Origin: Ryuthela nishihirai
Lineage: Eukaryota; Arthropoda; Arachnida; Araneae; Heptathelidae
DNA length: 64,000 bases
Direction: 5' to 3'
Assembly (NCBI GenBank): GCA_038380435.1
Contig: JAWZYU010000025.1
Span: 51,654,691 to 51,718,690, forward strand
The notes below the pieces were generated by a model that saw only the letters and a program-made list of their open reading frames with translations, did not search any database and had not been told where the DNA came from. Numbering within the stretch: the first letter of the stretch is position 1; each line of letters opens with the position of its first letter. The position numbers were made by a program, and so were the translations under genes. Of the stretch, positions 1 to 64,000 are shown in pieces.

Positions 1-536
1 AAAGTGCCCCGTTTGCTCCCCTCTGCGGACGCCCATGATGATGACGATACAAAAAAAAGGAACAACAAAAAAGTGACTTTCAGAAATCACCCAACTCAAT
101 TCTTAAAACTGACCAAAACTGAAAGAATCATTGCAAAAAATTCTCAAATTGCATTTGTTTCATTTAAACGATTTGTTACAATTGTTCTTATTTGTGTTTT
201 AACTTTCTAGATATATTTCTATGACCAGCAATGCTGCTGTTAGATGTTTAAGCTTCATACACTCTTTATATATTAAACAAATATTTAAAAAAAATTGAGA
301 TTTGGATAAATTTGACCGAGTTCTTCAGTTTATAATCAGATTCATGTTCCCAAAAAGGATTATTTTCAAACAGATGGATAACCAAAGGGGGCGGGTAATT
401 GAGGGTAAACTTCCCTCTTAGCTTGAGGAAATTTTAATCTTAAGAAATCATTAGGTCAATAATTTACATTGAGAAAAGCGTTATTCGCCAATCCCCTTAA
501 AATAATCTTATTTACACGTTAAAGTTAAGGCAGAGG
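1..536. other. AT-rich non-coding stretch
   Basis: No gene is recognised. Bases about 225-345 resemble part of a dispersed AT-rich repeat that is more complete at 10,768-11,172 and recurs near 45,120 and 61,950; shared pieces are a run like TTCATACACTCTTTA and a run like GAGATTTGGATAAATTTGA. The short open frame at the left edge has no recognisable domain. Confidence 0.4.
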
Positions 537-850
537 TGGTTTTACCTCTGAGCGGCACTTCTGAGCAGAGAATGGTATAAATGTGCAAGTCACAAGGACC
601 CCAAAGGCTCAGAGTTGGGTAATGTTGAGGAAACCCACTAGAGAGATGTTGCTAGGAGACAATGAAAGAAAGCCTTCTGTTAATGCCGTTCAGTGTATTC
701 TTTAATGTGCACACGGGGCCAGGGCTTAACATCCCACTGGACGAACGGTGGTCTTTAAAAGCCCATTGGTGCCTCCTAACTCGCCAACGGCAGGGGGGGG
801 GGGGAAATTAGTGGAGATAAGTATCGACAATAGAACATGGAGACATCATA
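537..850 (-). mobile_element. SINE-A copy, old and degenerate
   Basis: The tail motif TTTTACCTCTGAGCGGCACTT opens the copy on the plus strand, followed by recognisable GGTCACAAGGACC and GTGCACACGGGGCC blocks and the AGTGGAGATAAGT block next to the tRNA head. The head itself (A and B boxes) is not recognisable, so the copy is 5'-truncated or eroded. A G homopolymer lies inside it near 790-800. Confidence 0.75.
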
Positions 851-937
851 TAAAGAGCCTACGGAGAACAATTCTCCGCATTTGAAAAAAGCTTCGAATG
901 TGGGTTTTCGTTTGCGTAGTAAGAAAGTGACTTAATA

Positions 938-1086
938 CAGTCGCCCAAAAAAGTATCCGAACACTACGGTTGATTACAGAATTCAGAAAAAATATCTCAC
1001 AACGATTTTTTTAGAAATTAGTGATCTGATATTTTTCCTGAATTCTGTAATCAACCGTAGTGTTCGGATACTTTTTTGAGCGACTG
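938..1086. mobile_element. Palindromic Tc1/mariner-type MITE, short form
   Basis: Inverted ends CAGTCGCCCAAAAAAGTATC and its complement are flanked by TA on both sides, the usual Tc1/mariner target. The arms meet after the TTAGAAATTAGTGATCTG block, so the central CACGTG palindrome seen in longer copies is missing. No transposase is encoded, so mobilisation would have been in trans. Confidence 0.85.
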
Positions 1087-1249
1087 TACTTTCTGTAATA
1101 TAGTTTTTATTCATTCTATTCTGATTGTAATTTTGCACTTTAAAATACGTAATTACATTCGTGAAAAGAATGAAAATTAGATGACAAAACATTGAAAGCT
1201 TTGTTATTCACTTTCCCTTATGTCTCAGTAATCATACATAAAAAGTATA

Positions 1250-2815
1250 ATACATGCAGCCATAGGCTACGGAGGTCCAATCAGACAGGGAAATTCTGTT
1301 CTCCGAACGCGTCTGTGTTGAGCTACAGCTCCTGAATTTGCCACTGTGACACGTCTGACCACCCCATTGTAGGTCTCCCCCTTTTCCTGAGGCCTTTGAG
1401 AACACTGTTCATAACTCTATTCGCTAACCTTAGTTATGCATACGGGCAACATGTCTCTCTCTGCATAATATGCTGCTCAAAGGAGGTTGATGATTCCTTC
1501 TAATCTCATCATTACTTAAAAATCAAACCACCTAATGTCCAAGACACTGCGTAAGCATCTAAAATCAAAGTCATCAAGTTTTGTTATCTTGCTTACAAAA
1601 GATCCAAATTTCACGACCATAACTAAACCTAGAAAGAACCAAACTATTATGCAGCGTAATTTTAGTCGTTAGGTGTATACGCCTATTTCTCCACAATCTC
1701 CATAAATTCTTAAATGTCCCGACAGCAATCCTTATTCTTCAGTTAATCTCATGCCGTACATCACCAGTATCAGTTACATAACTCCCAAGGTAATTAAACT
1801 GTGACACCTTCTCAAGACTGCAACCATTCAGATTGACTGAATCACAGCCTGCTTAACCAATTTTCATCACTTTAATTTTCTCTCTGTTTATAACCAAACC
1901 TACTCTACTACCAGTCTCATCAACAGCTCGAATGAAAGAGTTCATCTCATTAACATCATTTGCCAAAAGGGCTAAATCATAATAGGCTAAATCATCATTG
2001 CCAAAGGGCTAAATCAGCAAAATCTAAATCTGAAATTTTCGTATCTCCAAACAATTTAAGACCAAAATCTTTCCCTTGCAGTGAATTTCGCATAACATAA
2101 TCAATAACCAAAAATCAATAACCTTTTCTAAAGAGAAAAGGAGACAAAATGCACCCTTGTCGAACACCAGAAGTAATGCTAAACCAATTGCTACAAGACT
2201 TACCAACTTTCACACATGACTCAATGTTATTATAGAGAGCTTTCATTATGTTAACTAACTTGTCTGGTATACCATATGATCTCACAATCAACCACAAATT
2301 ATGACGTTCAACAGAGTCGAAAGCCTTTTTGAAATCAACAAAGCTAGCAACCAAAGGTTTCTGAAACTCTAAACATTTCTCAAGAATCTGCCTAAGTGAA
2401 AATATCTGATCCACACATCCCCTACCACTTCTGAATCCACATTGCTCATCACGCAATTGACTATCAACCAGATTCTTAATTCTATTAAGCACAATCATGG
2501 AAAGAACTTTACCTGGAACAGAGAGTAGGCTGATACCCCTATAGTTATCACAAGAACTGTGATCACCTTTTTTGAAAATAGAGATCCCTGTTCTTCTCTT
2601 TATCCCATGACGCACATCACCATTATCTGTTGCATAGCACTGGAGATTAAATTGAAATACTTTCTCAAGAGCGCAACCATTCAAAACACCATCTGTCGGA
2701 CCAATTTTCATTACTTTAGTTTTCTCTCTATTTATCACCAAAGCTACTCTATTACCAGTGTCATCAACAGCCTTAATGAGAGAATTAATATAATTAAAAT
2801 AGAGATTATAAAATT
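1250..2815 (-). pseudogene. RTE-type LINE fragment (reverse transcriptase and C-terminus), broken and rearranged
   Basis: On the minus strand a 208-residue frame (2741 to 2115) carries reverse transcriptase motifs: NYRGISLLS at residues 67-75, motif A FVDFKKAFDS near 134-143, and motif B SGVRQGCILSPFLF near 191-204. The LSPFLF followed by LVIDYVMRN wording, continuing in another frame, is typical of the RTE clade. The first 50 or so residues (INREKTKVMKIG to GDVRHGIKRR) normally lie after the catalytic aspartates, so two fragments are joined near 2585. Near 1930-2010 the FADD catalytic motif is broken by a short duplication of the GATTTAGCCCTTTTGGC block. The C-terminal region continues to about 1250 with stops. 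It is non-functional. Confidence 0.8.
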
Positions 2816-2819
2816 TTCA

Positions 2820-3800
2820 GTGTTGTTGCCATAACACAAATGGAAACTATTTGCTTTTATTTGAATTAATGCATAGTTTGGAGTCAACGTAGACCAGGGA
2901 TAAATCGTTAAGAAATGCAAAAGGGTAAAATGTTAAATTACTAAAATCAGAAAACTGATTCGTGTCCAAAGTATTTTTTTTCTCTGGCCACATCTTTTGC
3001 AGGTGAAAGAAGACGCGGATGACGCTTAGCCTGATAATTTCCGTCTCTGAAATGCATTTCTCTCCATCAAATTAGTTCATTGAAATTTAAACCTCAACGA
3101 TACTTGTAAGGTGCTTTCTTGATGGATATGTACAAAGACATGCATGTTGCTGGAATTAGACAATTCAATCATTTAAAGCATTTTAGAAGACGACAATGCT
3201 TCAAAATTTAATCATAACCATTTTGTCTCCCCTTTTTAATCATCCCACTGCTGCGAGTCCGTAACCTTGACAGTTATTGGAGAGTGCAGATCTTGTTTCC
3301 GGTTAGTTCGCTGCCTCAGCTGCTGTCTGAAGGTCGACCACGTTCAACAAAGCGTGCTCCCACACTACCTCTTCGTTACTGGAAGGATCTGCCGGTTGCC
3401 ATGACGACGTCGAACACGCGAGCAACCCAGAGGGATCGTTGGATCGCAGCGCAGGCAAGCGGACGTGCGTGGGAATTGCAGATATCCGAGCTCGCTGATC
3501 TCCGGGGCAGAGAACATCCATGGTCGGTCCATTGGGATGCTGCGAGGCTCTCTTCACCTGCGATGAGATGTTGATTTAAGCAAACGTTTGCAGGATGAGA
3601 GCTCGGTAGAAGAAATTCGTAACTGTTCAGTTTGCAGTTTTGTTACACTCATGGTGGTTTTAAATATTTTTTATTAAACTACCCGTTGAGTTAATTAAGT
3701 GACTAATGTGTTTACTGACATCCTTGTTGGGTTAGTTGTTCTATTCATTCAGGGTTCGTATCACAGTCGAAGAAAATAATCAGAAATTGATATAGATATT
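2820..3800. other. Unannotated stretch with a GC-richer patch
   Basis: No recognisable gene or repeat. Bases about 3245-3580 are clearly GC-richer than the flanks, and both strands carry short open frames there (96 and 84 residues) without known motifs. It could be an exon, a regulatory patch or an old transposon; the sequence alone does not decide. Confidence 0.3.
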
Positions 3801-3961
3801 CATCTCACCATCATCCTCAAGCAGCCATGGATTATGGAGGTCCAAACAGACCGCGCAATTTAGTTCTCCAAACATATCTGTCCTGAGCAATATCTGATGC
3901 ATCTGGCCACTGCATACCAATTCTAACAAGGTCCTGTTTGACATTGTTTGTGGGGCGGGGG

Positions 3962-3973
3962 TGGCTCAGTCGG
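3962..3973 (+). promoter_or_regulatory. Pol III A box of the reference SINE-A
   Basis: TGGCTCAGTCGG fits the eukaryotic tRNA A box (TRGYNNARNNGG) and sits 33 bp before the B box, as in a tRNA gene. The same motif is kept in most full-length copies in the window. Confidence 0.85.
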
Positions 3974-4005
3974 TAGCGCGCCAGGCTCGTAATCTGTAGT
4001 TCCCA

Positions 4006-4016
4006 GGTTCGAGTCC
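4006..4016 (+). promoter_or_regulatory. Pol III B box of the reference SINE-A
   Basis: GGTTCGAGTCC matches the B box consensus GGTTCGANNCC. It is the most conserved short motif among the copies. Confidence 0.88.
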
Positions 4017-4639
4017 CAGCTGGGTCAGCGTTGAGATTTATCTCCGCAAAATTTCCCCGCCCTGCCCACGGTCAGTAGGGGACACCGATGGGCTTGGAAA
4101 GGCCGCCGTCCGTCGGATGCGACGTTAAGCCCTGGCCCCGTGTGTGGGAGAGCTCATACCCTGTGCACGTTAAAGAACACGCTGGATGGCCTTGACGGGA
4201 GGCTACCATCTGTCTCCCAACAGCTGTTCCAGTGGGTCCCCTCCCCCAACCTTCTCTGAGCCTTCGGGGTCCATGTGACCTGGCCATTTAGCCCATGGTG
4301 TGCAAAAAAGTGCCGCTCAGAGGTAAAACAACCCAACCAACATTGTTTGTCCACTGCATCGTAGGTCTCCCCCTCTTTCTGAGACCTTTAGGCACACTCT
4401 TCATAGCCCTATTCGTAAATCTATAATTATCCATATAGGCAACATGGCCAAACCAATGGAGTCTCTCTCTCTGCACAATATACTGTTCAGAGGAGGTTCA
4501 AGACTCTTTTGTATGACCACATCATTACTTACAAAGTTGAACCACCTAATGCCCAATATTTCCTGCAGATAAGCTATTAGCGTTGCGGGTCAAATGTATA
4601 AAATCTCTCTACATCTGTGTTTTGTGAGATGACGATGAT

Positions 4640-5363
4640 GATAAATAAATATATTATTATTATTAAAAAAAATCAAAAACATCAAAATTAGCCACTCAAA
4701 AACTGACATGCAGACATGATATCTGTTAACATAAACGACCTTAATTATTCGAGTCCTCAGAGTCATTCATTCGTGTCTTGAACCCTAATAGAACAAGGAG
4801 GCATCGTCTCTGCATTAATGCACATGTTAGAACTAATTGGAAACATCATTATATCATTTTGGGGATGTGGCTGAAACTCTCTGTCCGCTGATAAGGTGAT
4901 GTCTCCGTCTTTGCGCATTTTTAATGATCGACTAAATGCAAATCGATATATACAATTTTGAAATGCTTCAAATTTTAATACTTTTGTCTTATTGTTATAT
5001 GCGTTGTTACTTTTAGCTTTATCTTACAGCTGTAAAAATGCATTTTAAGGTCTTCATTCAATAATTACTCTTTTATTAATCTGTTTTCTTTCTATAATCA
5101 CTTTATTCCTTTGTTATTAATACATTGCAAATATTCCCCCTTAACGATTTATTTTTGACGTTTCTTACCATTCATCAATATCCTCTACATCACGATTATG
5201 TAATACTTAAACTTGTAGCTGATGTTTTTGCACGTACAAGTACTGAGTGTTATTAGCATGCATATTTTACGAATGAATAACTGGAAACGACTGGTGGTTA
5301 GTGTAAAGTTTTCCTTTTGAACTCTTTACTTTTTCGATTAGGTGTAGTGTTCATAATTTATTG
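4640..5363. other. AT-rich stretch, nothing recognised
   Basis: There is a short ATT/TTA-rich run near 4640-4670 and otherwise unique-looking AT-rich DNA. No gene or repeat is supported. Confidence 0.4.
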
Positions 5364-5374
5364 ATGCAAACTGT

Positions 5375-5762
5375 TGGGTTGGGTTGTTTTACCTCTGAGC
5401 GGCACTTTTTTGCACACCATGGGCTAACATGGCCAGGCCACAAGGACCCCGAAGGCTCAGAGAAGGTTGTGGGAGGGGACCCACTGGAACAGCTGTTGGG
5501 AGACAGATGGTAGCCTCCCGTCAAGGCCATCCAGCGTGTTCTTTAACGTGCACAGGGTATGGCTCTCCCGCACACGGGGCCACGGCTTAACGTCCCATCC
5601 GACGGACGGCGGCCTTTCCAAGCCCATCGGTGTCCCCTACTGACCGTGGGCAGGGCGGGGAATTTTGCGGAGATAAATCTCAACGCTGACCAGCTGGGAC
5701 TCGAACATGGGAACTACAGATTACGAGCCTGGCGCGCTACCGACTGAGCCACCCCCGCCCCA
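5375..5762 (-). mobile_element. SINE-A, full length
   Basis: It starts on the plus strand with the tail complement (TTGGGTTGGGTTGTTTTACC) and ends with the head complement (CGACTGAGCCACCCCCGCCCC). The TSD ATGCAAACTGT is exact at 5364-5374 and 5763-5773. The B box complement is slightly altered (GGGACTCGAACATGGG). Confidence 0.93.
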
Positions 5763-5773
5763 ATGCAAACTGT

Positions 5774-6367
5774 AGTATAGTTAATTAATTGCCTCAATAG
5801 CATAAAGGTTATGCTTATCCAGTTCACGTTTTTCGGAATTAATACGAAGAAGCGTTAAACGGCGTTCAGGCATATTTTGATAATGATCTTCCTGATCTTA
5901 GAGTTTCGTTTCATAAATGTATTCATAAGTAGTTACAGAAGGAAACAAATATTTAATTCCAAAGTGTCAATTACACAACGTGTTCTGTATTATCTCTCTA
6001 TTATTCCCATTTAATTTTCATAATGGAGGAAGCATCACATGCAGTATACATTCGACGAGGATACACCATTGCTAGTAACTCATTGTCAATATTGATTTTC
6101 AAAACTAAATGAATAGATACAGCAAATGCAAACGCTTGTGTTAAATCAGCAACGTTTATTATCTGGTTTCCAATTACAATGGGAAATAAAGAAAAGTTGC
6201 TAATCTACTGTTAGTCACGAGCACTTCCCATTCAGTGGGTCTACGTTGCCAAGAATGAAGTCAGTATTAAATTATTTTAAAATCTTATAGAACAGAAAAT
6301 TTTAAACTATTCAAGGTAAAATGTAGAGGGATATTTTTTGAAACCGTTCAAGCATATTTTAGAATTA
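5774..6367. other. AT-rich stretch, nothing recognised
   Basis: No gene, hairpin or known repeat is supported here. Confidence 0.4.
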
Positions 6368-6370
6368 TTT

Positions 6371-6615
6371 TTGGGTTGTTTTACTTTGACCAGCACTTTT
6401 TCTTTTTGCACACAAACCACTTAATTACCACAGGTTACAAAGACCCAATGGGCTAAGAGCTCGGTAGAAGGAAGAGAATTAACTGGACAGGCTGATAAGA
6501 GACAGTTGGGGGATCAAGGCCATCCAGAGTGGCCACTAGCTTGCACCATGGTGTAGTTCCCCTGCATACGGGACCACAGCTTAATGTTTGATCCGACGGA
6601 CGGCTTAGAAATGGA
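6371..6615 (-). mobile_element. SINE-A fragment, degenerate and lacking its head
   Basis: Tail and body blocks are recognisable (TTGGGTTGTTTTAC, CAAGGCCATCCAG, GATCCGACGGACGGC). The copy stops at the CCGACGGACGGC block, so the tRNA head is absent. Confidence 0.75.
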
Positions 6616-6801
6616 CAAATCAAATATGATGATTTCAACAGAGTTAATTATTCACAATTAGGTAGAGCAAATTTCGATTGAGTCTTTTAATATTAATAAA
6701 TGCAAATAAAGCCATTAATTTATAACAGCAAAGATGACGCAGTTCCATATTTTATTGAAGAGGTACATCTGCTTTCAGTCGGTTTTAAAATATCTGATAT
6801 A

Positions 6802-6998
6802 CAGTCGCTCAAAAAAGTATCCGAACACTATGGTTGATTACAGAATTCAGAAAAAATATCTGGAAACGATTTTTTTTAGAAATTAGTGACACGTGACACG
6901 AAGGTTGCCAGATCACTAATTTCTAAAAAAATCGTTTCCAGATATTTTCCCGAATTCTGCAATCAACCATAATGTTCGGATACTTTTTTGAGCGACTG
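6802..6998. mobile_element. Palindromic Tc1/mariner-type MITE, complete 197-bp form
   Basis: TA-flanked ends CAGTCGCTCAAAAAAGTATC and complement lead to two long arms that converge on a central CACGTGACACGAAGG palindrome near 6892. Nearly the whole element can fold on itself. It has no coding capacity. Confidence 0.9.
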
Positions 6999-7572
6999 TA
7001 CATTGTGGCGGTAAAAAAAATGGTACACTTGAGAAAATTTAAAGTCATAAAGAAAGCTCTTTAACCTAGAAAATAAACTTTTTACCAAAAAAGTCACTCG
7101 ATTTAAATTCAAAGTTACCTAAATCATCATTTGTTAATAATATTGGTGCAATATGTAGAGTTATGGAAGCTTATCATTAACAATAGCATTGATACTCATA
7201 ATTTACTTCAAAAGTTAATCAAATGACAAACAGTAACTTTTTATGTCAAATCGCTTGCTAAAACAAATGTAATTTAGAAGTTACCTATTCCCCCTCTCCA
7301 GCTGTAAGAATGCTAGTAAGGGTAATACAGGCCAAAAATGATTTAATTTGTATATCTTTCATACATTTTTCAAGACATTTTCTAAAGACCTAATGGGAAA
7401 ACGTATGGGGAAAGAAAATCTAAAGACCGGATTGGGGAAACGTTATACTGCATTGGAAAAACCCAGTCCCTTTGCAATATTTCGGTTCTATTTTTTTTTC
7501 TTGTTCCCCCTCCCCCTCGATTTGTTTTCTGGATCGGGGCCTACGGTAAGAGAGTATAAACATTTAGCTTCA
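6999..7572. other. AT-rich stretch with a possible dispersed-repeat fragment
   Basis: Bases 7016-7300 share words, in inverted orientation, with the AT-rich repeat at 10,768-11,172 (for example GAGTTATGGAAGCTTA). The rest is unannotated. The short open frame at 7348-7575 has no motif. Confidence 0.35.
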
Positions 7573-7583
7573 TAAGCAATTAA

Positions 7584-7805
7584 CTAAAAATAAAAAAAAT
7601 TATAATAAATACCCCCTCAAGCAGATGTTTGCCACAGAGGTCTGACAGGAGCCTGTCAGTTTATATGCCACAGTAGGAGAACTGAGAGGATGGCAGGACC
7701 TCAGCAGAAAAACGACACACACATCCATGCCTAATCTGGGGTTCGAACCCAGGTCCCTTAGATCAGTAGCCAAGCGCGCTAACCACTCGGCCACGGGACG
7801 GCTTG
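7584..7805 (-). mobile_element. SINE-B (tRNA-Ser-like head), full length
   Basis: A separate SINE family. Read on the minus strand, its head contains GTGGCCGAGTGGTTAGCGCG, as in Ser/Leu-type tRNAs, and a B box GGTTCGAACCC. A body of about 120 bp follows, then an end CTGCTTGAGGGGGTATTTATT. The TSD TAAGCAATTAA is exact at 7573-7583 and 7806-7816. The body shares nothing obvious with SINE-A. Related pieces are at 38,525-39,035 and 58,399-58,486. Confidence 0.88.
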
Positions 7806-8073
7806 TAAGCAATTAAAACTCATTTTAATTAATCGTCTTTGCATCTGTTAGGAATGTTTTAAAATTATCGAATAAAATTATTGGTAGTTTTTTTTTCGGT
7901 CCATTAGCAAATATTAATTTTGGAACACTTTATTTTGGCTATTTTCCCGTTTTTTTTTTCATATAAAGTGAGATTATGATAACGAAAATATTAATATCCG
8001 TCACATATAAATGCAGGTAAACGCTTTAGAAACTATTCAATACAACTAAAAGCTTCGTTACGAAATTTCTTGG

Positions 8074-8425
8074 GGGAGGGGGTGGTTTAATTTGTAGCGA
8101 ACCAGTTTCGATTCCTCAGCTGGGGACTAGAGAGAGAGAGATTGAGATTTATTTCCACAAAACTCCCCGCCTACCCTCGGTCATTACTGGACACCGAAAG
8201 ACCGTCGTCCATCGGAAGGGACGTTAAGCCGTGGCCTCGTGTGCGGGAGAGCCATACCCATGAACGTTGAAGAACACGCTGGATGGCGTTGACGAGAGGC
8301 TACCATCTGCTCCCAACAGCTGTTCCCTCCCACAACCTTCTCTGAGCCTTCGAGGTCTTTGTGACCTGACCTTTAAGCCCATTGTGCGCAAAAAAAGTGC
8401 AGCTCAGAAGTAAAACAACACAACA
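8074..8425 (+). mobile_element. SINE-A, diverged, with TSD
   Basis: The head is degraded (part of the anticodon arm is lost and a GA microsatellite follows at 8130-8142), but body and tail are clear. The TSD AAATTTCTTGG is exact at 8063-8073 and 8426-8436. Divergence from the reference copy is much higher than for most copies here, so it is an older insertion. Confidence 0.88.
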
Positions 8426-8436
8426 AAATTTCTTGG

Positions 8437-10767
8437 AAAATTTTTTATACATCACTACTACTTTCTTAAGATGGTGTTATGAAAATGCTTCTATTGTGCA
8501 TTTTCATGTTTTAAGAAACTGAAAAATATATCTGCTAAAAAAAACACTTTGCTTTTTTAAAAAGTAGGGGGCCCCTTTAATGGCGACCCCCCCGGAACAT
8601 TTCTTGCCTCACAATACGACTAGACGAGAAATTCAAGAAAATGTAAAGAACTGAACTTCTGCGAAAACCAATGAACCTCTGGTTAACAATTCATATATCG
8701 CTCAGTCTCCTACAGGGAAATAAAGGCATCATATATTGCGAGGGTATTTTAGCTTTATATAAGAAAAAATACCAACTTTAAATATAATAAAAATAGAGCC
8801 AAACCCGACGAATTTTGCTATTACACTACCTTTCTTTCTTTTCCCTCTATGACTTTTTTTACTTTAAAGAAAAGCGAAAATGAAGAGAGCATCACATCAA
8901 TTCGTAAACTGTCTGCTAACAAAAATTGCCGTTGAATATTTACATTTCTATAAAACTAACGCTGCCGTTTTCAGTTGAGAATAAATATCATTTGATATTT
9001 TATAATTTCAGTCTCGATTGTCTGAGTTTCGGTTTATCTGAGGTTTTTTAAAAGTTTTTTTTTCAGACTTGTATATGTCCAAGGCAAAACCCTGGTATTA
9101 CTGTAAGGAGATGTTTTTACTCTGAAGTATCTGGGAATCCAATTAACGAGAGTAAGGAAATTTTAGAGAATTCCAAATCAAACCTGAAATGTTTATAATC
9201 AAACTAATTTTAATGCGTTTCTTTCACGTTTATTGTTTTATATATATTTACGTGTATTTATGTTAGAAAGAGAGAGAATAGAGTAGTCAATAAGAAATCA
9301 TATTCTGTGTTATTGTTACAGAATTTCAGGAATTATTACTTGACAGTTAGTTCAAAATAACCAAATAGATAATAAATGAAATTATTTAATAAATAAGGCA
9401 ATTAATTTACAAAAAATAAGTAAAACTTTAATTATTCGTTTCATGAACATAGACTAAATAAACTAATGGCTAATTAATACTGATTCTAACAGAATATAAC
9501 GTTCAAACTTTCTTTTACAATGCATTCTATTGATGCAAATTATAAATCTATTCTTAGTAAATAACTATCCTACTTCATGACACAAATATGTTTATTAGGA
9601 AGTTAAAAACGTTAAAAAAGTTTTAAACACGTTATAAAGACTATTTGCTTGAGAAATAAAATTGACATGATTAAGTGCTACGTCTGTTACACACAAAAAC
9701 TGATCAATAAACAACACACATGAAAAGCAAAACAACTTCCGTTTTTTGTTCTATCATAATTTTCAAACTCAACATTCTGTTCGATAAAAGTCATGACCCA
9801 TTTTTCCCATTTTTCCAATCTCGTCATACAATAATCACGCTTTTATAAGCATTTGTTGCACGTGAAAATGCCTTTTCACTTTAAATAAAATTGCCACAGT
9901 CGAAATCAAATAATTTATTATTAAAATTGTAATATGACTGTGAATAAAAGTTGATGTATGTACGCAATTACATGTCTATGCCTAAAATATTTTCCCAAAA
10001 GTTTCCGTATTATCCGAGGGTGTCTTGGTAACGTTTAGCTTGGACAACTGAGACTCTATTCTACTTTGAAATTGTTGTGAGCGCTCCAGAAAAAGACTAA
10101 CTCTGAGATTGAAGATTATTTCGAAAAAAAATTTAAATAATCATAATAATAGAAATAAATGAATACTCATATTTCAAACCTGTAACAAAAGCAATTGAAA
10201 ATAGCCTCTTTTGCCACATTTTAATCCATTGTAAAACTTTTATAGCGCTATAAATAGTCTCTGCCAAAGCACTGTTATCATTCATCTCCCACTCAGCCTA
10301 AGCATCTGAAGCGCGATATGAAATCCCAAGGAGCATGCGTTAACTTTTCCTTCAGAGGTGCTTGTAGTAATTTACAATTCGCAGATCCAAAAAATGGGAA
10401 GCCATACATCACAATGATCTGAGTCTGGCGCTATTTTCCTCATTCCCTTCCCTCGATAAATGCAGCAATACATCATGCCATTGCTCTCGGCAGAGCTCCG
10501 AGTCTGCTCCCTGCGTCAGGTGCCATGTCGTAAGACTGCAGGACCGGGACGGACATCTTCCTGCATCCCTCATCCCAAAGAAGGCGATCATCCGACGAGA
10601 TCCGTTCTCAACTCTGTCTCTGATTGGCAGATATTGCCTGCAAGCGCATCCTTCTCTTGAATCTGTTGCCAATGTCTCCTGCGTCGCAGCTATTCTCCAT
10701 CCGAAAAAGATTCTCTCTGAGAATATAAGAGTGTTTTTTTTTAACTTCCAACTGATATGAACTTTAT
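8437..10767. other. 2.3-kb stretch without recognised genes
   Basis: Mostly AT-rich. Bases about 10,409-10,675 are GC-richer with overlapping open frames of 87 (minus) and 66 (plus) residues; neither shows a domain. No repeat of the families described here is seen between 8437 and 10,760. Confidence 0.4.
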
Positions 10768-11172
10768 TACCATAAGTATTGGGAGACTTTCATATCATGT
10801 GTAAAGTCACATTCAAAGCTCCTTAACGTTAAAAAAAGTATTTTTAGGGAAAAAAAAAGTCAGCCACAAGTTTTTCACACGAAAAAAGTAAAAATAAAGT
10901 CAAACGGTATTTTAATTAATTTTTGAAATAACTTCTTATGACTTGCAATAGTGCTGTTAAATGGTTTAGCTTCCATAACTCTTTAAATATTAAATTTAAA
11001 TTTAAAATATTATTACTGAAAATTAAAAATCGAGATTTAGATAACTTTGATTATGTTCGATTTGCCTCCCGTAATATTTTTCTGTCAAAGATTTATTTTG
11101 AAAATTGAGAAGCATTAAACATGGCTTTCTATTTACATAACGTGGGAAGGTCCCAATACTTTTACTAATATA
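10768..11172. mobile_element. Putative AT-rich MITE with AGTATTGGGA ends
   Basis: AGTATTGGGA at 10,775-10,784 and its complement TCCCAATACT at 11,151-11,160 bracket about 400 bp of AT-rich DNA; AAGTATTGGGA-type ends are common in Tc1/mariner-derived MITEs. Internal words recur near 240, 45,120-45,235 and in the split copy around 61,018-62,165, so this is a family. Exact ends are not certain. Confidence 0.5.
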
Positions 11173-11633
11173 GTGTATATTTTTTAAATTGGAAGAAATT
11201 AAAACTTAAATATAATTTCCTGACATTAGGAATGTGGAATTAATATACGTGAAATGAATTGAGTCAGGTGCTTTAGTTATGTTACATTAATACTAAAACA
11301 ATATTTTTGATGTAAAAAGCGCACACCAGACACTACATCGTGTTATAAAAATGTATTTTAATCCATCAAAACGAAATTTTATTATCATCAAAAATCATAT
11401 TTCGCACCATAATAATCTGAATTCTAATTTCTTGTACTAGATCTTTTTGATCAATCACAACTATAACAAAATTGAAATTTAGGAGTTTGTTAAATCATAT
11501 CCGAAAAATCATGCACTTATAAATTCGATATGGAAATCTTTAGATAAAGGGCTTTTATTCAATATCTGTGGCTCAAATATGCAGTGAATTAGCCCAGGAA
11601 CATCGCAGTGCTGCAACTGCTAATTAGCCTAGG

Positions 11634-12020
11634 GTTGGGTTGTTTTACCTCTGAGCGGCACTTTTTTGCACACTATGGGCTAAATGGCCAGGTCACATGG
11701 ACCCCGAAGGCTCAGAGAAGGTTGGGGGAGGGTACCCACTGGAACAGCTGTTGGGAGACAGATGGTAGCCTCCCGTCAAGGCCATCCAGCGTGTTCTTTA
11801 ACGTGCACAGGGTATGGCTCTCCCGCACACGGGGCCACGGCTTAAAGTCCCATCCGACGGACGGCGGCCTTTCCAAGCCCATCGGTGTCCCCTATTGACC
11901 GTGGGCAGGACGGGGAAATTTTGCGGAGATAAATCTCAACGCTGACCCAGCTGGGACTCGAACCTGGGAACTACAGATTACGAGCCTGGCGCGCTACCGA
12001 CTGAGCCACCCCCGCCCCAA
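11634..12020 (-). mobile_element. SINE-A, full length
   Basis: Close to the reference copy over its whole length. The TSD CTAATTAGCCTAGG (14 bp) is exact at 11,620-11,633 and 12,021-12,034. Confidence 0.94.
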
Positions 12021-12034
12021 CTAATTAGCCTAGG

Positions 12035-12720
12035 AAATGGCATGGTTAAAGCAACCATTTTGTCTACGAAATGGAATAAAACTGTGGCAGCGAATTTGTA
12101 TAGGAAATGACGTCACGGAGCTTCAGCAATGAATTTATCTAGAAGATAAAATTCTATTTCATAAGCAGCGAATTTTGATAACTGCTCCGTTAAAGTTGTA
12201 GCATTAGAGAATAAATTTGAGGAACGACGGACGCCCTTGCAATGTGATTATATCCACAGACATATTTGCAGAGAATCGACAATTCCGAAATATTTGACAA
12301 AGTTTTGATGTTTTTCACCTCCCATAGAATTCGCACATCTGAATGTCGCCTTTCCTTAGCTGAACTGAATCAATGCTCAATGAAGATCGACATCGCTCTG
12401 TGGGAATGTTCAGATTTTAAATCATCTCTGTCTTCACGAGCACGGCTCTCTGGAAGCTGTCTGGGTATACTCACCGTCTCCACTGAATTCAGAGAGCTCA
12501 CGTCAATTTGAAGTGGATTCGTCGTGTCTGTCTAGGAAACTTTCGTAGAGGAAACTTTGAAACGTACTCAACTTCGTCGAAGAAACTGCTTCAGCTTTTT
12601 TCTTTCTATGTGCAAGTCCATTTATGCACGAAAATGTTCAACATTTACACTTGTCTTGCGATACTTTGAATGCATTAGAGAGGAAAACATTTCCATTCTG
12701 GAATTCTTTCTCCTATGTTG
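12035..12720. other. Stretch without recognised genes
   Basis: A TGACGTCA palindrome lies at 12,108-12,115. The 81-residue open frame at 12,266-12,511 has no motif. Confidence 0.35.
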
Positions 12721-12732
12721 ATCAGTCAACGG

Positions 12733-13121
12733 GTTGGGTTGGGTTGTTTTACCTCTGAGCGGCACTTTTTTGCACACCATGGGCTAAATGGCCAGGTCAC
12801 AAGGACCCCGAAGGCTCAGAGAAGGTTGGGGGAGGGGAACCCACTGGAACAGCTGTTGGGAGACAGATGGTAGCCTCCCGTCAAGGCCATCCAGCGTGTT
12901 CTTTAACGTGCACAGGGTATGGCTCTCCCGCACACGGAGCCACGGCTTAACGTCCCATCCGACGGACGGCGGCCTTTCCAAGCCCATCGGTGTCCCCTAC
13001 TGACTGTGGGCAGGGCGGGAAATTTTGCGGAGATAAATCTCAACGCTGACCCAGCTGGGACTCGAACCTGGGAACTACAGATTACGAGCCTGGCGCGCTA
13101 CCCTGAGCCACCCCCGCACCT
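12733..13121 (-). mobile_element. SINE-A, full length
   Basis: Exact TSD ATCAGTCAACGG at 12,721-12,732 and 13,122-13,133. The A-box region has a small deletion (GCTACCCTGAGCC where other copies read GCTACCGACTGAGCC), so Pol III activity of this copy is doubtful. Confidence 0.93.
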
Positions 13122-13133
13122 ATCAGTCAACGG

Positions 13134-13851
13134 ACAGTTCCGATTGAATTCTTTTGGATCAACGCCAATTACATGGAATTATTTATCGGTCGTCAGCATA
13201 TTTCAGAAATGAACTAAACAGGCTCATTGGTAGTATGCGAGGAAGTTTTTAAATTGCAAATAGTCTTGGAGGCTAAAAGTAAAAAAAACATGCAACTCAC
13301 ACCTTTTTTTAAATATTTTATCACATTGCATTCGGGTAAATTTTCAAATTCACCTTGAGATTAACACAACCGTAAATTTGCGAATGAGGCTAAATCATTA
13401 ACTGTAAAGTACAGCCATATGCTGTATGCTCTATATATATAGTTCCCTATCACTGATATTGATTTTAATGAATTTATACCTTAATTGAAAAACTATCTTT
13501 GGCATTAAACGAACTCTCAGATAACAGAGTAATTTTTCTGATATCTATGACACATCAGTTTAGCAGTTTTGGCATGTTCCTATTTCGAAGTATCGCTCAG
13601 GTCACTCAAAATCAGTTCAGTGTTCTTCGACTTCAGTTCAATCTCAATACAATTACGTTATCCTAGCTGAATTACTGATATTTCCAATGCGATTTCTTAA
13701 AATCTTTTTAATATTTAAATTTATTAACATATGCACATGATTTGTTTTCTAATTCAACATACCTATACACTGTGTCGTGATATATGCATTGTTTAACTGT
13801 ATTTCCCGCATTTTTTAAGACCAATAAGAAATTAACCGTTAACTAGTTGTA
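13134..13851. other. AT-rich stretch, nothing recognised
   Basis: No gene or repeat is supported. Confidence 0.4.
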
Positions 13852-14741
13852 CAGTCGCTCAAAAAAGTATCCGAACACTATGGTTGATTGCAAAATTCAG
13901 AAAAAATATCTGGCATTGATTTTTTTAGAAATTAGTGATCTGGCAACCTTCGTGTCACGTGATTACAGAATTCAGGAAAAATATCTGGAGCATGTACAGC
14001 AACTGTACACGCTCCAGTTACCGTTCACAGCAAACTGGAGCGTGTGCAGTTACTGCACACGCTCTAGTTTGCTGTGAACGGTAACTGCACCCGCTCAATA
14101 TTTCAGTTAGTGAGCCCACACGATCTAGGTCTTTGGAGCTCACACGATCCAATGTGCTGTGAACATTAACCGCAACCGCTCCAGTCTGCTGTAAACGGTA
14201 ACTGCACATGCTCCATATTCATTGCATTATATATTCATACGCATTATATATATTAAAAAATATCCGAACACTATGATTGATTGCAAAATTCAGAAGAAAT
14301 ATCTGGCATTGATTTTTTTAGAAATTAGTGATCTGGCAACCTTCGTGTCACGTGACACGAAGGTTGCCAGATCACTAATTTCTAAAAACTTGTTGCCAGA
14401 TATTTTTTCCTGAATTCTGTAATCACGTGACACGAAGGTTGCAGATCACGAGCTCACAAAGACCTAGATCGTGTGGGCTCACTCACGGAAATATTGAGCG
14501 TGTGCAGTTACCGTTCACAGCAAACTGGAGCGTGTGTAGTAACTGCACACGCTCCAGTTTGCTGTGAACGGTAACTGGAGCGTGTTCAGTTGCTGTACAC
14601 GCTCCAGATATTTTTCCTGAATTCTGTAATCACGTGACACGAAGGTTGCCAGATCACTAATTTCTAAAAAAAATCGTTGCCAGATATTTTTTCTGAATTC
14701 TGTAATCAATCATAGTGTTCGGATACTTTTTTGAGCGACTG
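13852..14741. mobile_element. Composite palindromic MITE, about 890 bp
   Basis: The outer ends CAGTCGCTCAAAAAAGTATC and complement are flanked by TA (13,850-13,851 and 14,742-14,743). Inside are further partial ends (AAAAATATCCGAACACTATG at 14,258), CACGTGACACGAAGG palindromes near 14,350 and 14,632, and several copies of a second hairpin module built from GAGCGTGTGCAGTTACCGTT and complements (14,000-14,090, 14,497-14,610). It looks like nested insertion or repeated hairpin duplication. No transposase is present. Confidence 0.85.
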
Positions 14742-15547
14742 TACAATTAGTTCTAAGGCACACCAATAAATGTTTAAAATGCAGTCACAACGAATTCAGT
14801 TTCTGCATGAAATTGAAAACTTTGCTGAGTCTACTCGTTTACCATCCATTTAAACAGAAACTCTTTGCTGCATTGCTTTAAACGCATCTTTTTGTTGTAG
14901 GTATAAAACAGCTCGGAAGGAAATATTTGTTCTAAAATTCCTTGCGTTTCGGAATGAATTGGCAAATCGATGGAAAAATTAAAAATGTAAACTGTCATTT
15001 TAAAATAAAGACTAAACATAAAGACACCACATGAACATGCAAAATTATTTTAAGTGGTACGATTGAAGAGAATAATTAAGTTTTTTATGGTTACCAAGTA
15101 ACAAAGGTTAAAGGTTTCATGATAATGAATTAATTTCTGTGAAATTGTCTAAAATAGGAGCGATATTAAGGAACTTTAGTACAAATGAAATGCAGCCGTT
15201 ATTTTGGTCGCATTTAATTTCATTACATTAGTATTTTATTCTTCTTGACTGTACCTGGCTTCTTTGCACCCGTATTATTTCGTTGCTCTATAAGCCATTG
15301 TGATTATCTTTATGAAATTTATATCTGCTTTGTTTTATTCACGTTTCAGCTTTTACTATTCAAAGTTCGGTTTTCGATTATTTTTATCTCGTTTTCAAAA
15401 AAAAAAATGCCTTCTTTTGTCGTCTGTCTGTAGATGTTCCAACTTTTTTGTTTTCAGAGATATATCAAAACTTTTTTGGGGAGGTTGGATAGCTGTTGAC
15501 GAAATATTTTGAATCGCAGTTTTTAACTCTTCCAAGAGTTTAAATTG
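14742..15547. other. AT-rich stretch, nothing recognised
   Basis: No gene or repeat is supported; short frames near 14,831 (minus) and 15,245 (plus) lack motifs. Confidence 0.4.
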
Positions 15548-15562
15548 AGCCCTCTAACGGTG

Positions 15563-15954
15563 GGGTGGAGGTGGCTCAGTAAGTAGCGCGCCAGGCTCGT
15601 AATCTGTAGTTCCCAGGTTCGAGTCCCAGATGAACAGAGTTAGCTTTATATTCACAGAACTCCCCGTCCTCCGTCTTCAGCAGGGGACAACGGTACACAA
15701 ATAATCGAAATTGTGGGCTTGGAAAGGCCGCCGTCCGTCCGATAGGGCATTAAGCCGGCAGCCCTGCGTGGGAGAGCCATACCCTGTGCACTTTAAAGAA
15801 CAAGCTGGATGACCTTGACGGGGAGACCAACTGCATCCAAACAGCTGTCTTATGTGTTCCCTTACCCAACCTTCTCTGAGCCTTAGGGGTGCTTGTGACC
15901 TGTGCCAATTGTGTGCAACAAAGTGCTGCTCAGAGGTAAAGCAACCCAACCCAA
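15563..15954 (+). mobile_element. SINE-A, diverged full-length copy
   Basis: The head is well preserved (GTGGCTCAGTAAGTAGCGCG and GGTTCGAGTCCC); the body is diverged with a 15-20 bp insertion near 15,690-15,715. The TSD AGCCCTCTAACGGTG (15 bp) is exact at 15,548-15,562 and 15,955-15,969, which fixes the ends in spite of the divergence. Confidence 0.92.
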
Positions 15955-15969
15955 AGCCCTCTAACGGTG

Positions 15970-16497
15970 AAAAAAGTTGAAAATTTAAACTTTGAATGGA
16001 TATTGCAAATGATGTATTTATGCTACAATTTGAAAATTTGTTGTTCGAATGTGGAGATCATGAAGTTTGCATTGACAACAATTTGTCCCCTTACATCAGG
16101 GGGGGGGGGGACGCAACAGTTTTGTTTTTCAAATGATAATTGGAAAGTTCTTTTTAAGTTAGATTGGTACTAAAGAAATATTATAATTCGCATTTTCCAA
16201 GCCCTTAGACAGTTTTAATTTTCATGATTAGAGGTTACGGAGTATGTAACTGGCAAAACTATTAATAACATTGCAAGTGAAGAGTGAAAATGTTTTCCAA
16301 TGACAGCAACAATCTGCCCCCTCTTTCCAGAGAGGTGTTATAAAAATAACGTTTTCATTTTAAGGAATAAAAGACAAATACTTTTATGTCGTATAAGTAT
16401 TAATAAAACATTACTATTTGCATTTTCCCAATCATCCATTAGTTCGAATTGAAACTTTTAAAGAATGTGAAAAGTGGGTTAACGAAAAAACTTCATT
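15970..16497. other. AT-rich stretch, nothing recognised
   Basis: It contains a G10-type homopolymer at about 16,100-16,110. No gene is supported. Confidence 0.4.
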
Positions 16498-16510
16498 GTC
16501 TTTGAAAATT

Positions 16511-16878
16511 GGGGCGTAATCTGTAGTCTGTAGTTCCCAGGTTCGAGTCCCAGCTGGGTCAGCGTTGAGATTTATCTCCGCAAAACTCCCCGCCCTGCCC
16601 ACGGTCAACAGGGGATACCTATGGGCTTAGAAAGGCCGCCGTCCGTCGGATGGGACGTTAAGCCGTGGCCCCGTGTGCGGGAGAGAGCAATATCCTGTGC
16701 ACGTTAAAGAACACGCTGGATGGCTTTGACGGGAGGCTACCATCTGTCTCCCAACAGATGTTCCAGTAGGTTCCCTCCCCCAACCTTCTCTGAGTCCTCG
16801 GGGTCCATGTGACCTGGCCATTTAGCCCGTTGAGTGTAAAAAAAGTACCGCTCAGAGGTAAAACAATCCAATCCAAAA
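16511..16878 (+). mobile_element. SINE-A with the A-box region deleted
   Basis: GGGGCG is joined directly to TAATCTGTAG, removing the A box, while the B box GGTTCGAGTCC remains. An imperfect TSD (GTCTTTGAAAA at 16,498-16,508, GTCTTTAAAAA at 16,879-16,889) flanks it, so the deletion may already have been present in the inserted cDNA. Confidence 0.88.
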
Positions 16879-16889
16879 GTCTTTAAAAA

Positions 16890-17549
16890 CGAGATTTGTA
16901 CATTCGCCAGAAGCGATAAGTGTTCTCTAGTTAACTTTATTTTTTCCTTTAATCTTGTTTGATGCACCCAAAAAAGACACGAGGCTACACATATAGCTTA
17001 GGTAATACTCGCTCACCAAGCAAACGAATTCAACACCTGTTTAAACTGTTTTTTCGTTATCGTTCTAACAACCGCTTGCATGTTAGCATCGAGCGAATAG
17101 AGTCTGTGTCGCTACCATTTGTGTAGCACGTGAGTTGTCGCCCTCGCCGGGAAATGCATGATCGACCTCAGTGTGTTCGTCAACACACGTGTTCATCGCA
17201 ACACGCTCCATTCTCATTCGGCATTATTAAGTGAGGCAGTTTTTGGCTCAAAATAGAATCCCAACGATGAAACATCCACCTTGTGAAAGGGATCCATTTT
17301 GACGACGTGCAGCATATAAAGAGGCTTGCGAAAGAGCATCTAGGGAGTGTTCCCAAAGAGGAGTTTCAAAAATGTTTCGAAGCATGGAGAATGGTGAAGT
17401 GCATTAGGGCCAACGGGGGAGTGCTTTGACGAGGATAACATTTGATTTCTGCAATTTTCCGATCATAAAAGTTTTATACACGTAGTCACGTTCCTTCTAC
17501 GCCACACCTCGTGCAAAAACAACTAATCTAATAGGCTTTCTTAAGGTTG
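16890..17549. other. Stretch without recognised genes
   Basis: Bases 17,080-17,340 are less AT-rich and end in a TATA-like CATATAAAGAGGC at about 17,316. A promoter is conceivable, but no downstream coding exon is seen. Confidence 0.3.
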
Positions 17550-17564
17550 GAGACGAGAGAGAAT

Positions 17565-17937
17565 TGGGTTGTTTTACCTCTGAGCGGCACTTTTTTGCAC
17601 ACCATGGGCTAAATGGCCAGGTCACATGGACCCCGTAGGCTCAGAGAAGGTTGGGGTAGGGGACCCACTGGAACAGCTGTTGGGAGACAGATGGTAGCCT
17701 CCCGTCAAGGCCGTCCAGCGTGTTCTTTAACGTGCACAGGGTATGGCTCTCCCGCACACGGGGCCACGGCTTAACGTCCCATCCGACGAACGGCGGCCTT
17801 TCCAAGCCCATCGGTGTCCCCTACTGACCGTGGACAGGGCGGAGAATTTTGCGGAGATAAATCTCAACGCTGACCCATCTGGGAACTACAGATTACGAGC
17901 CTGGCGCGCTACCGACTGAGCCACCCCCTGCCCCAGA
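17565..17937 (-). mobile_element. SINE-A, nearly full length
   Basis: Exact TSD GAGACGAGAGAGAAT (15 bp) at 17,550-17,564 and 17,938-17,952. A deletion at 17,880 removes the B box (GACCCATCTGGGAACTACAG), so this copy should be transcriptionally dead despite otherwise high similarity. Confidence 0.93.
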
Positions 17938-17952
17938 GAGACGAGAGAGAAT

Positions 17953-18636
17953 GAACTGTATAAAAGGGAACGTAGTCAACAATTTTGTGTGACTCTCATT
18001 TCTTTCTTAAAATATATGATAGTGATTAAAAAAATAGAAACGATATTTTTTGTCCATGAGAGCTGAAGAATACAAATATAATTTCTCATGGGTAACGAGT
18101 ATATTTTTTAAATATTTGGATTCGATATATTTTTAAAGATAAATGTTATTAATAATAGTGTAGGGAAGCCCCTTTACTTTTTGAAGAAAATAGGGCACCG
18201 GCACTTGAACTGTCATTTTATTAGATTCTGTGATATTTTGGAGGAATAGACGGGCACACCAAAATGAGTTATTTATGAATTTAGGTCCAGGGATGCCTGA
18301 AACGTATATTTTCCTTGAAATCTCAAAACTTTCATAACAAAAATATAACAAATGTTTTCTATAATGTTCCGATCAGAAAGTAAAAAACCCCCCGGTACAT
18401 TTTTTAATGATTGCATCACTGGTTATTAATGAAATTCAATCTATTTTTCCTTGGGGAGGGGGATGCAGTCTCATAACCGTCCCTAAACTCTACAGTCAAT
18501 ACTTATCCTCTGGTACATTAAAATAATAACTATTAAAGGAATTATGATCACGAATTGAATTCGCGAATGAATAGAACCTCTCGAATGGATTGGAATTAAA
18601 AGTAATAACGTTTTGTGTCACTTACTGATTTGTAGA
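17953..18636. other. AT-rich stretch, nothing recognised
   Basis: No gene or repeat is supported. Confidence 0.4.
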
Positions 18637-19012
18637 AGAGGCTGTCTCTGCCGGTAGCGCACCAGAATCGTAATCTGCAGTTCCCAGATTCGAGTCCAAA
18701 TTGTGCCAGTTTTGAGAACTATTTCCCCTAAAACCCCACCCTGCACTCGTGTGAGAAAGGGGGACACCGTTGTGCTTGATGAAGAGACCGTGCCGTCTGT
18801 CGGATGGGACTTAAAGCTGTGGTTCCGTGTGCTGGAATGTCATACTACGTTAACATTAAAGAACAGGCGAAATAGCCTTGACGGAAGGCTCCTTTATGTC
18901 TCCTAGGAGCTCTCCCGTCAGTCCCCTTTCACCAATCTTCATTGAGCACGTGGGATCCCTGTGACCTGTCCATTTAGTCCATTGCGTGCAAAAAGTGTCG
19001 TTCAGAGGTAAA
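18637..19012 (+). mobile_element. SINE-A, old and diverged
   Basis: All parts are recognisable, from the head (CGGTAGCGCACCAGAATCGT, then CCCAGATTCGAGTCC) to the tail (GTTCAGAGGTAAAA), but with many substitutions and no clear TSD. Confidence 0.82.
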
Positions 19013-19971
19013 AAAAATAAAAAATCAAGTATTGCACATTAAACGTTTTTCTATCCTCTACTAATGACCGTAATTAGAAGACAATGTTAGGCGAGGAAGC
19101 AAATGATTGAGACAGTTATTATTATTATCCTGGGTTTCGCTTCATATCTGCTGAAAAGAAAAATCACTTCCCCATGCGCTGAAACCGTGCCTGAACATAA
19201 AAAAAAAACTTTGGCACCTTCCATAGAGAAGTTGATAGTAACTCTTATTATTCTCAATTACTAATCTTTCTACTGGTAGGCAAAAGGCTAAATAAATTTG
19301 AAACGAAAATTTGAAATTTCAAACACTTAAACGAGAGGAAAAGAAAATGACGTTTAAAATGACTCGTGATGCAGTTTAACATCAATTTTTGTCTTTAACT
19401 TTAACAACAGAAGCTGCTGCCAATTATTCACTTTTTGGAAGAACAAACAATGGATCAGACTTTCAGAAACTAATAGATCATTAGAACTTTGAACGGTCAT
19501 GAATATGGAGTGAAGAAAAGCATTTGGGATTTCCTTTTTTTTATCATTGACTTTAAAGAGGAGAAAATGAAAAAAAAATAACAAAATAAAAAAAGACTGA
19601 AGATAAAAAGTTTTTAAAAAAACCAGAAGCGGAATATAAATGGAAGAATAAAAAGAAAGAAGAATAAAAATATAAACTAAACAGAAAATTAGAAGCTAAA
19701 CATAAAAATATAAGTTAAAGAAAAATATTTAAATTAAGGAGAAAAATTGAAGCTAAAGAGAAAACGAAAGGTAAGTAGCAAACAAACAAAACTAAAAAAA
19801 CTGGACTATAGCAAAAAAAAATCCCTTTTTTATTTCTTTTTATCTTCCTTATACAAGTAAGGTATTAAAACTGATGAATGATCAAAAAAACATAAAAAAA
19901 ATGTTATTTTCAATCTATTTGGAGCAAAGATATTTCCACGGTGTTTCGCATCCAATATCTCACCTAATGTA
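19013..19971. other. A-rich stretch
   Basis: Bases 19,580-19,800 are very A-rich on the plus strand (repeated AAACTAAA, AGAAAAA and ATAAAAA words). No gene is supported; the 76-residue minus frame at 19,354-19,584 has no motif. Confidence 0.4.
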
Positions 19972-20523
19972 CAGTCGCTCGAAAAAGTATCCTAACACTA
20001 TGGTTGATTACAGAATTCAGAAAAAATATCTGGCAGCGATTTTTTTTTAGAAATTAGTGATCTGGCAACCTTCGTGTCACGTGATTACAGAATTCAGAAA
20101 AAATATCTGGAGCGTGTACAGCAACTGTACACGCTCCTCACTAATTTCTAAAAAAATCGTTGCCAGATATTTTTTCTGAATTCTATAATCGACCATGGTG
20201 TTCGGATACTTTTTTGAGCGACTGTAGGTGGTCATATTATTTTGATACTAGATCATGTGGGCTCACTCACGGAAATATTGAGCGTGTGCAGTTACCGTTC
20301 ACAGCAAACTGGAGCGTGTGCAGTAACTGCACACGCTCCAGTTTGCTGTGAACGGTAACTGGAGCGTGTACAGTTGCTGTACACGCTCCAGATATTTTTC
20401 CTCAATTCTGTAAGCACGTGACACGAAGGTTGCCAGATCACTAATTTCTAAAAAATCATTGCCAGATATTTTTTCTGAATTCTGTAATCAACCATAGTGT
20501 TCGGATACTTTTTTGAGCGACTG
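19972..20523. mobile_element. Two adjoining palindromic MITE units
   Basis: The first unit (19,972-20,224) has both ends and TA flanks. A second segment (20,227-20,523) shares only the right end and is rich in the GAGCGTGTGCAGTTACCGTT hairpin module (20,280-20,390). Either one element inserted into another or a larger composite lost part of its left arm. Confidence 0.82.
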
Positions 20524-21090
20524 TACCATAATCAAAATGGCGACATATTTTTGAACTCATTTATCAAGAACATTTTTAACCAACAGAACGAATCGCACAT
20601 TCTGAACAGAAGCAGTAAGATCTGCTCATTCCAAATATATTGTAAAACACATAAAAAGAATCAGGAAACTTCCGCTGCCTTCCCTCTGGTTTCTCTCCAT
20701 TTGCGAGCGTTGTTGTTAATAAGCGATGAGCTTTGTTGGCCACATTCACAATTTATGCTTAAGCGAAGTGAGCTCCTCTGCTAATTCCTTGATTTACGGA
20801 CACGTCATCACGGAGCAGCGGCGAAGGCGAATTTCTCGACTCACTGGTAATTGGTATTAATTGCGCCTCGCAGACTCTCCCAAGGAACATTAATGTCAGA
20901 ATTCTTTGGAGCTCTAAATTTTTGATTCCTCTGAGAGTCCGATAATCTCTATGACAACCCAAAAATTATTTCAATCCATTCCAGAAACTGTAAAATATTT
21001 CTAATAAAAATCATTGTATTGCAATGTAAGATTATATTGTTGGGTATTGGTGTCGTTTGTCATAATTATTTTTGGTTATAAGTATTGTTT
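20524..21090. other. Stretch without recognised genes
   Basis: No gene is supported. The minus frame 20,759-20,962 and plus frame 20,497-20,784 have no motifs, and the latter starts in the MITE. Confidence 0.35.
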
Positions 21091-21094
21091 GCCT

Positions 21095-21478
21095 CTCTCT
21101 TTACCTCTCTTTATTACCTCTGAGGCCCTTTTTTTGCACCCAATGGGCTAAATGGTCAGGTCACAAGGACCCCCCAGCGTCGAGATTTATCTCTGCTAGA
21201 CGCCCCAACCCCCGCCCTTCCTTGCTCTTGGTGAGAAAGGGAACACCGATGGGCTTGGAAAGGCCATCGTCCATCAGCTGGGACGTTAGGGCGTGACCCC
21301 GAGTGCAGGAGAACCACACAATGTGCACGTTAAGAGGCACGACGCTCGATGGCCTCGAAAAGGACGCTACCAACCCCTACTCCCTCAACCTCTCCGAGTC
21401 TTTTGGGTCCTTGTGACCTGACCGTTTAGCCCATTGTGTATAAAAAAGTTTCGTTCAGCAGTAAAACAATTCAATTCT
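21095..21478 (+). mobile_element. Chimeric SINE-A: inverted tail piece joined to a plus-strand body
   Basis: Bases 21,110-21,173 are a minus-oriented SINE tail (CCTCTGAGGCCCTTTTTTTGC to GGTCACAAGGACC). At 21,174 this switches to a plus-oriented copy beginning after the head (GTCGAGATTTATCTC) and running to its own tail (CAGTAAAACAATTC). Tail sequence is therefore at both ends in opposite orientation. It may be twin priming, template switching or two insertions followed by deletion. Confidence 0.8.
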
Positions 21479-21479
21479 C

Positions 21480-22535
21480 ATAATAAGGTAAAAACAAATC
21501 ATGTTATTATTATTGAAATTCTTAATTTGTTTTTTTCTTATTTTTATAGAGAAACTATAATACTTTCTTTCAAACTTTTGCAGAAGAAATAAGTATGTGT
21601 TTATTATGCAAGCATAGGAGATTATTTCATTACTTTTGACCTATTTTTGATGAGCTCTTTTGCATCAACCGAATATTTCTTTAGTTAAATATAAAGTTGA
21701 TAATTTAATCATTCCATCTCTTCATCTCTTTAAAATAATTAAACGTTTGCACTCTTTTGGAAAGAGGCAGAATTTCAGTTATGAGTTCTCTTGGTTTCCG
21801 AATCTCTTGTGCTTCACAACAATAAAAACACCACGTGACAAAATCACTTGAAGAACCAAAGGGAAAAAAAGAGTTTTTAAATAAGTTAAGCGCCGCCAGG
21901 AATGTGGATATTATAAAAATCAAAATGCTAAAAGAAAACAACAGTCTTGATTGTGAATCGAAAAATCCTTCAAGGAGTGTTTCATTTTTTTTGCCATTGA
22001 AATTAATTGATACCTGAAATATGAAAAGCTAAAGATAACAATTCAGTCTCTCACAGCGTGACAAAAATATCTAATTAATAAATAAAACCCATTTTGTCTC
22101 GATCCCCTGAGATCGGTGCTTGAGGGGAAGTAAGAGCTTCAGAGAAATCAGCTTCTCATTTGCGCCCGCAATAGCAGAAATTATCAAGAATTCGAACATT
22201 TTAGGCGTTTTTTAAAAACACAGAAATTCTCTCTGCAGCCTGAAACCAGACATTGTTACTTATAAAATCAACTAGCTGATAATGTGCCCCCCCCCCCTGC
22301 GAATTATAATAGTCGCAACAGATGAGAAAAATATATACTACAGATTATTTTTTTAAATAGTGTTTCTAAAGAACATTACATTGGATGGCAAAACAAATTG
22401 CAGCATTTGGCAAGAATAATTTCTGAAAGTAAATTAATTAACTAAAAAATGTACCGCAACGGCGTTCCGGTACATTTTTTTACTGAGTAACCTTTTACCA
22501 GTCACTTTAATTGGCATCATCAGTCCATCTTAAAT
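21480..22535. other. AT-rich stretch, nothing recognised
   Basis: Overlapping frames on both strands around 21,660-22,017 lack motifs. A C homopolymer lies near 22,286-22,296. Confidence 0.4.
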
Positions 22536-22632
22536 GGGGTGGAGATTGGCCAAAGCGAGCCAGACTCGTAATCTGCTAGGTTCTGCCAGGTTCGAGTCCC
22601 CTTTGTGTCAAAGTTGAGATTTATCTCCGCTA
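22536..22632 (+). mobile_element. SINE-A head fragment
   Basis: Only the tRNA-related head and its junction to the body remain (GCCAGACTCGTAATCTG, AGGTTCGAGTCC, GTTGAGATTTATCTCCGC). The copy stops within the A+T run TAATAAATAATA, so the 3' end is missing. Confidence 0.8.
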
Positions 22633-23879
22633 ATAAATAATATTTAATTAATAATTAATACTGTCTCTGCCAATTAGAAGGAAAAAAACAGCATCACAAT
22701 GAATGTAGAGACATAAAATTATACACCTGTAGGTTTTGGGTTTGCACGGTCAAAAAAATTCAACTCATTTCGATTTACGTGGTGATAGATTCTGGATTAC
22801 GCGGTACGGACTGAGATATTTTTATTTGCGTATAATACATATTATGCAATAGCAGAGGCATAGCGTCAGGAGAGATTATTAGATAGATAGATAGATAGAT
22901 AATTTATTGTCAGAATATGCAGTACTTTACATTTACATGTTTTTTTACCTTAGAACTGAAGTTATAATGAAATATATATAATGTTGTATATCTCAGATAC
23001 ACAATTTCAAAATATTACATTTTACAATATATATTCTTCTTTATACATAGTTTGTCCAATAAAAATCATATATTTATTCATACCATATATATGGAAAATT
23101 TTAATACTATATTTCATTAGTGTTTTATAATTTTACTTATATTTTTCAGTAAAAGTCTGAGAAAAAAATGTTGAGTCTTCCACGAGAGTAAAAACTCGCT
23201 TGTGGAAGAAATTTAACAGTTATGTTGTAATAAAATGAAAAGGCAACATGCTTCAGTTTCACATTTCCTCGCACTTTGCTAGCTTGATCAAAAAATCTAA
23301 GTAAATATTTAACTAATTTTTAAGTTTGAAAATTATCATTAAGAATAAATGAAATAAAAAAAAGTAAAATGACTTTACTGGGTAGAAAAACAGAAAAAAA
23401 TATAAAAATCCATATTGAACTGTGCGTTACAGAAATGTGTCGCCATTCACTTATTATATTCTTATAGTACTATTAATTATAATTAATTTTATAAAAAAAT
23501 ATTAAAGTGTTAATGCTTTTAGTAACGCAAACCTAGTAGAAATACTAGTAGAAACTGAACATTCTAGATAAGATATAAACTCAACGAGATGTAAATTTAT
23601 TAACAATAGAGGATAAGTATTTGAAAAAAATGTCGCATGGTACTTATTTTTAATTGCTAAAGACTGGTTAAAAGATACAAATTATAATCAAAAAGTTTTA
23701 TATTTTTGCTTTTTTTTTAAAGATTACAAGAAAGATTTTAAATTTAAATTAGTCTGAGCCGATAAAGCTTGATTTCGAAATCATCTCTAATAAAAGATAA
23801 TAACAGAGCAATTCGAAAAATAGCGATCGTTATTTACGTAACAATGCACTTGAGGGGAATTGATGAGATTAAAGCAAAA
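22633..23879. other. AT-rich stretch with a GATA microsatellite
   Basis: (GATA)n lies at about 22,882-22,903. The rest is AT-rich and no gene or dispersed repeat is recognised. Confidence 0.45.
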
Positions 23880-24880
23880 TCGAGAAGAAGATGAATGGAG
23901 TGATGGAGACGAAGACCGAGAATAAAACGGATGGTGTGTCAAGATCAAGAGGAAAATATTATCATCAAGAATGTGTGTGCATAGAGTGAAGGAGGAAGAA
24001 AAACTGGAATATTTAGGAAAAGATGGATGGAGCGAGGAGCAGAGGAATATAAAGGAGAAGATGGAACGGAGCAGGGACAATGCAAAATATATTAATAGAT
24101 GGAAGGAAGCAAAAAGGAGGAAAGGAGATAGAAGGGAATATGGTTAGAGGAAAAGAAGTAAGTGAAGAGAGTATGAATGGAGGGAAAGAATCGAAGTACA
24201 GAGGAAGACAAAAGAGAAGATGGATAGATGGAGAGGAAGAGAAAAATAACACAGGATGGATGGAGTATAGAGGTAGAAAGATGGATAAAAGAAGAGGAAG
24301 AGTCGAGGAAAAGATGATTATGGTGGGAAAGAGGCAGGGAAAAAAGGATGCAAAGAGGGTGATAAGAGGAGAGAAAGTTAGAGGAGAAAGTGTAATGAGA
24401 GTAGGGGAAGAGATAACGCAAAATATATTAATAGATGTAAAGAAGCGAAGACGAGAAAAGAAGATAGAGGGAATATGGATAGAGGGAGAGAAGTAAGCGA
24501 AGAAGATGGGATGAATGGAAGGAAAGAGGCGAGATAGAGAAGAAGACGAAAGAGAAGATAGATAGACAGGATGGATGGAGGGATGGAGGAGGAAAAGAAA
24601 GAAAGATAGAAGGCAGGTGGATAAAGCGAAAGGGACGAGGAAGAGAGGATGTTTGCAGGGATAGGAGCGAAGAGAAAAGGATGAAAATGTGATGATAAGA
24701 GGAGAGAAAGATAGAGGCGAAGATGTATAGAAAGAGAAGAAGATAGTATGGATGGAGGGAAGGAGGAGAGAAAGATATCAACGTTTGAAGGGAAAGAGGC
24801 GAAGAAGCGAAGAAAACAGAAGAAGAGGTAAGGAGTCTGAGAGGGAGACATAGGTGGAAAGAAGGAAGAATAGAATTGGA
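23880..24880. repeat. 1-kb purine-rich tract with an imperfect ~338-bp repeat
   Basis: The plus strand is almost entirely A and G. A block at 24,079 (GCAAAATATATTAATAGATG) recurs at 24,419, and the following text (GGGAATATGG, AAGTAAG, GAATGGA) keeps the same order, giving a period of about 338 bp. The strand bias lowers stop density on the minus strand, so Ser/Pro/Leu/Phe-rich frames of 97-157 residues overlap each other; they are composition artefacts. Confidence 0.75.
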
Positions 24881-25960
24881 AAGGAAAATTAAGTAGAAAT
24901 TAAATAATTGGAATAAAAGAAGTTGTACAAAAGCATTTATAGGAAAGGAGCGAAAATATAGGGAAACTTTGTCTATTCCTGGCCAACCATAGATAAGGAT
25001 GACTATTTAGCAGTGAAACGCAAATATGCTTCCAAATTCTTTCGACAAGACTTTTCATTCTTGTTTAAATGAAAAAAAAAAACTTGCATCTAAATTTAAA
25101 AATTCTGCTTCACCTAGTTAACGAAGTAAAGAAGCAAGAAAAAGTGTTTTCATTCATTTCGTCTTCCGATGCAAATTTCATTTCGCCCGTTCCCGTTTCC
25201 ACTCTTAAAAGGGCAACTCCATTTTTCTTTTCTTTTCCTTCCCAATGTGTACTCTTGTCCTCTGCTGCTCGTGATGACGCTCGTCATTGCAACGAATCCC
25301 TCGCGTCAAAGCCAAGCCGCAGATTCCTTCATTTCGGTCGAAGAGGAGAACGAGACTGCACGGCGACGGTCGGCAGCGGAGCACGCGAGATGACGTCACG
25401 GAGAGAACGCTGTCGCCAAGGGCACCGAAGCTCTATCGATTCCTCCCGGAGGAGGAGGAGGAGAGAGATTCATCCGTTCTAGAGGGTGCTGGCAGCATCA
25501 CTTCGGCCTTAAAAATCTCGAGAAATTCTTCTCAAACAGCATTTGCAAGTTATGTAATCCTTCTTGCTTTTTTTCTTCTTCTTTTCCCAACCTGCATTAA
25601 CGGCCTTTCTCGGAGGAGACATGAAATGCCCTTTCTCTTTCCTCGCTCTTGTAGCGTGTAGATTTTGAATGTGCGAGCCTCAATCACATATGTATGTTGA
25701 ATAATTTTATCATCAGGAAAGGCTTCAAAACAGAAGAAGGATGCCTTTGGTAACGCGCTTTTGCATGCACGGAGCAACGCGTGGGGAGACCGTGAAAATG
25801 GAAGAGAGAAAGAATGCTTATGTCCACGTGTAGTGATGAACTAATGAGTTTTCGAGAAGATAAAAAAGCAACGAATTGAGGGGGGGGGGATGACTCAAAA
25901 TGAGTTCTTACTGACAGAGCCTGATACATCATAGCTTTGAGGATGGTAGATAAGTATAAG
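24881..25960. other. Stretch containing a CpG-rich, CRE-bearing patch
   Basis: Bases 25,240-25,500 are GC- and CpG-rich against AT-rich flanks, with open frames of 137, 124 and 74 residues in overlapping phases and a TGACGTCA palindrome at 25,391-25,398. A (GGA)n run lies at 25,447-25,463. It might be a promoter or 5' exon of a host gene, but no frame has a recognisable domain. Confidence 0.35.
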
Positions 25961-28035
25961 GTTGGGTTATTCAAATTCTGAATTGTTTCGCAAGTAATGG
26001 GCTAAATAGCAGGTCACAAGTACCCCCATGGCATCAGAAAAGGTTAGGAATGGTCCACTGGGACGCTATTAGGAGAGATGGAAGGATGCTGTCGAGGCCA
26101 TGCAATGTGGCCTTTAAAGTGCACAAGGTATGGGCCGCTATTAGGAGAGATGGAAGGATGCTGTCGAGGCCATGCAATGTGGCCTTTAAAGTGCACAAGG
26201 TATGGGCCGCTATTAGAAGAGATGGAAGGATGCTGTCGAGGCCATGCAATGTGGCCTTTAAAGTGCACAAGGTATGGGCCGCTATTAGGTGAGATGGAAG
26301 GATGCTGTCGAGGCCATGCAATGTGGCCTTTAAAGTGCACAAGGTATGGGCCGCTATTAGGAGAGATGGAAGGATGCTGTCGAGGCCATGCAATGTGGCC
26401 TTTAAAGTGCACAAGGTATGGGCCGCTATTAGGAGAGATGGAAGGATGCTGTCGAGGCCATGCAATGTGGCCTTTAAAGTGCACAAGGTATGGGCCGCTA
26501 TTAGGTGAGATGGAAGGAAGCTGTCGAGGCCATGCAATGTGGCCTTTAAAGTGCACAAGGTATGGGCCGCTATTAGGTGAGATGGAAGGATGCTGTCGAG
26601 GCCATGCAATGTGGCCTTTAAAGTGCACAAGGTATGGGCCGCTATTAGGTGAGATGGAAGGATGCTGTCGAGGCCATGCAATGTGGCCTTTAAAGTGCAC
26701 AAGGTATGGGCCGCTATTAGGAGAGATGGAAGGATGCTGTCGAGGCCATGCAATGTGGCCTTTAAAGTGCACAAGGTATGGGCCGCTATTAGGTGAGATG
26801 GAAGGATGCTGTCGAGGCCATGCAATGTGACCCTTAAAGTGCACAAGGTATGGGTCGCTATTAGGAGAGATGGAAGGATGCTGTCGAGGACAGGCAATGT
26901 GGCCCTTAAAGTGCACAAGGTATGGGCCGCTATTAGGAGAGATGGAAGGATGCTGTCGAGGCCATGCAATGTGGCCTTTAAAGTGCACAAGGTATGGGCC
27001 GCTATTAGGAGAGATGGAAGGATGCTGTCGAGGCCATGTAATGTGGCCTTTAAAGTGCACAAGGTATGGGCCGCTATTAGGAGAGATGGAAGGATGCTGT
27101 CGAGGCCATGCAATGTGGCCTTTAAAGTGCACAAGGTATGGGCCGCTATTAGGAGAGATGGAAGGATGCTGTCGAGGCCATGCAATGTGGCCTTTAAAGT
27201 GCACAAGGTATGGGCCGCTATTAGAAGAGATGGAAGGATGCTGTCGAGGCCATGCAATGTGGCCTTTAAAGTGCACAAGGTATGGGCGCTATTAGGAGAG
27301 ATGGAAGGATGCTGTCGAGGCCATGCAATGTGGCCTTTAAAGTGCACAAAGTATGGGCCGCTATTAGGAGAGATGGAAGGATGCTGTCGAGGCCATGCAA
27401 TGTGGCCTTTAAAGTGCACAAGGTATGGGCCGCTATTAGGAGAGATGGGAGGATGCTGTCGAGGCCATGCAATGTGGCCTTTAAAGTGCACAAGGTATGG
27501 GCCGCTATTAGGAGAGATGGGAGGATGCTGTCGAGGCCATGCAATGTGGCCTTTAAAGTGCACAAGGTATGGGCCGCTATTAGGAGAGATGGAAGGATGC
27601 TGTCGAGGCCATGCAATGTGGCCTTTAAAGTGCACAAGGTATGGGCCGCTATTAGGAGAGATGGGAGGATGCTGTCGAGGCCATGCAATGTGGCCTTTAA
27701 AGTGCACAAGGTATGGGCCGCTATTAGGAGAGATGGAAGGATGCTGTCGAGGCCATGCAATGTGGCCTTTAAAGTGCACAAGGTATGGGCCGCTATTAGG
27801 AGAGATGGAAGGATTCTGTCGAGGCCAGGCAATGTGGCCTTTAAAGTGCACAAGGTATGGCCTTTCTACACATTGGACCTGTCTTAAAATTCCACCGGAA
27901 GGACGCCTTCCTAGTTCATCGGTGTTTACTTTCTCATCAAGGACAGGGTGGAGGTTAGAACAGAAAATTCTGAAACTCAGAAACAGTTGGGACTCGAACC
28001 TGGGAACTGAAGATTACGAGCCTGGCGCGCTACCA
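25961..28035 (-). mobile_element. SINE-A inflated by an internal minisatellite
   Basis: Left (plus strand) is a SINE tail and adjoining body (GGTTGGGTTATTC, AATGGGCTAAATAGCAGGTC, GGTCCACTGGGACG). Right is the rest of the body and head (GGGACTCGAACCTGGG, GATTACGAGCCTGGCGCGC). Between them the region corresponding to CTGTTGGGAGACAGATGG to GTGCACAGGGTATGG of a normal copy is replaced by a 1.8-kb array. The outer parts are diverged and show no TSD. Confidence 0.88.
26064..27862. repeat. Minisatellite, 25 units of 72 bp, derived from SINE-A
   Basis: Each unit begins CGCTATTAGGAGAGATGGAA and ends AAGTGCACAAGGTATGGGC. The period is exactly 72 bp except one 71-bp unit near 27,285 (TATGGGCGC). Variants sort by position: AGGTGAG in units 4, 7, 8, 9 and 11, AGAAGAG in units 3 and 17, GATGGGAGG in units 20, 21 and 23. 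Units 11 and 12 and the last carry extra substitutions. Because 72 is divisible by 3, frames stay open through many units on both strands (up to 605 residues); these are not genes. Confidence 0.96.
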
Positions 28036-28179
28036 ATAAGCCAAACGACGACACGGGAGAGAGGAGTAAACTATGAGTTCGAAAATGAATAAAATAACAG
28101 GTATAAGTCTAACGAATAATGGAAAAAATGCATTCCAGTAAAGAAGGTTCCGTAATGCAAAGGAAGGTTCCAGCACATT

Positions 28180-28292
28180 CAGTTGTGCATCAGTTTAGGA
28201 GCCAGATATTCCACGGTTCGAGAGTGAACTGTACCTACGTTGAGATTTATTTTCGCTAAATCCCTATCTTGGCCTCGGGCCACAAAGGGAGT
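28180..28292 (+). mobile_element. Possible SINE-A head fragment, very degraded
   Basis: CACGGTTCGAGAG resembles a B box and ACGTTGAGATTTATTTTCGC matches the head-body junction. It stops at the MITE insertion at 28,293. Confidence 0.5.
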
Positions 28293-28428
28293 ACGGTCGC
28301 TCAAAAAAATATCCGAACACTATGGTTGATTGCAAAATTCAGGAAAAATATCTGGCATTGATTTTTTTTAGAAATTAGTCATCTGGCAACCTTCGTGTCA
28401 CGTGACACGAAGGTTGCCAGATGACTAA
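28293..28428. mobile_element. Palindromic MITE, right end lost
   Basis: The left end CGGTCGCTCAAAAAAATATC and first arm are present through the CACGTGACACGAAGG centre. The second arm stops after GATGACTAATTAG, so the right terminal repeat is missing. Confidence 0.82.
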
Positions 28429-28729
28429 TTAGATGATTAATACATACTCCAAAATGTGCAAAATATTATAACTATATGCATATAATATATACAAAAGTAT
28501 ACTTCCCTGCAGATTGAACCTTCAATGTAGTAGAAAATTACACCACTAACGGAGAGAAGACGAACACTTTTTCGCGGCTTTAAAAAAGATTCCGAAAACC
28601 CTTTTTAATTTGCACAAATAAATCTTACAGTGCAACCAATCCTGAATGAACCAATGAAAAAATTGTAGGCACGTCATTGATGTTGAAAGATGACAACGTG
28701 ATGGGTAAAATGAAAAACGCCTTTAGAGG

Positions 28730-29117
28730 GTTGGGTTGTTTTACCTCTGAGCGGCACTTTTTTGCACACCATGGGCTAAATGGCCAGGTCACATGGACCC
28801 CGAAGGCTCAGAGAAGGTTGGGGGAGGGGACCCACTGGAACAGCTGTTGGGAGACAGATGGTAGCCTCCCGTCAAGGCCATCCAGCGTGTTCTTTAACGT
28901 GCACAGGGTATGTCTCTCCCGCACACGGGACCACGGCTTAACGTCCCATCCGACAGACGGCGGCCTTTCCAAGCCCATCGGTGTCCCCTACTGACCGTGG
29001 GCAAGGCGAGGAATTTTGCGGAGATAAATCTCAACGCTGACCCAGCTGGGACTCGAACCTGGGAACTACAGATTACGAGCCTGGCGCGCTACCGACTGAG
29101 CCACCCCCGCCCCACAA
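28730..29117 (-). mobile_element. SINE-A, full length, little diverged
   Basis: TSD TTTAGAGG at 28,722-28,729 and 29,118-29,125. Both box complements are intact (GGGACTCGAACC, CCGACTGAGCCACC). It is very close to the copies at 60,610 and 61,494, so a recent insertion. Confidence 0.93.
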
Positions 29118-29125
29118 TTTAGAGG

Positions 29126-29499
29126 AATAAAGCATCTATTGTAAGACTAATAATTATATAAATACTAAAGAGCAAAGAACTTTAAACTTGAATGTTACAG
29201 AATTTAAAATATCTCTAGAAAAGTACAATAAAAAGATCTGTATATAGAACAGACAGCGCGCAGACAAGTCAAACATCGTTGTAATTGAATTCAGAGATCA
29301 GACTGCAAGACTAGACAGTCTGGCGCCTTCCACGAGAGAGAAACGGAAGAGAAGGATCGAGCCCTTTCAATTGCGCATAGCTCACAATGTTCAGTGAGGA
29401 CGTTATGAAAATATTGTGAGTTTGTAACAGAGACTTAGATTCAGAAGAAATACTGATTCGCTTAACAGCATATACTCTAGTTATGCTCCAAATAAACCA
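29126..29499. other. Stretch without recognised genes
   Basis: No gene or repeat is supported. Confidence 0.4.
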
Positions 29500-30252
29500 G
29501 CTAGTGTGTAGTCTGCATTTCCTAGGTTCAAGACCCACATGGGTCAGCGTTTAGATTTATCTCCTCTAAATTGTCAACCGACCCTCGGGCAGGAAAGACA
29601 AACCGATGGCTTTAGAAAGGCCGCCGTCCGTCGGATGGGACGTAAAGCCGTGGCCCTGTGTTCATGGAGAGACATACCCATGACATTAGCGAACACACTG
29701 AATGGCCTTAACGGGAGTCTACCATCTATCTCCTAATAGCTGCATACCGGGTCCCCTTCTCCAACTTTCTTAAGTCTTTGAGGTCCTTGTGACCTGGCCA
29801 TTTAGGGACGGGGGTGGCTCTGTCGGTAGCGCGCCAGGCTCGTAATCTGTAGTTCCCAGGTTCGAGTCCCAGCTGGGTCAGCGTTGAGATTTATCTCCGC
29901 AAAATACCCCGCCTTGCCCACGTCAGTAGGGGACACCGATGGGCTTGGGAAGGCCGCCGTCCGTCGGATGGGACGTTAAGCCGTGGCCCCGTGTGTGGGA
30001 GAGCCATACCTGTGCACGTTAAAGATCACGCTGGATGGCCTTGACGGGAGGCTACCATCTGTCTCCCAATAGCTGTTCCAGTGGGTCCCCTCCCCCAACC
30101 TTCTCTGAGCCTTCGGGGTCCTTGTGGCCTGGCCATTTAGCCCATGGTGTGCAAAACAGTGCCGCTCATAGGTAAAACAACCCAACCCAACCTGGCCATT
30201 TAACCCATTATGTGGAAAAAGTGCAGCTCAGAGGTAAAGCAAACTAATCCAT
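29500..30252 (+). mobile_element. Older SINE-A, split by a younger one
   Basis: The left part (29,500-29,804) runs from the head (GTCTGCATTTCCTAGGTTCA) to GACCTGGCCATTTA. The right part (30,190-30,252) resumes with CCTGGCCATTTAACCC and ends at AGAGGTAAAGCAAAC. Divergence is clearly higher than in the inserted copy. Confidence 0.9.
29805..30189 (+). mobile_element. Younger SINE-A nested in the older copy
   Basis: It is complete from GGGACGGGGGTGGCTC to AACAACCCAACCCA. The TSD ACCTGGCCATTTA at 29,792-29,804 and 30,190-30,202 is a piece of the older SINE itself. Confidence 0.94.
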
Positions 30253-30649
30253 TAAAAACACCGCTGGATATCTTTGACAACGTAATAATGCGTGACAATC
30301 CCGGTGCACCGCAGTACTGTGACTGCATATCACCATAAGGGAGTTGCCACAGAAACCACCATCGACTACCCAGGTTCCTATCAGTTTAAGCTTGCCTTAC
30401 ATTTTTCTACCTACAGCGGGAGAAGACCTTTTGTGAAGAGAAAAGCACTGCTTGGGATTTTATAGCCTGCCTGTAGAAGTAATCATTGAGGTGCAGTGAG
30501 AGTGGGATCTTTTAGGAATTTTAGAACAATGGCCTAGGAATATGCCCAATCACTCACTGGATTTTGTCCAAATAAATGCCAAATAATTAAATGATATCTT
30601 TAGAATTTAGAGCTAAAAAGTAAATAGAATTCCTAACTTTTTGCTTGGG
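30253..30649. other. Stretch without recognised genes
   Basis: No gene or repeat is supported. Confidence 0.4.
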
Positions 30650-31505
30650 GAAGCTAACTCGATGGAGAGTCTTCAGGCTGTCCCATCGATAAGTCACACC
30701 TAATAGGGCTGCAGTCCCGTTCAGCATGACCTGCAATTTCTACCTCTCCGCCGGGACACCAACCGGCGACCTCCCCAGCAATACCTTGAGCCGGACTTCG
30801 CTGCAGCCAAGTAGACGACCCACATGACCGGTGACTCCCTTTCCGGCCTGCAGGCCCCCACAAGGCCACTCCATCCCAACTCCATGACACCCCAGACTTC
30901 GCTGGGGCAATAAAGGAGACCACACGACTGGGGACCCATTCCAGTCGGCAGGCCCACAATAAAACCACTCCGTCGGGGCACCAAGACTACCTATGACTTC
31001 GCAGGGGCAGACCAATAAGTCCACTCGACACGGGTCGTGGGTACCGGTCGGCGGACTCTCGACCAGCCCCTCCATCGAGGCCGCAAGGCACGCCAGAAAC
31101 ACAGACGAGCCGGCACCCAGTTTCACAGAGGCACCTTCAAATCCTCCACCATGTATTATGTTATCCTATATTTGGAAGCCTAAAGAGTTACATGGCACTC
31201 TTAATTCGGCTTTTCCATCGATAAGTCCGCTGGCCGGGGTCACCACTCCCTGCCGCGAGCCTTCAACTTCGTCCTCTCCATTGTGAACGGGCCGAAGTCC
31301 CCCAGTGAACAGTATTCCGACCCCGACATCACTGCGACAGCATCGGTAACCACTGGAACGGGCGACCAAACCGCTCCGCAGAAACTCAACACTGCCCCTC
31401 AACCAGGGCTGCAGCTCTTAGTTTCTCAGGGGCATCCCGTAAGCAGAATTATCCATCCGGTCACGGGTTAGTTGAATGCCCCTCCACCAGAGACTACAAG
31501 ACATC
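30650..31505. repeat. GC-rich island with ~100-bp imperfect tandem repeats
   Basis: The composition changes sharply at both sides. GACTTCGC starts recur at 30,794, 30,894 and 30,995, with similar following text (GACGACC or ACGACTGGGGACCC, CGGCAGGCCCACA, CCACTCC), so there are three units of about 100 bp. CCATCGATAAGTC occurs at 30,683 and again at 31,215. Frames of 87-128 residues exist on both strands without domains. It may be part of an unclassified transposon or satellite. Confidence 0.6.
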
Positions 31506-31509
31506 GTGC

Positions 31510-31869
31510 AGGGGCGGGGGTGGCTCAGTCGGTAGCGCGCCAGGCTCGTAATCTGTAGTTCCCAGGTTCGAGTCCCAGCTGGGTCAGCGTTGAGATTTAT
31601 CTCCGCAAAATTCCCCGCCCTGCCCACGGTCAGTAGGGGACACCGATGGGCTTGGAAAGGCCGTGGCCCCCTGTGCGGGAGAGCCATACCCTGTGCACGT
31701 TAAAGAACACGCTGGATGGCCTTGACGGGAAGCTACCATCTGTCTCCCAACAGCTGTTCTAGTGGGTCCCCTCCCCCAACCTCCTCTGAGCCTTCGGGGT
31801 CCATGTGACCTGGCCATTTAGCCCATGGTGTGCAAAAAAGTGCCGCTCAGAGGTAAAACAACAACAACA
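31510..31869 (+). mobile_element. SINE-A with a ~37-bp internal deletion
   Basis: Head and tail are intact, but GGAAAGGCC is followed directly by GTGGCCCC, removing the CCGTCCGTCGGATGGGACGT block. The tail ends in AACAACAACAG instead of CCCAA repeats. Confidence 0.9.
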
Positions 31870-31870
31870 G

Positions 31871-31938
31871 CCATTTATCGTTTAGCCCATTGTGTGCAAA
31901 ACATTTCCACTCAGAGGTAAAACAAACCAACCCACTCC
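31871..31938 (+). mobile_element. SINE-A tail fragment
   Basis: GTTTAGCCCATTGTGTGCAA through CAGAGGTAAAACAAACCAAC matches only the 3' end of the family. It directly follows the preceding copy, in the same orientation. Confidence 0.75.
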
Positions 31939-31939
31939 A

Positions 31940-32405
31940 ACAAAAAATTCTTCTGAAAGACGTCTGATTCATTTTCCAAATTTGAGTACGCCTATCCCTG
32001 TGGGTACATTTAAGGTACAAGAAAAGTACGCGAGAAAATTTAAATAAAGTTAGACAAAATGAATTAACAATTTTTTTTTATTAATTTTTCCAGTTACAAT
32101 TATTTCAGAATTTATTTCAAACCATGTCGATTCTACACGGGAAACAAAACATTCTTCATCTAAAGCCATTTAATGCAGAAAGATTCTGCTGAGGAGTGGT
32201 CAACTTCACAGGGTCCCAATGCTGACCATTCATATCTACTGGACTGGTTTCAGAGGGAAAAGTAAACAGTCTGGTTGGATCTTCGTAGCCCATGGCTGCA
32301 TGAGGATTTTGTATGTATGTATGTATGTATGTATGTATGAAATATTTTCTAATCTGGTAGTTCTGTGGGATGAGAAACAGGATGTCCGAAAACATAATCG
32401 TGGGG
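31940..32405. other. Stretch with a TATG microsatellite
   Basis: (TATG)n lies at about 32,311-32,340. No gene is supported. Confidence 0.45.
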
Positions 32406-32411
32406 ATTCGG

Positions 32412-32796
32412 TTGGGTTGTTTTACCTCTGAGCGGCACTTTTTTGCACAGCATGGGCTAAATGGCCAGGTCACATGGACCCCGAAGGCTCAGAGAAGGTT
32501 GGGGAAGGGGACCCACTGGAACAGCTGTTGGGAGACAGATGGTAGCCTCCCGTCAAGGCCATCCAACGTGTTCTTTAACGTGCACAGGGTATGGCTATCC
32601 CGCACACGGACCAGGGCTTAACGTCCCATCCGACGGACGACGGCCTTTCGAAGCCCATCGGTGTCCCCTACTGACCGTGGGCAGGGCGGGGAATTTTGCG
32701 GAGATAAATCTCAACGCTGACCCAGCTGGGACTCGAACCTGGGAACTACAGATTACGAGCCTGGCGCGCTACCGACTGAGCCACCCTCGCCCCTGG
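32412..32796 (-). mobile_element. SINE-A, full length
   Basis: Both box complements are intact. An imperfect TSD (GGGGATTCGG on the left, GGAAATTCGG on the right) flanks the copy. Confidence 0.92.
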
Positions 32797-32804
32797 AAAT
32801 TCGG

Positions 32805-33783
32805 AAATCGACGTTTTCAATTATAAATTTGATTATTAGAAAGCAAACAGGAAGTACGAAATCATGTCATATCTTATACAACAACATTCTGTTTCCATAA
32901 GCCACCTAATGGCATTCTAGAAAGAGAACAATCATAAAATCTATCAACTATTGCTAATATTAGAAGGTTGGAATCCCGAAGTGACTGCCATCATGTTGAT
33001 AACTTCTTCTATAGGCAAATAACTGTAACAAACCAATATCGTATTTTATAATAATCTGTAGCAAACCAATATCAAAATTTTAAATATAAGCAGAGTTTTG
33101 AAAAAAAGACTGCAGCGGGAAAAAAGTTGAACGAATTTTCTTTTCATTTGTAGTTTGTTTCATTATTGCATTCTTTAATTTTTGTTGTTTGTTGACAACT
33201 TAATTACACAGACTTAATTGACAGGTTGTGACGTCAAATTATAGAAGAAAAACATTCTGTGTTGCGCATGAACTGTTAGGTATAAAAGTAAAATCAGGAG
33301 CAAACGGCACACATATTTATTTTTTTTTTCCAGAAATAAAAAATCATTGGGGTATGGTCGAAGGAAATAAGATCTTTTTTTTCTTTCGAAAGGTTGGAGA
33401 CTTTTATTTAAACTTTAGCCTGAAACATATTATATTTTTATTTCCAAGAAGATATTAATGTAACTAGTTTTAATCCATCCGGTCAGAACTAGAATAATAA
33501 TTTATAAGAAAGTAACATATATATTATTTTTAAATATTAAATATCAATTTTAAAATTATTATGGAATTTAATAAACCTATTAACTGGTTTAGTATTAAAA
33601 TGCGAAATAAAACATTCTTAATGTTGCGGTTTTTTTTTAAACTCATCAGTAATACCAGCAACGAGGTGTTCCAATGTAATAAACAGAGCTGACCATCTAG
33701 GTAGTCAAGCGATCTCAAAATTGAATGAAGTCTCAAATATTCACGACTCTAAACAGCTTTGATTTAATGACTACAAATTAGTA
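32805..33783. other. AT-rich stretch with a dispersed-repeat fragment
   Basis: Bases about 33,640-33,750 (CAACGAGGTGTTCCAATGTAA, GCTGACCATCTAGG) are a diverged third copy of part of the duplicated unit at 35,985-37,005. No gene is supported. Confidence 0.5.
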
Positions 33784-34285
33784 CAGTCGCTAAAAAAGTA
33801 TCCGAACACTATGGTCTATTACAGAATTCGGAAAAAATATCTGGAGCGTGTACAGCAACTGTACACGCTCCAGTTACCGTTCACAGCAAACTGGAGCGTG
33901 TGCAGTAACTTCACACGCTCAATATTTCCGTGAGTGAGCCCACACAATCCAGGTCTTTGTGCGCTCACACGATCCAATGTGCTGTAAACATTAACCGCAA
34001 CCGCTCCAGTTTGGAGCGTGTGCAGCTACTGCACACGCTCCATATTCATTGCATTATATATTCATGCGCATTATATATATTAAAAAGTATCCGAACACTA
34101 TGGTCGATTACAGAATTCAAAAAAAATATCTGGCAACAATTTTTTTAGAAATTTGTGATCTGACAACCTTCGTGTCACGTGACACGAAGGTTGCCAGATC
34201 GCTAATTTCTAAAAAACTCGTTGCCAGATATTTTTTCTGAATTCTGTAATCGACCATAGTGTTCGGATACTTTTTTGAGCGACTG
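33784..34285. mobile_element. Composite palindromic MITE, about 500 bp
   Basis: TA-flanked ends (CAGTCGCTAAAAAAGTATCC and complement). The left half is rich in the GAGCGTGTACAGCAACTGTA hairpin module; a second partial end starts at 34,081 (TAAAAAGTATCCGAACAC); and the right half is the standard CACGTG-centred palindrome. It has the same architecture as 13,852-14,741 but is shorter. Confidence 0.85.
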
Positions 34286-34642
34286 TACCTCGTTTACAAA
34301 AAACAAACTATCGCTTGCATCTTGTCGTCGTATGTAAATATTTAACGATTTTATTTCGAAAGGAAAATGAAACTTTCTTTTTGGGTTTGGTAAGTGCTGA
34401 TAAAATATTAGAATATCTATTTTTCCGAATCTGTAAATTGGGCGGTTTACACTGAGAGACGCGCTAACTTTTTGGTGCGAGTGAAAATGTAAATATTTTA
34501 GTTTTAATAGATAAACGAAAGCATTTTCCCTTTGTGGCGGAACTAATAATATACTACCGTTTGAATTTTCCGAATCATCCATTAGTTTGAATATCCATCG
34601 TTAGGCGGAAAATGAAAAATTTCGTTCTCTTTGAAAACGAGT
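34286..34642. other. Stretch without recognised genes
   Basis: A 126-residue minus frame (34,582-34,202) begins in unique DNA and ends in the MITE; it has no motif and is probably incidental. Confidence 0.35.
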
Positions 34643-34654
34643 TTTGCGTATCAG

Positions 34655-35045
34655 TTGGGTTGGGTTGTTTTACCTCTGCGCGGCACTTTTTTGCACACCA
34701 TGGGCTAAATGGCCAGGTCACATGGGCCCCGAAGGCTCAGAGAAGGTTGGGGGAGGGGACCCACTGGAACAGCTGTTGGAGACAGATGGTAGCCTCCCGT
34801 CAAGGCCATCCAGCGTGTTCTTTAACGTGCACAGGGTATGGCTCTCTCCCGCACACGGCGCCACGGCTTAACGTCCCATCCGACGGACGGCGGCCTTTCC
34901 ATGCCCATCGGTGTCCCCTACTGACCGTGGGCAGGGCGGGGGAATTTTGCGGAGATAAACTCAACGCTGACCCAGCTGGGACTCGAACCTGGGAACTACA
35001 GATTACGAGCCTGGCGCGCTACCGACTGAGCCCCCCCCCGCCCCC
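34655..35045 (-). mobile_element. SINE-A, full length
   Basis: TSD TTTGCGTATCAG exact at 34,643-34,654 and 35,046-35,057. Small indels (one base lost near 34,780, two gained near 34,845) break all frames. Confidence 0.93.
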
Positions 35046-35057
35046 TTTGCGTATCAG

Positions 35058-35800
35058 AGAGAGGAAATAGCTGTGTGACATATTGAGAGTAGTTTTCCAA
35101 AGGAACGTAGTTTCCTTTATTTTTTCCATCTCTTTCGTAGTAAAGTATTTGACACTATACTCTGTTTCACATAAAGCATCGAGCAGCAAATCTCCCTTAA
35201 AAATATTATTTTTCCAGTCGCGGCTTATTAACCTTAACCACCAAAGTCAATAAAAATAAAGATCCGACGCTTGAAATCTATTAATCCTGAAATCGTTAGG
35301 GTGCGTCTAAGGCAAATCTTTTTCATTGCGAAAGTTCCTCTTGTACTTTAGAATATTTCGAAAATCGGAACATTTTTAAGTAGTCACTTCCAAAATTTTA
35401 AAGCCCTTATTTCTTCTGTAAGGCATGGAACTATTTGCTATAGAATACGGGTTCTCAACGTGGGTACGGTAAAATTTTTCGGGTAGGCCGTGAGAGCTGT
35501 TTCACTGATTACCCAGTAAAGTGTTTATAATTTTATGAGATTTGTTAAATTGTTTATGTCATTTTTTGTGTTTATCGATATACTATATATACTTTATGAA
35601 TAATAAATTTAATGTGTATATTTATATATGTTTTATTTTATTCCCATTGCTATACTATAACTATAGTTTTATCTATCTATACAAGGGGTACGCCAGTTGC
35701 ATACACATTTCCAGAGGATACGTGAAGCATAAAAGGTTGAGAACCACTGATATAGAGGATTACCACATCTGCGAGTGGATTGTGGATCTTTATCATTGCT
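35058..35800. other. AT-rich stretch, nothing recognised
   Basis: The 145-residue frame at 35,542-35,979 is mostly low-complexity and relies on the 21-bp repeat that follows; I do not call it a gene. Confidence 0.4.
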
Positions 35801-35806
35801 TTGTTC

Positions 35807-35890
35807 CCTTTATTGATGACGATCATCCCTTTATTGATGACGATCATCCCTTTATTGATGACGATCTTCCCTTTATTGATGACGATCTTC
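35807..35890. repeat. Tandem repeat, 21 bp x 4
   Basis: CCCTTTATTGATGACGATCAT, with the last two units ending in CTT, repeats four times. The period is divisible by three, so it codes PFIDDDH-like heptads in one frame, probably by chance. Confidence 0.9.
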
Positions 35891-35984
35891 CCATTTTGCA
35901 GCTCCATTCTATATCCGAAATAGAGTCTACAGGTGAAAATTTTTATAAAAAATTATCTGTGATCGTGATGTGTCTTTAAGGGCC

Positions 35985-37005
35985 AGGCAATAGGCAGGGG
36001 CAAAGACTAATACAGTATGGTTTTGACCCATATTTAAAGGCCAGAACAGAGTGGTGTCTTATGATCATGATTTTCAAAGATGACTTTAATGCTCTCCATT
36101 TTGAATTTATCATGTAAAAAATCACAGGAAAAGCGAACTTTTTTCCGGTGAAGTATTCTGAAATATTTTTCGGAAGCATCAGTTGTAATCGATTCGGTTA
36201 GCTCGTCAGAACATTTCAAAAATTTATTAGTAACTTCAACGAGGTGTTCAGCTGTAATAGAGCGTGCTGACCATGTATTCCAGGCGAATTAGAAGTTGAA
36301 TGAAACAAGAAGATTTATGTCTCTCCAGGTTTTCACTTCCATGCTATATTTTTTAATCATTTTCATTTATACTGTTGAAATAACCTTGGGAATAGTTTTA
36401 CAATTTATTCAAAACTAAACCTTCGATTCTGAATCACAATACGTATTATAGTATTATCTGTAGCTTGGTAGCTTCTTCAAATTATTCTCCATCATCGTAA
36501 CGAGGCATTGGGCAGAGGCAAAGATTAGTACGGTTTTGACCCATATTTAAAGGCCAGAACAGAGTGGTGTCTGATGATCATGATTTTCAAAGATGACTTT
36601 AATGCTCTCCATTTTGAAAATATCATGAAAAATATCACAGGGAAAGCGAACTTTTTTTCCGGTGAAATAATCTGAAATATTTTTCGGAAGCATCAGTCGT
36701 AATCGATTCGGTTTGCTGGTCAGAACATTTCAAAAATCTATTAGTAACCTCAACAAGGTAAAGCTGTAACAGAGCGTGCTGACCATGTATTCCAGGCGAT
36801 CTATAAGTTGAATGAAACAAGAAGATTTATGTCTCTCCTGTTTTTCACTTCCATGTCAAATGTTTCGATTAATTTCATTCATACGGTTGAAATAGACTTC
36901 GGGAATAGTTTTACAATTTATTCAAAACTAAACGTTCTATTCTGAATCGCAGTAAGTAATTTAATATTAACTCTATCTTGGTAGCTTCTTCAAATTATTC
37001 TACAT
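35985..37005. repeat. Tandem duplication of a ~505-bp segment
   Basis: Unit 1 (about 35,985-36,493) and unit 2 (about 36,503-37,005) share long collinear text: TTTTGACCCATATTTAAAGG, GAACAGAGTGGTGTCT, GAAATATTTTTCGGAAGCATC and CTTGGTAGCTTCTTCAAATTA. Divergence is moderate, with small indels. No coding function is visible. Confidence 0.85.
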
Positions 37006-37033
37006 TTCCAATTATTCCAGTTTCGAGTAGGGG

Positions 37034-37418
37034 ATTGGGTTGGTTGTTTTATCTCTGAGTGGTATGTTTTTGCACATAGTGGGATAAATGGCCAGGTCAC
37101 AAGGACCTCCAGGTTTGAGAACTCAGTATTAAGGGGAGGCGATCCCTAGAGAACTGTTAGGAGATATTTTGTAGCCTCTCATCAAGGCCATCGAAGCTTG
37201 TTCTTTAACGTGCACAGGGTATGGATCTCCTTCTCAGTGTGTCGCAGCTTTATATCCCATCAGATGGACATCGGACATTCGAAGCCCCTCGGTGTCCCCT
37301 TCCTGACAGAGGAGGTTTAAGCTTAAATAAATCTCAACACTAGAACAATTCGGACTCGAACCTGGGAATTGCAGATTGCGAGTCTAGCGCGCTACAGATT
37401 GAACCCCCCTCGCCTCCT
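37034..37418 (-). mobile_element. SINE-A, diverged
   Basis: It runs from TTGGGTTGGTTGTTTTATCTC to the head complement (GGACTCGAACCTGGG, GCGCGCTACAGATTGAACC). No clear TSD. Confidence 0.85.
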
Positions 37419-37515
37419 CGACTCCCAGGATGGCATGGCCACTTGTTCTGTCATAACCGGAAGATAAGTTAGTAGTTTCTCTCATCTGATCACAATTTAT
37501 AAAATCAGTTGAAGC

Positions 37516-37634
37516 TTTGTGACCTGACCTTAGCCTACTGTATGCAAGAAAAGCTCCACTGTGAGGCAAAGAAAACTAGCGAACCTATTCACCCGGGTCC
37601 ACGCCTTAACGTCTCATCCGATGAAGAGTTCCTT
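37516..37634. mobile_element. Two small opposing SINE-A fragments
   Basis: TTTGTGACCTGACC to CTCCACTGTGAGGCAAAG resembles a plus-strand tail; CGGGTCCACGCCTTAACGTC to TCATCCGATGA resembles a minus-strand body piece. Confidence 0.5.
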
Positions 37635-38017
37635 ATAAGTGCTCTTCAGTGTTTCCATTATTATCAAGGACTAGGTGCTAAATCAGAAAGAGGAGAAACC
37701 CTCGATCCAACTACTGATATTGTTCATAACGTCTTAATTGTAAAATCAGTGCATAATATTGAAATTCAGAGTTAAACTAGTTGTATTGTGCATATGCGAA
37801 CAAAAATATATTTCACATCTTGTTTACAAAGATCTCTGCGCCACAAAAACCCAAAGAACGCATCATTGTTTCACACAGCGAATTTACTGTATTAATTATT
37901 TGGAATATTAATCTCATCAGTCGGTATGCTATATCATACCTTTTAATTACTTGGTCATAATACAATCATTTAAAATTTTATGAATGCTAAATATTCAAAC
38001 AGCATCACCGACAAGCG
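37635..38017. other. AT-rich stretch, nothing recognised
   Basis: No gene or repeat is supported. Confidence 0.4.
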
Positions 38018-38170
38018 GTTGTGTGTGATCCAGTCGGGTCCGAATTTGTGTGTGTGTGTGATCTAGTCGTGTTTGAACTTGCATGTGTGTGTGTGTTATC
38101 CAATCGTATTTGAAATGGTTTGTGTGAGCCAGTCGCATTTAAGCTTGTGTTTGTGTATTCAATCGTATTT
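38018..38170. repeat. GT-rich minisatellite, 4-5 diverged units of ~35 bp
   Basis: Units consist of a (GT)n run, then ATCCAGTCG or a variant, then TATTTGAA. CAGTCG/TAGTCG/CAATCG anchors recur at about 38,031, 38,064, 38,101, 38,131 and 38,160. Confidence 0.75.
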
Positions 38171-38524
38171 CTTTATTTTAAAGTTCTAAATCTCAGTAAA
38201 TTAAAAAAAAGAAAAAAACTGCTCCGGTTGTTTTTATTTGTTTCAATGTTTGACAAAGTACATTGCAATTTTAAAACCTTCGAATTTCTCATAACGCTTA
38301 TCTGAATTGATATTAATAGTTATGCAATTGAATAAGTGGCACATCGATTCTTAAGTTTTTTTAAATGTGGGGGGAGATTAAAAATGACTCTTGATATTTG
38401 GGAGGATAAAAATTGGGGCAATATATTAGGAGGCCTCAAAAACGGAGTTTGATATTTGGAGGGCTTCATCAGTAGAGCTGCAGCCATGCTCATTGATGCC
38501 TACTTTTTTCTTGATGTTTGTTCT

Positions 38525-39035
38525 CAGAAATGAGTCTGGTTAGCCACGGATCAAAGGGACCTGGGTTCGAGCTCCGAATAAGACTTGAAGGTTTCCTTCC
38601 AAAGTGTTCTCTTTCCGTTAACTTCTCGCCTTCTTTGTGACGTATTATATCAACCTCCTACAACAGAAGGCCTATGGACCAGGTTATGACGTCAGTATAG
38701 GTAGTCCTATAACGTAGATAATTCTTATATATTTATTTTTATTATTTTCAGCGGTGTACTTTTATACTAATGTTTATTTATAAATATACTTTATATAGAA
38801 GAAAAATGATTCGCATTTATTAGCATTATGATAACTGATGTCAATCCAAATAATTTTTATCCTAAATAAGATATATTTATAAACAAACATTAATAAAAAG
38901 ATTAGTATAAAACTACACCAGTAATAATAATAGAAATAAATGTGTAAGGACTACCTATGGTGACGTCATAATTGGTCCACCGGTCTTCTGTTCTGGAAAG
39001 TATTGACCTCTGTGGCAAATAGCTGCTTGAGAAAA
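38525..39035 (+). mobile_element. SINE-B copy interrupted by a foldback element
   Basis: The head part (GGTTAGCCACGGATC, GGGACCTGGGTTCGAGCTCC) is at 38,538-38,580. The SINE-B 3' end (GACCTCTGTGGCAAATAGCT, GCTTGAG) reappears at 39,004-39,031. The order and strand fit one SINE-B copy with a foreign segment of about 345 bp inside. Confidence 0.65.
38655..38999. mobile_element. Foldback (inverted-repeat) element
   Basis: Left arm about 38,662-38,790 (CAGAAGGCCTATGGACCAGG, TATGACGTCA, ATAGGTAGTCCT). Right arm about 38,868-38,993 is its imperfect complement (AGGACTACCTATGGTGACGT, ATTGGTCCACCGGTCTTCTG). Arms are about 125 bp with an AT-rich loop. Both arms carry TGACGTCA. No coding capacity. Confidence 0.75.
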
Positions 39036-40110
39036 AATATATTTTTATCGTAATATCACTAAAAAATTTTAATTAAATTCAAAAACGAACAATTTTTTTT
39101 CTATTTTTAAGCGAAGTTATCAGAATCGTGAATCCCCCCCCCCCCATTGAGAATTGCATAAATATTTTTCTTTTTCAAACAATAACGAAATAAATATTCT
39201 TGTTTCGAATTTTTTTTTCCGGAACTGCAATTATTTTTAGGGAAAATCCCCAGTGTGCAATCTGGTGTCAAACATATAATCTCCTGAAGACGTTTCATTA
39301 ATACTCTTAATTTTTATTCCTTCTGGAGTTTTTCTGCGTTATTGCTCGAATTGTGCTTAACGATGTTGTTACCATTCTCTCTTAGACGCAGTTAACACGA
39401 GCAACATCCTGGAATGCGCAGCACTGAAAGAGACAGATTGGATACGCCTATTAACATAAATGCGACATGAAAGCCGAAACCATTCTCCCATTGGGTACCA
39501 CTCACCCAATTCGGTATTATCTAGAATGCATCTTTTAAACATCACTTCACGAGTTATAGGTCTTTTAATGTGTGCTCTGTTATGGGTCCAACACATTTGC
39601 AGTGTTTCTATTACAGCTCAATTAGACCCCGTCAAGACCTTAATTTTTTGGTTTTCTTGCGTTGCTATAAACGAATACTCTAAAAACAAATGCCACAATG
39701 TGAATTGCAATTGAGTTGCGTGTTTCTGAGCGGCGCCTTTCTGCACCCAACGCCGAACGAAACATTTGTCGCCTGAAGAGAATTTATTTTTTGTAAAATA
39801 TACTCATTTTAAGGCACATAAATGGTAAGATCGTTTGAGACGGGGGGAAAAATCAGTGTAAGGCAAAAAAAAATGTTAAATACACTCGAGGTCGCAGAAC
39901 AAATGTTTTAAGATGCAAAAAAAAATCTGCTTGAACGGCAAAAAGTAAATGTCGCTTTCGAGTGAATTTATTTTTACATGCTTGTGATGTGATGTGATAA
40001 AATGTGATGGGAAGGTTAGAAACCCTTCAACAATGGGCTTCCTGCTATCCCAAACAAAGAATCGGATGTGTAAATCACAATGTAGAAAATAAAAAGAATA
40101 GTTTTTCTGA
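39036..40110. other. Stretch without recognised genes
   Basis: A probable SINE-A tail fragment on the minus strand lies at about 39,712-39,752 (TTCTGAGCGGCGCCTTTCTGC). A C homopolymer is at 39,136-39,146. Nothing else is recognised. Confidence 0.4.
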
Positions 40111-40429
40111 ATTTTTTAAAAGTTCCTACTTATGCAGAGTAGACTTTCTGTAATCCAATACTCTTGGATCTTAATTTCTTTTCTGAGCCAAAAGAGATTT
40201 CAAAAACAAAATTAACACTTCGAACAAGGTATAAAAAATAACAGTCCCAGTTCTTTCTTCAGTTCCACCACAAAAATAACCATGAGGTTATCACTTGAGA
40301 TACTGGCCACTAGAGAAAGTTTGTAAGCAAAAACACATTTTTCTTGAACAGTCAATATTTCATATTTGTATATTATTAAATTCCTCTTCTTTTTATTTTC
40401 GAGAAACGAAAACCCAGCAAAGGATGAAT

Positions 40430-41446
40430 TCAGATTCTGTATAATAAAGAACTTTCCTCCAAGAAACTGAGAATCAGGGTCTGAATTTTAAATCTATTGC
40501 TTTTACTGTAGCTTCTGCAGAGAAGAGATTTCATTGACAATTCTTCATCAATAATCTTCTTCATCTTTTCCTTCAGAATTTGTCGTTGAAATTGATAGAG
40601 AAGACAATGTAAAAAGACATGAGAAACATTTTCTGGAGTTTTACAGATGGCACAAAGTGGAGAGGGTTTTTTGTTAATTTTGAAGAGCTTTTCATTTAAA
40701 GCACAGTGATCAAGGTTAATCCTGAAAAGAGCTGTTTCTTGTCTTCTGTTCAGATGAGATGTTTGAAGTTGGGGTGGGGGGCTATTAAAGATACTGCGAT
40801 AGAATAGGCTAACATTTTTCCGACTATTTTGAAAAAGTTTAATCCATTCAGAGTGAGTTATTTTATTTTCTCTAATGCAGAAATCTTTGTATGTAATGAT
40901 GTTAAATATGTTTGCGGTTTTCTGTAAGCTCTCTCTAGCAGTTTTGTCAGCCTCTTCGTTCCCATGGATTCCTATATTGCTAGGAATCCACTGGATCACA
41001 ATTTGATTTTTATTTTCTTCAACATATTTATTGCATTGCCATAATATTTCTGAAATTAATGAAGAGTTAGAGGTAGAAAGTGGATCAGCTAGAAGAGCTT
41101 GGAGTGAAGACCTGCTGTCTGAAAGAATCAGAATTTTTTCTGAATGAAAAATGAATGCCCATTCAAGTGCCTTGAGGATAGCCCAAAGTTCGCCATTCAT
41201 AATAGATGTTGGATTAGACAATGAAAATCCTTCTTTAATACTGAGACCACGAATGCAGAAAGCACAGGATACTATTCCAGTTTCATCACTTCTAGAACCA
41301 TCAGTAAAGATGTGGCAAAAACCAGCAAATTTCCCACCAATATACTGCATGGTAATTTTCTTTCTGGAAAGAAAAAAAGCGGCAAAAAATATTTTGAGAG
41401 CGGTAGTTAATTTTTGCAGCTTAAAGTAGCTTTTTTTGCACACCAA
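40430..41446 (-). CDS. LINE C-terminal domain: RNase H and zinc knuckle, 5'-truncated
   Basis: A 338-residue frame without stops. Residues about 45-175 form a type I RNase H domain with all four acidic positions visible: D49 (IFTDGS), E86 (NGELWAILKALEW), D110 (ILSDSRSSLQAL) and D167 (HGNEEAD), preceded by QWIPSNIGIHG. Residues 265-281 form a CX2CX7HX4C zinc knuckle (CAICKT to HVFLHC), the usual C-terminus of I/R1/Jockey-type LINE Pol proteins. Reverse transcriptase and endonuclease are absent upstream; the neighbouring DNA to 41,665 is unrelated, so this is probably a 5'-truncated insertion. The start Met is nominal. The intact frame suggests either a recent insertion or maintenance. Confidence 0.75.
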   Translation of the reverse strand: MVCKKSYFKLQKLTTALKIFFAAFFLSRKKITMQYIGGKFAGFCHIFTDGSRSDETGIVSCAFCIRGLSIKEGFSLSNPTSIMNGELWAILKALEWAFIFHSEKILILSDSRSSLQALLADPLSTSNSSLISEILWQCNKYVEENKNQIVIQWIPSNIGIHGNEEADKTARESLQKTANIFNIITYKDFCIRENKITHSEWIKLFQNSRKNVSLFYRSIFNSPPPQLQTSHLNRRQETALFRINLDHCALNEKLFKINKKPSPLCAICKTPENVSHVFLHCLLYQFQRQILKEKMKKIIDEELSMKSLLCRSYSKSNRFKIQTLILSFLEESSLLYRI

Positions 41447-41653
41447 AACATTTATTCTGCGACCTCAAGTTAATTTTTTTCTTACACTGTTTTTTTTCCT
41501 GTAGCGATCGGTATAATTTTTCGTCTCAAGCCGTTTCATAACGATCTTAACGATCGTACAATGATTTTACATTTCTGCATCCACATCTACAAAATTAAAA
41601 GATCTCTGTCTGTCTCGTTGTAGCAGCCATAACTCATCTGAAAATTCGTGATA
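41447..41653. other. Short unannotated spacer
   Basis: No feature is supported between the LINE fragment and the next SINE. Confidence 0.4.
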
Positions 41654-41664
41654 GACACTTCCAC

Positions 41665-42049
41665 TTTGGGTTGTTTTACCTCTGAGCGGCACTTTTTTTG
41701 CACACCATGGGCTAAATGGCCAGGTCACATGGACCCCGAAGGCTCAGAGAAGGTTGGGGGAGGGGACCCACTGGAACAGCTGTTGGGAGACAGATGGTAG
41801 CCTCCCGTCAAGCCCATCCAGCTTGTTCTTTAACGTGCACAGGGTATGGCTCTTCCGTACACGGAGCCATTAACGTCCCATCCGACGGACGGCGGCCTAT
41901 TCCAAGCCCATCGGTGTTCCCTACTGACCGTGGGCAGGGTGGTGAATTTTGCGGAGATAAATCTCAACGCTGACCCAGCTGGGACTCGAACCTGGGAACT
42001 ACAGATTACGAGCCTGGCGCGCTACCGACTGAGCCACCCTCGCCCCTCA
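41665..42049 (-). mobile_element. SINE-A, full length
   Basis: An 11-bp TSD with one mismatch (GACACTTCCAC at 41,654-41,664, GACGCTTCCAC at 42,050-42,060). Both box complements are intact. There is a small deletion in the middle (CACGGAGCCATTAACG). Confidence 0.93.
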
Positions 42050-42355
42050 GACGCTTCCACGTTTCACAGAATGTTTCTGGTTACCGTCTGGGTTACCAGT
42101 GTCAAATTTCAAGTCGCAATTAAAAACGGGGAGCTTTCCGCAAATAAAAGCATTTACCAAGCTATTGCTACAAGAAACCGAAGTCACTGTCAAATCTATT
42201 GTTTCCATTTACAGCTCCCTAACTGTGAACGTAAGAGTCATAATAATTTTTAAATCGGCTGATGTTGCCAGAATCCTCACATTTCCAAAAGCATTATTAT
42301 CATTTTAAGGCGTCTCATTGCAGCTGGGGAACTGTTTTTTAACCCAACACGAGGT

Positions 42356-42724
42356 TTGGTTTGGTTTGTTTTACCTCTGAGCGGCACTTTTGTGCACACC
42401 ATGGACTAAATGGCCAGGTCACATGGACCCCGAAGGCTCAGAGAAGGTTGGGGGAGGGGACCCACTGGAACAGCTGTTGGGAGACAGATGGTAGCCTCCC
42501 GTCAAGGCCATCCAGCGTGTTCTTTAACGTGCACAGGGTATGGCTCTCCCGCACACGGTTCCACGGCTTAACGTCCCATCCGACGGACGACGGCCTTTCC
42601 AAGCCCATCGGTGTCCCCTGCTGACCCGTGGGCAGAGCGGGGAATTTTGCGGAGATAAATCTCAACGCTGACCCAGCTGGGACTCGAACCTGGGAACTAT
42701 GGATTACGAGCCTGGCCCGCCCCC
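42356..42724 (-). mobile_element. SINE-A lacking the extreme 5' head
   Basis: TSD CCAACACGAGGT exact at 42,344-42,355 and 42,725-42,736. The copy ends at GAGCCTGGCCCGCCC, so the A box is missing although the insertion is bounded by a good TSD: a 5'-truncated reverse transcript or a deletion. Confidence 0.92.
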
Positions 42725-42736
42725 CCAACACGAGGT

Positions 42737-43170
42737 GTCACAAGGAGAAACCGCTTATGAAATTGGGACAGTTCGGTGAAGTAGATCGGGAACGATAGGG
42801 CATCAAAATCGGTCGAAGTATAAATCTCGATAGTTCAGTTCCATATCTCGAATTTGAATCGCCTCGCCAACGAAGACACTGACTACGAAAGTTCGCGCTG
42901 GGGTCAACAACGACCTGAGCGATTCTTCACATTGACTTGTGCTAAAGGTTAGGAGGAGGGGGACGTGCTCACAAAACTAACCGTTAGTGATGTGACAGAA
43001 TATACAGATTAAAAGTGAGACCAGGACAGTGCCGGGTGCCGTCACTTAGTTTGGAATAAAATGACAGTTAAATCTTTAGCAACACGGTTTCAAAATTGCT
43101 GTGCTCGTAAATTTATGTAAAGACTTCAGCACTTTACATTAAAGGCTATTTTATTTTGAGATGATGTTAG
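42737..43170. other. Stretch without recognised genes
   Basis: No gene or repeat is supported. Confidence 0.4.
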
Positions 43171-43484
43171 ATTGAGTTGCTTGGTGTGTGAGCGGCACCA
43201 TTTTCTGCACAATGGACTAAATGGCCAGGCCACAATCGCTCAGAGAATGTTCGGGGAAGAGGATTCAATGGACGGTTGTTAGGAAACAGACGGTATCCTC
43301 CTGTCAACACCATCTAGCATGTGCGCATTCAATGTGCGCAGGATATGGATCTCCTGCACACGGGGTCACGGCTTAACGTCCCACCTAACAGATGGCGGCC
43401 TTTCCAAACCCATCGGTGCCACCTTTTCCTACCGAAGGCAGGGTGGGGCTTTGAGGAGATAAAACTCAACGCTGTCCCAGCTGG
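43171..43484 (-). mobile_element. SINE-A, old copy, tandem partner 1
   Basis: From the tail (TTGAGTTGCTTGGTGTGTGAGC) to AACGCTGTCCCAGCTGG, where it stops exactly at the start of the next copy's tail. Confidence 0.82.
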
Positions 43485-43820
43485 ATTGGGTTGTTTTACC
43501 TGTGAGCGGCACTTTTTTGCACACAGTGGGTTAAACGGCCAGATCACAAGGATCTCGAAGGCTCAGAGAAGGTTGGGAGAGGGGACCCATTGGACAGCTG
43601 TTAGGTGACAGATGGTATCCTCTCATCAAGGCTATCCATCGTGTTCTTTAATGCGCACAGGGTAAAGCCCTCCCGCATACGGGGCCACGGCTTAATGTTC
43701 ACTCCGACGGACGGCGATCTTTTCAAGCCCATCGTTGTCTCCTACTGACCTGGGGCAGGGCGTGGAGTTTTTCGGAGGTAAATCGCAACTCTGGCCCTGC
43801 TGGGACTCGAACCTAAGGCC
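43485..43820 (-). mobile_element. SINE-A, tandem partner 2
   Basis: It begins ATTGGGTTGTTTTACC directly after the preceding copy and ends in the B-box complement (GCTGGGACTCGAACC). The joint lies in the same CAGCTGG region at which this copy's own B box begins, so unequal exchange or insertion at a homologous site is possible. Confidence 0.82.
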
Positions 43821-44349
43821 TGAGAAAACCCGTTGACCATCAAATTCTACAATTTAAATTTCGAATTCTAGTATGGTTAAAAATATTTAAGTTTGGCCAT
43901 TTCCTAATGTTGGCGTCTTCTATCGGAGGAAATTCAAACTAATACAAGATAATAAAGGTGCGAGCAAGAGACATTTGACCTTTCGTCCTGGCTGGAACAA
44001 TGCACAAGTTTTTGGTAAGTGTTTACTTGCATAGGTTGCAACATTGTTTACTTAACATGAACATTGTTGGGGGTACAAAAAGCTACAATAACATTCAAAA
44101 GGTCAGTACTGAATGGCTCGCGGGGTATACTTTTAGAAAAGTGTTTTTCGAATTTTGCGTAAGAAATCATCCGATAATGATCTTCTCTGAAAATTTTCTG
44201 TTAACATCAGTAAACTTATTTTATTGAAATGTGTAACGCCTGGAATGCGACTGACGGATAGATATCGAAATATGCATTTAGTATATAGAATTTCTAAGCA
44301 CTTTCACAAATACATACAAAATTCTCAACCAGCTATGGGCTATGGTGGT
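43821..44349. other. AT-rich stretch, nothing recognised
   Basis: No gene or repeat is supported. Confidence 0.4.
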
Positions 44350-44350
44350 A

Positions 44351-44440
44351 CAGTCGCTCAAAAAATTATCCGAACACTATGGTTGATTGCAAAATTCAGA
44401 AAAAATATCTGGCATTGATTTTTTTAGAAATTAGTGATAA
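44351..44440. mobile_element. Palindromic MITE, left arm only
   Basis: CAGTCGCTCAAAAAATTATC through GATTTTTTTAGAAATTAGTG, then unrelated DNA. TA precedes the end. Confidence 0.82.
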
Positions 44441-45239
44441 TTCGAAGAATAGAACTCAAAGCACAGAGATGGGATACAAAGATTCATACTCCTGAAATTC
44501 ATCACTTTACGGATTCGTTCTCACTTGGCCTTCGCGCATCTGGGGCGTGTACTGTAATAATACCATTCAGAAAAAATGAAAAAGTACAATGTTCTGGCTG
44601 TTCCAATTCCGAAACAGCCAATACGCCATACTTTTCTAAGGGCCACAGTTCGACCAGCGTCCGCCAGTTGGGAAACAAAAGGTTTTTTTAGTGGCAAATA
44701 ATATAATAGAGTAACAAGAAGTGAATATCTAGTTAACACTTTAAGATTAAATATGGTCTAAAAATTTGGTGAACATTTACTATTTTTGGGAAACGAAATT
44801 TTTTTTTGTATGCAACGTAAACCACCTCCTTCTATGTTATGTCAGTGGCAGTTATTTTCGCAGCTTCTAAACTGTTTTATGAGAAAATATAACGGAAGAG
44901 AAATTAAAGGTCTCTAATCTATCTACTGTAAATCTCGGTTTTCAATAATGTTCGCTTTGTACTTAAAAAGTTACGGACTTTGAATATTTAACATCAAAAA
45001 TGCAAGTCTTACGAAAATTGAAAAATTATTTACATTAACTTTTCAAATATACATCTGTTGTATTAAATGGTGTGAAATAATACTTCTTATTCAAATTATA
45101 ATTAACTTCTGAGTCAAATTCTAACGTTAGGCATTGTTGTTGTTAAATGTTCAAACTTCCATAACTCTTTGAATACTAAGGAAATATTGTTGAAAATCGA
45201 GATTTAGAAAGATTTGATTGAGAATTTTAATTGACCTTT
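44441..45239. other. AT-rich stretch with a dispersed-repeat fragment
   Basis: Bases about 45,110-45,235 (TTCCATAACTCTTTGAATAC, ATCGAGATTTAGA) match part of the AT-rich MITE at 10,768-11,172. No gene is supported. Confidence 0.45.
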
Positions 45240-45636
45240 TTTTTTTAGAATATAATTTTTATTCTTAAGAGTAAAGAATACAAATACATTTACACTTTGA
45301 CCCGCAAAGCTAAATAGCTTATCTGCAGGAAAATGAATAAATTATATTAACATAAGTCATTCAGCCACAAAAATGGTGTACATCAAATTAATCCACAAAA
45401 CACAACACATAAAAATCAGCTAACTAGAAAATACCAAATAATTTTTTAATTCCAATTTAAGTCTTCTAAAAGAATCTATATTTAGTAATTCTTTTGGAAT
45501 AGCATTAAATATAAGTGGTACTTGATATTCGGAGGTATGTTTCCCGTAATTATTTCGAAAATTTGGCAATTTGTAATAACCCTGGTTTTGAAGTCTTGTA
45601 TTTTTATTATGTTGAATTTTTAGTTTGTAAGTTTCG

Positions 45637-45936
45637 TCAAAAAAAATTTTTAATTATTACATTATATTTATATAAATTGCTATAGGACAAAAGATTTAAA
45701 AATTTTAATCTATCGGTAGAAGTTTTATAAATTTTTTGCAAATGAAACGGAATAATATTTTTAGCTATTATAGACTGCAGTTTTTCTATTTTATTTATGT
45801 TAGTTAAGTTAGTTGTTCCATGCACAATTATTCCATAATTTAAAATAGATTCGCATATTGCTTTATAAAATAGGACACATGTTTCCATATTTAATACGTA
45901 TTTCAATTTTTGAATTTTTATCGCCGATATTCTCAA
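45637..45936 (-). pseudogene. LINE ORF2 C-terminal fragment
   Basis: The 99-residue frame with YKAICESILNYGIIVHG and KIEKLQSIIAKNI corresponds to the post-RT helical region of Jockey/CR1-type ORF2. It is separated from the RT frame by about 110 bp with a frameshift. Confidence 0.7.
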
Positions 45937-46048
45937 GCTTTCACATATGTGGGATATATGGGCATTCCACCTAAAACATTCATCAAAAATGATTCCTAAG
46001 TAATTTATTTTATTTACTTGCTCAACAAGTGGGCAGCTGCATAATGAT

Positions 46049-46987
46049 TCACAATTCGAAACATCCTTTTTTCTGCAATTTATTTTGAGTTTTGATAAAG
46101 AGGTTTTGATGAATATGAAAACCTGGTGAATGAATAATCATCAATTTTGTTTTTTTCTCATTTAAATAGATTTTATTATAATTTAACCATCTAATAATAT
46201 TATTGTAATCTGTTTGAACCTCTGAAATGCTATGATTTAAATATTTCTGACTGTTTATTAAAACAATGTCGTCAGCATATAGATAAATAGCACTATTTAA
46301 TTTTGTATTGAACAAATCATTTATGTACACTAGGAACAATAAAGGACCTAAAATTGAGCCTTGGGGAATTCCACATCGTGTAATTACTTTTCTGCTGTAG
46401 CAGTTTTTTATTTTAGTAATTGCGCATCTGTCTGATAAATAATTTCTAAACCAATCTAACAATATACCGCGAATACCGTAATTTTCCAATTTATTTAGTA
46501 AAATGCTATGATCTATTGTATCGAAGGCTTTCTTTAAATCTAAGAACATAGTTACAATTTTTTCCCTATTATTCAATGATTTATTAATATTATTTGCAAT
46601 TTTGGAAATTAGTTGAATTGTGTTTTTTCCTTTTTGAAAGCCAAACTGATTTTCATTAATTATGCTGTGTTTAAGTAAAAAGTTAAAAACAGTATTATAA
46701 ATATATTTTTCCATTATTTTCGAAAAAATAGGCAGAATTGTTATTGGTCGATAGTTAGAAAAATCCTCCTTAATACCACCTTTAAAAATAGGTCTTAAAA
46801 TACCTGTTTTGAGTTCAGTAGGTATGTTCCCAGTAAATATAATCTGATTTATAATTTTTGATATAATATTTAGTAGTGTCTCTTTATTAAATTTTATATG
46901 TTTAATGCAAACATTATCGTAACCAGGTGATTTATTGGTGTCTAATGAAGTAATTATTTCATCAGGTTTGTTTTTCTGTGATTTCAT
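46049..46987 (-). pseudogene. LINE ORF2 reverse transcriptase domain, open over 312 codons
   Basis: Motifs in order: NYRPITILPIFSKIMEK at residues 78-94, NQFGFQKGKNT at 113-123, motif A FLDLKKAFDTID at 148-159, motif B GIPQGSILGPLLFLVYINDL at 206-225, and catalytic YADD at 237-240. The catalytic residues are intact, but the frame is cut off from endonuclease and C-terminus by stops, so the protein as a whole is dead. A fragment of the endonuclease-RT linker is readable at 47,165-46,962. Confidence 0.82.
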
Positions 46988-47641
46988 GTATATAGATAGA
47001 TTTCAAAACTCTTTGTATCATGGTTGGAACATAATTTATATCGTCTTGGTGATTTGTATTTCTTATCTGTAAAATTAGTGTATTATAAATGTCATTGTAA
47101 TTATTTGCTATTTCTTCCACAGATAATTTCTTTTTGGCCATATTGTCAATTATTACATCGTCCAATGATTTTTTTCTGTTTTCCTTCTAATGTTTCATAT
47201 ATTAATTGCCAGGTAGCCTTCATATCATTTTTTTTCATTATAAGTTTATTTCTATAATAAAGTTGTTTCTGATTTCTAATCTGAATATTAACCATATTCC
47301 TTAATTTTTATAGTTATTTTTATAAGCATCACTTTTATCATTGTTTTTAAATTTAATCCAAGCTTTATCTCTTTCTTCAATTAATTCTATCAAGTTCGGT
47401 GTTATCCAATTTTTGCTATGATTTCTTTTTACTTTTCCAACTCTCCTCATATATATTCTATTTTTTCCTAAAATTCCATCATAAATGTCTTTAAATACTT
47501 TATATAGGTTTAATTCATTCTTTGAGTTGTCTCCATAATTTTCTAAATTCCAATTCGTTTCAGAAATAGCTTTGTTTATATTGTTATGGTCAAATGACCA
47601 ATTCTTATTTTCCTGGTCTGTTTCATTATAATTAGTATTAT

Positions 47642-48447
47642 TTAAATTGTTATTGGTGTTGCTATCAGTGTTAAAATCATATAGTGATCTGCTATTTTGC
47701 TTGTTTGAATTATTGAATTTGCTGACATATTCTTAATCAGTTTAATATTAATATGGACTATACAGGTTTTGGTAATTTTATTTTTTACTATTTCTTCTCT
47801 TGTAGCTTCCCTTATTAATCTTTCAAAATTTATTTCAGCCAATAGTGTGATATATTTTTCTGTGCCATGTTTTTTAGTATTCATTGTATCGATATTAAAA
47901 TCACCTATTAAAATCTGATTTTGGTCTTTTTCTGTATTTTCCATCCAGTTTCGGAAATTCAACAGAAAAGAGTTCACATCTGTACTAGGCGATCTGTATA
48001 GTGCTAAAACATGATATATTATATATTATTTTTTTTTACTTTTATATATATAGTTTCCGCTGGAAGTGTTTGTTGTGAAATAATTTCAATATCTAGATTT
48101 TCTTTATAGTATACTGAAATCCCCCTAATATTTTTATTTATATTATCATTTGTGATTTTATTAAATTTATCAATGTTATATAAGTAATTTTCATATCTAT
48201 TTACATTTGTTTCAGTTAAAACAAGCAAATCAATGTGTTTCATGTAATTGTTAATACTTAATTTTAATGAATCCCAATGTTTTCTTTGACTTCTTATATT
48301 AACATGAGCAATTCCTAATTTATTTTTGCGAATAAATTTACTATAATTATTTTCGAACCAAGCCTCCACTTCTAAACCTGTAGTTACATAAGCAACATCA
48401 TAGTTGCTATCAAAACCTTCAAAATTCAAATCAGACATAGCTAACAA
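47642..48447 (-). pseudogene. LINE ORF2 N-terminus: AP-type endonuclease, interrupted
   Basis: The frame 48,447-48,019 (142 residues) contains the start of an APE-like endonuclease (GIAHVNIRSQ, DLLVLTETNVN, GISVYYKENL). The frame 47,977-47,642 continues with the metal-site segment ILIGDFNID. A terminal KIADHYMI corresponds to the SDH motif, with S changed to A. Stops and a frameshift near 48,000 disrupt it. Confidence 0.75.
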
Positions 48448-48533
48448 GAATATTCATTAAAAAAAAAAGCAAAAGAAAAGAGCAAAAAAAAGAGAGAGAG
48501 AAAAAGCAAGGTTTATCGGACATATCTAAAAGT

Positions 48534-49027
48534 TCAAAAATCATCAAAATTCGTGAACATATCCACATTGATAATTCTTTCACCAGTTGATTTCCTCATT
48601 AGAACTTTTCCATTTTTGAACCAAACATACTTATAATTTTTTTCTTTTGCCCACATCCTAGCTCTCCAGAAAAGTTCTCTGTTAATCATAGTCATGTTTT
48701 CATTAATATATATTGGTGTTCCTTTATCATCAAGGTCTTTTTCCTGTTTTGTATCCAAATGTCTCTATCTTTCCGTGTAACGAATTGGACAATTACCTTT
48801 GGGATTTTGCTTTTATTTCTTTCTGGAAGTCTGTGAACTTTTTCAATCATATTGTCTGTGTAGTTGACTATGTTTAATGACTGGGAAATTTTATACAACT
48901 TTATTTTAAGCTCTGTTTCATCCTCCCCTTCAATTATGGGAACACCATGAATTTCTATATTTTTATTGCGTCCATATTGTTCCACGTCATTAAGATTTTG
49001 TTTCAGCTCCTTAATCTCTTCTCTCAT
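48534..49027 (-). pseudogene. LINE ORF1 (RNA-binding protein), frameshifted
   Basis: The first frame (49,027-48,692, 111 residues) begins with a helical segment and has QYGRNKNIEIHGVP near residue 17, the wording that starts the RRM-like domain of LINE ORF1 proteins, with KVIVQFVTRKDRD further on. A second frame (48,758-48,534) continues with IYINENMTMINRELFWRAR and ends INVDMFTNFDDF, the usual C-terminal part. A single frameshift near 48,730 separates them. The upstream coiled coil continues to about 49,190 with disruptions. Confidence 0.75.
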
Positions 49028-49190
49028 TTCTGTGTTTAAATTTTCGGCTTCATAGATTTTTATAGTTAAATCATTTGTTTTTTTTCGTAATTTATTACTT
49101 GTTCCATTACTTCGTCATATTTGCTAGAAAAAAATTCTACACTTCGTTTTAATTCTCTCACTTCTGTCTTTAAATCACGGATCTGTCACA

Positions 49191-50005
49191 AAACTTTTTT
49201 TAGAAGTTGTAGAGCATCGAAGTTAGCTTCCACTGACAAAACATGGAGGGAGGAGGTCATAATTCAGTAACACTGAGTATAATCATAAACTGCTAATCAC
49301 TGGAGTCCTTTTTCCGTTTGGAAATTTATCCAGGTCACAATTTGTGAGAAACCTGACATTTCAAGGGTTTAAAGGAGAACTAAAAACGATAAAGGTAACT
49401 TTATTTGATGTAGGTTGCGAGTGCGAGAAAAATTTTTTCTCTTTCCCTCACGAAATAGAAGAGATTGAAAGATGAGAATTTCAGGATAGAGGAAATCTTA
49501 AAGAAGCAACGGAAGGCGGTGACGTCTTTAAGATGATCACCAAATGGTTGCTAAGCGTAAAAGAGAGTAAGAATCAGAATGGGAGGAAAAAGAAACCGAA
49601 AAGAGTTGTCTGAGTCTTGTGCTTTCCGACCTCGTTTTCACTTCTTTTTTTTTTCCTCTTTCATCTCTCTTTCTCTTCCCGCCTTCCTTCTTCTTTCCTT
49701 TTTTTCACCAACTTTTCTTTTTCCTTGAGCTGTTGATTTCCTTTGTTTTTCGCTCGAGTGGTCATCCGCATGACACGGACTTTTGACTTCCCTTCCGGTC
49801 TCTCCTCTCTTGATCTCATCGCTGCCCTTCCCATCCATTTAATTTCGCTTCATGCACTCCTTCGCTTCTATATTTCGTCTTCAGACTCGCCATCTATCTC
49901 GTCTTCCTATTTCTATATTTCTATCTCTTGCCCTTTCTAAAATTCGTATTTATTTTAGCTCCATATCCACCTTTGCCTTCATAGTTATTTATTTACTTCT
50001 TTCCA
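49191..50005. other. Stretch with a pyrimidine-rich tract
   Basis: Bases about 49,620-49,740 are strongly C+T on the plus strand. Short frames on both strands have no motif. No gene is supported. Confidence 0.4.
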
Positions 50006-50393
50006 TGGGGTGGCTCAGTCGGTAGCGCGCCAGGCTCGTAATCTGTAGTTCCCAGGTTCGAGTCCCAGCTGGGTCAGCGTTGAGATTTATCTCCGCAAAA
50101 TTCCCCGCCCTGCCCACGGTCAGTAGGGGACACCGATGGGCTTGGAAAGGCCGCCGTCTGTCGGATGGGACGTTAAGCCGTGGTCCCGTGTGCGGGAGAG
50201 ACATACCCTGTGCACGTTAAAGAACACGTTGGATGGCCTTGACGGAAGGCTACCATCTGTCTCCCAACAGCTGTTCCAGTGGGTCCCCTCCCCCAACCTT
50301 CTCTGAGCCTTCGGGGTCCATGTGACCTGGCCATTTAGCCCATGTTGTGCAAAAAAGTGCCGCTCAAAGGTAAAACAACCCAAATCTGTTTGA
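50006..50393 (+). mobile_element. SINE-A, full length
   Basis: Starts ATGGGGTGGCTCAGTCGG and ends AGGTAAAACAACCCAAA. A and B boxes are intact. I see no convincing TSD. Confidence 0.92.
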
Positions 50394-50785
50394 CAGATAC
50401 CCGATCCTCATGCAATTTTCGTCTGACGTCCTCTTTGTCCTTCAAGATTATTCAGAGGCAAAGCAACCGAAACAAGACTTCCATGGGGAAATGTGCCTTG
50501 TCTGTAGCGTTTGGCAATATCTCCCGTTCAGGCAGACAAGAATTCACACATTCTTGGCACGACATTTGGTAGTTAACTCTAGCACAGTGTTACGACATGG
50601 AACATCACTGTCAGGAAACATTTTTTTTTAACTTCCACCTTACTCTCTCTCATCAGTATATTCAACTCCATTATGAATAACATGTTCCATCTAAAATAAA
50701 AGAACTCGCTCCTCAAGTGACAGAACTGTTTCAGAAGCAAAGCTTCTTTCCAATAACAACTGACAAACAATAAAGCAAGGGACCT
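50394..50785. other. Stretch without recognised genes
   Basis: No gene or repeat is supported. Confidence 0.4.
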
Positions 50786-50789
50786 CACG

Positions 50790-50898
50790 TGCGTATGCTG
50801 TATGCCTTGATGGGAAGTTTCCACCTGTCTCCTAGCAACCATTCTGTGGATCCCTTGTTGAGAAAAAAGTGCTGCTCAAAGGAAAAAAAACCCAACCC
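50790..50898 (+). mobile_element. SINE-A 3' fragment
   Basis: GCCTTGATGGGAAG, CACCTGTCTCCTAGCAAC and the tail AAAAAAGTGCTGCTCAAAGG match the second half of the family; an internal segment of about 50 bp is missing. Confidence 0.75.
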
Positions 50899-51555
50899 TG
50901 ACGTGTGGGTGGGGTTGGTAGAAAAGGCCAATGCAGTTGGAGAGCATTGTGCCAGGTGCATGTAAAAAGTCGTATTAACTCATACTCGTATGAACAATAG
51001 ACCAGCTTTTTAACGACACCGTTATGCTATATATCGAAAAGTTGTCCAACATAATTAACAGATCCACCTGAAAGATTTCGATAACGTTTCGTCTTAGATT
51101 GTAGCTATTGAACGATACTGCAAATGGTCTCTTTGACATCTGTCAGTACGGGCAAAAGATTTGTTTTCAAGAAAAATGTTTTCTCAAGGAACTGAAATCG
51201 ATTTCTGCGCAAAGATCTATTTTTTGGGGGCCAATGCATCTTACATTCAAAGTCAGTGAAAGTGATTTGGTGAGTCAGATATGAGAGAATGATAAACCAT
51301 TTTGTTCCAGTTATTGAAACACGTGCTCTACCAATACAGTTAAAGGTTGGTGGTGCCCAACACTTTTTTAATAGGACGTGTGGTTTTAAATGAGGATGCC
51401 AAGGAACTCTCACAAGTAAAGCTCTTTAGTGTCCTGGTCATAAGAGGAAGATAAAGAGCAAGGAGACCAAAACTCCTTAATTGAACAAATAAAACTCCTT
51501 AATTTCTTGATAGCAGAAGAGACGAGGGAGATAGGAGACTCGCCCAAGTGAAGCT
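50899..51555. other. Stretch without recognised genes
   Basis: The 102-residue minus frame 51,413-51,105 shows no motif. No gene is supported. Confidence 0.4.
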
Positions 51556-51738
51556 CTTAGGGTTGTTTTACCTCTGAGAGGCACATTTTGCACACAATAG
51601 GCTAAATGAATAGGTCCCAAAGACCCCAAGGTCTCAGAGAAGGTTAACTCAGAAAATCGATTTCAAGGAAGGGATTCTACTGGACAGATGTTAGGAGACA
51701 GATGGGAGCCTGTCGTCCAGGCCATCCACAGAGCTTTT
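51556..51738 (-). mobile_element. SINE-A fragment, head half missing
   Basis: TAGGGTTGTTTTACCTCTGA to CGTCCAGGCCATCCA, with a 25-30 bp insertion near 51,645-51,670. The copy ends before the GTGCACAGGG block. Confidence 0.8.
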
Positions 51739-52170
51739 AGATCTCTTGATCAGAGATAAGAATAAACAATTGCACTTGTGCAAGTTCTTTGGTCTTGTGA
51801 AAGATCATGGAGGAAGGAAAGCAGAAACTAGGAGCAGATATTTTTAGTCTTAAGGTCAAAGAAAATAATAAAGGAGCTAGGGGGTGGGCGTCAAGGAATT
51901 CATATACAGTGAACTCTTGATTTAACGGATTAATGGGGAAGGAGGTATCCGTTAAATGCAAATGTTTACATGACAATGAATGAATATATTGTTACGACAG
52001 AAGGAATCTGGCAACCAAAAGCAAAGTTTCAGCCAACGAATAAGAACTTTGGGAGAATTTGGAGAAGAAGAGTGGAGCGTTAACGGTCGTTTTGTATTGT
52101 AACGGTCGTTGTGTTGTAACGGTCGGAGAGTTCGAAAATGGACGGTGAGCTGTTCTGAGACAGTGCGCGT

Positions 52171-52304
52171 AAGTATCAAGAAGTAACTTGATGTGTTGTG
52201 TATACGCGGAAGGATAAAAGTGGGATCTTTTATCGTTAAGTATCAAGAAGTAACTTGATGTGTTGTGTATACACGGAAGTATAAAAGTGGGAACTTTTAT
52301 GGCT
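52171..52304 (+). repeat. 67-bp tandem duplication within the LTR
   Basis: AAGTATCAAGAAGTAACTTG begins both units (52,171 and 52,238). Each ends in a TATA-like stretch and an ACTTTTAT/TCTTTTAT word. The same structure is in the right LTR at 55,735-55,868, so it predates this insertion. Confidence 0.92.
52280..52287 (+). promoter_or_regulatory. Probable LTR TATA box
   Basis: TATAAAAG in the second 67-bp unit; the first unit has the weaker GATAAAAG at 52,213-52,220. It would place the RNA start about 25-30 bp downstream. The right-LTR equivalent is at 55,844-55,851. Confidence 0.6.
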
Positions 52305-52633
52305 AACTTCGAATGTCTACACGGACTGTCTTTTTGTTCGGCTAGTGTGTGAACAGTTGTTAGCACAGGACGAGAATTGGTTTACGGGTGAAGATCTTCG
52401 GGTGACCTGGTAAATCAAGTAAAAGGTAGTATTTAGTAAAATACACAGAGCTGATATTGTGCGCTCTACGCAGGAAGATTGATGACTTGTGCATGTTAAT
52501 AGTTGATTTGTTAATAAGATACTTCATCCATATTTCCTTTGTAACAATTTACCTTGTATTGAATTTGGTTTTGAAATATAGCTTTTAATACTCACGCTCA
52601 GTGGCTATCCATTTTTTTGAAATTCGCAACATT

Positions 52634-52651
52634 TGGTGTCAGAAGCGGGAT
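52634..52651 (+). promoter_or_regulatory. Primer binding site (tRNA-Leu-like)
   Basis: TGGTGTCAGAAGCGGGAT, two bases after the LTR, starts with TGG (complement of CCA) and resembles the complement of the 3' end of animal tRNA-Leu. It would prime minus-strand DNA synthesis. Confidence 0.85.
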
Positions 52652-52661
52652 AATTTATTGA

Positions 52662-55607
52662 ATGCCGTTAACTAGAAGTATGGATGAATTAGTAAAGTTG
52701 ATAAATAGCTTGAAAGCCGATATGAAAGATATGAAAGCCGATATGGCTGCGCTGACTGATATGAAAGCCGATATGGCTGCGCTGATGACTGATAGGAAAG
52801 CCATTATTGCTACGCTGATGACTGATAGGAAAGCCGTTATTGCTACGCTGATGACTGATAGGAAAGCTGTTATTGCTACGCTGGTGACTGATATGAAAGC
52901 CGATATGGTTACGCAGATGACTGATATTAAAAGTGATCTAGCTGCCCAAAGCGATAAAATAGGTGACTTGAAAGCCGAAATGGCCGCACAAAATACTGAG
53001 ATGAGAGATGAAGTGGCTCCTCAAGTTGGTAAGATTATTGATCAGTTCAAGGATCATAAAACCGAACTCAATAGACAATGCAATAGTTTAAATGTTGAAT
53101 TTGTCAGTGAAAAAGATGATCTTGATAGTGTTAAGTTAGATTGTAAACATGGAAAAGAAAAAGAGAAAGGCAACGCATATAAAAATGTGGATCTGCTACT
53201 GGAAATCAAGAATCGTAGAGATAGCGCAGATAATGCCTTTGACCACGCAACTACTGGTGATGCATGGCAGAATGTCTATGTCGCTGGTGACATGTCTAGG
53301 AACTGTGAAGAACAATCACACAGATCAGAGAGCTGTGAGACTATACAGTACGCTTTGCACTTCAAAATACCTAGGTATACAAGTCTGGCACGATCTGAAG
53401 AGAGATCCACACGAAAGGTATTCTATTCCTCGCCGTCAGCAAAATGCGTCATGGACAATTATCGCAAAGGCAGAGTAACGAGTGGTAATGAAGGGGAACG
53501 AAACAGAGTTTACGTTTCGCAGAGTGGTCCGAGTAAAGAAGAGGCGTCCATTCATCATAGATACAAAGTGCCCTTCGTCGTTACCAGGGAAGTCGGAGAG
53601 ATTTTTCCGAAGCATATAGCCACACTTGAATCGTTTATAGAAAGTGGGGATTTAAGGAAGAGGAATTCCGAAGAATGGCTTAGAAGCATAACAGGTGATG
53701 CTAGTAAAAGAGCTTCAGGCAGAGACGGTACTTCAAAGACTAACTTTCTGGATGAAACTAAGCCTCAGAGTTACGATCAGAGAGAAGTAAAGCCCTCAGA
53801 CAATCTCAACGAAACCATGCTGAATTTCTTTTCTGAACAGTCAATGTGCAGATTTGGACATTATAACCATTTAGATTATAAGGATATAGAAAAGTTTTAT
53901 CACGATTACAAGAGCTCTAAAGTGGACAATATCATGTTACAGAACTCGTCGCTGATCTCCAGAATGGACAATTTGGCAATCATGACTGATATGTCCCTGG
54001 CTAATTACAATGAGAGCTCCAAGAAAGTGAATTCGGAAGAAACAGCAAATATGACCTCCTCGGGTCATGTGTTTTGCTGGAGACCCGAGTGGCGCCATCG
54101 GATGGTAGATAAAAACAGCACAGGAGGTGTCGGCAACAAAGTGAGTTTTGTCTTGGCTCCTGCACTTGCTGCTTTAGGTCTCAAGGTCCCTATGATCTCC
54201 GGTCGTGCTCTCCAATTGACGGGAGATACTCTGGACAAATTGGAATCCATCCCTGGCTTCACAGTCGACTGCACTAAAGATAAAATCGAGCAGATGATGG
54301 AAGACGTCGGATGCTGCATCGTAGGACAGACAGAGGAGCTGGTGCCAACAGATAAGGAGATTTACCGCTGCAAGGATCTGATGGCTACCATAGATAGCGT
54401 TCCTCTAATGATATGCTCAATTGTGTCCAAAAAGCTGGCTGAAGGAGTGTGTGCTTTAGTTTATGATGTTGAATTCAGAAAAGGAGCTATTGATCTCATC
54501 AGTACAGAAGATGTTGCTGTTGATTTAGTTAAGAAAGTGGTTGCAGCATCACAAGCTCGTGGAATGAAGAGTTTGAGTTGTTCAGCTGTTATCAGCAACA
54601 TGGATTCACCTCTTGAAAACTCTGTTGACAACTCTCTGGAAGTGATGGAAGCTGTTCAGTGTTTCCTTGGTAACGGATCCTTGGAACTGCAAGAGCTAGT
54701 CGAAGAGTTAGGAGGAGAACTTCTGCGTTTGGTGAACATTGTGGATAATAGGGTAGATGAAGCATCACGTGTCTGCAAGGTTCTGCATAACGGCAATGCT
54801 TTGAACAAGTTTCATAACATGTTAATAGAACAAGGAGTATCTGAAGATGTTGCAAGCTGGCTATGTGAAGGTAAAACAGAAAAAATATTGCTAGCAGCCC
54901 GACACATCACTGATTTCACTTATACAGGAGAAACAGGTAAGGTTGTCGGATTAGAAGCTGCAATTCTAGCAAGAGTATGGAAGGAGGAGATGGACCGAAG
55001 AGCTAAAAAGAATTATGGAGCTGATATTATATTTGTGAAGCACCTTGGGGATCAAATGGAATCAGGTGAAATATGGCTGAAGGTTCATCACGACAGTTCT
55101 GAATTAAGGGAAAGTCAACTGACAAAAGGGTCAGACTGGAGGATGAAACTCCTCCCTAGATTTTATGTCACTAATGACTTTCATTCCTTGTTACTGTTGA
55201 TAGAAGTAAAAATCCAAAGAAGAAAACTTTCGACAAAGAAGAAAACTTTTTACAGGTTTTGCACGAAAACTCTTAGTCGATTCTTCTCCCTGCAGAGACA
55301 TAAACGTGTTCACAAGGGCTATAGGCCTTACACGTATTATGTTTGTGGACGAGGCTTCAGTCAGAAAAGAAATCTACGTCATAATGAGATTCGCTTTCAT
55401 TTTGACACAGACGTGGTATATCGCATTCGTCGATGTCCAGCTACAAAGTGCAAGGTGGTTCACGTGGATCGTTTGGCCATGTTTCATCGAAGAACTGAAG
55501 AAACTTTGGAATCCAGAATTGTTCGGGACGAACAAGACCTAGGAAGGGGGCAGTGTTACGACAGAAGGAATCTGGCAACCAAAAGCAAAGTTTCAGCCAA
55601 CGAATAA
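52662..55607 (+). CDS. Gag-like / thymidine phosphorylase / zinc finger / Pol C-terminus fusion protein
   Basis: 981 codons without a stop. The start MPLTRSMDELVKL, 31 bp after the LTR, is typical of arthropod gypsy Gag proteins. Residues 15-100 are coiled coil with an 11-residue repeat (LMTDRKAVIAT). Residues about 110-460 are unrecognised. Residues about 464-820 are thymidine phosphorylase. Key E. coli active-site positions align with a constant offset of 400: K484, S486, S495, S513, T523, S586 and K590 are kept, His85 is N485 and Arg171 is K571. The family signature (SGRALQLTGDTLDKLE, 513-528) has one mismatch, D522 for Gly. Residues 864-913 are two degenerate C2H2 fingers. Residues 918-941 (VVYRIRRCPATKCKVVHVDR and on) match the end of gypsy Pol; the stop lies in the 3' LTR. 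The TP part has no introns, as expected if captured from mRNA. Activity is uncertain. Confidence 0.92.
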   Translation: MPLTRSMDELVKLINSLKADMKDMKADMAALTDMKADMAALMTDRKAIIATLMTDRKAVIATLMTDRKAVIATLVTDMKADMVTQMTDIKSDLAAQSDKIGDLKAEMAAQNTEMRDEVAPQVGKIIDQFKDHKTELNRQCNSLNVEFVSEKDDLDSVKLDCKHGKEKEKGNAYKNVDLLLEIKNRRDSADNAFDHATTGDAWQNVYVAGDMSRNCEEQSHRSESCETIQYALHFKIPRYTSLARSEERSTRKVFYSSPSAKCVMDNYRKGRVTSGNEGERNRVYVSQSGPSKEEASIHHRYKVPFVVTREVGEIFPKHIATLESFIESGDLRKRNSEEWLRSITGDASKRASGRDGTSKTNFLDETKPQSYDQREVKPSDNLNETMLNFFSEQSMCRFGHYNHLDYKDIEKFYHDYKSSKVDNIMLQNSSLISRMDNLAIMTDMSLANYNESSKKVNSEETANMTSSGHVFCWRPEWRHRMVDKNSTGGVGNKVSFVLAPALAALGLKVPMISGRALQLTGDTLDKLESIPGFTVDCTKDKIEQMMEDVGCCIVGQTEELVPTDKEIYRCKDLMATIDSVPLMICSIVSKKLAEGVCALVYDVEFRKGAIDLISTEDVAVDLVKKVVAASQARGMKSLSCSAVISNMDSPLENSVDNSLEVMEAVQCFLGNGSLELQELVEELGGELLRLVNIVDNRVDEASRVCKVLHNGNALNKFHNMLIEQGVSEDVASWLCEGKTEKILLAARHITDFTYTGETGKVVGLEAAILARVWKEEMDRRAKKNYGADIIFVKHLGDQMESGEIWLKVHHDSSELRESQLTKGSDWRMKLLPRFYVTNDFHSLLLLIEVKIQRRKLSTKKKTFYRFCTKTLSRFFSLQRHKRVHKGYRPYTYYVCGRGFSQKRNLRHNEIRFHFDTDVVYRIRRCPATKCKVVHVDRLAMFHRRTEETLESRIVRDEQDLGRGQCYDRRNLATKSKVSANE
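54051..55130 (+). other. Captured thymidine phosphorylase segment
   Basis: Recognised from VDKNSTGGVGNKVS, APALAALGLKVPMISGR, TLDKLESIPGF, GCCIVGQTEELVPTDKEIY, ATIDSVPLM, SIVSKKLAEG and ALVYDV, in the right order and spacing for pyrimidine-nucleoside phosphorylases, which convert thymidine and phosphate to thymine and deoxyribose-1-phosphate. The C-terminal domain continues through GGELLRLVN and GNALNKFHNMLIEQGV to GEIWLKVHHDSSEL. The first ~70 residues of a normal enzyme (N-terminal alpha domain) are missing or unrecognisable. VEFRKGA (603-609) replaces the usual VKFGGAA/VKVGSGA. Confidence 0.93.
55250..55400 (+). other. Degenerate C2H2 zinc-finger pair in the fusion frame
   Basis: Finger 1: C867, L871, L877, H880 and H884 fit the C2H2 frame; the first cysteine position is Y864. 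A linker HKGYRPY follows. Finger 2: C895, F899, L905 and H913 fit; the first cysteine is Y892 and the first histidine position is N908 (H907 adjacent). Metal binding is doubtful. The KTLSRFFSLQRHKRVH and GFSQKRNLRH wording resembles Kruppel-type fingers, not a retroviral CCHC knuckle. Confidence 0.8.
55541..55553 (+). promoter_or_regulatory. Polypurine tract
   Basis: AGGAAGGGGGCAG lies immediately before the 3' LTR and would prime plus-strand synthesis. It overlaps the coding frame. Confidence 0.85.
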
Positions 55608-56193
55608 GAACTTTGGGAGAATTTGGAGAAGAAGAGTGGAGCGTTAACGGTCGTTTTGTATTGTAACGGTCGTTGTGTTGTAACGGTCGGAGAGTTCGAA
55701 AATGGACGGTGAGCTGTTCTGAGACAGTGCGCGTAAGTATCAAGAAGTAACTTGATGTGTTGTGTATACGCGGAAGGATAAAAGTGGGATCTTTTATCGT
55801 TAAGTATCAAGAAGTAACTTGATGTGTTGTGTATACACGGAAGTATAAAAGTGGGAACTTTTATGGCTAACTTCGAATGTCTACACGGACTGTCTTTTTG
55901 TTCGGCTAGTGTGTGAACAGTTATTAGCACAGGACGAGAATTGGTTTACGGGTGAAGATCTTCGGGTGACCTGGTAAATCAAGTAAAAGGTAGTATTTAG
56001 TAAAATACACAGAGCTGATATTGTGCGCTCTACGCAGGAAGATTGATGACTTGTGCATGTTAATAGTTGATTTGTTAATAAGATACTTCATCCATATTTC
56101 CTTTGTAACAATTTACCTTGTATTGAATTTGGTTTTGAAATATAGCTTTTAATACTCACGCTCAGTGGCTATCCATTTTTGTAATCCGCAACA
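55554..56193 (+). repeat. 3' long terminal repeat
   Basis: 640 bp, near-identical partner of 51,990-52,631. It holds the last 18 codons and stop of the fusion frame. Confidence 0.95.
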
Positions 56194-56387
56194 ATATGTT
56201 AAAATAACAGATTTCATAACCATATCTTATAATAAAAAACGCAGTAGTTTAGGAACATCGTTAACAGAATAATATATGTGTATCTAATGCCTGTAATAAC
56301 AATACAAACACTAAAATACTGTGCACAAAATTACATTTATAATCACCAATAAAATTATTTCATGATATTGGAAATATTAATGATATA

Positions 56388-56752
56388 AGTTGGGTTGTTT
56401 TACCTCTGAGCGGTACTTTTTTGCACCCCATGAGTTAAATGGCCAGATCACATGGACCCCGAAGGTTCAGAGAAGGTTGAGGGAGGGGACCCACTGGAAT
56501 AGCTGTTGGGAGATAGATGGTAGCCTCCAGTCAAGGCCATCCTGCGTGTTCTTTAACGTGCATAGGTTATGGCTCTCCCGCACACGGGGCCACGGCTTAA
56601 CGTCCCATTCCGACGGATGGCGGCTTTTCCAAGCCCATCGGTGTCCCCTACTGACCGTGGGCAGGGCGGGGAATTTTGCGAAGATAAATCTGAGCGCTGG
56701 CCCAGCAGGGACTCGAACCTGGGAACTACAGATTACGAGCCACCCCCGTCCC
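56388..56752 (-). mobile_element. SINE-A lacking the A-box part of the head
   Basis: Exact TSD ATTAATGATATA at 56,376-56,387 and 56,753-56,764. The head complement jumps from GATTACGAG to CCACCCCCGTCCC, deleting about 20 bp including the A box. Confidence 0.92.
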
Positions 56753-56764
56753 ATTAATGATATA

Positions 56765-57213
56765 GTGTTTGCTAAAATAGATTCAAATTTTTTTTAAGTT
56801 TCTAGAAACATTCTAACAAATATCAGAATATATATTTTGCTTAAAAGAATGGCTTTTTTTATTGCCGTAAAATTTCTTGCGTTTTAAGGCTCTACCATAT
56901 TCTAAATCAATTTTAGGCATATTTATTAAATTCCTAAAATTATAAGGAAAGTAATCTTCCTAACAAAGTGCAGTTCTTGGGTATAAAAGAAAACAAAAAA
57001 AATCCTATAAATCATTATCTCGAAATACTTCATCTGGCAGTTATTTCATAGAAATTATGTTACAAGAAATAGCAGAAATGTTCTCCTTCAAAACGGATGC
57101 AGGCTTCGGCTCATTGTAATAATGATGGTCGGATACGTCAAAGAGCTTGTTAAATTTTGACATACCTTCAAAGAGCTTGTTAAAATGTGATATACATTCA
57201 AAGATTTACCATT
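56765..57213. other. AT-rich stretch with a short direct repeat
   Basis: TCAAAGAGCTTGTTAAA is repeated at about 57,138 and 57,168. No gene is supported. Confidence 0.45.
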
Positions 57214-57215
57214 TG

Positions 57216-57530
57216 GGGTTGTTTTACCTCTGAGCGGCACTTTTTTGCACACCATGGGCTAAATGGCCAGGTCACAAGGACTCCCGAAGGCTCAGAGAAG
57301 GTTGGGGGAGGGAACCCACTGGAACAGTTGTTGAGAGACAAATGGTAGCCTCCCGTCAAGACCATCCAATGTGTTCTTTAACGTGCACAGGGTATGGCTC
57401 TCCCGTACACGGGGTCACGACTTAACGTCCCATCCGACGGACGGCGGCCTTTCCAAGCCCATCGGTGTCCCCTACTGACCTTGAACAGGGAGTTTTGCGA
57501 GATAAGTCTCAACGCTGGCCCAGCTGGGCG
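57216..57530 (-). mobile_element. SINE-A without tRNA head
   Basis: It runs from GGGGTTGTTTTACCTCTGAG to CTGGCCCAGCTGGGCGG and stops at the B-box position. No TSD is seen. Confidence 0.9.
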
Positions 57531-57877
57531 GCGTTGATTTTTCTAACGAATATTCTAACGAATTCCTTTATTTGATATTTCTAACGAATATTTTTATTAT
57601 AATAGAATTAAATTTACTAACAACAATAGTACCTATTTATCAGTAGGTATGTTATTCATTACTTTCTTCTGAATCAATATCAGAGAGTGATTCTTCTGAG
57701 CCATCTTTATCTCTATTATCTCATAATATATCGTTATCTGGAGCCATCGAGAGCGTTGGTCACGCAGCATTTTTTACATAAGTGCTACACTATTTTTTCT
57801 GGGATCAGCTAAATATAATCTATGTTAGGAAAACTTCTAAAAACATTTTTATCAAATTTATGGTAAAACTTAATGAT
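57531..57877. other. AT-rich stretch, nothing recognised
   Basis: TTTCTAACGAATATT words repeat near 57,537-57,595. No gene is supported. Confidence 0.4.
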
Positions 57878-58263
57878 TGGATTGGATTGTTTTACCTCAG
57901 AGCGGCACTTTTTTGCACACCATGGGCTAAATGGCCAGGTCACATGGACCCCGAAGGCTCAGAGAAGGTTGGGGGAGGGGACCCACTGGAACAGCTGTTG
58001 GGAGACAGATGGTAGCCTCCCGTCAAGGCAACCAGCGTGTTCTTTAACGTGCACAGGGTATGACTCTGCCACACACGAGGCCACGGCTTAACGTCCCATC
58101 CGACGGACGGCTGCCTTTCCAAGTCCATCAGTTCCCCTACTGACCGAGGGCGGGGAATTTTGCGGAGATAAATCTGAACACCGATCCAGCTGGGACTCGA
58201 AACTGGGAACTACAGATTACGAGCCTGGCGCGCTACCGACTGAGCCACCCCCCCCCACCCCCC
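57878..58263 (-). mobile_element. SINE-A, full length
   Basis: Its tail is a GGATT repeat (GATTGGATTGGATTG), not the usual GGGTT. The box complements are present with one change (GGGACTCGAAACTGGG). No clear TSD. Confidence 0.91.
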
Positions 58264-58398
58264 ATGGAAAAAAAAGAAAAATTACTACATAAAATCCGAA
58301 ACCCCTGGGATTTTATTAATGTTACATATCATAGTGATTGTTCATGTTTAAATTTTAGGCTAAATTCTAGTGAATGGCAGAAATAAACAAATAAATAA

Positions 58399-58486
58399 AT
58401 ACCCCCTCAAGCAGCTGCTTGCCACCGATGTCTGACAGGAGACTGTCAGTTTATATGCCATAGTAGAAGGTCTGAGAGGATGGCGT
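58399..58486 (-). mobile_element. SINE-B 3' fragment
   Basis: ACCCCCTCAAGCAGCTGCTT through GAGACTGTCAGTTTATATGCC matches the 3' part of the copy at 7584-7805 and is preceded by AAATAAATAAAT. The tRNA head is absent. Confidence 0.82.
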
Positions 58487-58824
58487 CCATATGTTCCACC
58501 TTATATATTCGTAGTGACGTTATCTATAAACCTATCGATACAAAGGTAAAAATATTTTCCTAATTTAAAAATGAATGAAGGGCATTCAGATCTACTATCA
58601 GTGCTCCTTTTTAGAAAGTGCTTATTCTTTTTTTACAAGTCACTCTAAGCCACTTTTGCACACAAATGCCAGCAGTAACTGTTGAATTAAAGTAGAACAA
58701 AACACAAAAATCGGAAAAACCTAAAAAAAAAAGTCGTCAATCAAAACATTCAAAATATTCAATTTGCTTCACTCGTGCAATTACTTAAAATCGAGCAAAA
58801 ATAATTCAGTTAATATATCTATTT
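58487..58824. other. AT-rich stretch, nothing recognised
   Basis: No gene or repeat is supported. Confidence 0.4.
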
Positions 58825-58833
58825 CCAAAAATT

Positions 58834-59117
58834 ATTCCCCGCCCTGCCCACGGTCAGTAGGGAACACCGATGGGCTTGGAAAGGCCGCCGTCCGTCGAAT
58901 GGGACATTAAGCCGTGGCCCCGTGTGCGGGAGAGCCATACCCTGTGCACGTTAAAGAACACGCTGGATGGCCTTGACGGGGGGCTACCATCTGTTTCCCA
59001 ACAGCTGTTCCAGTGGGCCCCTCCCCCAACCTTCTCTGAGCCTTCGGGGTCCGTGTGACCTGGCCATTTAGCCCATGGTGTGCAAAAAGGTGCCGCTCAG
59101 AGGTAAAACAACCCAAC
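58834..59117 (+). mobile_element. SINE-A, 5'-truncated at insertion
   Basis: It begins at ATTCCCCGCCCTGCCC, after the head, yet has a TSD CCAAAAATT at 58,825-58,833 and 59,118-59,126. The truncation therefore happened during reverse transcription, as in LINE-mediated insertion. Confidence 0.92.
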
Positions 59118-59126
59118 CCAAAAATT

Positions 59127-60597
59127 GTATGAAAATCTGGCAGTTTGAAAACAGAATCTCCATGCGTGTTCCCTGCGTTTTCCCACACTATTCAGCGCAG
59201 CGATACCAACGCACGTGAGTCTAGTAAGCAACGGGGGAACGAAACGCGTCGTCGGCTGTCGCGGTGCTTCCGCACGCACAGCTAGTGCGATGCCCTACCC
59301 GGCATCGATCGAACCGTTGCCCGGCTCTCAAAGACCTCTTCTATCTAATCAACGTTCAGGCTCACGGTGCATGACTCCTGTTCGCAGAATTATTCGACTG
59401 TGCATGTTTGGCTAAGGAATACGAGGGAATTGACGGGGTGGGGGGAGGGGACAACGAGCACTTCATTCCTGGCAACACACGCGTGACTGTGTACATACGA
59501 GGCCACGTCTCGAACGCTGAAATCGCGAAAGTCGGTGAGATTTTTTAATGAGAAAAAACGACCATAATGAGAGGGAGACAAATAGGATATTAATGGCTGA
59601 AAAAAGAATATTCTGTCTTGTACTTGGATGCTTCTCCCCCCCCCCCCCATGAATCGTTTCTTTTTTCAGGCTCTATCGATCCATGGACAGCTTGTTCAAT
59701 AAACCCTAAAACTGCTGAGACACTGTGGTTTTTAAAGATTGCCAGAATAGCTGAGAATCATTTTCTCACGACTAAGCTTAAGTGATGACTATGCAAAAAT
59801 TTTTCTGTACTTGTGCATTAGTTATTCACTGAGATAAGTGCACTAAATCCTGATCAGTTAAACGAGAGTTTAAGTGTGAGACTATGTCATAGTATGAGAG
59901 CTCCTTTACGAAAGCTACTCATTTGGTAGGAGGCTGAAATTGTGTTAGGTGTACTCTTCCTATCACGCTGTTGGATTCGCTTCAGAAGCGGTTTCTTATT
60001 GCTTCCAGCATGGCTTGAAACGGGACTGATCTTGAAGGAGGGCATCGCCCCCTACTCCCTCTTTGAAAATGCTAGGAAGAGGTAATGGAGACAAAAATTA
60101 AAAAACTTCTGCATATTTCACGTATTTTTTAAGAATTTTTCAAAGATCTCTAAAATGGAGGGGGCAATATTAAATTGTAATGGAAAGTCAGTTCTTCCCG
60201 TCCTTTATTATAAAACTAGGGGGGGGGGGGGGAGGGGCGAGATGCTTTCTTGATCTGGGTGTGATCTGGAAGTTTCTTAATTCGAACGAGAATAAGCTAA
60301 CGAGTCATTATATTTAATCTAAAATTACATCTCATTACAGTTTTAATATTCGATGACCATTTATTGTCGAATACCCAGTTGGGAGAGGAAGTGGTATGTC
60401 GGAATTATAACAGGAGGAGAGCAAGGATTCGCATTGTGAGTCTCTGATTTTCGGCGATTTCATTAGAAAAGATAAGCTCTTCAAGCCTTCAAAGGGGAGG
60501 AGGGGTTATAACTCCCCTTCCTTCGTTACTCCACCAGTCATTTCTATTCCATTTAGCGCAGCAAATTCAAAAGCTGATGAATACCATTTGCCATGCA
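59127..60597. other. 1.5-kb stretch with a CpG-rich patch
   Basis: Bases about 59,185-59,400 are CpG-rich (ACGCGTCGTCGGCTGTCGCG) with a 66-residue plus frame and an overlapping minus frame, neither with a domain. C and G homopolymers lie at about 59,636-59,648 and 60,220-60,233. It may be a promoter or first exon; this is not shown. Confidence 0.35.
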
Positions 60598-60609
60598 TTA
60601 CCCTTGAAT

Positions 60610-60999
60610 TGGACCGGGGGTGGCTCAGGCGGTAGCGCGCCAGACTCGTAATCTGTAGTTCCCAGGTTCGAGTCCCAGCTGGGTCAGCGTTGAGATTCAT
60701 CTCCGCAAAATTCCCCGCCCTGCCCACGGTCAGTAGGGGACACCGATGGACTTGGAAAGGCCGCCGTCCATCGGATGGGACGTTAAGCCGTGGCCCCGTG
60801 TGCGGGAGAGCCATACCCTGTGCACGTTAAAGAACACGCTGGATGGCTTTGACGGGAGGCTACCATCTGTCTCCCAACAGCTGTTCCAGTGGGTCCCTTC
60901 CCCCAACCTTCTCTGAGCTTTCGGGGTCCATGTGACTTGGCCATTTAGCCCATGGTGTGCAAAAAAGTGCCGCTCAGAGGTGAAACAACCCAACCCAAC
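60610..60999 (+). mobile_element. SINE-A, full length, little diverged
   Basis: TSD TTACCCTTGAAT exact at 60,598-60,609 and 61,000-61,011. Both boxes are nearly intact (GGCTCAGGCGGTAG, GGTTCGAGTCC). Confidence 0.94.
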
Positions 61000-61279
61000 T
61001 TACCCTTGAATCTGTATTAGGGTACTTCCATGATATGCAAATGGAAAGCCCCATTCAAAGCTCTCTAGTTACGAAAATATTCAGTCACTGGAGATAAATT
61101 GAAGATCTTACTCAAATCCCTCGATTTTCGCCGATTTCTTTTTTTCCTATCTGTAACATATAGGACAGATACGAATACTAGAAACTACTCCTAATTTGCA
61201 CAGGCTTTTTCATGCAAATGCATATCCTGCAAAGTCACTTTTCACCATTGCCTCAGAGCTAACATCACACAAGCAAAGA

Positions 61280-61912
61280 AATATGCCAGCTGGGACTCGA
61301 ACCCTGATCTCGGTAGTTGCAATGTTACTGCTAACCAAAAGCGATACCACTGCAATACTGAGGCGGCAAGTTTATTTAATAAACCTCCCTTTAAAACACG
61401 TCCTTGACAAAAACAAATCAAATTTGCTGCGAAATGTTCCAGCTTTAAAAACTCTTCAATTATTAAATAAACTTGCCGCCTCAGTATTGCAGTTGGGTTG
61501 TTTTACCTCTGAGCGGCACTTTTTTGCACACCATGGGCTAAATGGCCAGGTCACATGGACCCCGAAGGCTCAGAGAAGGTTGGGGGAGGGGACCCACTGG
61601 AACAGCTGTTGAGAGACAGATGGTAGCCTCCCGTCAAGGCCATCCAGCGTGTTCTTTAACGTGCACAGGGTATGGCTCTCCCGCACACGGGGCCACGGCT
61701 TAACGTCTATCCGACGGACGGTGGCATTTCCAAGCCCATCGGTGTCCCACTACTGACCGTGGGCAGGGCGGGGAGTTTTGCGGAGATAAATCTCAACGCT
61801 GACCCAGCTGGGACTCGAACCTGGGAACTACATATTACGAGCCTGGCGCGCTACCGACTGAGCCACCCCCGTCCCCAGTATTGCAGTGGTATCGCTTTTG
61901 GTTAGCACTAAC
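61280..61912. repeat. Inverted repeat, one arm split by a SINE
   Basis: Left arm 61,324-61,380. Right arm 61,462-61,493 plus 61,888-61,912. After removal of the SINE and one TSD copy the arms match over 57 bp with one mismatch, around an 81-bp loop. A tRNA-type B-box complement (GGGACTCGAACCC) lies just outside the left arm at 61,291-61,303, hinting at a third tRNA-related SINE. Confidence 0.9.
61494..61875 (-). mobile_element. SINE-A, full length, within the hairpin arm
   Basis: The TSD CAGTATTGCAGT at 61,482-61,493 and 61,876-61,887 is part of the hairpin arm. Box complements are intact. Confidence 0.94.
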
Positions 61913-62165
61913 ATTATGTGTTTCAATTAACTTTTGAAGTAAATTTTTAAAAGCAGCAAAATTCTTGTTTAATGTTTCCGCTTCCACAACTATTTAAGCA
62001 TTAAACAAATATTGTTAAAAAATTAATATTCGATAAATTTGACTGAATTTTTTAAATTATCTCCAGTGACATTTTTTCGTAAAAAGTTAATTTTCGAAAT
62101 TACATAGCTTCGAATGTGGCTTTTGATTCACATAACATGGGAATGTCCTAATATTTATTGTAAGA

Positions 62166-62426
62166 TAGTTGCTGAGTGATGTATTCTGATAAAATTTACT
62201 GAAAGTGATTATTAACAGTTAATGTAAAGGATCAAAAACCCTGGACAATAAGCTTTTTTTTTTCATGTTTGTCACACAGTGCAATATTTAAATGATCTTT
62301 CAAATAATTAATCAGAGAAAACTGAAAATGCTCTATTAAAAAGTAACTCTTATTAAAATGTGATTCTGCCACCACCATCCTTAAGGTGGCTCCCGCATTA
62401 CAGCACTTAATATCATTTAAAAGATA
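62166..62426. other. Short unannotated stretch
   Basis: Nothing recognised. Confidence 0.4.
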
Positions 62427-62772
62427 GGAACGGAGTTGACTCAGTCGATATCGCTCCAGGCTCGTAATCTGCAGTTCCCAGATTTGAGATTTATCTCCGA
62501 TAATCCCCACCCTGCCGTCAGAAAAGGGGACACAAGTCCGCCGTCCGTCGTATGGGACGTAAAGCAGTGGGCGCATGTGTAGGAGACCCATACCCTGTGC
62601 ATGTTAAAAAACAAGCAGGATACCATCTATCTCCTAACAGCTGTCCAATGGATCTGCTTTAATCTTCTCTGAGCCCTCGGGGTCCTTGTCACCTGGCTTT
62701 TAGCCTATTGTGTGCAAAAAAAAGTGCCGATTAGAGGTAAAAACAACCCAAATTAAAAAAATTATTTATTAA
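62427..62772 (+). mobile_element. SINE-A, old copy whose tail is amplified
   Basis: The head is recognisable (TTGACTCAGTCGATATCGCT, AGGCTCGTAATCTGCAG) but the B box is damaged. The body is shortened. The 3' end runs directly into the tandem array below. Confidence 0.85.
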
Positions 62773-63354
62773 CCCTCGGGGTCCTTGTGACCTGGCTTTT
62801 AGCCTATTGTGTGCAAAAAAAGTGCCGATTAGAGGTAAAAACAACCCAAATTAAAAAAATTATTTATTAACCCTCGGGGTCCTTGTGACCTGGCTTTTAG
62901 CCTATTGTGTGCAAAAAAAGTGCCGATTAGAGGTAAAAACAACCCAAATTAAAAAATTATTTATTAACCCTCGGGATCCTTGTAACCTGGCTTTTAGCCT
63001 ATTGTGTGCAAAAAAAGTGCCGATTAGAGGTAAAAACAACCCAAATTAAAAAATTATTTATTAACCCTCGGGATCCTTGTGACCTGGCTTTTAGCCTATT
63101 GTGTGCAAAAAAAGTGCCGATTAGAGGTAAAAACAACCCAAATTAAAAAATTATTTATTAACCCTCGGGATCCTTGTAACCTGGCTTTTAGCCTATTGTG
63201 TGCAAAAAAAGTGCCGATTAGAGGTAAAAACAACCCAAATTAAAAAATTATTTATTAACCCTCGGGATCCTTGTAACCTGGCTTTTAGCCTATTGTGTGC
63301 AAAAAAAGTGCCGATTAGAGGTAAAAACAACCCAAATTAAAAAATTATTTATTT
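62674..63354 (+). repeat. Tandem array, 7 units of ~97 bp, from a SINE tail
   Basis: Unit starts (CCCTCGGG) at 62,674, 62,773, 62,871, 62,968, 63,065, 63,162 and 63,259. Each unit holds CCTTGTGACCTGGCTTTTAG, TGTGCAAAAAAAGTGCCG and AGAGGTAAAAACAACCCAAA, then an AT-rich spacer ending ATTATTTATTAA. Periods go from 99 to 98 to 97 bp. Later units share GGGATCC and GTAACC variants. Confidence 0.96.
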
Positions 63355-64000
63355 TTGCCGTAGAGAAAAGGATTTTGAACGAAAGCACGAAACATTATCT
63401 GAAGAAAACCTGATTCTTCTATCCACCGCTTTCCCATACAAAATGACATCTCCTAACAGAGGCAATAGCGAAACGGGTATTTCACTTTGGAAGCAATTGG
63501 GCAATGCGATAATCTGTCGCATCGACAGTTCCAACAGATTATTAGCTGGTCAGACACTTATCAGTCAATCAATGATCTTTATCACCATTGCGATTCAGCT
63601 ATCAATCACCTTATCAATCAACCAATGATGTATCACATTAAGTTGAATGATTGATAGCTCAATCAACCAATGATCTATTAGATGCGCCTCTGAGTCAACT
63701 GCGCAATCTCACTTTTGATTTGCTTCCATACTTGTCATATGCGCTTCGTTGGTGATATCTCTTCGTTGGTGATATCTCTTCGTTGGTGATATCTCTTCGC
63801 ATTTCTGCAAGTGATGTACGTCGTGAAACTTCATTTTAAGAAATCGTAGAAAGAGGCAAGACTTAATTTATGTGGACTTATTGTTTGTAGTCACTTTTAG
63901 AATTTCTTAAACTTTGAAATTGAACATAAACTTCAAGGAACAAAACAAGAAAAAATTTAACTCACTGTTAAGACCTTTGATTTAGAACAGAAAATGTTGG
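63355..64000. other. Stretch with a 17-bp x 3 repeat
   Basis: CTTCGTTGGTGATATCT occurs three times in tandem at 63,744-63,794. Around 63,560-63,670, TCAATCAACCAATGAT-type words recur. No gene is supported. Confidence 0.5.

What the first reader, a model, noticed from the sequence alone, without database searches (positions are those of the whole stretch)
51990..56193. A young LTR retrotransposon has transduced a thymidine phosphorylase coding sequence
Seen: LTRs, PBS, PPT and a 4-bp TSD bracket a single 981-codon frame whose centre is plainly thymidine phosphorylase. Known: LTR elements can transduce cellular mRNA (maize Bs1, acute transforming retroviruses); I know of none carrying thymidine phosphorylase. 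Inferred: the Pol core was exchanged for host cDNA, and the hybrid then transposed with trans-supplied enzymes, because both LTRs are nearly identical and the site duplication is intact. A nucleoside phosphorylase in a reverse-transcribing element recalls retroviral dUTPases and might affect thymidine pools, but that is speculation.
Basis: partly seen in the sequence, partly recalled or inferred. Interest (0 to 1): 0.96.

Follow-up and report, generated by a model that had tools for sequence, protein, structure and literature searches.

The report
Spider retrotransposon carrying decayed thymidine phosphorylase
A jumping genetic element in a primitive segmented spider swallowed a gene for the enzyme thymidine phosphorylase and spread to more than a thousand places, apparently keeping the long protein-coding frame open while the enzyme's active site decayed.

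Summary
In detail: 51990-56193 is a complete LTR element with a 4-bp target duplication and one 981-codon frame holding a thymidine phosphorylase (TP) core. It belongs to a large family: in the window's own genome (a liphistiid spider by COX1) two TP motif patterns hit 1,278 and 145 places. 19 of 20 other insertions examined have matching 4-bp duplications; their LTR pairs differ at 10 of 12,056 compared sites. A second class with the same LTR/PBS/PPT junctions (internal 4.9-5.1 kb, no TP match) carries, in the one copy read, a Ty3/gypsy integrase with at least 40 near-identical matches; it is the likely helper. The TP groups with spider TPs. It has no detectable N-terminal domain and has lost active-site residues (Arg in 68 of 68 loci, catalytic His in 38 of 67 readable), so phosphorolysis is unlikely. 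Indels that have spread keep the frame through Gag-TP (7 of 7 after merging neighbouring gaps, against 11 of 38 singletons) but not after it (0 of 3), while amino-acid change looks near neutral. Best reading: a trans-mobilised element whose open frame, not its enzyme chemistry, is selected. No donor TP gene was found. Transduction is known; this is an unusual variant.

The parts
51986..51989 (.). target-site duplication, left copy (ATAT)
   Evidence: sequence
51990..52631 (+). 5' LTR, 642 bp, TG...CA; holds a 67-bp tandem duplication at 52170-52300
52634..52649 (+). primer-binding site (TGGTGTCAGAAGCGGG), assigned by position and sequence; the LTR/PBS junction 26-mer occurs 465 times exactly in the genome
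52662..55607 (+). single 981-codon frame: Gag-like N terminus, unassigned middle, TP core, finger remnant, integrase tail, running 54 nt into the 3' LTR
52728..52931 (+). 33-bp coding repeat (coiled-coil-like by eye); this stretch aligns poorly or with gaps in many copies
53073..54023 (+). Gag-like or unassigned segment; no relative found in one protein search (candidates of 330-1050 aa); two copies (L039, L058) carry 128 more codons here, in frame
54024..55130 (+). thymidine phosphorylase without a detectable N-terminal helical domain; substitutions at near-invariant positions
55287..55364 (+). C2H2 zinc-finger remnant, possibly a second transduced fragment
   Evidence: zf-H2C2_2 E 4.3e-6, below its curated cut-off
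55410..55478 (+). tail of a Ty3/gypsy integrase (Integrase_p58_C)
   Evidence: E 1e-6, above its cut-off
55541..55553 (+). polypurine tract (AGGAAGGGGGCAG); the PPT/LTR junction 22-mer occurs 2,848 times exactly
55554..56193 (+). 3' LTR, 640 bp
56194..56197 (.). target-site duplication, right copy (ATAT)

Best explanation
A non-autonomous derivative of an active Ty3/gypsy family in a liphistiid spider. Shown: most of gag-pol is replaced by a spider-type TP sequence; its LTR/PBS and PPT/LTR junctions are the same as those of a class with longer internal regions, one copy of which has an open integrase frame over the 600 nt read; the TP form has spread recently to more than a thousand places. 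Shown on a sample of 68 other copies: indels that have spread keep the reading frame through Gag-TP but not after it, no stop codon is shared there, and amino-acid changes arise at about the neutral rate while TP active-site residues are lost. Inferred: the gag-pol class supplies Gag, reverse transcriptase and integrase in trans; RNAs with a long open frame are the better templates (translated in cis, not degraded as premature-stop RNA, or making a fusion protein whose length or fold matters), so stops and frameshifts are purged although the enzyme is not maintained.
For: Copies. Recent mobility: 19 of 20 other insertions with matching 4-bp TSDs; 14 of 20 LTR pairs without a mismatch, 10 mismatches in 12,056 sites (476-658 sites compared per pair). 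Partner: on C1 up to 85.35 Mb, 25 of 28 exact PBS junctions pair with an exact PPT junction; 18 have internal 2.44-2.95 kb (13 with a TP match), 7 have 4.94-5.12 kb (0 with a TP match). 600 nt of one long copy are open in one frame, Integrase_H2C2 E 1.5e-19 and rve E 1.6e-12, with 40 matches printed at 100% (capped). Frame: after merging neighbouring gaps, shared indels in 53073-55127 are 7 in-frame and 0 out, singletons 11 and 27 (p 0.0007); after TP shared 0 in-frame and 3 out. Without the 29 copies picked by TP score: 5 and 0 against 9 and 24, p 0.004. Shared stops 0 against 5.7 expected, p 0.0035 for the three pieces together. Near-neutral amino-acid change: shared omega 0.95 (Gag-like) and 1.33 (TP core), neither different from 1. 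Decay: 67 of 83 near-invariant residues kept; the lowest of 117 TPs keeps 79 of 84.
Against: Without merging neighbouring gaps one shared frame-breaking indel appears (54317, L090 and L054). Frames are not always intact: 61 of 150 matches of a TP N-end query have open frames under 870 aa. The shared-stop test includes copies picked for TP score, and no single piece is significant alone (p 0.095, 0.42, 0.077). Singleton stops are near expectation (10 against 13.0), as they should be after insertion, but they give no support. Only seven shared indel events; recombination between copies would make them less independent. Only 600 nt of one partner copy were read; its Gag and RT were not seen. In 53820-54110 single changes give omega 0.40 (p 0.001), so constraint is not absent everywhere.
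Confidence: 0.62

Rival explanations
1. A passenger in a young burst: TP is inert cargo, and frames are open only because the copies have not had time to decay.
For: Omega near 1 in the Gag-like part and TP core; active-site residues lost; LTR pairs nearly identical; 61 of 150 matches have shortened frames.
Against: Copies differ from the window copy by 0.8-4.6% in the TP part, yet shared indels are all in-frame after merging, against mostly frame-breaking singletons, and shared stops are 0 against 5.7 expected.
Confidence: 0.25
2. The element uses TP enzyme activity, as dUTPases serve some retroelements, by altering thymidine pools.
For: TP sequence runs nearly complete beyond its N-terminal domain; 67 of 83 near-invariant residues remain; 29 of 68 loci keep the catalytic His, some of them recently spread.
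Against: In the 68 loci Arg of LYxxRD is Lys (67) or Asn (1), Lys of VKFG is Glu (68), both Gly of PLGxxIGNS are changed (68), and TGGT reads TGDT in all 67 readable; 37 of 68 have Asn for His and for Asp. One further copy keeps TGGT. No N-terminal domain; TP core omega not below 1.
Confidence: 0.05
3. Assembly artefact or chance juxtaposition of LTRs, TP and finger parts.
For: Repeats in the neighbourhood; some copies lie in tandem arrays.
Against: The same arrangement at other places with their own TSDs; 1,423 motif places.
Confidence: 0.01
4. TP came from another arachnid by horizontal transfer of the element, not from this spider's own gene.
For: No conventional TP gene was found in this genome.
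Against: Element TP is sister to a group of five named spiders and three unnamed sources, with horseshoe crabs outside (98/95, 91/89), the place expected for a liphistiid host.
Confidence: 0.1

Closest known systems
Maize Bs1 (LTR retrotransposon with transduced host genes; named in PMC7264820, part 1 of 3 of the text read)
   Same: LTR element with host coding sequence in the internal region; needs enzymes in trans (recalled)
   Different: [quoted passage not shown] here 1,423 motif places, in an animal, with the likely partner identified
Acute transforming retroviruses (recalled)
   Same: Gag fused in frame to a cellular gene that replaces pol; helper-dependent
   Different: Here endogenous copies in the genome; the cellular part has lost active-site residues
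Bdelloid LTR retrotransposons with ORF3 enzymes or dUTPase (PMC5408684, abstract read)
   Same: Animal LTR elements that took up enzyme genes
   Different: There the extra ORF accompanies gag and pol; here TP stands in place of most of gag-pol
Large non-autonomous LTR derivatives such as LARDs, Dasheng or BARE-2 (recalled)
   Same: Share LTR, PBS and PPT with an autonomous partner that outfits them
   Different: LARD-like elements usually lack a long kept coding frame (recalled); here the frame through Gag-TP is kept in spreading lineages

Membership tests
Ty3/gypsy LTR retrotransposon | paired LTRs TG...CA, short fixed TSD, PBS after the 5' LTR, purine tract before the 3' LTR | tested here: met
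   window copy and 19 of 20 others with 4-bp TSDs
Ty3/gypsy LTR retrotransposon | pol order with integrase after RT and RNase H | not tested
Ty3/gypsy LTR retrotransposon | gypsy-type integrase (H2C2 finger, rve core) in the family | tested here: met
   partner copy L097; integrase tail in the window
non-autonomous derivative of an autonomous LTR family | same LTR/PBS/PPT junctions as a pol-bearing element, no own pol | tested here: met
   completeness of the partner's pol not tested
transduced host gene | sequence of cellular origin within an otherwise retroviral frame | tested here: met
transduced host gene | donor gene with introns identified | tested here: not met
   not found; this does not prove loss
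active thymidine phosphorylase | near-invariant active-site residues present | tested here: not met
   (catalytic roles recalled)
active thymidine phosphorylase | N-terminal helical domain PF02885 | tested here: not met

The most novel reading that the evidence does not exclude
The element is selected for having a translatable frame rather than for any protein sequence: stops and frameshifts are purged during spread, amino acids drift near neutrally, and a dead enzyme serves as an open-frame filler that keeps the RNA translated, stable or packaged. On this reading a captured host gene is useful to a retrotransposon as a long open frame, and the host may have lost its own TP, leaving element copies as the only TP-like sequences in the genome.
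Probability: 0.33. Interest if true: 0.85.

Novelty: new variant of a known kind. Interest (0 to 1): 0.7.

Why it matters
Transduced host genes in LTR elements are described (for plants) as present in one or a few copies. Here one has spread to more than a thousand places in an animal genome, the likely helper is identified, and copies differ in which active-site residues remain while the frame through Gag-TP stays open in spreading lineages. That makes it possible to ask what a non-autonomous retroelement needs from a coding frame.

Tried and rejected
Homology of 53820-54023 to the TP N-terminal domain, first suggested by a MAFFT alignment, was tested and rejected: no BLASTP alignment, no Pfam PF02885, no clear score above shuffles for any of 10 chelicerate-side TPs (best 36 of 300 shuffles as high). 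Protein relatives of the first 450 residues: none at E <= 0.01 among 8,000 candidates of limited length. Donor TP gene: the N-end query gave 150 matches (capped); the 30 fetched are all element copies, the other 120 were not read. TGGTLDKLE pattern: one place, an element copy. QIGA pattern: 0. Pfam PF02885: two adjacent matches at one place, a GC-rich trpD-like fragment by eye; its 14 control genomes are prokaryotes, so no animal control. HSTGGVGDK pattern: 145 places; those listed have element-type codons, the list is cut. One TP-less PBS site (L096, 1,500 nt read) shows an element 3' end at 80-90% identity and no long frame. Of 53 PBS junctions examined, 29 have no TP match within 0.6-3.2 kb; seven are the long class, the rest are unexplained or have diverged motifs. 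A tree of copies needs 4-5 changes between His and Asn and is poorly resolved. Copies with His are not simply the older ones: L045-L048 are identical in the compared stretch. Papers: PMC7264820 (part 1 of 3), PMC5408684 (abstract), PMC11646306 (passages and section 14); others seen as search listings only. (3 papers in all, off topic by title) gave no report of TP in a retroelement, within the open-licence library only.

Full report
What is there. The window's element runs from 51990 to 56193: two LTRs of 642 and 640 bp (640 sites compared, 3 mismatches, 1 indel), ATAT on both flanks, a PBS-like site after the 5' LTR and a purine tract before the 3' LTR. One frame of 981 codons fills it. In order it holds a coiled-coil-like repeat, a segment with no relative found, a TP core from about 54024 to 55130, a C2H2-finger remnant and a short integrase tail. 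The TP N-terminal helical domain is not detectable.

Where it is. The window lies in a 3.11 Gb assembly of 1,680 contigs. COX1 from that assembly is 93% identical to Songthela, a liphistiid spider, with Limulus next at 88%. Size and scaffold lengths resemble those printed for Ryuthela nishihirai (3.1 Gbp, scaffold N50 75.5 Mbp; PMC11646306); naming that species is an inference. In a tree of 37 TPs the element's TP lies in the chelicerate clade (98/95), sister to five named spiders and three unnamed sources (91/89), on the longest end branch, 1.22 against a median of 0.32. A donor in this spider's own lineage fits.

How many and how young. Patterns for the NSTGGVGNK and HSTGGVGDK forms hit 1,278 and 145 places exactly; reversed controls hit 0. 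A protein search with the TP part returned 105 matches (capped), 103 of 105 without stops; that set is chosen by score. A 91-residue N-end query returned 150 matches (capped), 89 with open frames of 870 aa or more. For 20 of the 29 other TP loci I fetched the 5' side: 19 of 20 have matching 4-bp duplications, and LTR pairs differ at 10 of 12,056 sites, 14 of 20 at none. In the TP part, copies differ from the window copy by 0.8-4.6%. For the dated copies, divergence between copies thus greatly exceeds that between their own LTRs, and most of it arose in lineages that kept transposing.

How it could move. Exact LTR/PBS and PPT/LTR junctions occur 465 and 2,848 times. On C1 and the first 65.8 Mb of C2, 24 of 53 PBS junctions have a TP match 0.6-3.2 kb downstream. 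On C1 up to 85.35 Mb, 25 of 28 PBS junctions pair with a PPT junction: 18 with internal 2.44-2.95 kb, 13 of these with a TP match, and 7 with internal 4.94-5.12 kb, none with a TP match. 600 nt of one long copy are one open frame with Integrase_H2C2 (1.5e-19) and rve (1.6e-12); 40 matches (capped) are printed at 100% over 600 of 600. The five of these on C1 below 87.6 Mb each lie about 1.23 kb before an exact PPT junction (my subtraction of coordinates). This long class is the likely supplier of enzymes in trans; its Gag and RT were not read.

What became of TP. The element keeps 67 of 83 near-invariant residues (2 of the 16 misses are gaps at the start), while the lowest of 117 TPs keeps 79 of 84. 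Across 68 loci (the window copy is in twice, and L064/L065 are duplicates), Arg of LYxxRD is Lys in 67 and Asn in 1, Lys of VKFG is Glu in 68, and TGGT reads TGDT in all 67 readable; the catalytic His is Asn in 37, Tyr in 1, His in 29, unreadable in 1. One further copy, found by its motif, reads TGGT. That this His and Arg are catalytic in human TP is recalled; their alignment is. Columns conserved in 98% or more of TPs match in 61 of 73 cases and columns under 50% in 18 of 125 (printed before an error ended), so TP-like constraint held for much of the branch and was lost later.

Frame without sequence. The window copy (L001, L009) and near-duplicates (L065, L091) were dropped, leaving 68 other copies. 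Indels shared by two or more copies within 53073-55127 are 7 in-frame and 0 frame-breaking after merging neighbouring gaps, against 11 and 27 among singletons (p 0.0007); past TP, shared indels are 0 in-frame and 3 frame-breaking, singletons 1 and 9. Without merging the Gag-TP count is 7 and 1 against 11 and 35 (p 0.0011). Leaving out the 29 copies picked by TP score gives 5 and 0 against 9 and 24, p 0.004. Shared stops in Gag-TP: 0 against 5.7 expected, p 0.0035; singleton stops 10 against 13.0. With a mutation spectrum taken from the LTRs, shared changes give omega 0.95 in the Gag-like part, 0.59 in 53820-54110, 1.33 in the TP core and 0.55 after TP, none different from 1; single changes give 0.93, 0.40 (p 0.001), 0.90 and 0.80 (the simpler pairwise estimate gave 0.87, 0.38, 1.60 and 1.00). 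Copies L039 and L058 hold 128 extra codons, in frame. The frame through Gag-TP is kept in spreading lineages while its amino acids mostly drift.

Reading. The element behaves as a helper-dependent retrotransposon that carries a cellular gene, like transforming retroviruses or Bs1 (recalled; Bs1 also in PMC7264820). What differs is scale, the young helper class beside it, and the separation of frame from function. The simplest mechanism is that long open frames make better templates in cis; a role for a non-catalytic fusion protein remains possible. Dating in years was not attempted.

Limits. The sample is 68 copies of about 1,400; shared events are few, the tree of copies is poorly resolved and copies probably recombine. 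Four ways of finding a donor TP gene failed, which may mean loss, short exons or limits of the searches.

Noticed in passing
G000 C1:30088316/30091743/30095170, C1:39962279/39965784, C237:16632/20036, C28:53531915/53535371, C25:7604858/7608295, C10:47713343/47716615: TP copies 3.3-3.5 kb apart in the same orientation, as expected of LTR-internal-LTR-internal-LTR tandem arrays.
   Followed up: no
G000 C16:11097750-11098149 (L098): GC-rich fragment resembling bacterial anthranilate phosphoribosyltransferase (trpD), split over two frames, inside a large spider scaffold: contamination or insertion (name by eye).
   Followed up: partly
window 26059-27860: 72-bp minisatellite, 25 copies, 97% matches, open in several frames.
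   Followed up: no
window 62674-63353: 97-bp tandem repeat, 7 copies; its unit resembles, by eye, part of the dispersed repeat seen near 50100 and 56390.
   Followed up: no
window 50007-50384, 56390-56741, 57213-57490, 57882-58251: Dispersed repeat, possibly a SINE, flanking the element in both orientations.
   Followed up: no
G000 C1500, C1526, C1535, C1557, C1585, C1414, C1436: Mitochondrial COX1 twice per contig, about 14.24-14.26 kb apart: duplicated mitochondrial contigs, plus many nuclear fragments.
   Followed up: no
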